From Saksenaea vasiformis B4078 (taxonomy: Eukaryota; Mucoromycota; Mucoromycetes; Mucorales; Saksenaeaceae): DNA of 64,000 bases. Below the pieces are notes generated by a model that did no database searches, was not told the origin of the DNA, and saw only the letters and a program-made list of their open reading frames with translations. The DNA lies in assembly GCA_000697055.1 (NCBI GenBank), contig JNDT01001783.1, positions 21,952-85,951 on the forward strand, in the 5' to 3' direction. Positions 1-64,000 of the stretch are shown here, piece by piece. The position numbers and the translations under genes are program-made. Each line of letters starts with the position of its first letter. Position 1 is the stretch's first letter.

Positions 1-1
1 A

Positions 2-1115
2 CTCGATCGTTTCCGAAAGCAATGGTAAGAAAACCTTACTCCCGAAGGAAGGGGGGGGAGTAGCATGTTAATGGAGAAATTTGTCAGGTTTTTCTACGAT
101 ATTTTATGTGCGACGTCCATTGTCGGTGCCTTTGACAAATGCTTGTTCAGCGTTCACACACCACAGCTCGAAAAGAGTGTCTTGGAACAGTCGGGACATA
201 TAGATTCGAAGACAACTGGATTTAGGAGTCACGACATTTATCACTATTATCCCTTCAACAAGCCAGACCCGAACGGTGTTGTCGTCGGCGACGAAAACAG
301 CCGCTTTGGTGTGATGACGGATGATGACATGAAAAAGAAGGGCTACAAACGGAAGGTTTGATTCACTTTTAGTTTGAGACGGATTCATTAGCTCACCAAA
401 TATTATATAATCTTAGTCCCGTTTGCGCATTGATGGTGTGAATATCGATCATATCAACCGTGGCCTGGAGGGACCACCTGGTTGGATTACTTCGGGAAAA
501 CTTGACATTTCGGCCGATATCTACATTCCCAAAGAAGCATCCGAAGCAGATTCGACCGAACTATTGCGACAGCTGGTGTACGAACTAACGGACCGTATTG
601 AACTTCCACAGCCAGTGATGCTGGGAGCAGGTAACGGTGAGGAGTTGCTTGTTGTAGGTGGTGGCACCAAGAATGCCCAGCCAGCACCGAAGCACGATGT
701 AAACAAGATGTTCGTGATGGATGTCGACTTCCGCTTTAAAGACACGAAGGCCTCTGTTCCTTTAAAAACGCCGGAACTGAGCTATCTGAATAATGCGATG
801 GTGCGTCCTGTGGTCGCCTATATTAATCGCAACAAAACCATTGTTCCAATCAAATGTCGTGTAGTCATGGACTTGAGCAACTTCGACGGATCCTGGTCCG
901 CATATGATTCGACGTTGATTGATCATATCAGTGAACAGCTTGGCAGAGGTTTTGTTGATTTGACTATGGATCAGCAGGAGCGGAATCGTCGGTTGAAACG
1001 TATCGGCTACTGGAGTATGCGTGAAATGATTCGAAATTTGCTCAATATCCATGATTTAATGCAAGGAACATCACGCGGCTTCTGGAGCTACCTTGGTACA
1101 GGCCTTAACCACTAA
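2..1115 (+). CDS. MDM31: MDM31/MDM32-family mitochondrial inner-membrane protein (3' part)
   Basis: This is the C-terminal part of a protein of the Mdm31/Mdm32 family, inner-membrane proteins that in yeast support mitochondrial morphology, nucleoid stability and cardiolipin homeostasis. The gene enters from the left edge. Exons fit 2-24, 88-355 and 417-1115. Introns 25-87 (63 nt) and 356-416 (61 nt) have GT..AG ends, and splicing keeps the frame where unspliced reading hits stops at 26 and 359. Across the first join the protein reads FRKQWFFYDIL, followed by AFDKCLFSVH. Exon 3 has the family hallmark RIDGVNIDHINRGLEGPPGW, then a conserved C-terminal block. The stop codon ends at 1115, and AATAAA-like sequence around 1230-1245 is a plausible polyadenylation signal. 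The N-terminus (targeting sequence, first membrane span) lies outside the window. MDM31 versus MDM32 cannot be decided from this part. Confidence 0.85.
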
Positions 1116-1337
1116 AACCATCTACACGTCCCATCATTCTTTTTTTTTTCTAACTTTCATCACATACAACTTCCCCCCTCTACAAATATTTTTTGCCCCC
1201 GTTTATGTATACCATCCCACTTCTAAAATCAAAATAAAATAAACCACTGTACAGATCTAACTAATTGACTGCATTCTGCTTATTTCTCTGCCTGTTTGCC
1301 TTTCTTTGGCAACTCCAAGACGTAGGTACTTATCTAT

Positions 1338-2203
1338 TCACAAAGGTGAGAACGTCCTTAAAATGAAATAAATTACCCGAAACAGATCCATCGGAATCGT
1401 CTTCAATGGCACCATTTCTGCCCGAGAGAAAGAGGACATCGTTTGAGAAGGCTCCGCAGGCACCCAAAAGTTTTCCTAATGTTCGTCTGTAGGTTTGACT
1501 TCCATTTATTCCTACTCTGCATACCTCTTGCTGCGACATATCCATTGTATCCATCAATTCCATAGTCAGAGAGAAGAGGCTGTCGGGAGGATTGGGGGAG
1601 AGGAACGAATCGCATGCGTTCACCTTGAGAAGACATGCTCGCAAGTACATCTCCAGCTCGGCCAGTGTCTCAGTCGACTCGCTATTGAAAGTCATTTACT
1701 TCGGCTCGGTTCTGTCAACATTGAAAAGGAGTACCTAGCGAGAACGGTACCAACCGGTTCTGACACAGCTCGAATCATCGAATCAATTTCAAAGACAAAA
1801 CGTTCTAACGGATGTCTCTGTGAAGACATGATGACTACAGCCACTGATCGACAGTTGCCCTTCATATACAAAAATGAACGACAAGCTTTTTTTCGCTAGA
1901 TTCTCTCATTACATTAGTTATAACAGGTTCTATCGACTGTATAAATCCATTGATATAGTCATTGATTCCTGGGTGTCTCGACATGAATACTGGCACACCG
2001 TACTTCTTACGTAATTCAAAGATATCTGTACGATCTGAAGTCAGAAAAAACATGCCATTCGATTGTACCCATTACCACGGGGGTATAAGCGCCGCTGGTA
2101 CAGGATCTGTACAATCCACACATGCACTGTAATAGAACGTCAATCGCTGATCGTGGAATTAGTAACAACACTTGCAAAAATCAAGAAGCAAATCAACGAT
2201 CGC
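1338..2203 (-). CDS. REV7: REV7/MAD2L2 HORMA-domain protein (DNA polymerase zeta subunit)
   Basis: A HORMA-domain protein matching Rev7/MAD2B, the accessory subunit that joins Rev3 and Rev1 in translesion synthesis by polymerase zeta. Reading down the minus strand, exons fit roughly 2203-2167, 2126-2076, 2034-1913, 1859-1735, 1681-1525 and 1475-1338, with introns of about 40-53 nt. Visible family blocks are ILYQRRLYP, ELRKKYGVPVFMSRHP, a RFVFEI strand, LRACLLKVNACDS followed by NPP, a FWVPAE segment, and MVPLKTI close to the C-terminus. These line up in order with the human REV7 fold, including the safety-belt region. The last exon is in a different frame from the long ORF at 1330-1695; splicing 1524-1476 restores the family ending. 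The first exon and start codon are uncertain; a tiny upstream ATG exon near 2290 is possible. The two 5' introns (40-41 nt) are short. Family assignment is firm, the exact 5' end is not. Confidence 0.8.
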
Positions 2204-2727
2204 TATAGAAATGCAATTGTCAGGAAGTTGATGACATTGTGTACATTACAACATGCCTCGTCGCGTCAGTTTATCATTATTATGGCTACTCATAATGAGT
2301 GCCTTGCTGGAAAGAGGCAAATCTCCGCTGATTTCCCAGATATTATCTTTTTGTTAACAGAGACGCGATACTCATTCCTAGGTAAAGCGATTATTTGGCC
2401 AAATTGGCAGTTAGGGAGTAACACAAAAGTGTTGCGCCGTTTATACCGCTTCAGTGATCCTCTTTGCGACTGGCATTCGCAAGCAATAATTCCACGCGTT
2501 TCGACAAGAAGTCAGCTGCATGGTATATGCGCAATAATTTAAGTACTGAAGGTCAAACAAGAAAGTCAAAGTATCGTCTATGCGAGGAGGCTTGAAACTG
2601 TAATTAAAATCTTACGTCGCAGATCAACCTTTAAACGATAGCATGAACTCATTTTTAAGTACTGGATCTGATTACTTTTTATGCAAATGATTAAACATAC
2701 AATTGTATTAAGCAAAACAGTGTCTAT
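2204..2727. other. Intergenic stretch between REV7 and the Knh-like gene
   Basis: No convincing gene. A 159-codon plus-strand ORF at 2063-2542 overlaps REV7 exons on the other strand and has no recognisable family features, so I treat it as chance. The interval should hold the REV7 5' end and promoter. Confidence 0.4.
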
Positions 2728-3291
2728 TTAGGGCACGACTTTTACATCGACGGCATCCACCGCTTGTAGGTAAAAGTTCAAACGTCTTACTGCTAACAGT
2801 AGGGATGTTTTACCAGGAGGACTGACCGCTCCTTGCGGGACTACAAAGCGGAATACGTGTTGGGTAAGAGGACCGCCAGCTAGGGAATTCGAGCGATCGT
2901 TAGCGAAGAAGATAGAGACCGTCTGAGCTGATGGTACAGATGGACTGAATGTCTGCAAAAAGAAAAAGAAACTTCAGAAATCGTGGTTAAAGGCGATTAT
3001 CTACTGTACCACATTGACATGTTGGCCTACTTTCCAAACTGTGTTTTCAGTAGGATATACAATGGCTAAGGTATCTTTTCAGTCAGGACAATAAATCATA
3101 GTTTTTAACCCTAACCTCCCGTTTCTGCGAACACTTTCAGGATAGACGTTATCGTGATTATCAAAATACTTAATAATTGCATCTTCTGAAAAAAATAACA
3201 CAAAATGAACTTCAGATAACAAATGTCGATTATCAAGTATTTTATACCAAAACATAGATAAAACCACCTCGCTGATTAGTTGAAGAGACAT
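2728..3291 (-). CDS. Kre9/Knh1-like cell-wall domain protein, probable
   Basis: A small protein resembling the Kre9/Knh1 N-terminal-type domain (Ser/Thr-rich GPI-anchored or secreted fungal wall proteins). The clue is YPTENTVWKVGQHVNV, encoded around 3005-3065, which matches the usual P-T-x-x-T-V-W-x-x-G-x-x-V start of this beta-sandwich. It is followed after an intron (about 2955-3005) by a segment ending in LNFYLQAVDAVDVKVVP with the stop at 2728. The upstream part is unclear: an ORF starts at 3291, but its frame stops at 3079-3081 before the domain, so one or more small introns (acceptor AG sites near 3070 and 3190) must be assumed. No good signal peptide is visible in the candidate first exon, which weakens the secreted assignment. 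A damaged copy is a possible alternative. Confidence 0.45.
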
Positions 3292-3646
3292 GTTGTTTGT
3301 TTCGCTTGCTGGATACGGATGTGTGGTTTCAATGAATACTAGAACAGTTGTATGCCCCGTTTATTGTAAAGGAAGACAGCTAACCGGTTCGCACTTTCCA
3401 GAACTCTATGTAGCTACCATCCAGGATCAAAAAAAACTTGCCTTCACAAGATATATCCATGTTTAGGAAGATAGTTCCCCCAAACCATTACTTGGTAGTT
3501 ATGCCGCTTGCAAAGTTGATTGGATGAAGAATTCATTGGCTGATCGTAATTGCACAAAGGGTCAAGCAGCTTTTTGACTGCGGAATCGCGTGGCCCACCA
3601 CTTCGAAGCGGGAACTGCGATTTTTTTTGTTTTCTTTTTGTTTACC
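3292..3646. other. Divergent promoter interval (Knh-like gene / RAD18)
   Basis: No gene is visible. The interval separates the minus-strand Knh-like gene from plus-strand RAD18 and ends in a T-rich tract just before the RAD18 ATG. Confidence 0.4.
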
Positions 3647-5346
3647 ATGGCTACGATTGATCTCTTTGACGATCCTACAGACTTCAGTCATGGATGCCTC
3701 CAAGATATTGATGAGCATATGCGGTGTGGCATTTGCAAGGAGTTTTACCAAACGGCCATGATCTTGACCACTTGCTCACATTCATTTTGCGCGTTGTGCA
3801 TTCGCCGTTGCCTGTCAACTGAAGCATGCTGCCCTAAATGCCGCATTCCCACTCATGATTCCAAACTGCATAATAATTACGAACTTGATAATATTGTCAG
3901 TAGCTGGAAGACGGCTAGGTAATAGACCTTGGCTGGCACATATTACCATGGCTGACATGCGCGTTCACAGGTCTACTGTATTGGACTTGGACAAAAAAAG
4001 CGAACAGGCACCACCACCAACAGCAACAGAGACAGAGACAGCGACATCCCAAATACCTTTGAAAACCGATAAAAAAGAACGATCGCAACCGGAATCGACG
4101 ATCGTGTCAAATAATAATAGCCCAACGCTCAGGCGATCAGGTCGACTTGAACAGCGAAAGACTCCATCAACACCTCCCTCTGATACAACGCCTCCTAACA
4201 AAGTATCTCCACCTGATATGACACCATCACCCTCTATGGCACCTCCGCACAGTATGGCAATACCACCTAACATGGTACCTCCTCACACTATGGCAATGCC
4301 ACCTAATATGATGCCTCCTCATCATATGGCAATGCCGCCTAATATGGTACCACCCTATGGTATGGTAATGCAACAGAATATGATGCCTTCATACAATAGA
4401 GCAATGCAACACAATACGATGCCTTCACATAGTACTGCAATGCCGCCCAACGCGATTCATCCTCCTTCTAACTTTGCCGCACCTTCCAATTCAGCGACGG
4501 AATCGCGATTAACCAATGATTCGGAAGTCCAATGCGCAGTCTGTGGAAAACATATGAAGTTTTCTATTTTGAACATGCATCTCGACCGGTGCCTCAAGGG
4601 CGATTCGACATTAACTGAGCTGGTGAGAAGAATATGATCTGAATATAACTATCGGATGCTAATTGCTGTTTTCAGGTCCGAACGACAAATGCATTAACGT
4701 AAGTCTCAAGAAATTCTTCGTTTTTTTTTCTTTCGCATCTGAACGGTAAGAGGCAGAGATGCGCCACCAAAGAAACCTACAAAATTAGTGTACAACATGC
4801 TCAAGGATAAAGACCTGAGAGCAATACTTAAGGTAAACAAGAATATCTGTGTTTACCTAATACCTAACATACGTATAGCAACTCGGTCTACCTGATAGTG
4901 GAGATAAGAAACAGATGGTTTGGCGACATAAGGAATATGTTACATTGTACAATGCGAACGCGGATTCATTAAACCCAGAACCGGCATCTGTTTTACTCCA
5001 ACGATTAAGAGAAGCGGAAACAGCTTATAACCAGATCAGGTTTTCAACAGCAAAGAAATCAACACCAGACGTGGAAGAACATGAAGTGAGAACAATGACA
5101 AAAATAGATTATGTTGTTTTCTCACTAGAAAACACTAGGCAAAATATAAAGAATTCTATGCCCAGTTGATAGAGCAAACAAAACAGCAGAAGCGTCCGCG
5201 CAACTCAGCGGCAAACGGCGAAGAACCAGCTGGAAAGAGGTAATGTATACAGGATCGTTAGAGACGATACTGATAACTGGTTTTTTTACAAGACATTCTG
5301 CAGAGTAAACAAGTCTGGAACTTGTGTAGAACGTTTTCAAATGGTG
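3647..5346 (+). CDS. RAD18: RAD18-type RING E3 ubiquitin ligase (post-replication repair)
   Basis: Rad18 monoubiquitinates PCNA with the E2 Rad6 at stalled forks and so recruits translesion polymerases. The domain order is diagnostic. A RING finger (CGIC, then CSHSFCALC and CCPKC) occupies about residues 24-65. A C2HC UBZ4-type finger (CAVCGKHMKF, then HLDRC) is encoded near 4530-4600. A SAP-like segment (KLVYNMLKDKDLRAILK, then QLGLPDSGDKKQM) is followed by WRHKEYVTLYNANADS. Exons fit 3647-3918, 3971-4622, a tiny 4676-4698, one ending near 4830, one from about 4881 to 5084, one from about 5137 to 5239, and a short last exon. The ATG at 3647 is preferred over the upstream in-frame ATG at 3590, which would prepend a hydrophobic stretch. 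Between RING and UBZ lies a Pro/Met-rich repeat. The last exon is uncertain: two acceptors near 5290-5303 give stops at about 5309 or 5346. Confidence 0.88.
4243..4458 (+). repeat. 36-bp coding tandem repeat in RAD18 (Pro/Met-rich)
   Basis: About six imperfect 36-bp units encode 12-residue repeats of the form PPHxMAMPPNMx. The first three are well preserved (PPHSMAIPPNMV, PPHTMAMPPNMM, PPHHMAMPPNMV); the later ones drift towards Gln, Tyr and Asn. They sit in the disordered linker between the RING and UBZ fingers and keep the frame open. Confidence 0.85.
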
Positions 5347-6082
5347 TAAATACTACGTGGTTTTATATCAGATGTGGAATTTATCTGAATTTTTTTTTTT
5401 TTTTGTCGACATGATACTATATATTTTGAAAGAATATAATTGCCCAGTTAAGATATAGGGCATTGAGTGATAACAAATCAACTTACCGATACTGTCTCTC
5501 CAATCCTTACAGGCATATAGCAGTAAGAGTTATTAATGTGTTAAGTAAGAGAGAATAAGATCCAGCAGATAAATTGCCAATAGTCCGTGTTGCCGTTTAT
5601 GTTTACTGAGAGATGAAGTGCTAGTCGCCAAACACTTGGATACGGTCATCAGGTTTTGTTTCTATATATATGCCCGATCTGAATCGTTACAGATTCTGTG
5701 AAACTTACTTCTGAAGGAAGGCAATGTTTACTGATGAAGTAATCGGCAGAATTTCATTTTTGATCAGGCGATGTCACAGTATTCTACGTAGAGACAAGCA
5801 TTTTTTAATTGGAGTGCTTGGAAATAGACAAAGTGCAATATGCCTTCGATGAGCTGACCTGGCTGTAGCGAAGGAGGACTGGGAAGTCATCAAAGCAAAA
5901 AGAAAAACAGCTCAACACGCGGAGTTTGTAATGGTGTTTTTCACCTTACCCTTTTAAACAGGAGCATCAGCGCAATCGCTTGTTGATGACCGGGCAGCTT
6001 TTTTTATATTTTTGGACAAAGAATAAAGATATTTAAGCGAATTAAAAACGATAGTTTAGCATGGTTTTTTATTTTCTTCACT
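5347..6082. other. Intergenic region between RAD18 and the TMEM198-like gene
   Basis: No ORF of note on either strand. AT-rich with a poly-T run near 5391. The end should hold the promoter of the gene starting at 6083. Confidence 0.5.
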
Positions 6083-7212
6083 ATGAAACAATACCTGTGG
6101 TTCGTTTTACTAACATTCGGAATCGCACACGCATTGCCCATTCCCGACACTCATGACAGAAGACCTGATCTGTTCAACACAAATGCAAACGATCGCATAA
6201 TAAGACTTATTTATGGAAGTACAGGAATTACTCCACAGATAGCTGCGACGGGTGCCATCTTACTTGTGTGCGGTGTTTATTTAATAACATTTGGTTTCCG
6301 TGCCTTTCGACCGACCTTGGGCGTATTCGGCCTATTATGCTTCGGTAAATCATCCAAAAATAAAATATACCTATTAACTTCAACATTGTTAGGTACGGTG
6401 ACATGGTGTGGGCTCATTAACACGCAACCTGCTCATGGTTTCGCCAACAATGCGATTACCATGATAGTCGTTCCTGCATCGCTGGGGTTACTTGGCGCTG
6501 TTGTCTTTATGCTACTATGGAATATTGCCATATATATTATTGGAGGTAAGTCTCTGCTTAACCTTTAACAGTGGATGAGAGGTTGATGTTCATTATTGGA
6601 GATAAAAGCCATTGGCGGTTTCGCTCTTGCTCTGTTTATCTGTTGCTGGCGTGAAAACCATGTCATTACCAACGTAATAACAATATATTCTCTGTGGAAA
6701 GGATTGCAACAAACTAAATTACCATGTCGTAGGATATCGGTCGCGCTTGCTTCTTGGCAGGAGTTTCTCTTTTGTTTGCGGGCATCCTTTTCTTCGCTGA
6801 GCGATATGTTATTCTCTTCTCCACATCCTTTGTTGGTGCCTTTGTGCTCATCATCGGAATCGACCTATTTGTGCATACACAGTACCTGGCGGGGATTACA
6901 AGCGTACTGGACCGACACCATCCCATTCGCTACACAATTGGCCGAACTGTATATGTAATGATGGCCATGACGATATTCATTTTCCTTCTATCTCTTGTGT
7001 GGCAGTACTTTCTCAATTCGCAGCGACAGTTTGGCGTACATGTGGTGGAACCTACGCCATTATACAAACAACCAGAAACAAAAGAAGAAGAGGTGACTGT
7101 CAGAGAGGACGCGAGGAGTATAGTAGAAAGCACGCCGGCGGAGGCACCAGTGGATGAGACCAAATCGTCCGCCATGGCTTCAGCAGCAGATAACCATAGC
7201 AGACATGCATAA
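6083..7212 (+). CDS. TMEM198/TM7S3-like multipass membrane protein (DUF4203 type)
   Basis: A polytopic membrane protein with an N-terminal signal peptide (about residues 1-18, ending ...IAHALP) and about seven hydrophobic segments, matching the TM7S3/TM198-like domain found in many fungal proteins of unknown function. The exons join as 6083 to about 6342, 6391 to about 6546, 6611 to about 6675 and about 6734 to 7212. The first intron is 48 nt, lacks in-frame stops and could be retained, but removing it gives the smoother reading CFGTVTWCGL. The tail after the last span is hydrophilic, acidic then Ser/Ala-rich, probably cytosolic. In vertebrates TMEM198 has been tied to Wnt signalling; there is no basis to transfer that role here. 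Function is unknown. Confidence 0.7.
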
Positions 7213-9497
7213 GAAATGCTTCAATATATATGTTCCCACTTGTTCTCCTTCTTTTTCTTCCGAAGAATCCACATATTCCGCCAGCAGGTCGTTAAGACCA
7301 AATGGCGGTTTGCTTAGGTCCAGCTTCCTAAAAGATGAAGAACATTAATTGAGTTTTCTTAGCTAGACTAGCGTATGGATAGTAGCAAAAGCATATTCTG
7401 CCTGCCCGCTAGAACTTTTACGCGGCGATGGCAATATAAAAAAAATGTTTATTTTACTATCAACCTGATTTATGTTCTATTTTTATGTAGTTCAGCAAAA
7501 ATATAACATCCACCAGCAGAATAACCACAAGACACTGATTCAAGCTCACGTCACAAGAGAAACGGCTTTTTAGGATCGTTGGATGCTAATGATGCAACCT
7601 CAAAACTATGAAGCCGATCTATCTCATACTGCAAGATCTCAGTACACTCATACGATGTTGTGTCAGATGAAAGAAATGTAGTTAAACGCAATTTATCTTT
7701 TTGAGGATGTCAACACGTATATACAACATTCCGTAATTGTCGATGTAAGAGGAACCTGCGCTGCATACTCGTCATGATCGTACTGCTATACGGTATGGTA
7801 TGGTATGAATTTGGTATGTGGTTAAAAGCAGCTGCAAGAGGGATAGCGAACCTCGCAAATGCTGGTTTTATCAAAACAATCTACTAGGAAGACAGTAACT
7901 GGCTGCTTAATTTGTGCCTTATTTCTTACATGCTTGCATTATCTGTTTATCTTGAAGTCTGGTTTGCTGAATAGCACGACTTGCATGTATAAAAATGGAT
8001 TAAGCGTGGTATCCGTTGTCAGTTTCTCTGCAAGCTGTTGTTTCACTCACGTCGGTTTTCTCCCTGCATAACCGACCCTATCCCCCGTACATACTGCTGC
8101 GTCGCGCCTCCAAGAATGTCTGTTAATCTATTGCCGGCCATGAACGTGTTATGGAAGCGTAATTCATTACTATAATTCTTGATCAATGGAATTCGCCGAC
8201 CGCTAACCTTAACTCAAGTCCATGAAGATATTTGCTAGAGAGTAGTACGATCACGTAAGGCACAAGAAAATCAATTAGACGATGCTGTCCAGTAAAAACG
8301 AGAAATGTTAAAGTGAAAGCAAGTAGCTAATGGTCAGCTTGAGGCAACTGCGTCTTCCTCAACGAATCTAATTCAACTTCCGTCTTCAAAAGATATCTGC
8401 AAGTCCCAGCTATGCGCGGTATCCAAGTTTTTTTTTTTTTTTTTGCTGCTATTTCTCAGCGGCCATTGATGGACATGTTGATGAAAGCGTCGCCAGAACT
8501 TACAAACGGCAAAAATACATTGCATAAATACACAAGATTATGAACGTTTTCGGTCAAAAAGGTTGCCGTGAACAAAGCCCGGTGTTTTAACAACACGATG
8601 ATTTACAAAAACTCAACAATCGAACACCATACCGTAGATATAGTGAGATCCACAGCAGCGATGGACGTCCGGGAACAAAGCAGTCGGGCCCAATAAAACA
8701 GCTTATTTGGATCCGCGATTTAGATGAAGCAGTAATTCAGATCCGTGCACAAAGCTGTCCTACCTGGACAAGCGTTAGATTCATACCAAGCAGACTATCA
8801 GGAATAAGACGCAAATTCACTCGCTGAAACATCCGAGAAGCCGACCGTGCTTGTGTTGCAGATATTCCCAAGGTAAATGAGCGACGAGCATATGAATCAT
8901 CTGTAGCCGCATATGAAATTGAACTTGTTTCTGATAAGCTTTGAAACCTGAGGAGACACTCAGATACCCACAAATGGGAAGCTGAAAGGAAATCAGGCTC
9001 CGATGTTATGCGTCGTTGTAGAGCAACGCGCGCGCGTTCAAGACGTCAAAACGCGTTCTCTGGTTACGACGTGAATATCTACGGAAGTGAAAGGTTGCTG
9101 GGTGCATATTGCAATGGCAAGCATGTAATGTCATGTCATCAGGAGTTGCAACACCAACGGAAATATCAGGTATGTAGCAGGGTGCTTGTCGAATGATAGT
9201 AGCTGGCTGGTTCTCTCTGTGCTTGAAAGGAACATGCTGCGGACGCATGCGGTGATTACTCATGCCAATACTCTTGCATGCTCAAGTGAGATGACCCAGT
9301 GAAGCGGAGTGGATCTCTGCGATACCGCTTTAGTCATTCCAATTGCTCTGGAAAAGGACTGAGCGTTGGTTTCCGACTCAAACTTTCGGGCCGGTGCAAC
9401 TCAACGTGACAGTTGGTGCACAATTCAAAAATCTTGTTGCTCCACTTTCCCCGCTTTTTTTTTCTTCTTTTTTTTTTCTTCCTTATCTTCACTCGCT
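7213..9497. other. 2.3-kb region without a recognisable gene
   Basis: Only short ORFs, none with codon structure or motifs that I recognise. A 70-codon plus-strand ORF at 7859-8071 has one hydrophobic stretch, and both strands of 8740-9260 have interrupted frames with charged sequence that could be old transposon debris. A poly-T run lies at about 8429. A pyrimidine-rich tract at 9450-9490 precedes the lipase start and may be promoter or 5' UTR. Confidence 0.4.
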
Positions 9498-10713
9498 ATG
9501 TCCATGGAAATGCACACAGTTACAGTAGAGGAGAAATGGATCAAAACGCTTGATGGTCATGATTTGTTCACCAAACAATGGATACCTTCTGGCAAGCCTA
9601 AAGCGCATATTGTGTATGTATGCATAGTCATAAGTAGCCTCAAGACTCATGCTTCAAGTCCATTAGCCTCATTCACGGTTTTGGAGAGCACTGTTCTCGG
9701 TATGACCATGTGGCAACTCCATTCGCAGAGAACGGTATTCGAGTCTACAGTTATGACCAGCGTGGTTGGGGCAGATCCGGACAAAAGTCAAAGAACTATG
9801 GTGATAACCAAGGGTTTGGATCTAAAGCGCTGTCGGTGATTGGATGTTAAACTTTGTTCTACAGATACACCACAGCACTGAGCGACATAAATTATGCCAT
9901 CTATGCTGTGCACGAGCCAAACACTCCATTGTTCTTAATTGGTCATAGTATGGTGAGTATGGCCTACTTGTGTGTGAGGGAAAAAAAAAAAAAAACTCAC
10001 AGACCACATGATGGATAGGGCGGCGGACTCATACTAAACTATCTAGCAAAAAAGCAACAGTATGATGGCGTCAAATTGGTGACTGGCGCTATCGCATCAG
10101 GTGCGGTTGTGTACTACTTCAGGTTGTAAATTTATCGTGTGTATTTGTTCATAGCACCTCTGGTCACATTGACAATGCCTGTTTCGCCTTTGCGTTATTA
10201 TCCACTATTAATTGCATCAAGAATTTTACCGAGCTGGGTTATCCGAGCTGGCCTGGATCCCAAGTTTATTAGTCATGATGAAAAGGAAGTGCAAAAGTAT
10301 AGGGACGATCCCTTGATCCATGACTACACAACCTTAGCAACGGGTAAGTTTATGATCATACATAGGACAAATCATCCTAAGTTGAGTATATAGTCAGAGG
10401 ATTTTTGGATGCTGGGCAAGCCTTGTTGACAGTAGGCAGAAATATCGAGACACCTATTCTATTCTCTCATGGAGATGCTGATCCTGTCAATTCCTACCGT
10501 AGCACTGAGATGGTGTACAAGCTCACGTCCAGTGCTGATAAAACAATGAAGATATGGCCTGGTCTGTACCATGAACGTAAGTATAGCATCACAGACAAAA
10601 AAGAGAATCCACTCATCAACAATACCTGAATATTAGTGCATAATGAGACAGCAGAAGAAAGAGAGAAAGTGTTGGCGTACTATGTTGATTGGGTCGTGGC
10701 CCATATCCATTGA
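9498..10713 (+). CDS. Monoacylglycerol lipase-type alpha/beta hydrolase (serine aminopeptidase S33 family)
   Basis: A hydrolase predicted to release the last fatty acid from monoglycerides. The family signatures are in order: oxyanion-hole region LIHGFGEHCSRY, YDQRGWGRSG, nucleophile elbow GHSMGGG (split by an intron between M and G), the acid in LFSHGDADPVN, and the catalytic His in GLYHELHNE. The ATG at 9498 starts MSMEMHTVTVEEKW and follows a T-rich leader. About six introns interrupt the gene, at 9614-9666, 9814-9864, 9953-10018, about 10102-10154, about 10345-10394 and about 10577-10636. Each joins in frame with GT..AG ends, where direct reading runs into stops. The protein ends VDWVVAHIH. 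It is of the usual size for fungal MGLs (yeast Yju3 type). It lies 146 bp upstream of the next gene on the same strand. Confidence 0.88.
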
Positions 10714-10858
10714 TCGCGATGTTTTTCTGTCTAATAAAGGAAAAAGATCATTTTTTGATTTCGTGTTGCTGAGATTGATTGGACAGTGCCTGAGTTTTGT
10801 ATCGCTGCTGCGCCTAATCTCTTTATGGTTCAAACTGACCGAACACTAACCCCTATAA

Positions 10859-11772
10859 ATGTCAATCAATTCTCTTGGATCGCCCTCTACTTCTTTTCCA
10901 TTAATGAACCCCTTTAAAAAATCTGAGAAAGATTCACTTAGCGATGGGGAATCCGACTCAGGCTCCATCCTTGTGGCGGATGGCGTCGAATTCACGCGAA
11001 ATGAGATTCTGTTGTGCGCTACCCATGGCAAGATCTATGGTATTCACAAGAAGGATGGATCCCGTCTTTGGCGCACAAAGTTCCCGACAGGCGCGATGGG
11101 TGGTATTGTCTCTATCTTTGTGACAGATACAGACAAGGTGCTGGTAGGAGGCAACGGCAAGACAGCTTGTATCAATCTTCAAACAGGTGAAACACTTTGG
11201 GTTAACAAAATGCCGGTAAGATCTTGCATTCAATAGGGTCCTGTGATTTCTCACCAGATATTTACCAGGGCATGGGTTATGAGGAAGTTTCGCTGATCTG
11301 CCCTCCCAGTCGAGTGCTCGCACCGCAACTCGAGATCGACACGCCAAGTGAAGAAGAACCACCGGCTTATGAAGAAGAAACTCATGAAAAGCCAGTGGTG
11401 CTTGGAAGTTCTCGAGGAAAAGTGATAGCGATTGATGTGGATACAGGCGAAGAAATATGGAAATTCAACTGCCCTGGTGGCGGGTACAAGTTACCGACAA
11501 TGCTGGTGGAGCCCCCTAGTGCTGAAAATGGACTGCCGTACCAGGTCGTGTATATTGGTTGCGGAAGATGGATTTACTGCCTGCGCTCATTGACAGGGGA
11601 GGTGATCTGGAGCCAGCGAATTTCTAATGCCAAATTTGGGTTGGGTTATATGACGATGGCCACGCCTTGGAGTTCCCGGCTTGCAGCAGAGGCACATACC
11701 GCATTCGGACAGAACCCAGTCGCACAACAACGGAATGAGCAACGCCAACGCGAGAGACATTCAGGTGGATGA
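10859..11772 (+). CDS. PQQ-type beta-propeller (quinoprotein-like) protein, function unknown
   Basis: A soluble protein made of PQQ-like/WD-like blades: KIYGIHKKDGSRLWRTKFP, ACINLQTGETLWVNK, GKVIAIDVDTGEEIWKFNCP and WIYCLRSLTGEVIWSQRI. The repeated pattern is V-x-A-x-D-x-x-T-G-x-x-x-W. Only about four blades are recognisable, so the propeller would be incomplete or completed by divergent blades. One intron (about 11215-11270) joins in frame. Between blades is an acidic linker containing PPAY, a PPxY-type binding site for WW domains of Nedd4/Rsp5-family ubiquitin ligases. The extreme C-terminus is Gln/Arg-rich. No signal peptide and no catalytic dehydrogenase residues are evident, so I infer a scaffold or sensor role rather than an enzyme. 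Confidence 0.6.
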
Positions 11773-13321
11773 AGAGTTGCTGCTTCTCTTTTTCGTTTAA
11801 CTTTCACAGTGACTTCCCATTGGTCGACCTGCTTTATCCCTACGCTTTTTTGCTGAGCGATGTACTAGTCTTGTATTTCATATTAAACTTGTATCCCTGT
11901 ATTCTACATTAAAATTTGTTTTAGCTATCAACAGTGTTGATCCCAACCGTCGATCATGCCGTAAACACTGCCTTTTGCATTCCGTTATGTCGCACGAGTA
12001 CGGCTTGTCACTTCTGAAAGCGCATGATCTTTTCGTTATCATCTGTTACCGATAATGAGGATAACCGATTATCGTAGTTTCCAGTTAGATGTAGGAGATA
12101 TATGTGCTGGTCTGTTCCACCAGAAGGATTCCTTAAAGGATGAAAACGGCGCGGATCTCATCAGTCGACCGTACGCGCTTTCCGTGTTTTCTCCAAAAGT
12201 TATACAGAACAACTAGGACAGACGTGAGACAAGAGGTATTCGTCGATTAAGTAAACGCGTGCTGGTACGTATAAGGGAGAGTCAGTAAGCTCAACGTCTG
12301 AGAAAAAATGCATAACTGGTTTCTTTCTTCAGGCAGGTTGATTGAGCGTTTCAGCAGGTGTCTCTGTTGTAGATGATACTCTGCAGTAAAACTGAACCTT
12401 GTCATAGGGCTGAGCAACCGGGACAAGCCATGGAAACACGGGACTTGAATGATTTGCGCTGCGCTTTTTCATTTGTTATGCGCGTCTTTCCGCCTTGGTT
12501 TTCCAACTCTTTGATAAACAGTGTTCGCTCCTTTTATAGACGGTATCCACTCGTCAAATCTTGGCTGTGAAACTCAGCGATAACTCCATGGTGTCACAAT
12601 AGATAAGCGATCGAAGATATCCATTGCCGAGGCTCCGAACCAGGAAAACTGTTGCAGCATCTCCTTGCAGGAAGAACTTATGCAGGTGGTAATACTGCTT
12701 TGAACTGATGTACTAAATCGGTGACCATCGTTTCCTGAACATCTTGCACTGTCGAGGATATCCAACCGTTGAAAACCGTCGCAAAAATGGTTAGTTCAGT
12801 GCCGCCACAGTGAGCTGGCTTACAACGGCAGGGCGTAAACGGAATCATCAGATATGCAAATCTTGGCAGGTATTGCTGAGAGAGTGTACAGGATGTGCTG
12901 TGTTGCGCTGAACGGTTTCATGGATATGGTATCAGGGAAATGATAATCCCAAAGCCAAGCTTGCAGGCATTTACAGAAGTAACGAAAACATATGTCGAAC
13001 CGAACTCGCAGCAATGAAATGGTGCTAATCTTGCCAGTTGTGGCGCACGATAATGGTGGAAAACCACCACATGGAACGTCTATACACATAGATAGAGAAG
13101 TAACGTGCGAGTATATGTCACCATCCTAAAGACGCAACTGATCGACACGACCGTTGTTTCAAGATAATGTTTTTTGGAATAGACGGCGCGAGCCATGCAG
13201 GCACAGATGATTCTTGGATCTTCCAGAAAATTCTCACAATCGAACAATAGATCCCTAAATCGACAGGATTTTTTTCTATACATACGCAATGCTTCATGAT
13301 GTATTAGATGCAAGATTTTTT
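11773..13321. other. Intergenic region 3' of two convergent genes
   Basis: Separates the beta-propeller gene (+) from the TRM732-like gene (-). Only short ORFs. One at 13080-13313 (-) directly follows the TRM732-like stop codon and could be a further 3' exon, but I see no family match. AATAAA-like and AT-rich sequence at 11880-11920 is a plausible polyadenylation region for the propeller gene. Confidence 0.4.
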
Positions 13322-16300
13322 CTAATAACTCTTTTGACTATCTGGCGCCAATAAGAACATGGCGTGATGCAACACATAGCCGGTACTTTTCAACAGGCAG
13401 CTCGTCTTGCTGAGCAAGCCATCGTCCCCACGAAGTAATTGCCATAATAGCGGATGTACAGAGCCCTCTGCTATTTCCCGCAGGATTTTGTGCAATTCTA
13501 TAACGTATGCATTAGATCCAGTGCCTAAGGTGGATGGTGATGATTTACCTTTTGCTCCCTTCAAAATTTCGTTATCTACATTAGTTGACTTCACAGCGTC
13601 ATATGCATTACTCAATGCTAAGATCTTGCGATAGGAAGCTAAGAAAATAGCCGGCCGTGAAGTTACCCCATAAGGTCCATCACGCATGACCTGGTATAGC
13701 ATAAACGTTAGACTATTTTCTTCCAATTTCATGCCAACCCTTACCGATACAGATAAGACTTTCAAACGTCGAAGAAGGTCCAACGCTTCAGTGGTCAAAT
13801 CCTTGATTTGGACGGTGTAGTGTGTCTTCACCCATTTTTCAAAATCAGCAGCCTGTCGCATATGTAGCAGCTCCAGATTGACACCAGCCCACTGAACGTC
13901 AATGAGATCCTCCTTGTAAATATTTGGTGTCTCTTTGGCAAATAAAATCTTGGTTGCTGAAAGTTCTTCATCAAGGACACACTCTACAACAAAGTGGTTA
14001 AAAAAGGATGCTGCAGGGATACGAACATACTCAAGGACCGTTCGCTCGCCAGAATCTGCGAAAGATGTTCTTGCAAGTGAGGGCTGTACGTAGGGAGCTT
14101 ATCAAGGTGCAAGTACACAAGCTCGACTGCTCTCTCCGGATGCACTGGCGCCTGGAGATTGGGTAGTAATGATAAATATACAATGATTATGATTTCCCTT
14201 GTTTACTTACCAATAGCTGCAGTGCGTCGGAAACGATTCCTGCCATTCTGTGACGAACATCAATGTCGTCATCCTAACGGAAAAAAAAGTTAGCTTCATA
14301 TGCATATCGTGTTTTGTTTTACATACCTGCAGTAGCTGGGTCATAGCAAGTTGTACGGGAACAACAATTGAATCAGGATAAGTCTGCGATTGTGTGAACA
14401 AAGCCTTGGCAATAGGCTGGATTGACTCAGTAGATGCTTCACGGAATGGCAATGTCTTTTTTTTTAAAACGATTAATAAAAGAAGACAGCAAGAAAGAGC
14501 AGACAAACATACCACGCTTTGATGACTGTAGGTCAGGATATAATTGCTCCATGTGGTCAGGCACTGCTGCTTCCACTCGGTGCTTGCGTTACTTTCCAAT
14601 AGCTGATAATTCTCAATAAGTATACTGTCTGATCCTTCGCGTACTCACCTGAGATAATAATGCGCCGAGAAGGGGTAACAAAGCTTCAGTGACCGATGAT
14701 GATCTTCGTGTTGTAAATTGTTCAATCAATCGAGTCCAGTACTGCTCCAGCGAAAATCCTAGTTCCTCGGCAGCATCTTCGCGATATGGTTTTGCTGACG
14801 CTAAGGTCATTAAGAATTGACAAGCAAGTACATAGCAATTCAAATGTTTCTCGGCGCCATAGGTCATTTGAACGAGTCTCGTTTGCAACATACGAACCCT
14901 ACAACCAGATCAGTTAACACATAAACAACAGTAACCTTTCTTACTCAGATTCGTTATACACGGAAAGATCACGCAAGGCAACGTGCGTCTTCAGTTTTTC
15001 CAAGGCTAGCAATCTCACTTCGTAGTCTCGATCGTCCAGCAAAGCTGCTGTATCATTCAGGGAACGATCTCGCTTCAGTGTTCTGCAGACAATAACGCCT
15101 GCCATTCTTTGCCTCAGCAAGAAATCGCCAATGCCAGCCAAATCATTGTTCAATAAGCCTTGACGGCAATGATCAAAGACGGCATCCTGTAGCTCAGAAA
15201 ATTCTTTAGCAACCAACGGCTCTAGTTCTATAATGAAAAGGAATGAGCATAAAAGACGTTTCTGCTTCACCAAAAAAAAAAAAAAAATTACCTTGGATGT
15301 CATCTTTGCGTTTTTCTTCGTCTATCCAAGCACAGTCGAAGAAGAATTCACCAACAAGATCAAGGAAGAGAGCATGTGTTATATGGCTCAGGCGGTAGTT
15401 ACGCAAAAGATCCAGTTTTGCAAGCAAAATGCAGGGTACTTTCCTGACGAATTCGAACAAGGTATCGCGGGGCAGATTTTGATAAAGATGACCACGCAAC
15501 AGGAAATGCACTTGCAGAAGACGACCGTGGATCTCGTTTTGGGTCATGCTTTCATCCCATGTAAGCAGCTTAAGCACTGTAGGGACCAGGTCGGTAGAAG
15601 AAACCAATGGCACGATGGCTCTCGCAGCCATTTCTTTTGTCTAAATACATCATGCAATTGTTTACATGCGCACAAGTAGCAATATTTCATACCTTGAAGA
15701 TCGAACTAGCGGCACATTTCGAAACCAAAGGAACAAAAGGTGACATGGCGGTCACCTTGTCAACACCATCCATGACCGAGGGATGCAAACGAGACAGCAA
15801 TGTCAAGATAGGGTAGAGACCAGGATGGACGCTCGCAGCCTAATTGTCATCGATGAGTGTAAACCATGCATTGGCATTGCGTTGTCCTACCATGGAGTTG
15901 GCCAAAAGCTGATCCACGGCTACAGTCAGTTCTTTCAAGAGATAGGGATGTAGATGAGGGTATCGTGTAAAGAATTCACGTCCTGTCAACTTGTTCACAC
16001 TGCTATGCTCATCACGTGTCTTTTTCGTGCCGAATGTTCTCTGAAGCAATGTCGAGAAAAGCATCACAGAACAGTTACGGATAGCCCAACTAGATCCCTG
16101 TCAGCCGTTTGCGATTCCTGCTATCTGCTCTTCTTTTACCTTGACGATGAGAAGCCATTAATGGCAAGGGAGAAGCCTTCCGATGCGTACTCCAACACAC
16201 TTGTTCCCAGTTTCGAGTCCATAAAAATGGTGCGCAAAATATTGTATGCGTGTACTTGAGGAAGATCGATTCTCTGGTCGGCATCAGCAGGAGGTTCGGC

Positions 16301-19300
16301 GCTAGCAAGCTTGAACAGCTGCTTCATCGCTCTGTCCAGCAACTCTTTCTTGGAAGAGGATTCGCTGCTCACAATCGCAAGTACACAGAGAGGCAAGCCT
16401 GCACTACGACGGGTGATAGAGATGTTACTCGATGTGAGACTTGCAAGGTTTTCATCGAGCCATTCCGATGGAAGCTGGCGTATGGCTGGCACGGAGGATG
16501 TGAGCAAGCGCGAGTTCAATGTCACGTAGGCAGGATAAACAGCAGAGAAGGCACCGCGATGGCGAATGCTTGTTAATAGTACGCGCAATAATACGCCACT
16601 CTCCACCATATCCGAATGGGTAATAAGTGCTTCATCTGCATTCTGCAAGAATACGGGTGCTCTTGAAATAATGACCTCTAAAAGAGAGCTACAGATAGCA
16701 TTGTTCAATGAGATGACCACGTAGGGAAGAAAACCACAGTTTACCTTGCTTCTTTGACAGCGCGCCAACAGCAGCTCAAGATCACTTGATGTTTTGGACC
16801 ATGACCATCGGCATCCTCCATGTCTTCTGAAGCATCGATTAGACCATCAATTGCTTCTTCCATCTCACGGAACGATGCAGGAACGTTGCCTTCGGGCGAT
16901 GGGTTCGAGAGTACATCCATGACCGCAGAGCATGTTGAGTGAACCAAAGCTAACGCCCGAGCATGAGTCTGTCTCCATGCTGCAAACTCGGCGCGAACGC
17001 GTGGACTGTTGTAATCAAGCTCGCGGAAGACATATCTAAATGTCGGTTCAGATAAGCCGTTTCCGCCAGTTATGTAAAACTTACTGCAATGCTAACAATG
17101 TTCCGTGGATTGGTTGATGTTGTGCCGCATACAGCAAGTTTGTATTGGCAACCTCTACCTGTCTTTCCAAAAGATCCAACAATCGCTCAGTAAACGACAC
17201 TAAATACATCGTCAGTCGAAAAGCTCGCATCATCATCTTCTTCTTCCTACCAGCTGCTCCGATGGTGTTGGCTTTTGTCTTTGTACTGGTGGTGGCGTTC
17301 TTTTCCGGGGCAAGCTCGAATCCGAGTTCCATAACGTACTTTGTGAAAATGAGACGGAAGATCATAGCACCACTATCACTTTCACCCGCACGTGTGCTAA
17401 CAACGTTATCAAGACCCCACCACAACAGATGCTGCACATCCTGTTCAGACTCTAATCCAGGTAATGGTGCAGGAAACTGGGACAAGATCTCAAAAGCCTG
17501 AACACGATTGAAATCATAAGGATTCATCAGGGTATCCACCAAGACCTTGGTGTTCCGCTGTGAAGCAAGAGGGATGGTGAAGGGGAAATCGGGAGCCACT
17601 GTGAATCCTTCCGGTGCAGGCAATTCCTTGATGCCAAAGACTTTGATAAGGATACTGAGGATACGTAATGCAGTCGATACGCGCTGATAGGACGATCCAG
17701 GATAAAGTGATGCTGCAAGGTGATCGTTCAGCCAATACAGGAAATCTTTAGCACAGGCGATCTCTTGCCACATCGTGGCTGCCTCGGCAAGGGCCTGCTC
17801 AATATCCTTTTCAGATCGCTTGCCAGCATTTTTTTGAGCAAATGCGTGTCGCGACTTGTAATTTCGGTACTGCGCATAGAGATTGCCGCGAAGACGGGTC
17901 ATGAACTTTGTCAAGTGCGCGCATAATTTTTGTCGGAACTCAGGTGAAGTGCAATTCATGTTGAGAGGCAAAAAGAGCTTGAGCATTTCCAACTCAGTGC
18001 TTGTGACAACCGATGCCGCCTTCCTGGATTCGCAGATCAAACCAAGGGCATCAATGCGAACCTGTGGATCCAGATGATAGATAGCCAATTTCAATGTGTC
18101 GACAGCGATCATTCGTGGTTGCTTCACGGAGTTATCTGCGTAGATGTAAGGTACATCAAGGTATAGTTTTTCTCCTCTTACCCATTGTGTATGCATTTCC
18201 TTCCACAATATCAAGACTTCTTCCAACTTTGAGAATGGCAATGAATGCATGCAAACGAAAAGTTTGATCCAATTCTTTCCAGCAAGAATGCTGGGTATCT
18301 TGCATCAGCTGCATCATATCCCAAAACGCTTGAGCACAGATTTTGAACAGAGGTTGCAAGATGAAGCCACTAGCATTTCGGCGTAAAACATCTGAAGAAG
18401 AAGTCATGCATTTCAAAATAGGCATAGCCCATAATGCAATCCAATTGTCGATTGCTAACTTGGGTTGTCGTTAATATAACCACACATTTCTCTTTCGAAA
18501 ACCTTACTTGAGCCTTATCATCTTTCGCCTTTATTTTGGCATTTTGACCCTTAAATGGACTATAACCTGGAATCGTTTCTTCCACACGTCGATACAAGAA
18601 GGCAAGCATGAGCGCCATGATTTGAGGCGACAAGATAAGACTATCCATAGCACGAAGACATTTCCAGATGAACTCCGGTTCTGTTTCCAGAAAAGGATCA
18701 GTACCCAATTTGCCCACAAGGATATTCAAAAGTGCATATTTGACCTGTTTTGTTTCAGCAGATTAAAACAAAGAATTTGAGATGACCACTAACTCACCTT
18801 TCGATGCCAATCCATTGCCATCAATTCTTTCAAAAGTCCCATAAGGAAGTTTTGGTAATCTTGCTTTGTGTTGTAGGCAGTAGCCTTCACATCAAGAAGA
18901 CTAAGGATCAATTCGAAAATGGTGCGAACCTGACAGTCTCGGTTAGATGACGATATCCCAACTTCGACAAACATACTTTATGCTGAAGTGCATCGACAGG
19001 ATCATCCCAGTAGTCCCACACATAGCAGATCAAGCGGTTGACGTTTTCGGGCTGCAAGACGCTGCAAAGCTCATTCATTGTCTTTTCATCATCCTTACAA
19101 GCAAGCACCATATTCTTCGTTTCCAAAAGCCACATCCCCATGGATTCGAATGCGATCACCTTGGATTGCGAATCAAGTTCTGGTCTCGAACAGAAAAGGT
19201 TGAAGCTGGAAAACAGTATCTGATGGAGATTATGCATCGATGTACAACTATAAGTAAGACATGTTAAATGAGACAAAGCCATCCCATTTTCTTTGTGATG

Positions 19301-20504
19301 TTCACCTTTCCAGCGGTTGGATAAAACGAATAGGCTCCTGCGAACAACTCTGCAGTAGCACTTCTTTTCTTAAATTGGAAATGAAACCACGGACGACAGA
19401 TAGCATGGGAGCATCGCGGTCGAGCCATCCTCTCGAAATAAGCGATGGATCAGGTCTGACACCGAGGACATCTGCCATATAGTTTGCAGCGTCGGTTGCA
19501 CTGTCTTTGGTGGTGAAGAACCATCCCAATGTCCAGTCTCGAGCAAAAATTGGATCCTCTGCCAGGTTGATGATGGCGGCAAGTGCCATACCAGCAATCT
19601 GGTTACATTCTTTAACGTAGATCTGGGCGTTCGTTGACATATCCAACAAAATCTTTGCTAATAGCGAAAGAAGGCGCACTTCATTGCTTTCTTTTTGCTC
19701 CGCCAATTTCGTGAAATTCAACTGCTTTCCTATGCCGAAGCGTGATACGAGGGCCAGCACAGTCTTTGTCAGATGTTGCAGATCGCTCATGATCTGATCG
19801 ATCGTCATTGTCTGCGTAGCTGCAATCTTGGTGGACACATGGGTTGTGGTTGTTGTGCCGTCAACAGGAACAATGGTCTCTGCAAGACGTTGTTGCGAAG
19901 ATTCCAGACGCGATGCCAAGAAACGCAGTGTCTCTGTCAACGATTCAATCACCATTGCTTTTCCAATTTCGAAATCGAGTGTTGCATAAATGGTGAGCGC
20001 TTTCTGTGATAATTCGTGATTGTCCAACGGAACGCCATCGTCTTTCAGACCAATGTACTGTTCATAGTAGTATCGTAAATGCGTATTGGCGTTGAATTTA
20101 ACTGCTGCTTCAAGAAGAGGAATAAAATGACGTCTGGAGAGATTTTCAGCGGCTGCAAAGTAACCAGAAGAAGCAATGGGTTCTACAATGGTTCGAACTT
20201 GCTCCAGCGCGGCCTCGCTCATATCCGTTTTCTCGGTAGTCTGCAATGCCTTTGCTACCAAACGCTTCAGTACGCGAATATCATATCGCTTTTACTCACC
20301 TGCCGCTTTCAAGTGCACGGCCTGACGCTCCCACGGCTCGTTTTCTTTACGAACCAAGTCTTGCAACGCGGCTACCGCAGGAATGTAGGCGGTGTCTGGG
20401 TGTGCTTCAGCGTACTTATCCAAAATGGCTTGCCATGTTATAAAAATGGTCTTGGGGAGCTTTACAGGCTTGTTGCCATGCCTTGATTTTTCGGATTTGC
20501 TCAT
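13322..20504 (-). CDS. TRM732: THADA/Trm732-family protein (DUF2428), partner of tRNA 2'-O-methyltransferase Trm7
   Basis: A giant HEAT/ARM-like repeat protein read from 20504 down to 13322 through many short introns. Yeast Trm732 helps Trm7 methylate the ribose at position 32 of tRNA anticodon loops; THADA is the animal homolog. Diagnostic DUF2428 blocks are TRRSAGLPLCVLAIVSSES (about 16390-16440), HPIHGTLLALQ (about 17085-17120), NEIHGRLLQVHFLLRGHL (about 15485-15540) and VRIDALGLICESRK (about 18030-18075). The longest uninterrupted exon is at 17081-18250. The proposed start MSKSEKSRHG fits the frame. A 95-codon ORF at 20416-20700 in another frame overlaps it and could be an alternative first exon. 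Near 14040 the frame that is coding upstream stops at about 13993, while downstream sequence to 13322 stays open and protein-like in another frame. No intron explains the switch, so one missing base is suspected. Introns were not all resolved. Confidence 0.85.
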
Positions 20505-20704
20505 GGCTAAAGCACAATGTCCTAGCTTGAAGCACCGAGATAAAAACAAGAGTGGCTTGGTGGACGCTCTCCTGCACATCGCGTCGGGCTTTGTTTCCTT
20601 GAGACGCGATCAGAATTGGTGGATCTTGTGAAACCAGTGCATAATCCGCACGTAAGATTTCGCTTGACAGATCATTAATAACGTAGACGCGTCTTTTCAT
20701 GACA

Positions 20705-20934
20705 CGTACTTTTCTGCGCTAGTAACTATAAAGCAGAGCAAAAGGCACTGACAAGGGACCTCACTCTCTTTTCGTCCTATTTTCCTCGTCTAATAAGAGA
20801 TTTTACACCTCCGGTGAATCGACTTCCACGTAAGGAAGTTTATGCTTCATCTCACAAGTGATATACAACGTAAATTGCCGTTCAATAAACAGCAAGATGA
20901 TGTCAAATAATGATTTTTTTGTTTACTTCAGCGT
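20705..20934. promoter_or_regulatory. Presumed TRM732-like promoter region
   Basis: The sequence upstream of the large minus-strand gene is short and without ORFs. It ends where repeat copy A begins, so the repeat sits within a few hundred bases of this promoter. No specific factor site is claimed. Confidence 0.3.
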
Positions 20935-21905
20935 AATCTGGTGATGTTACTATAGGATTCTTCCCATGAATTTGCGTCTATTTGAAAATATTCAGTGTCA
21001 CCTCCAGATAAACTCTGCGCTTTGAAGTAGGTCTTTTTATGTTCATCCAATTCTATGATTGCGTGTCATATTCTTCCATGTTAGGTTTGTGCCGTTGGTA
21101 GCTTTTATTATCTAACGCAAAAGATGTGTCGGAGACACGGTTCCATTGTCTAGTGGAAAGGACACGTCAAAGATAGGATTCTCTGTCTCGTGCAAAAGGT
21201 GTGTCGGTGATGAGATCCTGTCATTTCATGCAAAGAGTGTAATAAAAGATACGGCTCTTTTTTCTTTTATCTCACGCAAAGGCATGGCGGTGGTAGGGTA
21301 CCATCGTCTCATGCAAAAAGTGTGTTCAAGACAAGTTCCTTTTACCTCACACAAAAAGGATGTCTCAAATAACGGAAAGTGATGCATATTTAAAGGGTCC
21401 ACTTCTTCCATCTTTTTTTTTCTTTTTTTTCAGTTTGCACATTATATTCGTCTTCTTTATCAATCCAACATATGGGAAACTATCCGAAAAACGAAACACT
21501 CAGCTTCCAAAACGATGCAAAGATCGTGTAACCGTACGAGCCCAGTACATGAGTTTGAACCCGAAAGGTGGTCTTTACGACAACAAACACCATGTCTTGG
21601 TGGAATACGAAAACGATATATCCAGGCATCTCCCAAAGGAAACATCTGGTAAAAGCGATAAAGGATATGAATATCATTCCATTTACTAACCAAGAAATGT
21701 GTTATATGGCACTCCAATAGATTCCGCCTCCATGGGAGGGACGACCTTCATGTAAGTAATAGATGCCCTTTCTGACATAACTGAAATACTAACTGCGTAC
21801 GCTCGTTTTCTTTTCAGCGTAAGGTTGGTTCTTTCTGGACGCAAAATTTATTTTAGAGTAGCGTAAAATGTATTTCAATAAATAGTATAAAACTAATTCA
21901 GCAAA
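20935..21905 (+). repeat. Dispersed repeat cassette, copy A
   Basis: A ~1-kb unit that matches, in inverted orientation and with clear divergence, 51060-52125. The shared order is: a lead block (starting near a CCATGAATTTGCGTCTATTTG motif at about 20965 and including ACCTCCAGATAAACTCTG), a tandem array of ~37-bp units at 21114-21375, the TATA-like GATGCATATTTAAAG at 21381-21395, a T/C tract at 21405-21432, a short coding-like stretch with FTNQE (about 21678-21715), an intron-like GTAAGT..TTTCAG (about 21753-21819), and a tail GCAAAATTTATTTTAGAG followed by AGCGTAAA (about 21840-21870). In this copy the coding stretch is interrupted by stops, so it looks decayed. It may be a duplicated lineage-specific gene with its promoter, or a non-autonomous transposon; I cannot tell which. 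Confidence 0.75.
21114..21375 (+). repeat. Degenerate ~37-bp tandem array (copy A)
   Basis: About seven consecutive units share the head ACGCAAAAGATGTGTC or close variants (GTGCAAAAGGTGTGTC, ATGCAAAAAGTGTGTT, ACACAAAAAGGATGTC) and a tail ending in TCTC or CCTC. Unit length is close to 37-38 bp except one longer unit. The array lies directly upstream of a TATA-like box, as expected of repeated upstream activating sites; that role is inference. Confidence 0.75.
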
Positions 21906-24900
21906 AGTCCACTGAAACAACGGTAGCCATATCTCATGGTTTTAATCTTTGCAGCAACAAGCTCTCGTAATTAACCTGCTACTATTGATGACTACTACCT
22001 GTTTGCTCATTCCCGATGGATACAAGTTTATTTCGGTTTCCTTTATTGTGTAGCTACTCCTTTATCGAGCATGATTTGAAACCTTGCTCATACATTAGGT
22101 CCTGTAAACGCTACTATAGTACATTACGACATTTTTTTTGGATAAAACTGTTTCTGCAATCCGTACTGGTCAGGATCTCGACGATCATTTCATCAATGGT
22201 CGGGCCACTCTACATCCAGCATTCATCGATATCACTTATCCTCCCTAAATGTCTTTTCTCGTCTTTCTCTTTCGCTAAGACTCTTCAAACTAAGTAGACT
22301 TATCTATCGTCATATGTAACATTCCACAAGTGGCTGTCTCTTTCTACGTAGGTGCTCCGAGCAAGAGAAAATGTCTGACGGAGAGTGTGTTTGCACACAT
22401 GGTGCTTGTTTCTTTTTTTATTTTATTTTTATATTTTTACAGTGATTTACAGTTAGGACTAACAGAGGGACAACAAAATCGACTTACATTTTTTTAACAC
22501 GGTGGTCTAGGTGTCCATTTCTCTAACGTGCGCTGATTCATCAGTCAAACTCCAGATGGATGGCTAGGCCTGCCCACCTGTCGGTCCTGCTGCTTAGCCC
22601 GATTGCTGGATTTAGAAGCATGATCTGCCACGATAAATTTCCACGATGAGCTGGTCTGTAGCGACGACTTTATGACCTGGTACTCATTCAGTTTTGACCG
22701 CCACTCAGCGAATTATTGTTCAACCAAAACGCATTGCTTGCAGTCCAACCCGTGCAACGAAACTATTCTTTAAAGTATTAATTGGCACGCTAACTTCCCA
22801 TCCATTCTAAGCAGTCTGTTCCTACTGTTCTCGCTATATTCTCTGTAGTCTATTTGACACACATGTACACATCTATAATAGACCCATTGTTATTTTTCGT
22901 TCTCATGACACATTTCTTTCCGGGGATATTCTACATTACGGAATGCGTAGCTGTTTCCGTTTCACAACATAATCACACGCGACCGTCGATAGTGACAAAG
23001 CAGATTAATCTCACGTTGCTTTGTATAGTCACGCGTCTGTGACGGTCTGCTTGCTTATGTTTAAGAGCAGGTACCTTTGAAATAGGTAATAGTTACAACA
23101 AGAGGTTTAGCTTAGTGGCGGGCTAGGGGCTGGTGATCATTCCACAAACAGGGTTATTCCCTTTTTGCACAAGATCGCCCGTCAATAACAACCGGTTTGT
23201 ATCACGCAAACCTTATCTTCCGCTTTCACCGAATCGGACTCAGTGCGCTGGTCCTTCTGCTAAATGATCTGGTACGCCAATCGAACTGGATTTTACGTCC
23301 GTACATGGCAAAGTTTCCGCGAAGGAAATATTGACCCAGACTCAACTTAAGCTAATTTTAAGCTCTATGCGAAATGCTGCAATTACATTTAAGAGCGATG
23401 TGGTGCACGTCAGTTGATGTACGCACAAGAGGTTCGCCAGCGTTTAACAAGATCTATCTCTGTTTCAATGTCTGCTGGCCGCAATTTTGATCCATTCGGA
23501 TCCAATAAACTATCTGATGAGCGGGCCCGCTCGCGACATCGATCTAACTTGATTAGTCTAACGGGATAATCACGCAACAAACCAGCATCTGTACGTGGAC
23601 GACGTTGTTGTAAACAAGCAAAGGGAATATCTCTTAACATGTGTGTATTTTTTTCTTTTTGCGGTTATGCATAATCAAATGATGATCATAAAGATGAACG
23701 TGGTTGACGGGTAGTCGTTATCTTTGCTTTGTTCAGTAATAAAAGCGTTCCTACTCTACATGCCGATTCTACATTTGATTGCAGCGATGACTAATTTCGA
23801 ACGGAATAAACATCATACCTTTTTGGAGATCCCCTTCATCTGATTAAGCTTATTCGGTAATGAGCAATCTGAATAGAGACAACTCGACTAGTAACAATCG
23901 CTAGTGTTTCTTATCGATATATTAGGAAATCCCGATGTTCCAGATAGCGATATGAAAGACTCTTTGATCTTCAATGGAGTTCCTCCGTAAAAAGTGTATA
24001 TTCATCATAGTTCATCTAATAAATGTGTCCAGCTGTTGGCATCAGGGACTCATCGCGATCAATTGGCAGATTCATGTTGGGTAGAGTTCTAGAAGCCAGG
24101 TTCCAACAGCACAAGCTTCCTTATGCGCGATAGTTCCTTGTTCCTGCCCTCATGATCTTGTGTCCCTAAAGTGGAGCAAGTATCTTGTATCACAAAGCAG
24201 TATGAGGAATCTACGTACAAATACATGCATACTACTCGCCGGCTATGTTGCATAGTTTGTATTAAGAAATAATTAGATATATTTGCAGAATTCGACCGTC
24301 AAAATCCACATCAACTCTTGCTCTTTAGTATCGTCTATTGTATGATAGCCATCTCCTATCTGTACCAAATAACCATCGATTGCTCACATGGAAGGATAAA
24401 TGCTCACCCCTTCTTCCCCTTTCCTTGTTGTTTCGCGTAAAAACGATCAAACGGGGACAAAGCTTAAAAAAAGAACTGTCCTGCTTGCCAAATAAAGAAA
24501 AAGGAGATAAAACAAATCCTTCCATACTCGTCTTCAGGGCTACGATGGGAAATAATTTACCGCGTATCGAATTTGTTCCTAGAAAAAAATATTGCTATAT
24601 TGAGAAATATGCTCTAGATTGTTGTTAGTCCCTTATTTCGGTAATCAGGTGAAAAAAAAAAGAGAAAAGGCCATTTCATCACACCCTTGTTGTCAGCATT
24701 ACCCGTACAATACAACAATTCCATAGAGAGTAGGCTTTGTGATTGCTCCTTACAATGCATCCTTTTTATTCTACCTTTGAATATGGTATTCAAATTGACA
24801 CAAAATACTATCGTAGCTATAGATTACGCTTTAAATGAACCGAGGGATCAGATAGGGAGAAAAAGGTCCGGGTGGAAGTATTAATTCATGGGGTTATTGT

Positions 24901-25276
24901 TGTTGTAAGGACAGAATAATGAAAAAGCAGAAGGATGCCCTTTTTTTGGACCCGTGTAGAACATGGCCACCCCGTACCTGTCGATCCTATTATTGATTAG
25001 ACCATAGAATGAGAAGCTGCTTAATCCACAAACTGCGCACTCTTCAAGCAAATGACTTCAAAACAAACGATAATATTTATGTTTTAGTGTGATGCAGTAC
25101 AAGAAGAGGGAAAGAAAACGGATCATGATCAGATTTAGAAGCGGATTGATATAAATACATTGCACACGCGAAAAACAAAACAAGTTTAACGATGCGCAGG
25201 TGCGATGATGAAAGAAAAGAAGAAAGCATGGTTACAAATGGGGAAGAGGGGATGCGATGGGGTTTGACGTCTAACT
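21906..25276. other. 3.4-kb gene-poor region
   Basis: No gene that I can support. Short ORFs at 22016-22297 (+), 23410-23640 (-) and 24338-24628 (+) have no recognisable features. Plus-strand 23415-23570 reads as a charged, protein-like stretch before hitting a stop and could be remnant coding DNA. The right end is the 3' flank of the minus-strand transporter gene. Confidence 0.4.
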
Positions 25277-26753
25277 TTAATTCTTTTCGGAGGTGGTTGT
25301 TATTGCTGTTGTTGTAGTTGTGGTGGTCATGTTGTTTTCCGTTGAATCAGAAGATGGTTGATATGGAATAAATGTAGGTAAAACGGCGGCTTTGTTTTTT
25401 TCGGATAGCTCAACATTTCTGAGGATACATGTGTAGTGCGGTCAGTGGAATGAACAAACTAAAATAGTTGAATACACTTACCCGTACCACGCACCACCTA
25501 ATAATGTCAAAATAATGCCAAATGCGTTAGTGGCATTAATGTGATACTTAAAAATGATGACGGCCAAGACAATCGATAGAACCTGCTTTACATTGCCTAC
25601 AGGAAGATTCTTTATCAGTAAGCAAGGACGAAAAAAAAAGCCCACTTTCTTTTTTTTTTTTTTTTGGTTTTCTTACCAGCAACAGTCATCGTCAAGGCAC
25701 TTGTTTTTTTGTTTGCCGTGAAACTAACAATATTCAGGGCAAATGCTAGGATACCGTTGATAAGTAGACCGGTGGCGAGGCTCACAGTCATGTTGTTGAG
25801 TGAGAACTCCTGAACGCGTCCAAGTTCACCCGTCGCGTAGGCATAAAAGATACACTGAACAAAAGCCAAGGGAGACATGCGTAATAACAGATCCAAGGGG
25901 TGTAACTTCAAGCGGCCAACTTGGATACGGTTGGTGACGATAGTTTTGACAGCCGCCAGGACGGTACCCAGAACAGTGAGCAAAAGTCCGACGGCTGTGT
26001 AATCATATTCACCAAAAGTAGCGAATGCCACGCCAAGTACGACCTTCAGTTAATTAGCATTTTGTTAGCACCGATTCCACGTTGAACCAAGTTTTGTTTA
26101 CCGGGAGAAGGGAAAGGTAAATCATACGTGAGTAGGACTTTTGAAGAAAGGCGATCGAAATCAGGACGGTAAATACAGGAGTCATCGCGCGGACCACTTG
26201 ATGAAACTATTGAACGTTAGCGGGCTGGAGTCGATCGATCGTTTCAATTTTCTTCTTCTTTTTTTTTTTTTTACGTACTGCTACTGAGACCATATTCCTA
26301 AGAAATTATTTTTTTTTTTAGTTCTCGGTTCCAAGTCGGCCGCAGAGAGTTCATGCAATCACTCCTGCTGCTGCAAGGATTTATCTAACCAATCACGCTT
26401 ACGATAGCATAACATGGCAAGAACCCTGGCAGCTAATATGCAGATAATGAAAGAGAAAGAAATTATGCTTACAAGGAGACATTGCTGATGGCGATGTTGA
26501 TTGTGTACAGAACGGAGAAAATGAGCATGACCATGTTTTCATTTTCGCTTAGTTTCGCGGGGGTAAATACACCGGCTATATAAAGGAAGTAGCAACCAAT
26601 GGAGCCACATAAGGTATGAATAGCGGTCAAAGTCCAGGGATAACGAAAATCCAATAGAATGGCCTTGTTGTATAGCGTTAACGAAAGGTTGAGGACAAAA
26701 TAAAGAGCAAGCCAGATATAACCGGTATCAAAGGGGGCTTTCGCCACTGACAT
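25277..26753 (-). CDS. Triose-phosphate-translocator-type (TPT/DMT) nucleotide-sugar or phosphate-sugar transporter
   Basis: A multipass carrier of the drug/metabolite transporter superfamily, TPT branch, which in fungi usually sits in Golgi or ER membranes and exchanges sugar phosphates or nucleotide sugars. The start at 26753 gives MSVAKAPFDTGYIWLALYF, then LTLYNKAILLDFRYPWTLTA, typical of the first two helices of TPT proteins. Later exons encode VVRAMTPVFTVLISI, the TNRIQVGRLKLHPLDLL loop and a helix containing LNIVSFTANKKTSALT, which matches the conserved N-x-x-S-F-x-x-x-K-x-x-S-A-L-T block. The tail is Thr-rich and ends TTSEKN. At least four introns are present (around 26470-26215, 26200-26030, 25670-25600 and 25480-25420, approximate). 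The substrate cannot be deduced from sequence alone. Confidence 0.8.
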
Positions 26754-27034
26754 GACTTATATAATAAAAAAGAAAAGAAAGAAAGGGAATGCTATGAAAA
26801 AAGAGAAAGAGGAAAAAAAAGCAAAAGAGGAAGAGTGTTTTAACCTTTTTATTCTCCTCTGTTCGCCCCTCTGTAATCCGGGGATTCTTTCCCTTTTTTC
26901 CTTAAAACCCAATTGCACGCTTACTTTAAAAGGTAGTCCTCAAGTATTCGATGGTCAAGTTACAAAATCTCTCTTTTGTTTATCTTGTAGACAAACAATA
27001 CTGATGTTTTCTTCATTTATTTTTAGATTAAAAG

Positions 27035-27440
27035 TTAATGACCTTCTGCTTCGGCATGACCGGCCTTGGATGACAAGTAAGCGTGTCTAGATTTAGCCGA
27101 GGTGTAGATGAAGTAACCCAAAGCAAAGGCGGTACCGACATAAGGCAACTGAGAGATAACACGACGAGAAGTGTTGAAGACAGCATTGTTAAGAGCACCA
27201 ACGAAGTATCTTTGCTCGAAAGGCGAGAGAGAGTATGTCACAACACCCTAGAATCCCATTGTCAGTTACCATTTCTTCTCTTTTTCTTTTTTCCATTCTC
27301 TTTAATTCATACTCTTTGAGTGGGACTGCCCAAGTTTCCCCACCTGAAGAAAACATTTTGTTTCAGCATCGTGGTCCATGCATTCGCCCTTTCGCATTGA
27401 CTTACCAGCCCATGTAAGTCTTTCCACCGTGTCCACCCAT
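27035..27440 (-). CDS. QCR8: Cytochrome bc1 complex subunit 8
   Basis: Small inner-membrane subunit of respiratory complex III, near the quinone-binding side of cytochrome b. Three exons join to a protein of about 92 residues: MGGHGGKTYMGWWGNLGSP, then TYSLSPFEQRYFVGALNNAV, then one membrane span (VGTAFALGYFIYT) and a short charged tail. This matches yeast and animal Qcr8 in length and in the GGH-G-GNLGSP and YSLSPFEQ landmarks. Exon 1 runs from 27440 to about 27406; introns are near 27405-27342 and 27309-27248; the last exon ends at 27035. As is usual for this subunit there is no cleavable presequence. The gene lies about 280 bp from the start of the transporter gene on the same strand. Confidence 0.92.
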
Positions 27441-29477
27441 TGGTAACTATTGCTTATGTTAACTATTTACACCGCGTTAGTTAACGTTATTATTTATTGC
27501 GTCCGTGATTTGAGTTCGTACCTTTCAAAAAAAAGAGAAGTTGGTATTAGAGTGGGGAGTTTTGCTTTTTGCAAAGAGAAAGCTGAATGTTTTGAAGTCC
27601 AAGTAGACCAAACCGGGTGGGCTGCGATATTTTTGTGACGTTCAAGGTGACATCGTGCTGAGAATGAATTGCGGTACCAAAAATTCGCGTTCTCCTTGAA
27701 CGCAGGACCATTGAAACACTGGGTAATGCTTCCATCTCATGATGACTATGACCATAAGGTCATCTCTTTGTGCTTTCCTTGCATTCGCAGCCTGTTTGAT
27801 GTCTCTTAGTCATCTCGGTGGTTTGCCTTAGAGATGAAGCATCCTGATAGTAATGAGAAGATGCAATGTAGCGGCTGCTATAGGCCAGACCCTTGTGATG
27901 GACTAATGCAATAGGATACTACAATCCCAATTTGCGTGTATTTTTGTTATTCGTCTTATAGATGATGACAAGAGGAAGCGATTGCGAGGTGAACATGTAT
28001 GACTTCGGTTGAAAAATTGGTTGTTGAACAAAAGACGGCATGTGAACACAAGGTTTATGCGAAAATATCGAATATTCGATCCGATTTTCATGATTTCTTT
28101 GTGAAAAGGTTTTGCTGGTGTGAGAGACAGACAACCCCTTTGTCTCATCCAAAACGTTCTCTTGCTTGTTGCTGGTCCAATATCCGGGAAATTTGTGACT
28201 TTAGTTTCCCGCAGATGTTTCTACTAAGTACAATGCTTTGATTGCCCGCATGCGTCTTATGATGCACAACATTCGAAAACAGGTTGCGTTGGTAACAGAC
28301 GGGAAAATGGAGAGTTACTGCATTTTGTTATCTCGACTATGTAACGAAAAGCTGCATCCTCGTACGTTAGTGTCTGTTCAGTGCATGCAAGTTGCGTCTG
28401 CGTTATCGGAGGGAGAGTCGTTAAATAACTTGAAGTGTTCATGGTGAGAAAAACAAAGTTGTACTTTCTTTTATGTTCGGAGTTCAGTTGTCATGACGTG
28501 AAGGTGACAATGCAATTTGCTTTTGCGCTGAACACAAATTGAGCGTCTTATAAATATATATATACCCTGAATTTTATGCAGGTTTACCATACAAAAGGAA
28601 AACAATAACATACCGATAACCAAGGGGAACCGTTGCCAAATGCTCCGTCAATTGACTTCATAAAAAACAACAAAAAAAAAACAAAAGGAGAAGAAGAGAT
28701 AAAATAACTTTAAATGTCATGAAACATGAAAGAAAATCATGTTCTAAAAGAAAAAGTACAATCGATTGTGGTGATCATGGAAAACACGTGTGGATTCAGT
28801 TTCGCTGATCCAGGCCTAAAAAGGCAATAACATGGTGATAAACTTGATGTTTCCAGTTAGGCAAAGGAGAAGCAAAAGGGAGATGACGGTTTCATTTGCC
28901 ACATTCATCCGTGCTTGAATAACGTGGACCAGTAGTACGGTAGTCATAGAGGAATATTCGTCGATCTTTCCCATGTTGGTTGTCATAGAACCTCCTAGGT
29001 TTTTTTTTTTAGTTGTTTGAGAAAGTGTCTTTTTCGCCACCCAGTGGCTTCTAATACGTTCCAGGGGAGGATAGTAAGTTCACTAAGTTTACAAGAAACA
29101 TAGAATTAGAGGATATAATATTACTATAATCAATTACTGCGTTGCGTATTAAATAATAGTTTATTACAGACAACAACAATAAAGCAACGTCACTGAAAGA
29201 AAGAGAAAAAAGGGGAAGGAAGGAGGAGCGGGCAAAGCGGATGGACCCTTGTGCCGATTGCTTTTTGAAAGACAAAAGGGTTGGACAATTTCCTGATTAG
29301 TAAGGCTGTCTCGCGAGGCTATAAGCGTGGTACACGGCTGAAATGTTGTATAGGTCCCAAAAAAAAAAAGGGAACCTTGTTTTGTTTTCTTTTATCTATC
29401 TTTTTCTTTCTCACTTCTTTTTTTTTCTCTCACTCCCTTCCACTCGTTTACCTCTTTGTTCATGGTGAAGTCTGTAC
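27441..29477. other. 2-kb region without a firm gene
   Basis: Contains the QCR8 promoter and the upstream region of the kinase-like gene. Small ORFs exist. A plus-strand one at 28238-28447 is protein-like (with YNALIARMRLMMHNIRKQV if read from a possible AG acceptor at about 28226) but I recognise no family. The small minus-strand ORF at 28816-29040 is listed separately. Confidence 0.35.
28816..29040 (-). CDS. Possible 74-aa protein with a C-terminal hydrophobic segment
   Basis: A short minus-strand ORF with a Lys/Thr-rich N-terminus and a hydrophobic C-terminal run (TVISLLLLLCLTGNIKFITM) that could be a single tail membrane anchor. I do not recognise the family. Codon usage and the polar-then-hydrophobic layout are compatible with a small membrane protein, but a chance ORF in AT-rich intergenic DNA is equally possible. 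Confidence 0.25.
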   Translation of the reverse strand: MAKKTLSQTTKKKNLGGSMTTNMGKIDEYSSMTTVLLVHVIQARMNVANETVISLLLLLCLTGNIKFITMLLPF

Positions 29478-31306
29478 GATGCCACGAATTTCGTTTGGAT
29501 CACGCCCACCATCAGCAATCAATCCATTTTCACGACTTAAAAAGTTCAAAAGCAAATCATGGTGGCGACAATTACTCCACAAAAATAACGACACCTCTTC
29601 ATCACAAACATGGCGATCACTATCTCCTAGTCAGCCACCGCTGCCAATGGTTACATCACCATTAACATCAGATCGGACTATGGAAGCTAATTCCGTATCT
29701 CGAACGGAACAAGGTCCGATATTACAGGTAACGTCTCTTATACCGTTCACTATAGAAAGAGATAAAAAAAAGAGAGAGCGAGAAAAGAGTATGTTCCATT
29801 TCCATGTTTTGGGTTATCTATTCTGGACCACTTGCAGCTATTTCTTCCTCTTTTTTTTTCCTTCGCGTGGTAACCTCTATTTGTTTACTTCCTTTTATTG
29901 TACTCTTCTAAAAAAAAAAGTTTTTGGCATCTGTTGTACACTGTTTTGATAGTTTTCTCCTTTACTAAGTGGGGGCGGAACTTCACTTCCGAGTTAATCA
30001 AACGGGGCTTGGATCAGCTGTCTAGAATTTTCCTCTTTTTTTCTTTTTCCTTCTCACTTTAGCACTCTTTCTCTCTCTTCTCTCTCTCTCTCACTCTATT
30101 TTTATCATTTCTCTTTTTACCCTTTTTTTTGCCGATCTATCCCAACTAAATCCAGTTTTTTTGTACTCCAAAAGTCTCCTGTTTTCCCATCGACTACCCT
30201 CGTAACACCACCTTTTCGAACATCGACTGGATCGATCAACAACCATACCAATCCTGTCCGACCTTTATATACCATATTCGAAGAAAGTGACATTATCATG
30301 ACAGAATCATCCGCTTGTTCCAACAACAACAACAACAACAACAAACATTTATCCATATCACAATATGACGAAAAAATGTCACCAAGAAATTCTATTCAAT
30401 CTCATACATCTTCTACTGATTCATCATCTATTACATCTTATCATCCTCCTCCAAACTGGCCAAAAGGTGAACCTCAGTTTCAATCCACTATTATCGGCGA
30501 CGAATCAAAATGCAGACGGAAATTCGCAAAAATGGTTCAAGCTGCTTATCGTTTCAGTCAAGAAAACAAACATGCCATGCCAACCGAAATGAACATTGTC
30601 TTCGATTCCAATGACAACATTGAATGTATGCACTTGTTATTTGACAATCGTGACGAATCACATAAATTCAATGGGTAAGAAGAACTTGTCAAATGGAATT
30701 ATAGAATACTAACAAACATGTCATAGGAATCCACAGTACATCCCCCCGGAACTCTCTATCCAGAAAGCATATAATAGCGAGATGACAGATGTGTGGGTAC
30801 TTGGAATATCTCTGTATCGCATGTTAGTGGGCAAATACCCTTTTTCTGCCTCAAACGATCGTAAACTGTTCAAAAAGATGTTGAACGCTGATTTTAGGAT
30901 CCCAGTCGAACTTTCTGAAGGTAAAACTTATTATTTATTTCCCACCAAAGGGACTAACGAAAAAATTTAATTAGATGCAAAGGATTTATTACGGCGTATG
31001 CTTGCTCCAGACGCCACAAGGGCCTCTTTGGATCTTGTTATGTTTCATTCCTGGCTCAAACCATATAAAGTCGTGCCTGATATTCCAACTTCCGAACAAA
31101 TGACACCCGCTGCTCCGCCTTCTAACCCCTCTCCACAACCACCCAAACACGTGTCCAAATCAAAAAAGAAAAAGAAGACTGTCAAACGCCTCTTGTTCCA
31201 GGCCGTGTTTTTCCTTGTTGAGGGCCCCTACCCACCTCCTAAACAACCTTACCGCGAGCTGGCTCATATTCGCAAGCACTACTCCCCGGAGGATAATGCC
31301 ATTTGA
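29478..31306 (+). CDS. Protein-kinase C-lobe-only protein (pseudokinase-like)
   Basis: The reading after splicing carries the C-lobe of a Ser/Thr kinase: NPQYIPPELSIQKAY (APE-region equivalent), then EMTDVWVLGISLYRMLVGK and YPF (helix F and following), DLLRRMLAPDATR and FHSWLKPY (helix H/I, with the conserved Arg). Nothing in the window gives a Gly-rich loop, VAIK lysine, HRD or DFG. Upstream exons are Ser/Asn/Pro-rich and disordered (MPRISFGSRPPSAINPFSRL from 29478; an Asn run at about 30325-30345). The introns at about 30676-30726 and 30921-30974 are clear. The intron between the first exon (GPILQ, donor at about 29729) and the region before 30298 is unresolved, and the tract at 30040-30125 is pyrimidine-rich. 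The C-terminus is Lys-rich then Pro-rich. Probably a regulatory pseudokinase or scaffold; catalysis is not expected. Confidence 0.65.
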
Positions 31307-33583
31307 AAAAAAATGACATCTGTATAGCTTTCTTTTTTGCTTTATCAATTATTGTTCATTAACCTTGTACATTACTGTTCATTGCATTTTTTCTACGCAT
31401 GTTTTAGAGACCTACTAAACTGACAATAAAAAAACGAGAAAAGCAGGTCGTTGAGCGACCGTCATAAACATATAAAATACGGTAAACAGCAGTTAATGCT
31501 TTGTGCACCAAGGGAAAAACGGGACCAACTTCCGCAACATTCTGACGTACGAAACCCATCCATTTCGGAATGACAAATAAGGTGCGTGCTTTTCACCACC
31601 TCGATTCTGGACAACCCGTTCGTGTTACCAAATAGATTTTATTACATAGAGGGATGACCTATTCATTTCTTATTTTTCCTGCTCCAGTTTGTTAATCGGT
31701 TCACCAAAATAAGCACGATGTTATCGTTTATCCTTCTTTCTTTTACCTGAAAGTAATAGGAAGATCAGCCTTATTTGCTGTTGGTGACACATCTGGTACA
31801 AGCTAGTTTTGTGCACAGTACGCTATATCAGAATCAGGTATCACTATGGCTTGGGCGTTTTCTTGTATACGTTGTACTATGTATTTCCATCAAATGCAAC
31901 ATTACTCTCCAAATAGAAAGCTGTCGTCTCCTTAGATATCCCAATATTGTGATTGCTTCGCTGAGATATTGCTGCTACAAAATACCTGTTGTGCTTTCCG
32001 CCATTCCACACACTGTTTGGTGATGTTTCCATGATAGCAATTTATCAAAATTACATGAAGCTAAAGAGGTGTACATAAGGTTATTCTGAAATCGAGATTT
32101 GATTATGTTGATGCCGTCAAGGACATGAACCTATGAATAGTGATGCCGGCATCAATCATAACGCCAATACCTCCAGCACGATTCTATGGTCTGATGTCCA
32201 TTACTTGCCTTAACATTGAACAAGACAGGGACGAGCGCACCCATCATCAGGGAAACTTCGATTTCACGTTCATCACGTGGCAACTATATATATAGGGATG
32301 CGTAATCCTTTCATTCTTTAAGTAATAATGGTAAAGAACTTTTTGTTAACTAATACTGTGAATTTGTCGTATGGTCACTTTGATAAGATGCAAAAGTCGA
32401 CAATGATAACACCAGGTTCACCAGCATCGTTTGTCCGGCAATTTCGTTGGAAGCCATAACTACTATTCCGAAGTGGACATCAACAATGCAAGTCGCACTT
32501 AAAATAACGGTTGAAGTGGTTGGAGGGTTGTGTGACGTATGGTCCGTAAGAAATCACATTTCTCCCGCAAACACGAAATTCACATGGCAATCCTATTAAC
32601 ATATGTGTGTCTATATTCTCTAAGGTGCTGATTAATAGCAAGCAAATCAGTGTTGAGTCAGATGAACGGCGTAGCGGCTATGAAGCCAAGAGAAGATGTG
32701 TCTACTTGCAGCAACTAAGCATAGCACCCCTATTCGTTACATCATTATGATTTTTAGATTATACAGATTCTACTGCTTATTGGATGGCAATTTTATTTAT
32801 TCTAGATGAATTTTGGTTCCATGAACGGACCAAAGTTAAGTCTGCACAAATCCGCTTTTCAAGAATGTAAAATTTATTTAGAGCAGCGTAAAGTACGCTT
32901 GCAATTTTAGTTATCATTGACGCAGTTGTAAGAGATATGCAAAACTGACATCTGGCGTTAGGTATGCAGTTCAAGATCATTACCAATACTTTGGTATGTT
33001 ACCGAGAAAAGTAAAATTAAGGCCTTCACAGAGCAAATCATGACCCTTTTGTTAGTTTGCCAAACGCTCTGCTAGTACTGGTGCGTAGATATTGTGCATT
33101 TGCAATATAAACAAATGGCGATGTGAGTTTAAGGTGACCTATCCATTCATTATAAAATGGAGAGCGCATCTATTTCCATGGTACTACAGTCGAATTTTCT
33201 TAACTTCTAGCAAGACTCCAAATTTAACGATATCATAGCAATAGCCAAATTTTCTCTAAAATGCCTTAATACTGTTTTTGGGGATTTGATCGCTCGTCTA
33301 CTTGTGTTAAAGATAACCGACATTTGCTGGTATGCTATATTAGAGAATTTCTCTTTCTCTTCACGCTGTTGGTTAAATCCAGTGATCCCTGGTCCCCGGG
33401 TATCCCGTCGCACTTTGCGTTGGGGCCGGTGGGACAGGGATGGAGGTCAACCATAGGTGGGTACCTACAACGAGGTCCTGAAAGGACGCGTGAGCAACGT
33501 CGCCGGCACGTACCGTTGCCATACGATCGTCATAACCATGTATGTTATGTTACCACCCGACGAAGTCTCCCACGATATGCCGT
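31307..33583. other. 2.3-kb region without a firm gene; repeat tail C inside
   Basis: No supported ORF. At 32864-32900 the sequence TAAAATTTATTTAGAGCAGC followed by GTAAAG closely matches the 3' tail of repeat copies A and B. Minus-strand 32130-32230 and plus-strand 33380-33560 are less AT-rich and read as broken, charged protein-like frames, perhaps old mobile-element DNA. Confidence 0.4.
32855..32955 (+). repeat. Partial copy C of the dispersed repeat (3' tail only)
   Basis: Shares with copy A a segment of about 30 bp (AAAATTTATTTAGAG, then AGCGTAAA) at high identity; further similarity fades. No 37-bp array was seen upstream of it. It could be a truncated copy or an independently conserved terminator-like end. 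Confidence 0.5.
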
Positions 33584-33726
33584 CACTATGGAAAATGGCT
33601 TCCTGATTGACTACCTTTTTCCTTAAGTAAAAAATAGCCCATCAGGGTCCCGTGCTACCTCAGTTTCCGATAGACCATTTTTTAGGTAAGGAAAAATAGT
33701 CAAGCAGGAACCCATTTTCCATAGTG
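33584..33726. repeat. Foldback element (MITE-like) with ~42-bp inverted repeats
   Basis: The left arm at 33584-33626 starts CACTATGGAAAATGGCTTCC and the right arm at 33687-33726 ends GGAACCCATTTTCCATAGTG. Their reverse complements match over about 40 bases with a few mismatches, around a ~60-bp non-palindromic centre. The short length, AT-rich arms and lack of coding are typical of a miniature inverted-repeat element. A target-site duplication is not obvious. Confidence 0.8.
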
Positions 33727-34689
33727 CGTCGTGCCAATGACAAAATTAAAATGCTACTTGTCATGGCGTTCTTCAACGTTGCAACCCGTTATGCCCATGT
33801 TTTGCAGCTGGATATACTTGTCGCAATGGGTACAATCAAGCACCATTAGTAATCGCTCTTGCGGGCGCCTCTAACCTGCTGTTATAAAAGCGAGAGGCGC
33901 TGGAACCATTCCAGAAGCCTATGACTATCAATCATTACCGGATCACCCTTATAAGCCGACGATTGCCTGGGGAGCTATAGTACTGTAGTAAGGCAATCAT
34001 CAATTGATATAAAAGTACATTAGGTACATCGACAGCTCCCACTTTGCAAAAGCCTTATAGTGTGTGCCGAGAGAAACCCCTTAATGATGAGATATAGATG
34101 TACAAAAAGAATGGTTGATTTGAGAGGATTATCTATAAACATGCAAAATAATGTCCCTTATATTTACATGCAAGCTACTATCTACGCAAATCTCCATTTC
34201 AATTGCCATAGTCATCTATATTTGGCTATTAGAGAGCAACGTATGTAAAGCACTAAAGTCCAGGCACGATATGTTAAGCTACAAACCACCAAATCGGTAT
34301 CTCGTGTCAATCTGTCTGCGCGACGATGGCGTAACAAAGCATTCAATAAACAATACTTAAGGGTTTCTGCAGGAAATCTATCTCTATCTAAATTTAGTGA
34401 TTTTCATTCCAAAACGAGAGACAAGTGCGTTTTCAAAACGTCGCTCGTATTCAAAGTCGGTTGCTATGCGTGAGCCATTGGATAGTTTCGACATACGTAT
34501 CTGGCACTTGGCAATCAGAAATGCAAATGGCAAGGACGTCTCCTTTGTTACGCTAGTTGCCTGTAATGTTTGTAAATTGTAGGATAAAGATTGTCATCCC
34601 TACCATTGACCACAAAGGCGTTATCGGAGTTACCGCAATGTTATCGTATTTTCTCTTAAACGAACGCGCCAAGCCAATCGCGTCTTCAC
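33727..34689. other. Intergenic region
   Basis: No supported gene. Several ORFs of about 60-70 codons only (34060-34360, 34397-34582), without features. Confidence 0.4.
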
Positions 34690-35330
34690 ATGGTCACTTA
34701 CGAGCTCAATCCCCCCTCTAATTTCACTGCGATCCGGTTTACGATTTGTCAACGTATTCAACGACAACGTGCAACGATTAAGTCCGGCGAAATGGCACCG
34801 CCACTCGAGTCATCATCGCCGGCGAGCGAAGAATCGCAAAATAATCTCCCCATGTCGCGCGTCGATCTAGACAAAGACACTGTTCTTCAACGTATTAAAG
34901 ATCTTCAAGAAGAAAAGCACAGGCTTTTTGGTATTATGCGTACGTTACTTGCTGTACCCCATAAGGAACGAAAAAAGCCTCGACATTCAACGACGAACCG
35001 ACCTCGTGAGCGAAAATCAATTGAAGAAACCAAGCTCAGAGAATATAAAGACCGCACAGCTCATAGTAGGGTGCGATCTCGCAGTGTCATCGAGTATCGC
35101 CCACATCGTCGTTATTTCCACCAATCAAGGCGATCCAGGACACCTTCTGCTACAGCACGATACTTTGACAGCCGGCCTTGCCATCGATTCCTTCCCTCTT
35201 CCTCTCCTGCCATGATCACACCACCACCAACACCGCAACCATACATGGTAAGGAATAAAAAGGGTCCCCTCTGGTGCTCAGCTCCTTTTAACTTCATTTG
35301 CGCTTTCAGCCACGTAGACTCTACTACTGA
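34690..35330 (+). CDS. Basic, partly coiled-coil protein of unknown function
   Basis: A protein of roughly 150-195 residues, not recognised. It may start at 34690 or at the internal ATG at 34792 (MAPPLESSSPASEES). It has an acidic/Ser-rich start, a short predicted helix (DTVLQRIKDLQEEKHRLFG), a long Arg/Lys/Ser/His-rich stretch like a nucleic-acid-binding or SR-type region, and a Pro-rich end (ITPPPTPQPYM). A 62-nt intron at 35248-35309 (GTAAGG..TTTCAG) joins in frame to PRRLYY and a stop at 35328-35330; without it the ORF runs to 35343. The 3' end faces the dehydrogenase gene 170 bp away. Nuclear or RNA-related function is only inferred from composition. Confidence 0.5.
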
Positions 35331-35498
35331 AAATGTAGATTAGCTCAATCCCTCCGAGCCACGGCCATGGCAGATAGACATATCCCTAGATATACTGTGA
35401 AGATATTAGTTTACCTGAAATTTGCATATAACAAAGTACAGTTTTCCTTTTCTCCCCCATCAGGAAAAGATCATGTAGGTCCGAATAGGACGTCTTTA

Positions 35499-36727
35499 TT
35501 ACGATAGATCACGGTGCTCAGGGACGGGTGTAACTAACTTTCCCTGGGTCAATGCAGTTTCCGAGTTGTCCAACGCCAACAATTCCATTTTCTTCCTCGA
35601 TTCGTTCGTGGCTGTGCCAATGTGCGGTAACAAGACAGAGCGTGAATGACTCAGCAAACCGGGATGTATCTTTGGCTCCTCCTCAAATACATCCAATCCA
35701 ACTGCCAGCACCTTGCCTGTTTCTAGAAACTGTACCAGTGCCTGCTCATTGATCACCTTACCCCGGGCCGTGTTAACTATGATAACACCATCTTTCATCA
35801 TTGACAGTTCACGATATCCGATCAAATGAGTTGTTTCCGACGATAGAGGGATATGGATTGACAGGATGTCTGACGTCCGTAACAAAGTTTCGAAATCCAC
35901 GTAGGTCGCGTGATACTTATCTTCTTCTACGGGGAAGAAATGATGAAAGGATTGTCCCGTGCATGGCTACCTACCTGTTGTGGCTAGGCGTCGACGATTA
36001 TGGTAGATGATATTCACATCAAATCCAGCCATGCGTTTGGCCAAAGTTTTACCAATGCCTCCCATACCAAGGATACCCAACGTTTTACCTTGGGGATCGA
36101 TCCCCATCGATACACCGTGGTTCCAGCGGCCTATAGCGATTATGTTAGTAGCGTGGAACAGGTAGTTAAACAATAAGCGTGTGTGGTACCTGCACGGAGG
36201 CTTTCGCAGTATTGGTTTGCGTTACGACAACAGCTCAAGATTAACAACACAGCAGTATCTGCAGTAGCCTGTTTATAAGCCCCCGTCAGATTTCCACGGC
36301 TGCATTTGGAGACTAAAGAAGACGAGCAACTTACATCATCCACCGCAGTAGGTGTATTTGATACCATGATATGACGCTTTTTACACGCCTGAACATCGAT
36401 CGAATCATAACCTGCACCACAATAAGCGATGAACTTTAAACTACAGGGGAAACGAAGGATCAGCAAGGGCCTGGAATAAGTATGTAAAAAAGGATCTCGC
36501 CTTGCAGGTAATTTGTTGACTAGCTCCTCATCAAAATCACCAATCGATGCCCAGGATTCGGGTGATCGATAGATAACTGATACACCCGAGTACTTGGTTT
36601 GGCAGTCATGAATAAATGTTTCACGCGAGCGAGAAGTGCAGTACTCGACACTATATGTTTCTTGCAGCTTTTGCAGACGCTCTGTTGCCAGATTGATAGC
36701 ACCAACAATAAGCACCGTGGGAGACAT
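35499..36727 (-). CDS. D-isomer-specific 2-hydroxyacid dehydrogenase (glyoxylate/hydroxypyruvate reductase-like)
   Basis: An NAD(P)H-dependent reductase of 2-keto acids. The proposed start MSPTVLIVGAINLA (36727) leads a substrate-binding domain containing FIAYCGAGYDSIDVQACKKR. The Rossmann fold has LGILGMGGIGKTLAKRM (GxGxxG), and the catalytic triad is visible as Arg in NTARGKVINEQAL, Glu in LDVFEEEPKIHP and His in LLPHIGTAT. Introns of about 45-65 nt fall near 36490-36440, 36335-36270, 36190-36130 and 35985-35920. They join the N-terminal, ATADTAVLLIL and RWNHGVSMGIDPQGK segments in frame. An in-frame upstream extension to 36862 exists, but the sequence before 36727 is not family-like. Length is close to the family norm. 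The true substrate (glyoxylate, hydroxypyruvate or another) cannot be fixed. Confidence 0.88.
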
Positions 36728-36862
36728 GATAAAGGTACGGAAGAGTCGCTTGATTGATGTCAGGCCGTCGGCACTTTTTAAATAGCTGAGACCGAAAAAA
36801 AAGTTGCCGCCTGAGAAACAACGTCTCGGCGGGGAAAAATGTTCCTTTTCCTTAGGAGCCAC

Positions 36863-37547
36863 ACCAAAAATTGGAGCCGTACCAAATTCCCGGCCCGAAG
36901 GTCAATAAGATTTAGGGTAGTTTCGATGGGTGTGCGCTTGTGCAAGGGTTGGCCCAAAACGTGCGGTTCGGATTAGGTATGACTCCAAAGAGATCTGAAA
37001 AATGGTCGTCCACCCCATAGGATTGGAAACGACTTGCCCACCGCCGAAATGCTATCTTCGCAGAGGATTGTTTCGCTGTATAGAGACCTCCAGGAATAGC
37101 TGGAGAGAGGTACTCCATACCTCACAAGTTATAAGGTTGGTACCCTCGGCTTGATGACCGCTTACACGATGTCTTATGTGCGCGGGGTTCGACGAAGGGT
37201 TGGACAGACTTCCTAGCTAGGTTTAACCAACGAGTGTATGAAACAGGGGGATATCCCAAAATCCATCAAAACGAAGACAAAACAACTCCCTGCTGTATAG
37301 TTTCCTTGACTGAGCTTAACTGCTCAGCCAGCTTATGAGGACAGCATGCCTTACAAACAGTGTTCCTCGGAGGCTGCCTTGGGATTAGTTACTCATGTCA
37401 TATGCTAATATCGGTTACAAGCAATTCAAAACAAAACGTGCGACGCTCTTTTGGAAGCCCTTTGTTTATACACCGTGTCCTGGTGTACATTCAAAAGCAC
37501 GACTGGGTTATGTATGTGCAACAATAACATACAAATTTGTAACGCAT
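36863..37547. other. Intergenic region
   Basis: No gene supported. A 68-codon minus-strand ORF at 36912-37118 shows no family features. A short palindromic stretch, ACCTCACAAGTTATAAGGT, lies near 37118-37136. Confidence 0.4.
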
Positions 37548-39590
37548 TTAGACACGCGATCGTGCCGCGTTGTCAGAATTATTGCTGCAGCTATCTACGA
37601 CGTTCACGGTACGCACAAACCGTTCGTGACCAATTGCGTCATCTTCAATGTCGGTTTTGTCCTGTTTACCGTGAACAACGTAAAATAAGATAGCACAAGC
37701 GACAGTAGCAACTCCAAAACCTGCAAACATGTATACGAGGTTAGGATCCACGGCGATAGGTACAAACGCAATGTTGAGAAGTGATCCCAAGCACAGAGTG
37801 AAGAAAAATAACGCCATCACTAGCGACTTCATTTTGGCAGGCGCTTTCTTGTAGGCATACTCGATTCCGGTAGGATTTGCAAAGACTTCCCCAAGTCCGA
37901 CGAAAACATAAGCAGGTATAATCAATGCAACTGACACATGGTTCTTTCCATGACCTGTGGGCCATTGATAAAAAGGAGGGCTATTATAGATAATTTGCTG
38001 AATCACCGCGGCATACTAACATCCACTGTTAACCTTAAATTTCGCATAACTCAAGGAATGGTCATCAGTAATGGTTTTACCTACCACCATAGCCAATCCG
38101 GATATAACAAACCCGATGGTAATTCGCATAATCGGTCTAAGATGAAACCCAAATCGACGCATCCCAGGGTAGAAAATTCTATCCAATACAGGAAGCATTA
38201 TGACAGCGACCAACGCCCTGACACCTTGTAGGACATCATTGGCTAAAGTCCATCAGTTAGATATAATGTGTCAACGATAATATAATTTGACATAGCTTAC
38301 AGAACGGTCCTGTTTCCATTGTTGCTGCCATTGATATGAAGTTGTTATATATCTGAATATGGCCTAGATAGAAGATAGGGAACCAACAAAATACAACACA
38401 TGCTCTTAATGTACGTCGAATTTCATCCACAAATGTATCGTCCCATGTCGTCTTGTTTGCGATCTCAGCATTGGTTAACTGCATTACGCTTGGTTTGGTC
38501 CCCTCCAAGCCGTATTTGTACGCAAGCTTTAGTACTGAGCCAACTTCGGTATAGATAGATTTCCGAGGCGCATATCGAACATAGACAGGCTTCCCAAGAA
38601 GTAAAATCACGACGAAAACGAAGAGCATTGCTATGGACAAAAGGTACGACGCCCAGAAGCCAATCTGTTTTTCGATTGTCGTTGCTGCGATAACCGCAAT
38701 GCTCGAAAGAGTAATAGCCCAATAAAACATATTGCATATCCTTTGATAAGTTGCTTGAGGTGTCACAATGACTCTTTGCTCCGAGTCACTTTGGACATCG
38801 ATTTCATCACCATCTTCATTTTCGATCTTTCTAGGTTGTCGTCCACGTTTTTGTACGCGTATAAAAGGGCTGCGTGTTTGATACTGATCTGCTGCCAAAG
38901 TTGCGATGTTCGGTTTGATCCCGCCATCAGCGAGACCAGTAAGTATCATTGATACGATAAGCCCAGGAAACGCCACTCCGCTATGGATTGAAGGAGGAAT
39001 AGATGTGCAAATTAATATCAATAGCCCAACGATATATATAGACGAGAATACTACAACGGTTTGGTAACTTCCTAAATATTTGTCTCCTACAATAGCACCG
39101 ATGATAGGCGCTAAGTAGCCCCAGAGATTATGAAATGATGTGAGCGCTGTAGCAGTTTGCCGACCACGGCCCAAAGCACCCGGTTGTTCTGCAGGATCTT
39201 TGATATCCAAAGCATTAAAAAAACTGGTGCAAACTACTTTTTGCTAAACCATTTCTTCTTACATATGGATGAGCTGGGAAATTGAATGTAATTGTGAAAT
39301 ACCGAAGACATGGTGTGGCTTGCAGATCGTTCCAGACACTCAAGAAGAATCAGAATAAGACTCGCTTTAGGAATGGAATCCGAAACTTCTCGACAAGTTT
39401 TCCAGTCAGCCTCAGTGGGCTACTGAACATATAAGTAATAGGACCCTGTTGTTCATAGAAATCTTTTTACTTCTTCGTAGATTTGTCCATTTCTACCAAG
39501 AAACCTTTTTCGTCCCGAATCAGAAGGTTCGAGTTCGCCCTCTACATTTCTCTTCTCAGTATATGCTCCTTCTTCTGTTTTACGATCCAT
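37548..39590 (-). CDS. POT/PTR2-family proton-coupled oligopeptide transporter, paralog 1
   Basis: A member of the proton-dependent oligopeptide transporter family (yeast Ptr2 type), a 12-helix plasma-membrane symporter for di- and tripeptides. Exon 1 encodes MDRKTEEGAYTEKRN and ends QIYEE; later exons give PTEADWKTCREVSDSIPKAS, GALGRGRQTATALTSFHNLW, GDKYLGSYQTV, the PTR signature region GLADGGIKPNIATLAADQY, QWPTGHGKNHV and LGEVFANPTGIEYAYKKAP. Introns near 39465-39420, 39290-39205, 38300-38235 and 38085-38010 restore the frame. In the first helix the usual ExxERFxYYG motif reads ECLERSASHT: the ExxER proton-coupling core is kept but the Phe and Gly are lost, unlike its neighbour. Helix 1 or transport may be altered. 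It is a tandem duplicate of the gene at 41965-43994. Confidence 0.9.
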
Positions 39591-41118
39591 ATAATATATG
39601 AATGAGTGTGGAGAGAAATGAGACTGGAAAGTGGAAAGGTGCGGTTATATACAAAATGGACGAACAGCAGCTTTACGTACTTTGCCTTGGCATATTCAGG
39701 CCCAGCAAACGTTCGCCTTTTGTGATAGCTCAACTGAAGTGACATAGCAACCGGGTACCTCTGGTACTTACAGGATAAAAGGTTAGAGTCACAAGAAGAA
39801 GCTGTTCATATATAAAATACAACTGCAGCTTCTGCAGAATGACTGACGTGAAACGCGTGTCATCCTATGCCTTTCCAGATGGGATATACAGTGGGTATGT
39901 CTCAGATAAATTTATTTGAGACAGCATACACTTTTGATAAAGAAATTGCCATAGAGGAGGAGATAGTACGTCCAGTATGCTTAACAGGTGTGCTAATATA
40001 AGACTGATACTAACAGTTAGCTCCCATAACGCATATGATATCACTCGGACAATACGTTGATAGAGACATCACCCTAAATACGCAGAAGTAGATTGACTTT
40101 GCAGAAAGGCCACTGATTAGGATGCACGTCGTTTACATTAGCCAAAACTTCCGAGTTTTCCTTCAAGGAATACGTTGTGTAGCAAATATTATGGTTATAA
40201 TTCTTCTACATTTTCATTTCTTTTATGATCCTTACACAAGCCATAGTTGAGTTAATAGCCTTGTGTTGTTTATTCCTATATCCGACCACTGTTAGATATC
40301 GTTAAGTGGCCAAGGCATGCTCTTATAAAGGTAGATCGCAGCAGGAAATTAAGGTATGTCCAGAAGAAAATGAACAAGCAGCTGACGTGGCATCATTATA
40401 AATTGATAAATAAGTCCGCCCAGTGTAGAGATGCTCGCCATTTCTCACGGTATTGGCAAGCGAACTACCTTGTTTGTAGCTTATCTAAATACCGCTAGGC
40501 TTAGTTTAGCACTGTTCGCTGCTGTTGCTGCTGTAGTCTCCAACGATTGACAGTAAATATATTTACTCTAACCTCCATCTTCTCCAACACTTCGTATCAT
40601 GGACATTCGTCAATGATTGATCACATGTGGCGGCCTGTATTGTAATCTCGCAAATATAGGTTAAATGAATATACTGGAATTCAATGTGATCTGTAAAGAA
40701 CAGTTGATGTTTTTCAAGCTGCAAAAGTTGCCGCTGTTCTCCCTACACGTTGCTAGTTCTTGTGTGTGAGGCATGCTAGTGTATTACGTATCTTCTGGAA
40801 CGGAGTACAGAGTAACACAGAGATACGCTAAGTAACTCCAAGTATAACGTAGCATCCTTCTAGTACCGATACTTGGGTTTTTTTTCCGTTTATTATTAGT
40901 AACTACTCCTGCCTGAAAAGACCGAAATCGTACTCGAGGATAGTCAGAGTGGGAATAGAACTGCGTTATTCATGTATTATTTTACCTACCATTAGAGCAA
41001 TAGCACTGAAATTCAAGCATATCCTTTTTTAATCGCGAAGTGTGAGTGCGCAATATCTGAGTATACTTGTGTCCTGAAAATGCAATCGATCGAAATGATT
41101 GTTACTACGCATGTATCT
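39591..41118. other. Intergenic region between the transporter paralogs
   Basis: No supported gene. It is the promoter side of paralog 1. Sequence is AT-rich with only very short ORFs. Confidence 0.45.
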
Positions 41119-41726
41119 TTAGAAAATAAGACCAAGTTGAGCTGAACGCAACGCCCATGCAAAGGCCTGTTCAGCGGATTCTTCCAATAACTCTAGTGCT
41201 CCTACCAGGCAGAACTCAACAAAGGGAAAACAAATTGCATCGAGCTTCGAAACAGAGGGAAAAAGCATGCGAAAAATGGCAAGGCGAAACAACAAAGAGT
41301 GTACAGTAACCTCAACCGCTACTGATCTACAACGCAATAGTGGTTGCACGCGTCGTACATGAATCCACTGAGATACAGCGACAGGATTTATAATCACCGC
41401 CGGCCACGACAGCTGAAGATGCATGTATTACCTGTACCGATCAGGGATACACATGAAAAATGGAACCAACGCGCTCGTGATTCTATCTGTGATCGCGTGC
41501 CTTCTGGAAATGATACGATACCTATTGAGTCCCGCTGGAAAGTATTAAAGCGAGGTTTCTTATATCGGTCTAATCGTGCAATGTTGGATTTCCTGGCATA
41601 CGTGAGATCCGATAAATATTCTTTTTCTTTCAGCAAATTATTTCGAACTTGTAGGCGGTTATTTGTGCTGGAATAAATGTACGCTAAGTGCGCTACGTCG
41701 GCCAAATGGGAATAATAGTTCGACAT
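41119..41726 (-). pseudogene. Possible remnant of a PlsC-type acyltransferase
   Basis: A minus-strand ORF (41726-41394) contains IGIVSFPEGTRSQIESRA; the FPEGTRS block is a hallmark of 1-acylglycerol-3-phosphate acyltransferases. The next minus-strand ORF (41424-41119, other frame) could continue as an acyltransferase-like stretch (AVIINPVAVSQW). The NHxxxxD catalytic block that should lie upstream is not seen, and the N-terminal sequence does not look like the family. This is either a decayed copy or a chance match of seven residues. Confidence 0.3.
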
Positions 41727-41964
41727 TGATGTAATGGCATTGGATTAGTAGAGCGCACTTCTCGTCAGTTGCGATGTCTCACTGTATTTGCAGTGCTTTT
41801 ATTTGTAACCAAATAATAACAAAAATCATATTCGCACGGCCGATCTGTTGCCACCAACTCTTAAGCGGCTTATATATGGTGCAGCGGCATGCACATAATA
41901 ATAGACCGTCGGACAATGTAGGTCGGGTTGGTAGATGGGCATTTATAATCAATTTTGCCGGGAG

Positions 41965-43994
41965 TTACTCACGACAAGCTACTGCCGTCCCAGCATCGCT
42001 ATGGTCTTCTGTGGCCTTCATAGCAGGCATAAATCGTTCATTACCAATGGCATCATCTTCAACGTCTGTTTTATCTTGTTTGCCGTGGATGATATAGAAT
42101 AAAATAGCGCAAATACTCATAGCAGCACCAAAACCTGCAAACATGTATGTCAGCTTGGGGTCCACGGCGAGAGATACAAATGCAAGGTTGAGAAGCGACC
42201 CCAGGCACACGGTAAGCAAATACAATGCCATAACCAGCGATTTCATGTTGGTAGGAGCCTTCTTATATGCGTACTCATTCCCTGTGGGTGTTGTAAATAT
42301 GTCGCCTATTCCAAGAAGAACGTAAACGGGCACTATCAGCGCTACTGGCACGTCGTTCTTTCCTTGGCCTGTAGGCCATTTGTAAAAAGGAGGACTACTG
42401 TAAATAATCTCTTGAATCACCGAGGCGTACTAATATCCATCCTTTTTTAAGTTTCTGTAACATATGCATGTATTAGTAATGTAGTTACCTACCAACATTG
42501 CCAACGCGGTAAAGCCAAAGCCGATAGTGATTCGCAGCATTGGCCTAACTTGAAACCCTAATCGACGGAGACCGGGATACACAAATATATCCATTATGGG
42601 CAGTAGTACAATAGTGGGCAACGACTTTATGATTTGCAGAATGTCATTAGCTAGAAGATAATGCATTAGATATAAGTGTAATCAGAATAAAGGTAGAATG
42701 TAACTCACGTATTAGCCCTGTTTCCATCGTTGCCGCCATCGATACCAAGCTATTCATAGCTTGTGTCTGGCACAGAAAATAGACAGGAAACCAACAGAGC
42801 ACAACGCATGCTCTCAACGTTCGCCGGACTTCATCCACAAACGTATCATCCCACGTCATCGTGTTTGCGATATCGACATTGACCAATTGCATCACACTCG
42901 GTTTGGCTCCTTCCAAACCATACTTGCAAGCAAGTCTCAGCACAGTGCCAATTTCTGAGTAAATGGTTCTTCGTGGCACCCTTCGAACATAAATAGGCTT
43001 TCCAACGATTACAATTCCCAAGACCAAGATAATCCCCACTGTGGCCAAAAGATAGGCTGCCCAGAAACCGATCTCTTTCTCGATTGTTGTCGTTGCAATA
43101 AGTGCAAAAAATGAAACACTGAGCGCCCAATAAAAGATATTATATATCCTTTGATAAGTTGCTTGCGGTGTCACAATTACTCTCTTCTCTGTCGTCTCTT
43201 GTTCGTCGATCTCATTGCCATATTCATTTTGACTTCTTCTAGTACATTTCCCGCATTTTACGATGCGTATAAAAGGTCTACGTACTTGATACTGGTCCGC
43301 CACGAGAGTCGCGACATTAGGCTTGATCCCTCCTGCCCCGAGACCAATGACTATAATAGACACAATAAAACCAGGAAAAGCCGCACCATTAAGGATTGAT
43401 GAGGGAGTAGAGGTACAAATTAACATCACCAACCCTGCGACGTATACAAAGGTAAATACCAAAATTGTTTGGTAATTTCCTAGATATTTGTCTGCTACAA
43501 TGGCACCCACGATGGACATTAAGTTGTACCACAGGTGATAAAACGAGGTTAGTGCTGTTGCCACCTGACGTCCACGACCTAGAGCACCAGGCTGCTCTGC
43601 TGGAACTTCAGTTGTTCAGCAAGGATAAAACTTGTAAGGGATGTATAACATTTGCTGTCTTTTTCACACTTGCGCTTACATGTAGATGGATTCCGAAACT
43701 GGATATAGTTTTGGAATGGGCCACTTATGCCGTGGTTTGCGAATCGTTCGCAAAATTCAAGAACAATCACCAAAAGACTTGCTTTAGGGATGGAGTCCGA
43801 CACTTCCCGGTACTTTTTCCAATCCTCCTCTGTCGGCTATTTGAATTTACAAGTGAGCAAGAAAGTATAATTTTGCAGCTTTTCTTTACTTCTTCATAGA
43901 TTTGTCCGTCAGCACCGAGAAATGTTTTCCTGCCGGAACTGGAGTGTCTAAATTCTTCCACTAAATATTCCTTCTCAATTGGTAGCCCTTCCAT
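41965..43994 (-). CDS. POT/PTR2-family proton-coupled oligopeptide transporter, paralog 2
   Basis: Tandem paralog of the upstream-numbered POT gene, with the same exon plan. The start at 43994 gives MEGLPIEKEYLVEEFRHSS; exon 1 ends QIYEE like its sister. The helix-1 motif EFCERFANHGISGPF is close to the canonical ExxERFxxxG. Next come GALGRGRQVATALTSFYHLW, GLGAGGIKPNVATLVADQYQ, FPVYFLCQTQAMNS, KWPTGQGKNDVPVALIVPVY and IGDIFTTPTGNEYAYKKAP. The C-terminus HGKQDKTDVEDDAIGNERF is nearly the same in both copies, so the duplication is fairly recent relative to the family. Introns fall near 43875-43820, 43690-43600, 42725-42655 and 42490-42425. It probably imports small peptides at the plasma membrane. 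Confidence 0.9.
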
Positions 43995-44823
43995 TTTTTA
44001 TATCCCATATAAAGGTATGCGAATGGGCATGAAGAGGGAAGACGACAACGACAATGGGTGAACACTGTTATATATCTAACGAGAAAGGAGTCTCTATATG
44101 CAGATCAATTCGGCATATTTCAATCCCACAAACGTAACCCCTATTATTTTGGGACTTTCGAGGTACCTTGATGTCGAAATAAACTGCCACCGTAACTTTG
44201 AAAAGTGGAAGTCCAGCAAGTATTAATGATGCATGCGTTCATATACAGTTGTAATGACCGCAGCGCTGCTTTGTCACACATTCGGTAGAGAAGTACGGTG
44301 CATTATATATAAAGCCGTTCGATGTGTCATATGCTTTTGCTATGGTAGCAACCAGTGTGTTCAGCGGACAACGACATACATGCAACGCTTATTCGATAAC
44401 GAGCTACCACAACTTTTCTACCTTTTTTAATAGGCACACAAAAAGGCATTACTTGCAATGCTTCTAGCTAAAACGTTGTTGTCAACGGGTGACATCCGTT
44501 TACCTATTCGTATTCCACCAGGTTGAGCGTTCCCGCTTTGTGCCTACAACGGCTCGCATTCGTAAAGCAAGGTGGAAGCCGTAGTATAGATATCAAAACA
44601 GGTTGCATGTAACACCAAGATCTGTGGCAGTACGTAGCTTGAAAGTGGTACTGCTCTAATAGCAGTAGGTATATAGTATCAATAGTAGAAGGAACTGAAT
44701 TGCTAGGCGCTAAGGATGCCGTTAAATAGTTTATCCGCATCACAGGTCACGCTCAGAAGACCGCATACCGTTTTTGATGTTCCCCATTCTCCCCTTCGTT
44801 TTGAACACTTTTCTTTATACAGC
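43995..44823. promoter_or_regulatory. Divergent promoter interval (POT paralog 2 / CCCH gene)
   Basis: The 830-bp interval holds the 5' flanks of a minus-strand transporter and a plus-strand zinc-finger gene. No gene is visible. The in-frame ATG at 44716 lies upstream of the preferred CCCH start. Confidence 0.35.
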
Positions 44824-46663
44824 ATGTCGGAAGCAGAAATTCTAGATCGAATTGCAAAATTGACAGGCGCCATTCAGCAGCATCGACAAAATCAGTCTAA
44901 TTATCGTAGCGGATATAGTGCATCTTTTCGTGGCAGAGGGGGCCTCTCAAGTCGAGGTCGTGGTAGTCCTAATTTGACGTTGTCAAACGTTTCAAGACCT
45001 TCTTCAGCACCACCGTACAGCATTTCGAAAACTTATAGTCCAAACAAGACTTTGGTCTTGAACAACTCCACCATAAAGAGCATCTCCAGTCCGGTACCGC
45101 AATCCAACATACCATCGGCAAGCACGAGCCCTCATCGGTCGCTTGTTCTCAATTCACCCGCTGTGGCACAAAGTCCACATCGAAAATTAGTGCTTCACAG
45201 TAAAGAGTCAAAACCAGTGCAAAGAATACCAACGGCCACACCCAAAGCGAGCCGTCACCGAAAGCTCATTATCAATCATAAGGATCCTAATGCAAGCACC
45301 ACCACCACTACCATTCCGACACAAGTCGTGCGAAGTGTGGATGCCAATGGGCAGAAAAAAGTTACCATTGATGGTGTCAACTTTATCGTCAAAGGCAAAA
45401 AGCTGATTAGAGAAGACCACTTAGGAGCCGTCCAATCAGGTCCTCGTGTGCTAATTAGGCGTACGTTGAAAAGGTAAGCCATAAAGAAAAGGAACGGGAT
45501 CTTTTTAGTTGATTTTCCTCCCTAGAAACATGACGCTCGGAACAAGGCCAAAGACGGCTTCCAATCATGTAAGGACGAAAAAAGGACATATGGCTCTATT
45601 TCGAGAGCCTGAAGGGTACCTACGTCGGGGACCGTCAGGGAAATCGCTGGTTCTCAAAGGATCTCAATCCTATCGAAAACGTTACTGCGGTTTGTTTACA
45701 AGATATGGTAAGTTTGAACTTAGAATGATTTGATGTTGCACGATCCTTATGCTATGCTATTTAGGAAAATGCCCTAAAGGCACACGGTGTCCTTTTCAAC
45801 ATGACATGGCCCATCGTGCTATCTGCCCTCGATTTCTTCAAAACAGCTGTCGGAAACAAGCGAATGAATGCCGCTTGTCGCATGAACCAACACCAAAGAC
45901 GATGCCTCATTGTCGTCATTTCCAACGAAGTCGCTGCACAAACAGCAGCTGTCCATACCCACATGTGCGTGTCCGACCTGATGCTCCTGTTTGTAAATCC
46001 TTTGCTATGGAAGGATACTGTCCTAAAGGACTCGAATGCCATAATAAACATGTGCATGTCTGTCCTGAATTTGCCGAGACGTCCAAATGTTCCAACATTC
46101 GCTGCCGGTTGCCGCATGTGGCAAACAAGACAACCACTGTCGATGGTAAGGGCAACAGTACAACAGTAGGTATTGTCCGGCCAGGAAGTTGGGTCAGCGC
46201 GAATTATTTTCATGCCCAGCGAAAAGCTTACGCGGAGAAGAAGAAGCGAAAAGCCGAAGAAACAGCAGATAACAATAGCGAAGCATTGAAACGCTTACGC
46301 ATGGATACAGAGGAAGTATCAGAAGAGAAAAACCAACAACGCGAAGAAGAAGAGGAAGGATTTGTGCGTTTGTATGACAGCAGTGATGATGAGGAGTGGA
46401 ATCAGTTTTATGCAAAAGACAAAGATGAAGATGATGAGGCTCCAATGCTACGGTTTAGCGATAAGTCAGATGAAGAAGAGGAGGAGGAAGAAGAGGGAGA
46501 TGAAGAGGAAGTAGAAGAAATCGAAAAACAGGAAGAAGAGGAGGAGGAGGAGGAGGAAGAAGAAGAAGAGGATGATGATGATGATGAAGAGGATGACGAG
46601 GAAGAAGAAGTTTATGAAGCACTATCAGAAGATGATTTTGCAGATGCAGTTGTGGATGTATAA
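44824..46663 (+). CDS. Five-CCCH zinc-finger protein, ZC3H3/Smicl-like
   Basis: An RNA-binding protein with five tandem C-x(4-9)-C-x(3-7)-C-x3-H fingers (CGLFTRYGKCPKGTRCPFQH, CPRFLQNSCRKQANECRLSH, CRHFQRSRCTNSSCPYPH, CKSFAMEGYCPKGLECHNKH, CPEFAETSKCSNIRCRLPH). This number and spacing match ZC3H3/Smicl, linked in animals to polyadenylation and mRNA export. The ATG at 44824 (MSEAEILDRIAKL) is preferred over 44716. The N-terminal half is Ser/Pro/Arg-rich with an RG-rich patch (SFRGRGGLSSRGRG) and repeated HRKLVL/HRSLVL-type motifs. Introns at about 45475-45527 and 45706-45764 join in frame; the second splits finger 1. The C-terminal 140 residues are almost pure Glu/Asp. The acidic tail and RG patch suggest a nuclear RNP role. 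Confidence 0.82.
45112..45282 (+). repeat. Repeated HR(K/S)L(V/I)(L/I) peptide motif in the CCCH protein
   Basis: Three short coding repeats (SPHRSLVLNS, SPHRKLVLHS, SRHRKLIINH), plus an earlier related NKTLVLNNS, are spaced about 18-35 residues apart. They look like linear binding motifs in a disordered region. Confidence 0.6.
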
Positions 46664-47476
46664 AGAATTAAAGAAAATGTCGTTACTCGTTGATGTTGGA
46701 GAATCTGCCGATTTAGCCGTCATTTTGTTTTTTATTCTTTTTCAGGGGTTGCTGCCTGAAAAGTAGTTCGTTAACAAAGAAAATAAGTTCTAAGTTGTAT
46801 ATATATCATTCGGGTAACCCATTGTCAACTCAAGGTTGAATTATCGTCCAAACGTTTGTGTCCGGACATAGACGTTCATTATAGCAATGATAGGGCTATG
46901 AAGACCTATTAGTATGAGTAGATGTTTTATAGACACCCTTTTTTATCGCGCCTGAGAAACTTATGCGATTCGTCTGTCGCCCTATGCTGCATGATCTTAG
47001 TCTGTGTTACGAATTGCTCCCTGTTCACACAAAATCGAGAAGTTGTCGTTGTGCAACCAGACCTGCCGGAGACCACATCGCCTTAAATCCTCCGCAGTGG
47101 GCTAGAGTGTCCATCCTGGTCCACTTTCTAGTAGAAGGGACTCTTCTATTATTTTGCACGATTCACAAATGGGGTGATCAATCCCAAGCATTAGGTGGAG
47201 GCACCTCCTGGGGACAAGTGAAAGAGCATCCAAGCCCCTTCAGTTATTATCTGCCACTAAGGATTCAGTATGCTGTTGGGACAGCTTTTGCATCGATTTA
47301 TGTACATGATTTGGATTTTCAAGAGTTGATGCGGCACTAATGATGAGAGAGCCTTAGCACAAGTTTGTGCCGTTGATCGACTAAAATTTATTTATAGCAC
47401 GTAAATGTCCGTTCAACAAACAATATGCTTGCTCTGCTTTTATCTTCCCTTTTTTTATATCCACTTCAATGTCACC
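46664..47476. other. Intergenic region; one doubtful ORF
   Basis: Between two plus-strand genes. A 125-codon ORF at 46963-47340 has no recognisable domain and a composition unlike its neighbours, so it is left uncalled. The end is the F-box gene promoter. Confidence 0.4.
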
Positions 47477-49291
47477 ATGATGGCAATGTCCTCGTTTCCC
47501 ACTGAAATTCTAGAAAAGATTGCGTCGTCATTGGCCATGCGTGATCTACGCACTTGTTCGTCCATATGTCGGTCATGGTACTATCTTTTCCAAGTATTCC
47601 TTCATCGTGCAACTGTGCATGTCTATGGAAAGCGGCAGTTACGATCGTTTCTTGCAACGTTAGATCGTGAAGTTGCAGGTGGCGTCTTGTACGGTCATCA
47701 AATCCGAGAGCTGTATATCCATGATCCTCTCCGTATCGTAAGGAAGGATCTTGAGCTATTACAACGCTCCTGTCCGTTCCTGGAAATTGTAGATGTGCAG
47801 CCTACACAGATAGAAGAATGCTGTTCTGCTTTCTATGCAGAAATGTTACATGCGTGGAAACGACTTGTCTATATTCCTGCGCTCCAGTTGTCTCATGACA
47901 CACCCCTATTGCGTATTTTTGGGCATCGCTTGACGCGCCTGGATCTCCGGGCGGATGCCCTACATTATCTTTACACACATGGCAGACTGGTACCTACTCT
48001 TTGTTCCCTTGTCCATATCCGACACTTGACCTTGGCTGCGAAGCACCCAATCGTATTGTCAGTGACCGATATGGAACGCCTCCACGCGAGGGTGCCAAAC
48101 CTTGTGTACCTGGATATGCAAGGAATTGCTCTGAAAAAAGGCACTCTGCCTTCGTGTCGATCTGTCTCCACCAAACTTAACAGCTTCAGTCTGCAACTGA
48201 CATGGTGGACAAAACGGAACACGCAATGGTTGCTCTACATGGCACACAAATACCCATACCTCCGTACCTTGGTCCTAGATATGGCATGCATAGCTTCTCC
48301 AGCATCAGGACAAGCCTACTTATTATTAGGACGACAAATGCGCAAGCTACAATCACTTTGTGTACGCGATCCTTTTTGGCCATGCTCTCTGTTCCTGCAG
48401 GGAATGCGTGATAGTGGCAACAAGCTTGAATCCCTGGAGACAGTAGCCCTAGGCGACGGTGACAACGGATTCACACGGCTTATCTTAACGACTTGGCTTT
48501 TCTTATCACAGTTAACAGTGCAACTGATTTCTCATCTGCCTAGCACTTTAGCACTTCTTAGCCATTGTCACCGTCTAACAAAGCTCACGTTAAAGGTAAC
48601 GAACCAGGCGTACCCTATCGACGTTCTGCTCGATCAGCTGGCGGCACTAAAGTGGCTGGATATCGAAGGGATCCATTTCTATGTAGCTGATAATATAACG
48701 CCGCCACAGAAGCATCTTCTCACTCACCAACATGGACTGCATACACTTAACTTACACGAAGCATCCTTCACTATGGATGTGTTCCGTCATCTAAATCTGA
48801 GATGTCCTGATCTTAGCAGACTCGTTCTTCAAGCATGCGCAGCGAATGTGCCGCGGGACACGATCGAATGCCTGATCGATATGCCCAATCATGAGTTCAC
48901 GCTAATCGATATTGATGGTTTGCGACTGATAAGCAACTCTAAACTAGCGTGGAGAAACCACTATACCATTGGAACAACCACACTCCTTTGTGTTGATCAA
49001 ACAGCAGCTGATATGGCAGGTGAAATCTGGTACCACGCGTGCGACAAACGAGAAGCTTCGTTGGATCAAGAGGCTATCCTGCCAACTCTCCAGAAACTGG
49101 AAGTAGATGACATAAATACGATCAAAGCTTATCATCCAACGCAAAGAGACTGGGAAGTTTGTCACAACTATGTACGAACGCATTTTCTGCATCCAGATCA
49201 CTGGCAGTTAGATATTATCTTAGGCTACGTGAAGATACGGTGTCAGTCAGTAGAGTGGTTCAAGTTTTGGAACGTTGAGCTTGTAGAGTAA
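47477..49291 (+). CDS. F-box protein with LRR-like C-terminal region
   Basis: A single-exon gene of about 604 residues. Residues 4-45 form an F-box (SSFPTEILEKIASSLAMRDL, then CSSICRSWYYLFQVF), which binds Skp1 and makes the protein a likely substrate adaptor of an SCF ubiquitin ligase. The rest has irregular leucine-rich repeat-like segments (LTRLDLRADAL, IRHLTLAAKHP, LVYLDMQGIAL, LRTLVLDMACI, LTKLTLKV, LHTLNLHEAS, LSRLVLQACA) that should form a solenoid for substrate binding. The ATG at 47477 (MMAMSSFPTE) places the F-box at the N-terminus as usual; an in-frame ATG at 47405 would add a hydrophobic leader and is less likely. The substrate is unknown. Such F-box/LRR genes are multicopy in Mucorales. 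Confidence 0.8.
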   Translation: MMAMSSFPTEILEKIASSLAMRDLRTCSSICRSWYYLFQVFLHRATVHVYGKRQLRSFLATLDREVAGGVLYGHQIRELYIHDPLRIVRKDLELLQRSCPFLEIVDVQPTQIEECCSAFYAEMLHAWKRLVYIPALQLSHDTPLLRIFGHRLTRLDLRADALHYLYTHGRLVPTLCSLVHIRHLTLAAKHPIVLSVTDMERLHARVPNLVYLDMQGIALKKGTLPSCRSVSTKLNSFSLQLTWWTKRNTQWLLYMAHKYPYLRTLVLDMACIASPASGQAYLLLGRQMRKLQSLCVRDPFWPCSLFLQGMRDSGNKLESLETVALGDGDNGFTRLILTTWLFLSQLTVQLISHLPSTLALLSHCHRLTKLTLKVTNQAYPIDVLLDQLAALKWLDIEGIHFYVADNITPPQKHLLTHQHGLHTLNLHEASFTMDVFRHLNLRCPDLSRLVLQACAANVPRDTIECLIDMPNHEFTLIDIDGLRLISNSKLAWRNHYTIGTTTLLCVDQTAADMAGEIWYHACDKREASLDQEAILPTLQKLEVDDINTIKAYHPTQRDWEVCHNYVRTHFLHPDHWQLDIILGYVKIRCQSVEWFKFWNVELVE

Positions 49292-49792
49292 AGGAAAAAA
49301 AAAGAAAAATTATGGACGATTGATCGAGATGATACAGTTTGGTCTTCGAAAAAAATTCCTGCTTCAGTACCAGACAGTACTCAGTTCCCAAACGACGTTC
49401 TTCATCATCTTATGGCACCGCTGCTGTAAAGTCAAATAGTGCATTGAGATTGTTCATTTAGGTGATACAGGTTTGAATACACAGCAAGCCAGGTGCAAAT
49501 CTATAATGGTAGGCATCCACCGTAGTTGACAAAATGACGGAGTTCACTGGCATAAAAAAACGCACCAGACGCTGGCGCATGTTTTAATGGCATGGAACAT
49601 GTACCTGACAAGGTTTCCCTGCCCCTTTTGTCTTCCACACGAATACAAGAAGACGAGAACCCTCCTATTTTTTATCTTCCCACGTATAATATAAAGAACA
49701 GAAAGGTGTATGTTATCAATGTTATTAAAAAGAATAAGAATAAACTAGAAAATCAAAAACAGATGCTTTCCAGTTTTGTTTCTTCGTTCCTT
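49292..49792. other. 3' flanks of convergent F-box and eS27 genes
   Basis: No gene. A-rich tracts lie at 49293-49310 and around 49720-49760. Confidence 0.4.
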
Positions 49793-50156
49793 TTAGTTCT
49801 GCTTTCTGCGGAAAGAGGAGCCTGAAAAAAAATACGGTTAGAAAGGTGGATGGAAAAACTCATTGTATGCTTACCCTCAGTCAAGCGAGCACGGCCACCG
49901 GTGGGCTGGCACAAGACAGTACCGCAGGAGGAGCACAGGACAACAGTCTGGGCGTGGCTGAAGACGGTGCTGATGTTCAAGCAGCCTATGATATAGTTCA
50001 CCATCAGTATCTTAAAAATATACGTTGCACCACCGCACAAATCTTACCAGGGCACTTCACATCCATGAAGAAGGAGTTGGGAGACTGAACAAGTCTCTTG
50101 AGCTTGTGGGAACGCTTCTCGTGCTCAACGGAGGGGTTCAAAAGATCGACGGCCAA
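49793..50156 (-). CDS. RPS27: 40S ribosomal protein eS27 (5' exon not located)
   Basis: Zinc-ribbon protein of the small ribosomal subunit. Three exons are clear: 50156-50048 ([20 protein letters not shown], then [13 protein letters not shown]), 49985-49875 ([19 protein letters not shown], then [15 protein letters not shown]) and 49821-49793 (SSFRRKQN, stop). The introns 49986-50047 and 49822-49874 have GT..AG ends and keep the frame. The four zinc-binding cysteines are KCPGC (joined across the intron) and LCSSC; the protein matches eS27 over its whole visible length. The AG at 50157-50158 is an acceptor, so the initiator ATG is in a small upstream exon, as in yeast RPS27 genes where the intron lies very near the start. 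Candidates in 50180-50420 could not be ranked. Confidence 0.93.
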
Positions 50157-51059
50157 CTACAAGACATAGAAAATTTGGTCAATGAACAAATTCCATTCAC
50201 AAAAAACGTCCATGGGATAGGGAAGGAGGATTTGTTCATGTCCATTGCAGGTGTAAATTCATGGTATTTACGCGTGCGTGTGCGTCATGTCATGTTTTCT
50301 ATGCGTAAATAGGCGTGATGCCATAAAAGAGACTTTTTTGTGTTGATATATGTATTCCTGTAGGTCTGCACGCGCGCGTCTGTATGCATGTGTGTTACTG
50401 GTACGAATGCGTGCCATGGCAGTTGTGCGTTATGCGCGTGTGAGGATACGTTTCTGTATATGCGTTTGCCTTTCTGTTGTTCATCCATCCATCCATCCAT
50501 GGTTTGAATCCATCCTTCCCGTTTCTCATCACGCCTTCGCTATTGATCTCCCTTTTGATACTCACAGTCATTTTCTTGAGGGCTCAAAAGAAGGGAGGAG
50601 TCCGTGTAGCGGTGTTCCGCACCTTCTTTAGCTGCATGCTTTGCCACTGTGACTGCAATTTAGAACCTCACTTGATTTCATGATAAGGAATTTCCCGTCT
50701 CCGTTATGGCAACGCACAAGAGTATCTCCGTGGGAAACCTGATCTTCATTCAGCATTGAAAACAATGACAGTCTATTGAAAGTAAAATGATGTTCATATT
50801 TTTAGTGATGTGCCATGCTGACGAAAATGAATACCAGAAAGGAATGGTAACTCCGTCTATATGGACGCTAACTGACATACATATACTTGTTCCGAGAAGT
50901 AATCCGTATTTCATGGAGCTTTAAAACATATCTATATCAAAGGATCCCTTCATTCATTATAATTGAAGTCGCGAAGAAATAGATATTGAATTCAGACACG
51001 AAACAACAAAGAAATCATCACTGTCCTGATATTTATCTATTTATGGGAGACTGATGTGT
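50157..51059. promoter_or_regulatory. eS27 5' intron/promoter region with simple repeats
   Basis: Contains the first intron, first exon and promoter of the ribosomal protein gene. Alternating GCGTG/TGCG runs occur at 50270-50290 and 50368-50400, and a (CATC)n-type microsatellite at 50480-50501. No other gene is supported. Confidence 0.4.
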
Positions 51060-52125
51060 TTTGCAGCATTATCACAGTGTTTATTGAATCATGTTTTACG
51101 CTACACCAAATAAATCTTGCGTCTCTGAAGAGCCAAGTTGACGCTAAAGAAGAATTGAATATGCGGCCATCAGTACATCAATGTTTCGTCTGAAGAGTAA
51201 TCAGCCTACATGGACGTGGCCTTCAGCAGGCGCAAAATTATATTCGGGTAGCATAAAAAATAATTCATGGTTAGTAAATGAAAGATGCTTCGATGTTTTT
51301 TCACTTAAACCCCAAAGGGGTAATCCCGCCATTTTTGAACGGCGTCCAGAGGACTTGAAGCGATACATTGTCTGGCAATCTATCACGGGAGATGAGCGAC
51401 CCTGAGTGTGCGACGACGTTTGCGTACTTTGAGTGTGGGCATAAAGCACCAACACGGCCAAGACGATTCGGGACAGCGGTCATGCGGCTTAAACGGCATA
51501 ACAAAAACATGAGTGATCCTGGATATGTAATAGAAAGTTGACATCCGTACCGGGGATGTTTGTACCAACAGAGCCAAAGAAGAAGGAAAAAAAAAAGAAA
51601 AAAGAAGTGCTCGCTTTAAATATGCATCACCTTCCGTTATCTGAGACATTTTCTTTGTGTAGACAAAAGGAACCTATCTTCAACACGACTTTTGCAAGAG
51701 ACATCGTTTGTATGAGTCAAAAGGACCCGATCACTGGTTTATCGTTTGCATGATATGATAGGACCTTACCACCGACCACATCTTCTGTGCGAGATAACAC
51801 GCCTTTTGGCATGATGTAAAAAATTCGATCATTGCCACGCCTTTTGCATGAGCCAAAGGACCTTATCTTTAACATGGGATAATCGAGTCCTATCGTTAAC
51901 ACATCCTTTCCACGAGAAAATGAAATCGTATCTCTGGCACATCTTTTGCCTTAGATAATGGGAAGCTACCAACGCCACAAACGTAACATGGAAGAGTATG
52001 ACACGCAGATCATAAAATTGGATGAACGTAAAAAGACATCAAAGAGCAGAGTTTATCTGGAGGTAACCCCGAATAATTTCAAATAGACGCAAAGTCATGG
52101 AAAAAATCCTGTAGTTCACAATTGA
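51060..52125 (-). repeat. Dispersed repeat cassette, copy B
   Basis: Inverted counterpart of 20935-21905. Read on the minus strand it has, in the same order, the lead block (52115-51965, with ACCTCCAGATAAACTCTG), an array of about nine ~37-bp units (51953-51640), TATA-like GTGATGCATATTTAAAG (about 51630-51613), a T/C-rich tract, coding-like DNA, an intron-like end at about 51140 (TTCTTTAG) and the tail ATTTATTTGGTGTAGCGTAA (about 51118-51098). Two overlapping minus-strand ORFs (51649-51383 and 51461-51201) are open. The second ends SFTNHELFFMLPEYNFAPAE, matching the broken FTNQEM stretch of copy A. Copy B therefore keeps more coding capacity. No domain is recognised. Confidence 0.75.
51640..51953 (-). 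repeat. Degenerate ~37-bp tandem array (copy B)
   Basis: On the minus strand about nine units carry heads such as GGCAAAAGATGTGCC, ATGCAAAAGGCGTGGC, ATGCCAAAAGGCGTGTT and ACACAAAGAAAATGTC, spaced near 37 bp with some shortened units. The units are far from identical within the copy, so the array is old or under loose constraint. Confidence 0.7.
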
Positions 52126-52543
52126 TATAGATATGACTAATGCTACTTTCACCGATGATTGTAATAAGTGGCGAACTTCAACGAACAGGCCTTTTCGTTA
52201 TTACGGAGGTGCCAGTTAAGAGAAACACATGTGCACAGAAATTGTCTTTCTCAAACGAGAATATCTTTTAAGCTGATAGATACCACAAAACAATCACTAC
52301 CAAACTTACTATCGGGCTAGTCAATATGCTTTCGTTGAGCGCTTACAATAAGTGTACCCAGACATCTCAGTTACGGTGGTCGAATTTTTGGTCTTGATTA
52401 TTCTGGGATAGTCACATTCGATGCGGATTCTCGAACCATCCATGGCGACGGGCGGCCCAATAAAAATAACTCTGGGAGCATTTTTTTTATTCTTTTCCAC
52501 TCAGTAAAACGCGTGCGTTTATTCTTTCCGTTTAATACCACAA
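52126..52543. promoter_or_regulatory. Upstream region of the Sti1-like gene
   Basis: No ORF encoding an additional TPR domain is seen here, which matters for the apparent truncation of the next gene. A CCCAATAAAA element lies near 52454 and a T-rich tract at 52480-52500. No clear heat-shock element array is seen. Confidence 0.4.
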
Positions 52544-53870
52544 ATGTCAGACGATAACAAGCAGCAAGCTTTGGCCGAGAAGGAACTTGGTAACCAGGCA
52601 TACAAGAAGCGTCAGTTTGAAGAGGCCTTGTCCCACTACAACAAGGCTTGGGAATTGGATAACACCAATGTCACCATTTTGACCAACAAAGCAGGTAAAG
52701 AATGAAAACAAACTGGAGGTTGTTTATACAAGTATAAACGTTAATTTTTGTCCATAGCTGTCCTCTTTGAGCAGGAAAAGTACGAAGACTGCATCAAGAT
52801 TTGTCAAGAGGCAGTGGAACAAGGACGTGAATTGCGAGCTGATTATAAGCTCATTGCCAGGTATGAAGGCATAAGAGAGGGAGGAGAAAACGGATGGCTC
52901 ATATTTGTGTGTGTGCGTCTTTTTTTCAGAGCTCTTCAGCGTACTGGTAACGCCTACCTTAAGTTGGATAACTTGGACGAAGCTATCAAGTTTTACGGCA
53001 AATCATTGACCGAACACCGTACTCCTGAGACTCTTCAGAAACTTCGCGACACCGAAAAATTGAAGAAAGAACGTGAGAAGGCTGCCTATTTTGATCCTGC
53101 ATTGGCAGACAAGGCACGTGAAGCGGGCAACGCTCTTTTCAAGGAAAGCAAATGGTAACAACAGCAACTTTTTGGTCTTCATTTTGGATCTCACGTCCCA
53201 ATTCAATTTTGTAGGCCTGAAGCCATTGAACAATATACCGAGGCTATTAAGCGTAACGACAAGGATGTCCGCCCCTATTCTAACCGAGCAGTTTGCTACT
53301 TGAAGCTGATGGCTATCAACGAGGCTCAAAAGGATGCAGACAAGTGTATCGAGCTGGATCCCACTTTTGGTAAGGCAAACACACTGGCATTGAATATATT
53401 GATTAACTGATGCATTTCATTTTCTCGAAAAGTGCGTGGCTACGTTCGCAAGGCTGCCGTGGAATTTGCTAAGAAGGAATACCAGAAGTCCATTGATTTG
53501 TTGAAGGAAGCACAAGAGCACGATAAGGATGGCAAGTGCAGTCGTGAGATTCAGCAACAGCTGATGAAGGCATATACGGCGATGAACCCCATGCAATCTG
53601 GCGGTGCTGAGGAGTCACAAGAAGAGATCCTTCGACGAGCACAACAAGATCCTGAGATCCAGGTAGGTTACCAACTGGATAAAGCATATCGTATGTGTAA
53701 CCTGTATTCTTTTTCTTTGTACATAGCGCATTATTTCGGATCCTGTGATGCAACAGATCTTGCAGCAAATGCAACACGATCCAAAGGCTGCCCAGGAGCA
53801 TTTGAAGAATCCGCAGGTGGCGGCAAATATTCGAAAGCTCATGACGGCAGGTATTCTCAGAGTGGCTTAA
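52544..53870 (+). CDS. Sti1/HOP-like TPR co-chaperone lacking TPR1-DP1
   Basis: Homolog of Sti1/HOP, the adaptor that passes clients from Hsp70 to Hsp90. Six exons: 52544-52693, about 52758-52859, about 52930-53154, about 53215-53367, about 53434-53662 and about 53728-53870. The protein starts at TPR2A ([20 protein letters not shown], then [20 protein letters not shown] with Lys/Asn positions of the EEVD clamp). It continues with TPR2B ([20 protein letters not shown], then [20 protein letters not shown]) and ends in DP2 ([37 protein letters not shown]). Canonical Sti1 has TPR1 and DP1 before this; here the ATG follows directly on non-coding DNA. It is thus the Hsp90-binding half, as in some shortened HOP forms (for example nematode). 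Whether a full-length paralog exists elsewhere is unknown. Confidence 0.87.
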
Positions 53871-56181
53871 TTTTGTTGACTGTACAGATGGAAATAACAA
53901 TAAAACGGGAAAAAAAAATCAAATACTGATCAGAAAGAAAATTTCGTACTAGTTAATGGTACCTTACGTTACACGCTGTGAATTGACACCAGTGCATGTT
54001 ATCTATTCGAACCACAACTAGTTCATTTATGGAGATTACTGGTTAATATGATCCTGGTATACCTGTTAGAACCTGTACACAAGCACGGCATGTGATAGGT
54101 CGAGGCCTGCACCATTTTACATGATAGGGGCAATCAAAGGTGAATGCTGTGAAATAGTTCAACGGTGTCTACGCTAGGATAGGTATCAGAAGTCAAGGAG
54201 ACATACAATGGATATCACGAAATACAACAACGGCGTTCTATTGAAAACGAGTGATTTTATCTGTTTTACTGCAGTGCTCCCCTTCTAACCTGAAAACCGT
54301 CCATGTCAAGAAATTTGGTGGGAACAATCAGCGTAGATTTTCAAATTCTCAATCAGATCAAGTTCAAGGTTATAAAGAGGGTTGGAAGTCGCTATCCGCA
54401 GAAATTGTTACTTGGAAAACGCTCTATGTTGATCGATTTCTTCCGAAAGGCGCCGTAATAGCCGGTTGTCTCATGACGCATTGTTCTCACAATGTCATAA
54501 TTACTATTTAGCTGCTAAATGACTAAATACATGTTGCAGCGGAAGTATTGTATTTTTGTTGATTGTCGTTTCGGGAAAAGCGTATTGTTGTCTTTCAACT
54601 CTCGGTAAGCGAGGTTACACAAACAGCTTAAGAATATACCATCCGTGCTTTTGGCTTTTGTAAGGGAGTAGGTATGCTGCTCTGTGCCAATTAACTTCAA
54701 CATGTCTGAAATTTTGAATTTGTCACATTTAAATTAATTGCCGTTTTGCCTTTTCTCTCTGCCTTAAAAAGTCTAATGATAAACAGCCTTCAGCTCTGAA
54801 ACATATCCAACTGCGATTTCAGAAACGGTGGTCGAGTCAGAAATGTGTGGCCGCGACTCTCAAATGTGAGTGTGTCCAGCGTTGACTTTCCTTGGCAAAT
54901 GAATGTCTCGGCGAACGTTGTATGATGCAATCGGCAAGGATAAGCCATTGCCCCAGCCGATGAGGTGATCAGATCAGGCAGGTCTAAATGATGCCACAAC
55001 TGTCGTCAACACAATCCATTTGAGCGTAAGACGCAGCCGAAAGCATGCTTTGTATTCCATCAATTTATTTTACGCGATCTCTTGGAACTAAGGTTGTTTG
55101 GACGTAATCAGAAAGATACCTTCGCCATAAAAACTTCATGTCGCACAGGATATCCTCTAAGACCGGCACTGTTGGACAAAAGACGACGTAGAAATACACC
55201 GCCTGTACTGTAGAGCAACGGTGCAACCTAGAGAAATCCGGTATGTCGGGTTCTATTTGTCAATGCGGCTGATACTAGTGTTGATTTGATCGCATGGAAA
55301 CGAGAAAATATAGTGCCATTTTAGTGACGATACGTCTCTTCTTTTTTTTTCGCTCTGAGAGCACAGATCGTCTAGGATATGTTGTAGCCATGGAAGGTAA
55401 ATAATCAACTATAATGATTCCTCAATCTATGAGCAGTCTGCTATTCCTCAACCGAGAGCCGTGTGTCCGAGAATCGATAATAACATTTTGATCGGTGATC
55501 CAAAATAGGCAATTTCATAATTATCTTTTTCAAGGGGAGCATCACGCAGTGCTATCCAAGTCTGTATATGATAGATACAAAATCCACGTATTGGGAAGTT
55601 GTGCCATTTATCTTTACTAGTAAGTTTTGCTTTCTGAAAAATCTTAGAGACTTTATCACACCATGACTGTGTAAACTATTCATCGGCTAAAATGCACGAC
55701 CCAGTTCAATTCGCTTTTTAGGTTAGTCAGAAATTCTTTGAGTAACATTTCACTCAATCTAAACAACTGGGCCCTATTCGCGGAATTTCTCTTACCGTGA
55801 TATATGCGGTTAGTGTGTGCATTGAGCACCAACGTTGACAACCTCAAGTCCTTATGGCTTTGCTTGCAGTATTTTAAACAAAGGGGAAGAAGGGAAAGGT
55901 TGATACAAAGAAGGAAAAAAGGTCGTGCCGATGGCTAAATTTGATAAAACGAAATAATCAATTGTGATTAGTGATCACCTTTGACAAACGTATCCCGATT
56001 CTCTGGGTTTTGATATATTGATGGCGGAGTACAAGAAGATCAAAAATAACACGCGTCCCTTCTTCTTGTACGACGTTTAGTTCCGTGGAAGAGAAATTAA
56101 AAAAAGACTTCACTGTTTGTTTCCTTTCTTCTTCTCCTTTTCTTTTCTCGTCTCTATATCTCCAACTTTCTTTTGTTGCCA
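53871..56181. other. 2.3-kb region without a firm gene
   Basis: No supported ORF. Minus-strand 55220-54790 reads as a protein-like but interrupted frame (with YPCRLHHTTFAETFICQGKS) that I cannot assign; it may be an old pseudogene. Poly-T/pyrimidine tracts at 55335 and 56110-56170, the latter just before the UAP1 start. Confidence 0.4.
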
Positions 56182-57747
56182 ATGACAACTGTCCACTTCT
56201 CTGACTCGGAGATCCAATCTCTAAAGACGCGCTTTGAAAATGTTGGACAAAGTCATGTCTTTCGTTTCTTTGATGAATTGTCCCCCGAAGAAAAACAATC
56301 ATTGTACGAGCAGTTGTCAAGCATTGACGTCGACCGGTTAAACCAGATCTACACAACTGCTGTGGAGGGAGCGGCAGCAGCAGAGAGCAAGCAGGATACT
56401 TCTTTGGAGCCCTTGAACGAGCAGGTGTTTGACTCGGTGCTCAACGCCGATCCAGCTATTGTTCGCGCTTGGGAATCTCTAGGAATGAGACAGATTGCGC
56501 AAGGAAAAGTTGCCGTGATTCTCATGGCTGGTGGACAAGGCACGCGGTTAGGGTCATCAGCGCCCAAAGGTTGCTATGATATCGGATTGCCATCTGGCAA
56601 ATCTCTATTTCAATTACAGGCCGAACGCATTCTTCGACTCCAAGAACTTGCGCGTCAGTACACCAGGGCAGGAGAAGGGAAACCTTGCGTTATCCCATGG
56701 TATATCATGACTTCTGGACCAACGCATGAACCCACCTACGCGTTTTTCAAAGATCACAACTTTTTCGGACTTGAGGAGGAAAATGTTATCTTTTTTGAGC
56801 AAGGAACGTTACCGTGCTTGACTATGGACGGAAAAATTATTTTGGAGACTAAAAGCAAGGTAAAAGAGCCAAAGCAAGCTTGGAAGGGTCTGCTGACTGA
56901 CCTCCCTTCTATTTAGGTTGCCATTGCTCCAGATGGTAATGGTGGCATCTACGCAGCCGTTCATAACAAAGGCGTTATTCAATCCTTACGTGAACGCGGT
57001 GTAGAGTACTCGCACTGCTACTGCGTCGATAACTGTCTGGCACGTGTAGCAGACCCGGTCTTCATCGGTTACTGCGTTTCTCGTTCGACGGACTGTGGTG
57101 TCAAGGTGGTCCGTAAGTCGGCACCAGAAGAACCGGTGGGTGTTGTCTGCGTTCGCGATGGTCGTTACAGTGTGGTGGAGTATTCAGAAATCTCACAAGA
57201 AATGTGCGAAAGCCGCCGACCTGATGGTTCCTTGATGTTTGGTGCAGCCAACATTGCCAACCACTTCTTTTCTACGGACTTTTTGGAACGTGTTCCAACG
57301 TTTGCTTCGCAGCTGGAATACCACATTGCAAAGAAGAAAATCAAATTCACCGACCTTGAGACAGGCGAACAAATCATTCCCAATACCAACAGTGGAATGA
57401 AACTTGAATGTTTTGTTTTTGATGTATTCCCCTTTGCCAACAACATGTCTGTGCTCGAGGTCAACCGAGCGGATGAATTTTCGCCACTAAAGAACGCGTC
57501 GGGTGCTGGTGCAGACTGTCCAGAAACCTCCCGCAGAGATATTGTGGCACAGCATCTCCGTTTTATTGAGGCGGCAGGAGGCAAGGTCGTTGGAGAATAT
57601 CAGGATGATCCACAACATCTTCAATTGGAAATCTCACCTTGGGTAACCTATTCAGGTGAGGGCATCCAGGATATTGTTCAAGGAAAAACTATCTCCGTGC
57701 CAGCTGTGATTGAAACAAGACAAGACCTAATCCGCTTGGCCATGTAA
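56182..57747 (+). CDS. UAP1: UDP-N-acetylglucosamine pyrophosphorylase
   Basis: Makes UDP-GlcNAc from GlcNAc-1-phosphate and UTP in the cytosol, the last step of the pathway feeding chitin, N-glycans and GPI anchors (yeast QRI1/UAP1). The ATG at 56182 follows a pyrimidine tract. One 57-nt intron (56860-56916) separates two exons; the protein is about 500 residues, normal for the family. The nucleotide-binding signature LMAGGQGTRLGSSAPKGCYD lies near residue 115. Substrate-site blocks are SGKSLFQLQAERI, WYIMTSGPTHEPT, FFEQGTLPCL, APDGNGGIYAA, DNCLARVADPVFIGYC, VVYSEIS-like VVEYSEIS, NIANHFFS and LECFVFDVFPFA. All key landmarks are intact. In a filamentous fungus with a chitin-rich wall this should be an essential housekeeping gene. 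Confidence 0.95.
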
Positions 57748-57966
57748 AAAAAGAGAAAAAAAAAATCTTTTTCCGCTTGTACAAAACATCTTCTCTCATT
57801 TTCTCTTGTTTTCTTTGCATTTTCCTTATAAAGACCTTTTTTTATTTCTATTTGTATGTGGACAACATTATGTTAAACGAGATGAAGTGAATGGATATGA
57901 TAGGAATGGAAATCTATTTACAACGAAGAAAAAGGGGAGGAGAAGTGGATAAACATGAGACGACTT
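57748..57966. other. Shared 3' flank of UAP1 and the arrestin gene
   Basis: The 219 bp between two convergent stop codons are A/T-rich, with poly-A and poly-T stretches at 57747-57765 and 57837-57845. Confidence 0.5.
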
Positions 57967-59341
57967 CTATGCGGACTGTTTGACGTCAAGCATGTTATAA
58001 GGGGGTGGCGGAGGCAAAGCATTGCGGTTTGTGATAGCGTTTTGACGGACCATGATCCATTCTTGGGTATCGGTTTGTCGGCTCTTCTTTTTAAAATCGA
58101 GATAGCAAGGACAAATAAAGAAACCTGTTGGCTTTTCTAGATCTTGTTCGTGTTCATTGAGTTTGTGGTGAACAAGCGACTCCTCATAAGTTGGTAATGT
58201 GGAGTAGTCCTCCTTGAGTCTGCAATCGAGAATCGTGATGGGCGTTTCGAGATGAATTTGTGTACGTTTCTTGGTTTTTTCATTTATATCTTTGCCATCG
58301 TCATCGTGGGACAGTTCAATATGGATCTTAAGATAATGATGGAAATTCATTTCAGTGAAGAAGGTAGTATGGTTCATGTGGATGCAATTCGGCAAGGTGA
58401 AAATAAATCGATATTGGAATGGATTTGCTGAAAGAGGGATATGGGCATTCTTTGCCGAAAGGGCACGACGCAAATGTTGCAGCGGCACGTCTGAAGTAGG
58501 CACAAAGCCGTCGATGGAGAGGGAGTTGTCAGCCATATTAAGTACAGAAGTAAGCTCCAGTTTGAAGTCATGTAGTTCGCCACGATGGGCACCAAATTCG
58601 GGTAATTGGTAGATACGTTTTTCTGTCAAGACAATCGAAAGCGATTCCAGGTGCACGTGCTTTGTATGTGGTGCAAGAACAAGGGAAATCGGGAATTGAG
58701 TACCGGACGATACGATCGATTTGTCAATACAGATGGTGGCGTCACAGACATCTAGTTGACGTTCGACAACAATCGATGGACTTGGCAAAGCGTGCGAAGC
58801 AAGAGAGGCATCTGAGCACAAGGTGCGCAGTAACAAGATATTACGTCGTGCACGTAAGTTTGCACCCATGCCTATTCGGTGGACAGTAGCCGAAACATAA
58901 TAATACACCATGGCCATCTCATCCTCGATTGTTTCAACCAGTCTGTTAGGTATTAGAAATTCAAAAGGCCAACGACTATAACCGGCAGGGATCATTTGCT
59001 CCGATTGTAATAACACGTTCTGTTCATGGATGGTCTTTTCATGATACATCTTTGTTCCCCTGGCACCAATCCCTAATCATGATTTTTTTTTTCGGGTATT
59101 AAGCAACGGCATAAATGAAAAGGGCAGATATTTCTTCTTTACCTTCTGGCCAAAGCATATGGGATTTGCCAACGAGTTTAACAATAATGGAGCTCGCTGA
59201 CATCGGCTTTGATAAGACCAGTTCGACTTCACCCCTTAAGACGTGGGTTGTTGGATCTGTAGGAGGACCTCTCAATATGACAACGGGTTCTGCCAGTTGG
59301 ATGGAAAACTGTTTACTTGCAGAAAAGAAGGGAACAGGCAT
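57967..59341 (-). CDS. Alpha-arrestin (ART-type ubiquitin-ligase adaptor)
   Basis: Fungal alpha-arrestins recruit Rsp5-type ubiquitin ligases to plasma-membrane transporters and trigger their endocytosis. The start at 59341 gives MPVPFFSASKQFSIQLAEPV, then LRGEVELVLSKPMSASSIIV and LWPEG. One intron (about 59139-59069, acceptor ATGATTAG) joins to GIGARGTKMYHEKTI. The arrestin-N fold continues as AGYSRWPFEFLIPNRL, with YYVSATVHRIGM. The arrestin-C fold follows (VCDATICIDKSIVSSG, FPISLVLAPHTKHVHLESLS, FTEMNFHHYLKIHIELSHD). Two PY-type motifs lie near the C-terminus: LPTYEES and PPPPPYN, the latter a perfect PPxY. The size, about 430 residues, is typical. The presence of POT transporters in the same window is coincidental as far as sequence shows. 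Confidence 0.88.
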
Positions 59342-60801
59342 GATTTGAAAGAAGAAGGAGAAGAAAAAGAGGGAAGAAAAGCACGGAAAATTTTTTGACG
59401 GGTGGCGGAAAAGAAGAAAAGGATTCAGAAAATGTGGCGAGATATATTGGCTGTCATTTGGCATCCAGCTCACACTGTTTCTATTATTTATAAATTTCAT
59501 ATTCTGGACCTTACCCAAAAATCAGTCCGTGCGTACATAAAATCAAGGGTCCTATCACCGAGTCATCTTTATTCTTTGATTGGATTACCTCGTGGGAAAA
59601 GATCGTCTTTCAGGGTTACTGCTACTCGTGATCACCATATGTCCCACGTGGCTTCCAAATCAAGAACTATTTTCTGGTCGGAGAAACGGCGAAACAACCG
59701 TTTTATTTTTGAATGCCAGGCAAAACCTTTTCCCTGGGTAGTTACCGTTGACCGATCTCTGCTTTGTTCCAATAAAACAAATGTACTATTCCGCTTGATA
59801 AAACCATCGCTTTTCCTTTTGTCAAGTATACGGTAAATTTATATCTCTTCATACCCTGTCTCTCCAAGACTTTCCAACGTGTCTACGACGAACAAGTTAT
59901 GCTTAACTGTACACTTCTTTCGTTACACATGATCCCCTTTTGGAGAACCAGCATTGCATTGATTGGCGACAAATGGCGAGAATCCAGAGCATGATTGTGT
60001 AGTTTGCTTGAAAATACTACTGAGAAAGCGATCGGACGGCTGCACTAACAGAACTATAATAACGATAGTTACTAGCATACTAGACTTCTTAGGAAAGGAT
60101 AGAGAATTGCTCTAGCGTATTAAAAGCAGGCTTGCAGATGTTCTTGGCGAAAATCGCCTTTAACCCTGAAATGCACTCGACCTTTCCAGTCGTTTGTATT
60201 TTCGGGAACTGTTTAGTTGGACCTAGCTACTTCAAATAAGGTAGCAGGTATAAGCCTTATGTCTTCAAGAACTGTGTATTGATGCGTTATTCACAAGTTT
60301 TGGTAGTGCATTATGCAAACCTATCCAAAAACGACCTAAAATTTTAGAGGGTTTGTCACTAACTCGTTGTCATGCTTTTTCTTCTTCGACCTGAAATAGC
60401 TCGCACAGGCAATGTTCACATGGATCTCTCCTTTTTTTTCTTTCTCTTTTTCTTTTCTTTTTTAAAGAAACCCGTTGATTATAATGTACATGGATTCTGT
60501 CGCCATGACCAATTGTTTGGCTTTTTCATGAATCGATCATTGGTCTTTCTCCATCAGATGGATAAGCCCGTCTTTATAATTAAGAGCAGTTTTGCCTGTT
60601 TCTTTTGGTTAGCAACATCACTCTCATTATGCATGAAGGCCTATGTGAGGGGTATTCGTCGGTGTGCATTCGATTGATCTGTGACACAGGCCAATTAGCT
60701 CTTTCCCTATGGTCACCGGTCCGAGATGAAAATCCTGTGCTATCCCGCAATTTCGCGACGATTTCACGTGTTTCCGAGAAGACTTTATTTTTTCTTCACA
60801 T
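59342..60801. other. 1.5-kb region between the arrestin and SDH3 genes
   Basis: Contains the arrestin promoter and the 3' flank of SDH3. A 101-codon plus-strand ORF at 60372-60677 is opposite SDH3 3' flank and is rich in Phe from a poly-T tract; not called. Nothing else is seen. Confidence 0.4.
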
Positions 60802-61579
60802 TTACAAGGAAGCCAAGTATAGCGAGCCAACAACGGTTCCACCAAGAACGGCATAGCCAGTCTTGTACACGTCCTTAATATCAATGAATTTGCCTGCATC
60901 CCAAACCTAGTACGACATGTGAATTTTTACTGGCCTCTTTTCTTTCACAGAGTTCATCTACTTACCAAATGTCTGATACCATTGAGAGAGTGGAAAACAA
61001 AGGGGAAAGCGACGGTAGTCTTGGCAAGGACCTTAGCAGCGACTGGGGCAGCGCCAACGGCGGACACAACGCTGGCAGTGTCAACGGTGACACCCATAGC
61101 AGGAGCGGCGAGGTAGGCCAAAGCACCCAAGTAGAAAGCTGAAAACGAAATAAATCATTGGAAAAGTCCCGGCTATCTTATCGAACTTACCACCACCAAT
61201 AGCGCAACCAGTGACTCTGTGTGCGCCAGACAAGTACCAAGTGATCTGGGGCTGGTAAATGCTCAAATGAGGCGACACAGGGCGAACCTTGCGCTGTTGA
61301 CGCAATAACTCGGACTCGGCGGCAGCACACTGTTCTTTCGAGGAAGGCGAGGCGTTGAAACGTCTTTTTCAAAAACAAGTATAAGAATTATGCATGCTAA
61401 TAAAAAAGGATTCTTTGATTGTACCTGACACCCACAGGAGCAACAGCCGCGTTTCTGAAAAGAGAGGTGCGGGTAGCAGGGTCTGTTAACAATGAGACAA
61501 TTAGTCTTTCATGCCGTGAAGTCTTCGTTGATAATTTACTCTGCGCAATCGTGCTGATAATGGAGCGAGTAGCTTGCAT
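60802..61579 (-). CDS. SDH3: Succinate dehydrogenase cytochrome b subunit (complex II anchor)
   Basis: Membrane anchor of mitochondrial succinate dehydrogenase, binding heme b and ubiquinone. Five exons: a first exon 61579 to about 61540 (MQATRSIISTIAQ, a mitochondrial presequence), then about 61482-61431 (PATRTSLFRNAAVAPVGV), an exon with RFNASPSSKEQ, RKVRPVSPHLSIYQPQITWY and LSGAHRVTGCAIGG, an exon with three hydrophobic stretches ending VFHSLNGIRHL, and a last exon VWDAGKFIDIKDVYKTGYAV. The SDHC signatures are P-x-S-P-H-L-x-I-Y-x-P and the quinone-site Ser in LSGAHRVTG, plus the heme-ligand His in FHSLNGIRHLVWD. Introns are near 61539-61483, 61430-61365, 61190-61142 and 60966-60908. The stop is at 60802-60804. 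Confidence 0.93.
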
Positions 61580-63130
61580 GGCTTTAAAGAGTGGGGTGTA
61601 AAATAATCAAGGCAGCGAAGAGAGTATCTTTACTTCACGAGGGGTTCCACTAAGAAGGCTGAACCCCCGCCCAATCCCCACAAATGACGTCAGTAAAAAC
61701 AACCAATCATTTTGAATTTTTTTACCTCCACATCGCCGCACGGCTCCAGGTCGCGGAGAGCTAATCCGGCCCGATGGATGGTCTGCATGACAGGTCCCCG
61801 CCGCCAGTGGATACAAAGTGATTAACCAATAGCCGGGTCCTGTGTTTCCTCATTCATGATCTCTGATCGTCGGTAAAAGCTCCAAGTAAATACCTACTCT
61901 GTTTAATAAACATTGCTGAAAACTCCAAGAAACCCCTGCTCTGTTCAATAGATCCAGAACAAATGGCTACTATCTTTTTTGCTACATGTAAACAGTAGTT
62001 GTGAGGACACTCGTTTATATATTGACCACTTGCATATACACAATTTAAGCCTGGTGAACCAACTTTATTGCAAAATCTCGTAAGTGATTTACGAGGCACT
62101 AAATGGATTGTGGTTAAATCCTTCCTCTCGAGCTGTTGCTGGATGCACAGTTCCTCTGTGGTGATCACTGCATGAGGAAATTGCTTCGGATCTCCTTTTT
62201 TTTTTAAGTTACCTGTAGCTGATTATGAACGCTGCGTAAACATAAATAGCTTACGAGTTTGACATGTTCTTTTTTCGTAGAAATATCACCATCAGAAGAT
62301 GCATCTTTCTTTGTAGACTTTTGTGTACTGCGTATTATAAAACAGTAATTGAAACCTTTGTACGCTTGATTAAAGTATAGATACATTCACTTGTCAGGGG
62401 ATGAACGACAGATAGAACGGAATAAAAAGAAAATTTCGTTGACACATCACTATTCTGACCTGTCACTATTTTCACTGATACTCGCTGTCTCGTGTAATAC
62501 ATCATCCCGCATATTATTTCTTGTCAATAAATGAGTTAGCCAAATATAAATTCAATTTTGCTACGTATACAAACTCCTGGTATAGCACACTCCTCTTTGA
62601 TAGCTTGAGATTGACGTCTCTGCTAATGATCGAGGAAACAAGGATATCCTTTTACCAGTTGTGCAAGTTTGCAAAACTGAAGTCCTTCCAATCTGATCAC
62701 TATCTCTACAGTAATGGTAAATTTGCATTACACTGACGTCTCCATTTGTTATTTAGGGTCCAATAACTACGATACACCGTAAACGGGTTGTGCTAAATAC
62801 TTTCTAGACTAAAGCACTCTGTTTCGCAGAAACTGAGAGCTTGCGCAGCTGTCATTGTGATGAAGACAAAATGCAATTTATATATGATGTAGGCGCACTT
62901 TGTTGGCCATTTCGCTTCAATTTGTTTGATCTCGTCTCAAATGATCAGGAAGTGTTTGCTCACGATCTGGGGTTAAATTAAGCGCATAGATTGTCCGGCA
63001 TAACCCGGCCCGAGTCTCCGGTTGTCCAAAAGGACTGATGGCTATTGCGTACGGTACGTACTGGTTTTTTCGGAAGTATTTGCGCTATTCGGGATTTAAC
63101 TTTGCGTTTCTTCGATTGATATGACTTACC
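61580..63130. other. 1.5-kb region without a gene
   Basis: SDH3 promoter side. A minus-strand 104-codon ORF at 61854-62168 and a plus-strand 71-codon ORF at 62521-62736 lack recognisable features. Nothing else is supported. Confidence 0.4.
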
Positions 63131-64000
63131 ATCAAAATCAAAATTGAAGAAGAGAAACGTAGAGTTTGTCAGAGAGTTGCATTCTCAACAACTTGGAACT
63201 TACCGTAACACGTAAATATCTAAATCTCTGCTGCCTCAAACAGCAGAGAAACCACATTCGTAGTGGCGATGTCTCTTGTTGGCGGACAGAAGACCGTCGG
63301 GCGACCCTGACCGCGCCATACGGATTTTGCGATGTAATCCATATTCTTAGCCGCGTTGATATCACGCTGCACGCTGCCATAGTGTGTGACAGTTGTTGCA
63401 GACTAACACACCATGGTGAGTGACACCATCGGAAGTTTCCATCTTCTTCATATCTCTACGCAAACATGTATTGCAAACCTATATGCGTTGTAGATCTAGC
63501 AATAAAACTTGATAGTGCTTACTTGGGATGTAAAGTACTCATCAATTTTGACGGATATGAACTCGCCACGTCTTTCCCTGCGCTTTAGCATTTTCCAACA
63601 CTTGTTTACTATTGCTGGCTTCTTTCCGCGCATAGGCGTTGTACCATTTGCCCCAAACATAGCTGATCTGAACACTATCAAAGGTATCTTTGTCGTCGTC
63701 ATGAATGGTGCGGCACGCCACTTCTTCTTTGGCCGAGGCCTATTTTGCGTAGAGCGTACTGCTGATTCTTTTGGGCTACATAATGTTGACTGTATTATAG
63801 TGTATTATTTGGTGGCCAATACAGATCTACTAACCCGGAAGTGTACGTCAGTTTCTTCCGATTCTTCTTGTTGGTTGCCATTTTTTCCTCCTTTTACGGT
63901 TCTGCTTTGTCCGCTTTCGTCGACGTCTCGGGTACTTTTTCCCACCATTCACTAAAACATTAGCCAGTTCTTCCTGAGCTCTTTGTACGCCTTGATAATT
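63131..64000 (-). pseudogene. Decayed TnpB/Fanzor-type (OrfB zinc-ribbon) transposon nuclease
   Basis: Minus-strand sequence carries the C-terminal landmarks of TnpB/Fanzor proteins, RNA-guided RuvC nucleases of IS607/Fanzor transposons. They are: FRSAMFGANGTTPMRGKK (63670-63610), KIDEYFTSQ (about 63560-63535), after a GTAAGC..ATATAG intron-like gap (about 63532-63489) VCNTCLRR, then VLVCNNCHTLWQR, and DINAAKNMDYIAKSVWRGQG with RPTVF. Thus the D/E-x-x-x-TS motif, the two CxxC pairs of the zinc ribbon and the final RuvC Asp (RDxNAAKN) are in the right order. Between WQR and DINAAKN the 7-bp GCAGCGT is duplicated (about 63366-63379), which breaks the frame, and other stops occur further upstream (about 63800). 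The N-terminus lies beyond the window edge. It is a remnant, not an active gene. Confidence 0.7.

Follow-up and report, generated by a model that had tools for sequence, protein, structure and literature searches.

Probable 3' end of a degraded Fanzor1-carrying transposon, with a candidate omega RNA scaffold, in a fungal genome

It is an open question why transposons of eukaryotes retain an RNA-guided nuclease, and the gene copies described here bear on it. These copies include one at the end of the window, the stretch of 64,000 nucleotides that we analysed (bases 21952-85951 of the 85,951-base contig C370; the last window base is the contig end). An earlier note had read the minus strand there as the remains of a Fanzor/TnpB-like gene. 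Is this a Fanzor gene, does it move with a transposon, and where would its guide RNA lie?

We located the motifs KIDEYFTSQ, CNTC, CNNC, WQR and DINAAKN on the minus strand, as the earlier note had described, and found that they belong to the final exons of a Fanzor1 gene at 63059-64000 (Table 1). The gene lacks its 5' part, since window base 64000 is where the contig stops. The exon 3 piece is the basic stretch that follows the RFRNYQ motif of relatives; the start of this exon lies beyond the contig end, and its frame is lost ahead of the splice site, with a stop at 63850-63848. The intron that follows was predicted from the copy comparison, its last base being placed by hand count. Between exons 4 and 5, removing the 44-nt intron fuses IDEYFTSQ in frame with VCNTC, and the spliceosomal-type intron that had been proposed between EYFTS and the first CxxC is a well-supported prediction. 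A 7-bp tandem duplication after the second CxxC (CNNCHTLWQR) puts DINAAKN in a different frame from CNNC..WQR; this duplication is missing from the nine other copies aligned with the window copy. Downstream of WQR, both DINAAKNM and GRPTVF are out of frame, and the shifted frame ends in a TAG stop at 63222-63220. Hence, with its frames broken by the duplication and the exon 3 stop, the window copy is a pseudogene, a dead remnant that is frameshifted, lacks its 5' part in the assembly and cannot make protein; the word 'remains' is borne out by the frameshift.

Table 1. Features of the Fanzor1 remnant and its 3' tail, in window coordinates
Feature	Position	Strand	Basis
Fanzor1 exon 3, 3' part, cut by contig end	63835..64000	(-)	copy comparison
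Predicted intron separating exons 3 and 4	63740..63834	(-)	GTTAGT...AAATAG, from alignment with other copies
Fanzor1 exon 4, rearranged RuvC-II glutamate motif KIDEYFTSQ	63523..63739	(-)	motif, copy comparison
Predicted intron, 44 nt, GT-AG	63479..63522	(-)	in-frame joining; same position intronic in other copies
Fanzor1 exon 5, CNTC..CNNC zinc ribbon and WQR	63220..63478	(-)	translation, Pfam search
7-bp tandem duplication, frame-breaking	63364..63377	(-)	between zinc ribbon and RuvC-III aspartate
Candidate guide (omega) RNA scaffold, ends at element right terminus	63059..63272	(-)	conservation, covariation
Predicted hairpins of candidate scaffold	63251-63267, 63225-63249, 63199-63216	(-)	RNA folding
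Element right end, CAGTA (TA = possible target-site duplication)	63059..63063	(-)	copy comparison
Predicted native guide, first 20 flank bases past element end	63039..63058	(-)	Fanzor biology as described in PMC10432273, and observed boundary

The family of the gene was assigned with the help of C582, a relative that, starting at MVCASC, has 757 open codons once introns are removed, with no other change, and to which one more upstream exon can be spliced. The C582 protein matches PF07282, the Pfam TNB/OrfB zinc ribbon, at 37.5 bits (cut-off 26.3). In the window, the spliced exon 4-5 piece up to the frameshift also gave the profile match that the earlier note had suggested looking for (E 2.9e-4), at a score of 21.4 bits that falls below this cut-off; neither the piece past the frameshift nor the four unspliced window ORFs matched a Pfam family. 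The best PDB sequence matches of C582 are the Fanzor1 proteins of Guillardia theta (GtFz1, E 5e-5) and Spizellomyces punctatus (SpuFz1, E 4.7e-4), with individual stretches that are not significant alone (i-Evalues 0.23 and 0.42). The third solved Fanzor1, from Parasitella (PMC11423790), was missing among the C582 hits up to E 1.

Catalytic signatures agree with these matches. DPG at RuvC-I is found as ALDPG or SLDPG in C582, C485, C209, C552, C577, C631, C492 and C628, and the window copy stops short of this position. The E-x6-CxxC arrangement with the rearranged RuvC-II glutamate, given as a Fanzor signature in PMC10711439, reads EYFTSQVCNTC in the window and EFYTSQICHAC in C582; the second CxxC follows at a spacing of 21, compared with 12-18 in the TnpB search pattern of that paper. 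The RuvC-III aspartate is in frame in C582 (CKNCHTLWQRD) and in another frame in the window copy. In addition, the C582 protein fits the pattern D-X(125,275)-[TS][TS]XX-C4-X-RD published for Fanzor (PMC3627910), with a D-to-TS distance of 224. Hence, the TNB domain of the relative, the two PDB hits, DPG and E-x6-CxxC support the assignment of the window gene to the Fanzor1 family, and a different zinc-ribbon family is not indicated.

Near the N terminus of C582 (L026:1961-2300), we found two knuckle-like motifs of the form C-x2-C-x4-H-x7-C. No Pfam family scored above threshold in this region, and none of the papers listed by our literature search for a link between Fanzor and zinc knuckles mentioned Fanzor. 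Searching residues 1-713 of the 757 against a set of 5.8 billion proteins, which may lack fungal proteins, gave no homologue at E <= 0.001 among 7996 candidates scored.

The same genome holds 20 further places related to the window copy by blastn; the longest match is C552, with 95% identity over 942 bases. By comparing the copies we grouped them into three subfamilies of our own: A (window, C552, C198, C443, C492 and, more distantly, C628), B (C582, C450, C485, C209, C191, C464 and C9) and C (C577, C631, C354, C571, C459, C613 and C447). The copies have unrelated flanks, in line with the claim that the gene moves with a transposon. Frames are broken in the window, C552, C450 and C485 copies, several copies are cut by contig ends, and C443 has an internal deletion that brings a first-exon-like stretch directly against the final portion of the zinc-ribbon exon.

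Beyond this family, the 38.7-Mb genome gave at least 137 matches to PF07282, with 150 of 388 candidates scored. This marks a large expansion, within a single fungal genome, of several Fanzor/TnpB families. No window-family place is among the matches listed, possibly through an intron that removes part of the match or through the partial scoring of candidates. The Zn2Cys6 domain is essentially fungal, and we found 50 matches to it in this genome and 0 in 14 control genomes. Hence, the genome is fungal, as the earlier note had proposed.

Selection was compared on homologous in-frame exon 3 pieces, taken from stop to stop, so that the values include a few edge intron codons: between subfamilies, pS and pN were 0.774 and 0.255 for C582-C552, 0.88 and 0.262 for C582-C631, and 0.84 and 0.261 for C552-C631. 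These values indicate that exon 3 is under purifying selection between subfamilies, with synonymous sites near saturation. Within subfamilies, dN was close to dS in B (0.055 vs 0.056 for C582-C485; 0.021 vs 0.013 for C582-C209) and in A (0.047 vs 0.057 for C552-C492), and below dS in C (dN 0.141, dS 0.566 for C577-C631). We left out L046_100, L044_141 and L045_117 (unrelated ORFs that pass a loose filter), L045_166 (another Fanzor family) and L046_203 (little overlap with exon 3). Such a pattern of selection would be expected for a transposon gene that is kept through active copies and decays in many others.

The right ends of the elements are sharp. In all three subfamilies, copies end at ...CAGTA or a near variant and then run into unrelated DNA: 15 of the 22 aligned copies finish in GTA, two (C577 and C9) keep CAG without TA, and five (C443, C300, C623, C126 and C628) diverge or are cut earlier. 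A few bases are missing immediately ahead of GTA in C450, C582 and C464. The earlier note had suggested a transposon end or a guide-RNA region in the non-coding DNA at 62.4-63.1 kb; the end is there, at 63059, and the RNA-like region lies instead inside the element and overlaps the gene. A guide RNA at 62.4-63.1 kb was ruled out, the flank 62420-63056 being single-copy in the genome.

On the left, the four readable subfamily-B ends begin TA-(C/T)AGCTTTTTGC; similarity starts further in for L054 and L055 (87% similar), where such an end was not read. Compared with the reverse complement of the C485 right end, the C582 left end agrees at 18 of the first 25 positions, a score that none of 20,000 random pairs equalled, in a register picked after viewing the ends. 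For subfamily A, the one candidate left end compared with the window right end (C443) showed no match. A search for inverted repeats via shared 9-mers, with the left boundary set too far in, returned none. The C459 and C198 flanks, searched for empty sites, both enter other repeats several bases past the element end; the TA could belong to the element ends since no empty site was found. No DDE/D transposase turned up in six ORFs taken from the 5' region of the C582 element, and one of these ORFs gave four sub-threshold matches to other families. The flanking TA together with the imperfect inverted repeats of subfamily B points to a possible carrier of Tc1/mariner type.

A high-copy repeat at window 21500-21888, with at least 48 matches (40 of 406 candidates scored) and no long ORF seen, shares its last ~50 bases with the right end of these Fanzor elements (CAATAAATAGTA). 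It looks as if it had been moved by the same transposase as the Fanzor elements.

We found that the tail of the elements is conserved. Mean identity between subfamilies is 0.73-0.89 in 60-column alignment windows that start at C582 positions 4524-4721, at and beyond the stop codon of C582, with 0.67 in the last one. Over the gene it is 0.50-0.77, with the coding maximum in the zinc ribbon and introns near 0.5. By these alignments, the tail, which in the window overlaps the 3' end of the Fanzor1 frame, is conserved between subfamilies equally to or better than coding sequence whose synonymous sites are near-saturated.

RNAalifold on 17 copies predicted three stem-loops in the 5' part of the tail, plus weaker ones. 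These 17 are from the 22 end-aligned copies (omitting C628, C447, C9, C126 and C300); C623 was placed by hand, the C443 and C577 ends were adjusted by hand, and C623 and C628 had given no automatic end. Pairing is kept in 95.6% of 342 cells, with 20 cells in 5 pairs changed on both sides. The paired share, the number of cells changed on both sides and the covariation score were each unmatched in 500 shuffles, whereas two other counts did not exceed the shuffles: double-changed pairs (5 vs 4.5) and additional types of pair (16 vs 16.8). Covariation events are few because the copies share ancestry. The compensatory changes fall in two of the three hairpins: in hairpin 1 mainly C-G against U-A (subfamily B), and in hairpin 2 U-A against C-G and G-C against A-U (subfamilies A and C). 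Slid controls paired at 33-48% compared with 95.6%, a comparison that favours the counted hairpins because these were picked from single-sequence folds; the stability of such folds exceeds that of shuffled sequences at most weakly (z -0.93 and -1.57).

A covariance model built from the 17 copies found five copies outside the alignment (L064, L063, L020, L065 and C628 at L045:6648). It also found the tail of a different Fanzor gene (C628, L045:1077-1356; 42.2 bits, E 2.8e-8), in which hairpin 1 and the end are retained and hairpin 2 is shortened; the tail of this second Fanzor family also has the TTTACG/GGTAAG sequence of hairpin 3. Rfam gave two matches over 62.3-64.0 kb, at E 0.61 and 0.94, far under their gathering scores. 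We consider the conserved 3' tail to be a candidate guide-RNA scaffold, which it probably is.

The locus is best explained as the 3' end of a degraded DNA transposon carrying Fanzor1, with its tail as an omega RNA scaffold, and we give this reading a probability of roughly 0.85; the transposon is identified by homology, and the roles of nuclease, RNA and guide are inferred. Chief among the alternatives is that the gene is Fanzor1 and its tail is transposase-binding end DNA, such as a long subterminal repeat, or an ordinary 3' UTR. The last ~50 bases are indeed common to the repeat at window 21.5-21.89 kb, and the last ~25 bases of subfamily B resemble its left end; therefore, that part behaves as a transposon end. 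However, the sharing is limited to the terminal ~50 bases, whereas the three inner hairpins, two of them with compensatory changes, are found at Fanzor gene ends, and hairpin 1 and the hairpin 3 sequence recur in the second Fanzor family. We judge this alternative unlikely.

A host gene or domesticated Fanzor, rather than a transposon remnant, would account for the multi-exon structure and the strong purifying selection between subfamilies. It fits poorly with many copies that stand in unrelated DNA, several of which run off a contig end, with four broken frames and with dN near dS within subfamilies A and B, and is highly improbable. Least probable of all is another zinc-ribbon family or a bacterial TnpB contaminant, an idea that the shortness of the zinc ribbon and the sub-cut-off Pfam score of the window piece leave some room for, but that the GT-AG introns, the Fanzor1 PDB matches, the DPG and E-x6-CxxC signatures and the Zn2Cys6 genes of the genome oppose.

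For the Fanzor1 transposon, working copies would operate as follows. The multi-exon gene would encode an RNA-guided DNA nuclease, as its family suggests. To judge from conservation and covariation, the omega RNA scaffold would be transcribed from the final ~215 bases of the element in subfamily A and the final ~260 in B and C. The guide would be the first ~20 bases of any DNA flanking the right end, after CAGTA. As described in PMC10432273 and PMC11423790, the guide is the 3' flank of an omega RNA, and cutting requires a short motif on the 5' side. The nuclease may then cut sites in which the left-flank ...TA motif stands beside the flank sequence, which is the empty site after excision, and from TnpB/Fanzor biology such cutting would be expected to help the element persist. 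It is possible, if doubtful, that the 3' end of the scaffold consists of the right terminal repeat and the target duplication, that the edge TA doubles as the target-adjacent motif, and that the two N-terminal CCHC-like knuckles were gained, perhaps for RNA or chromatin binding.

Alignment with the solved proteins shows likenesses to each: GtFz1 shares the TNB zinc ribbon and the glutamate before the first CxxC, and SpuFz1 the C-terminal GHGRPE-F motif. For both, PMC10432273 describes a guide RNA with the guide at its 3' end. However, only short stretches align, and the two N-terminal motifs are a feature of the window family. Fungal Fanzor1, multi-copy elements and Mariner-like ends are already published (PMC3627910). 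The elements PUl-4 and PGv-1 (Bao and Jurka 2013, PMC3627910) are described as carrying Fanzor1 between Mariner ends, with TA duplications, and, as subfamily B seems to, have inverted repeats and TA on both sides; PUl-4 likewise encodes Fanzor1 alone. They come from other organisms, the likeness is one of description rather than sequence, and no matching autonomous transposon was identified here. The Mucorales families MCi, ROr and PBl are likewise fungal multi-copy Fanzor1 elements in that paper, but, by description, those with assigned ends are MuDr-like with 9-bp duplications and others are unclassified, compared with TA here. As far as searched, the window holds a broken copy of a new Fanzor1 family of an already known type.

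One genome offers three near-saturated subfamilies, a covarying RNA-like tail, sharp right ends and an open relative. Together, these features make the guide RNA, the target motif and a role in element retention predictable and testable, the tests being possible because the open frame of C582 exists.

Three neighbouring features were also seen. On C628, a second, diverged Fanzor gene (L045:1-1356) lies ~3 kb upstream of the subfamily-A-like copy on the same strand. In C552, another repeat (L022:4873-5333) starts where subfamily-A similarity stops, and identical copies of it form the extreme ends of contigs C486, C383, C663 and C15. In the window, a gene resembling SDHC (succinate dehydrogenase cytochrome b subunit) by eye lies on the minus strand at 60950-61610, ~1.5 kb from the Fanzor end.
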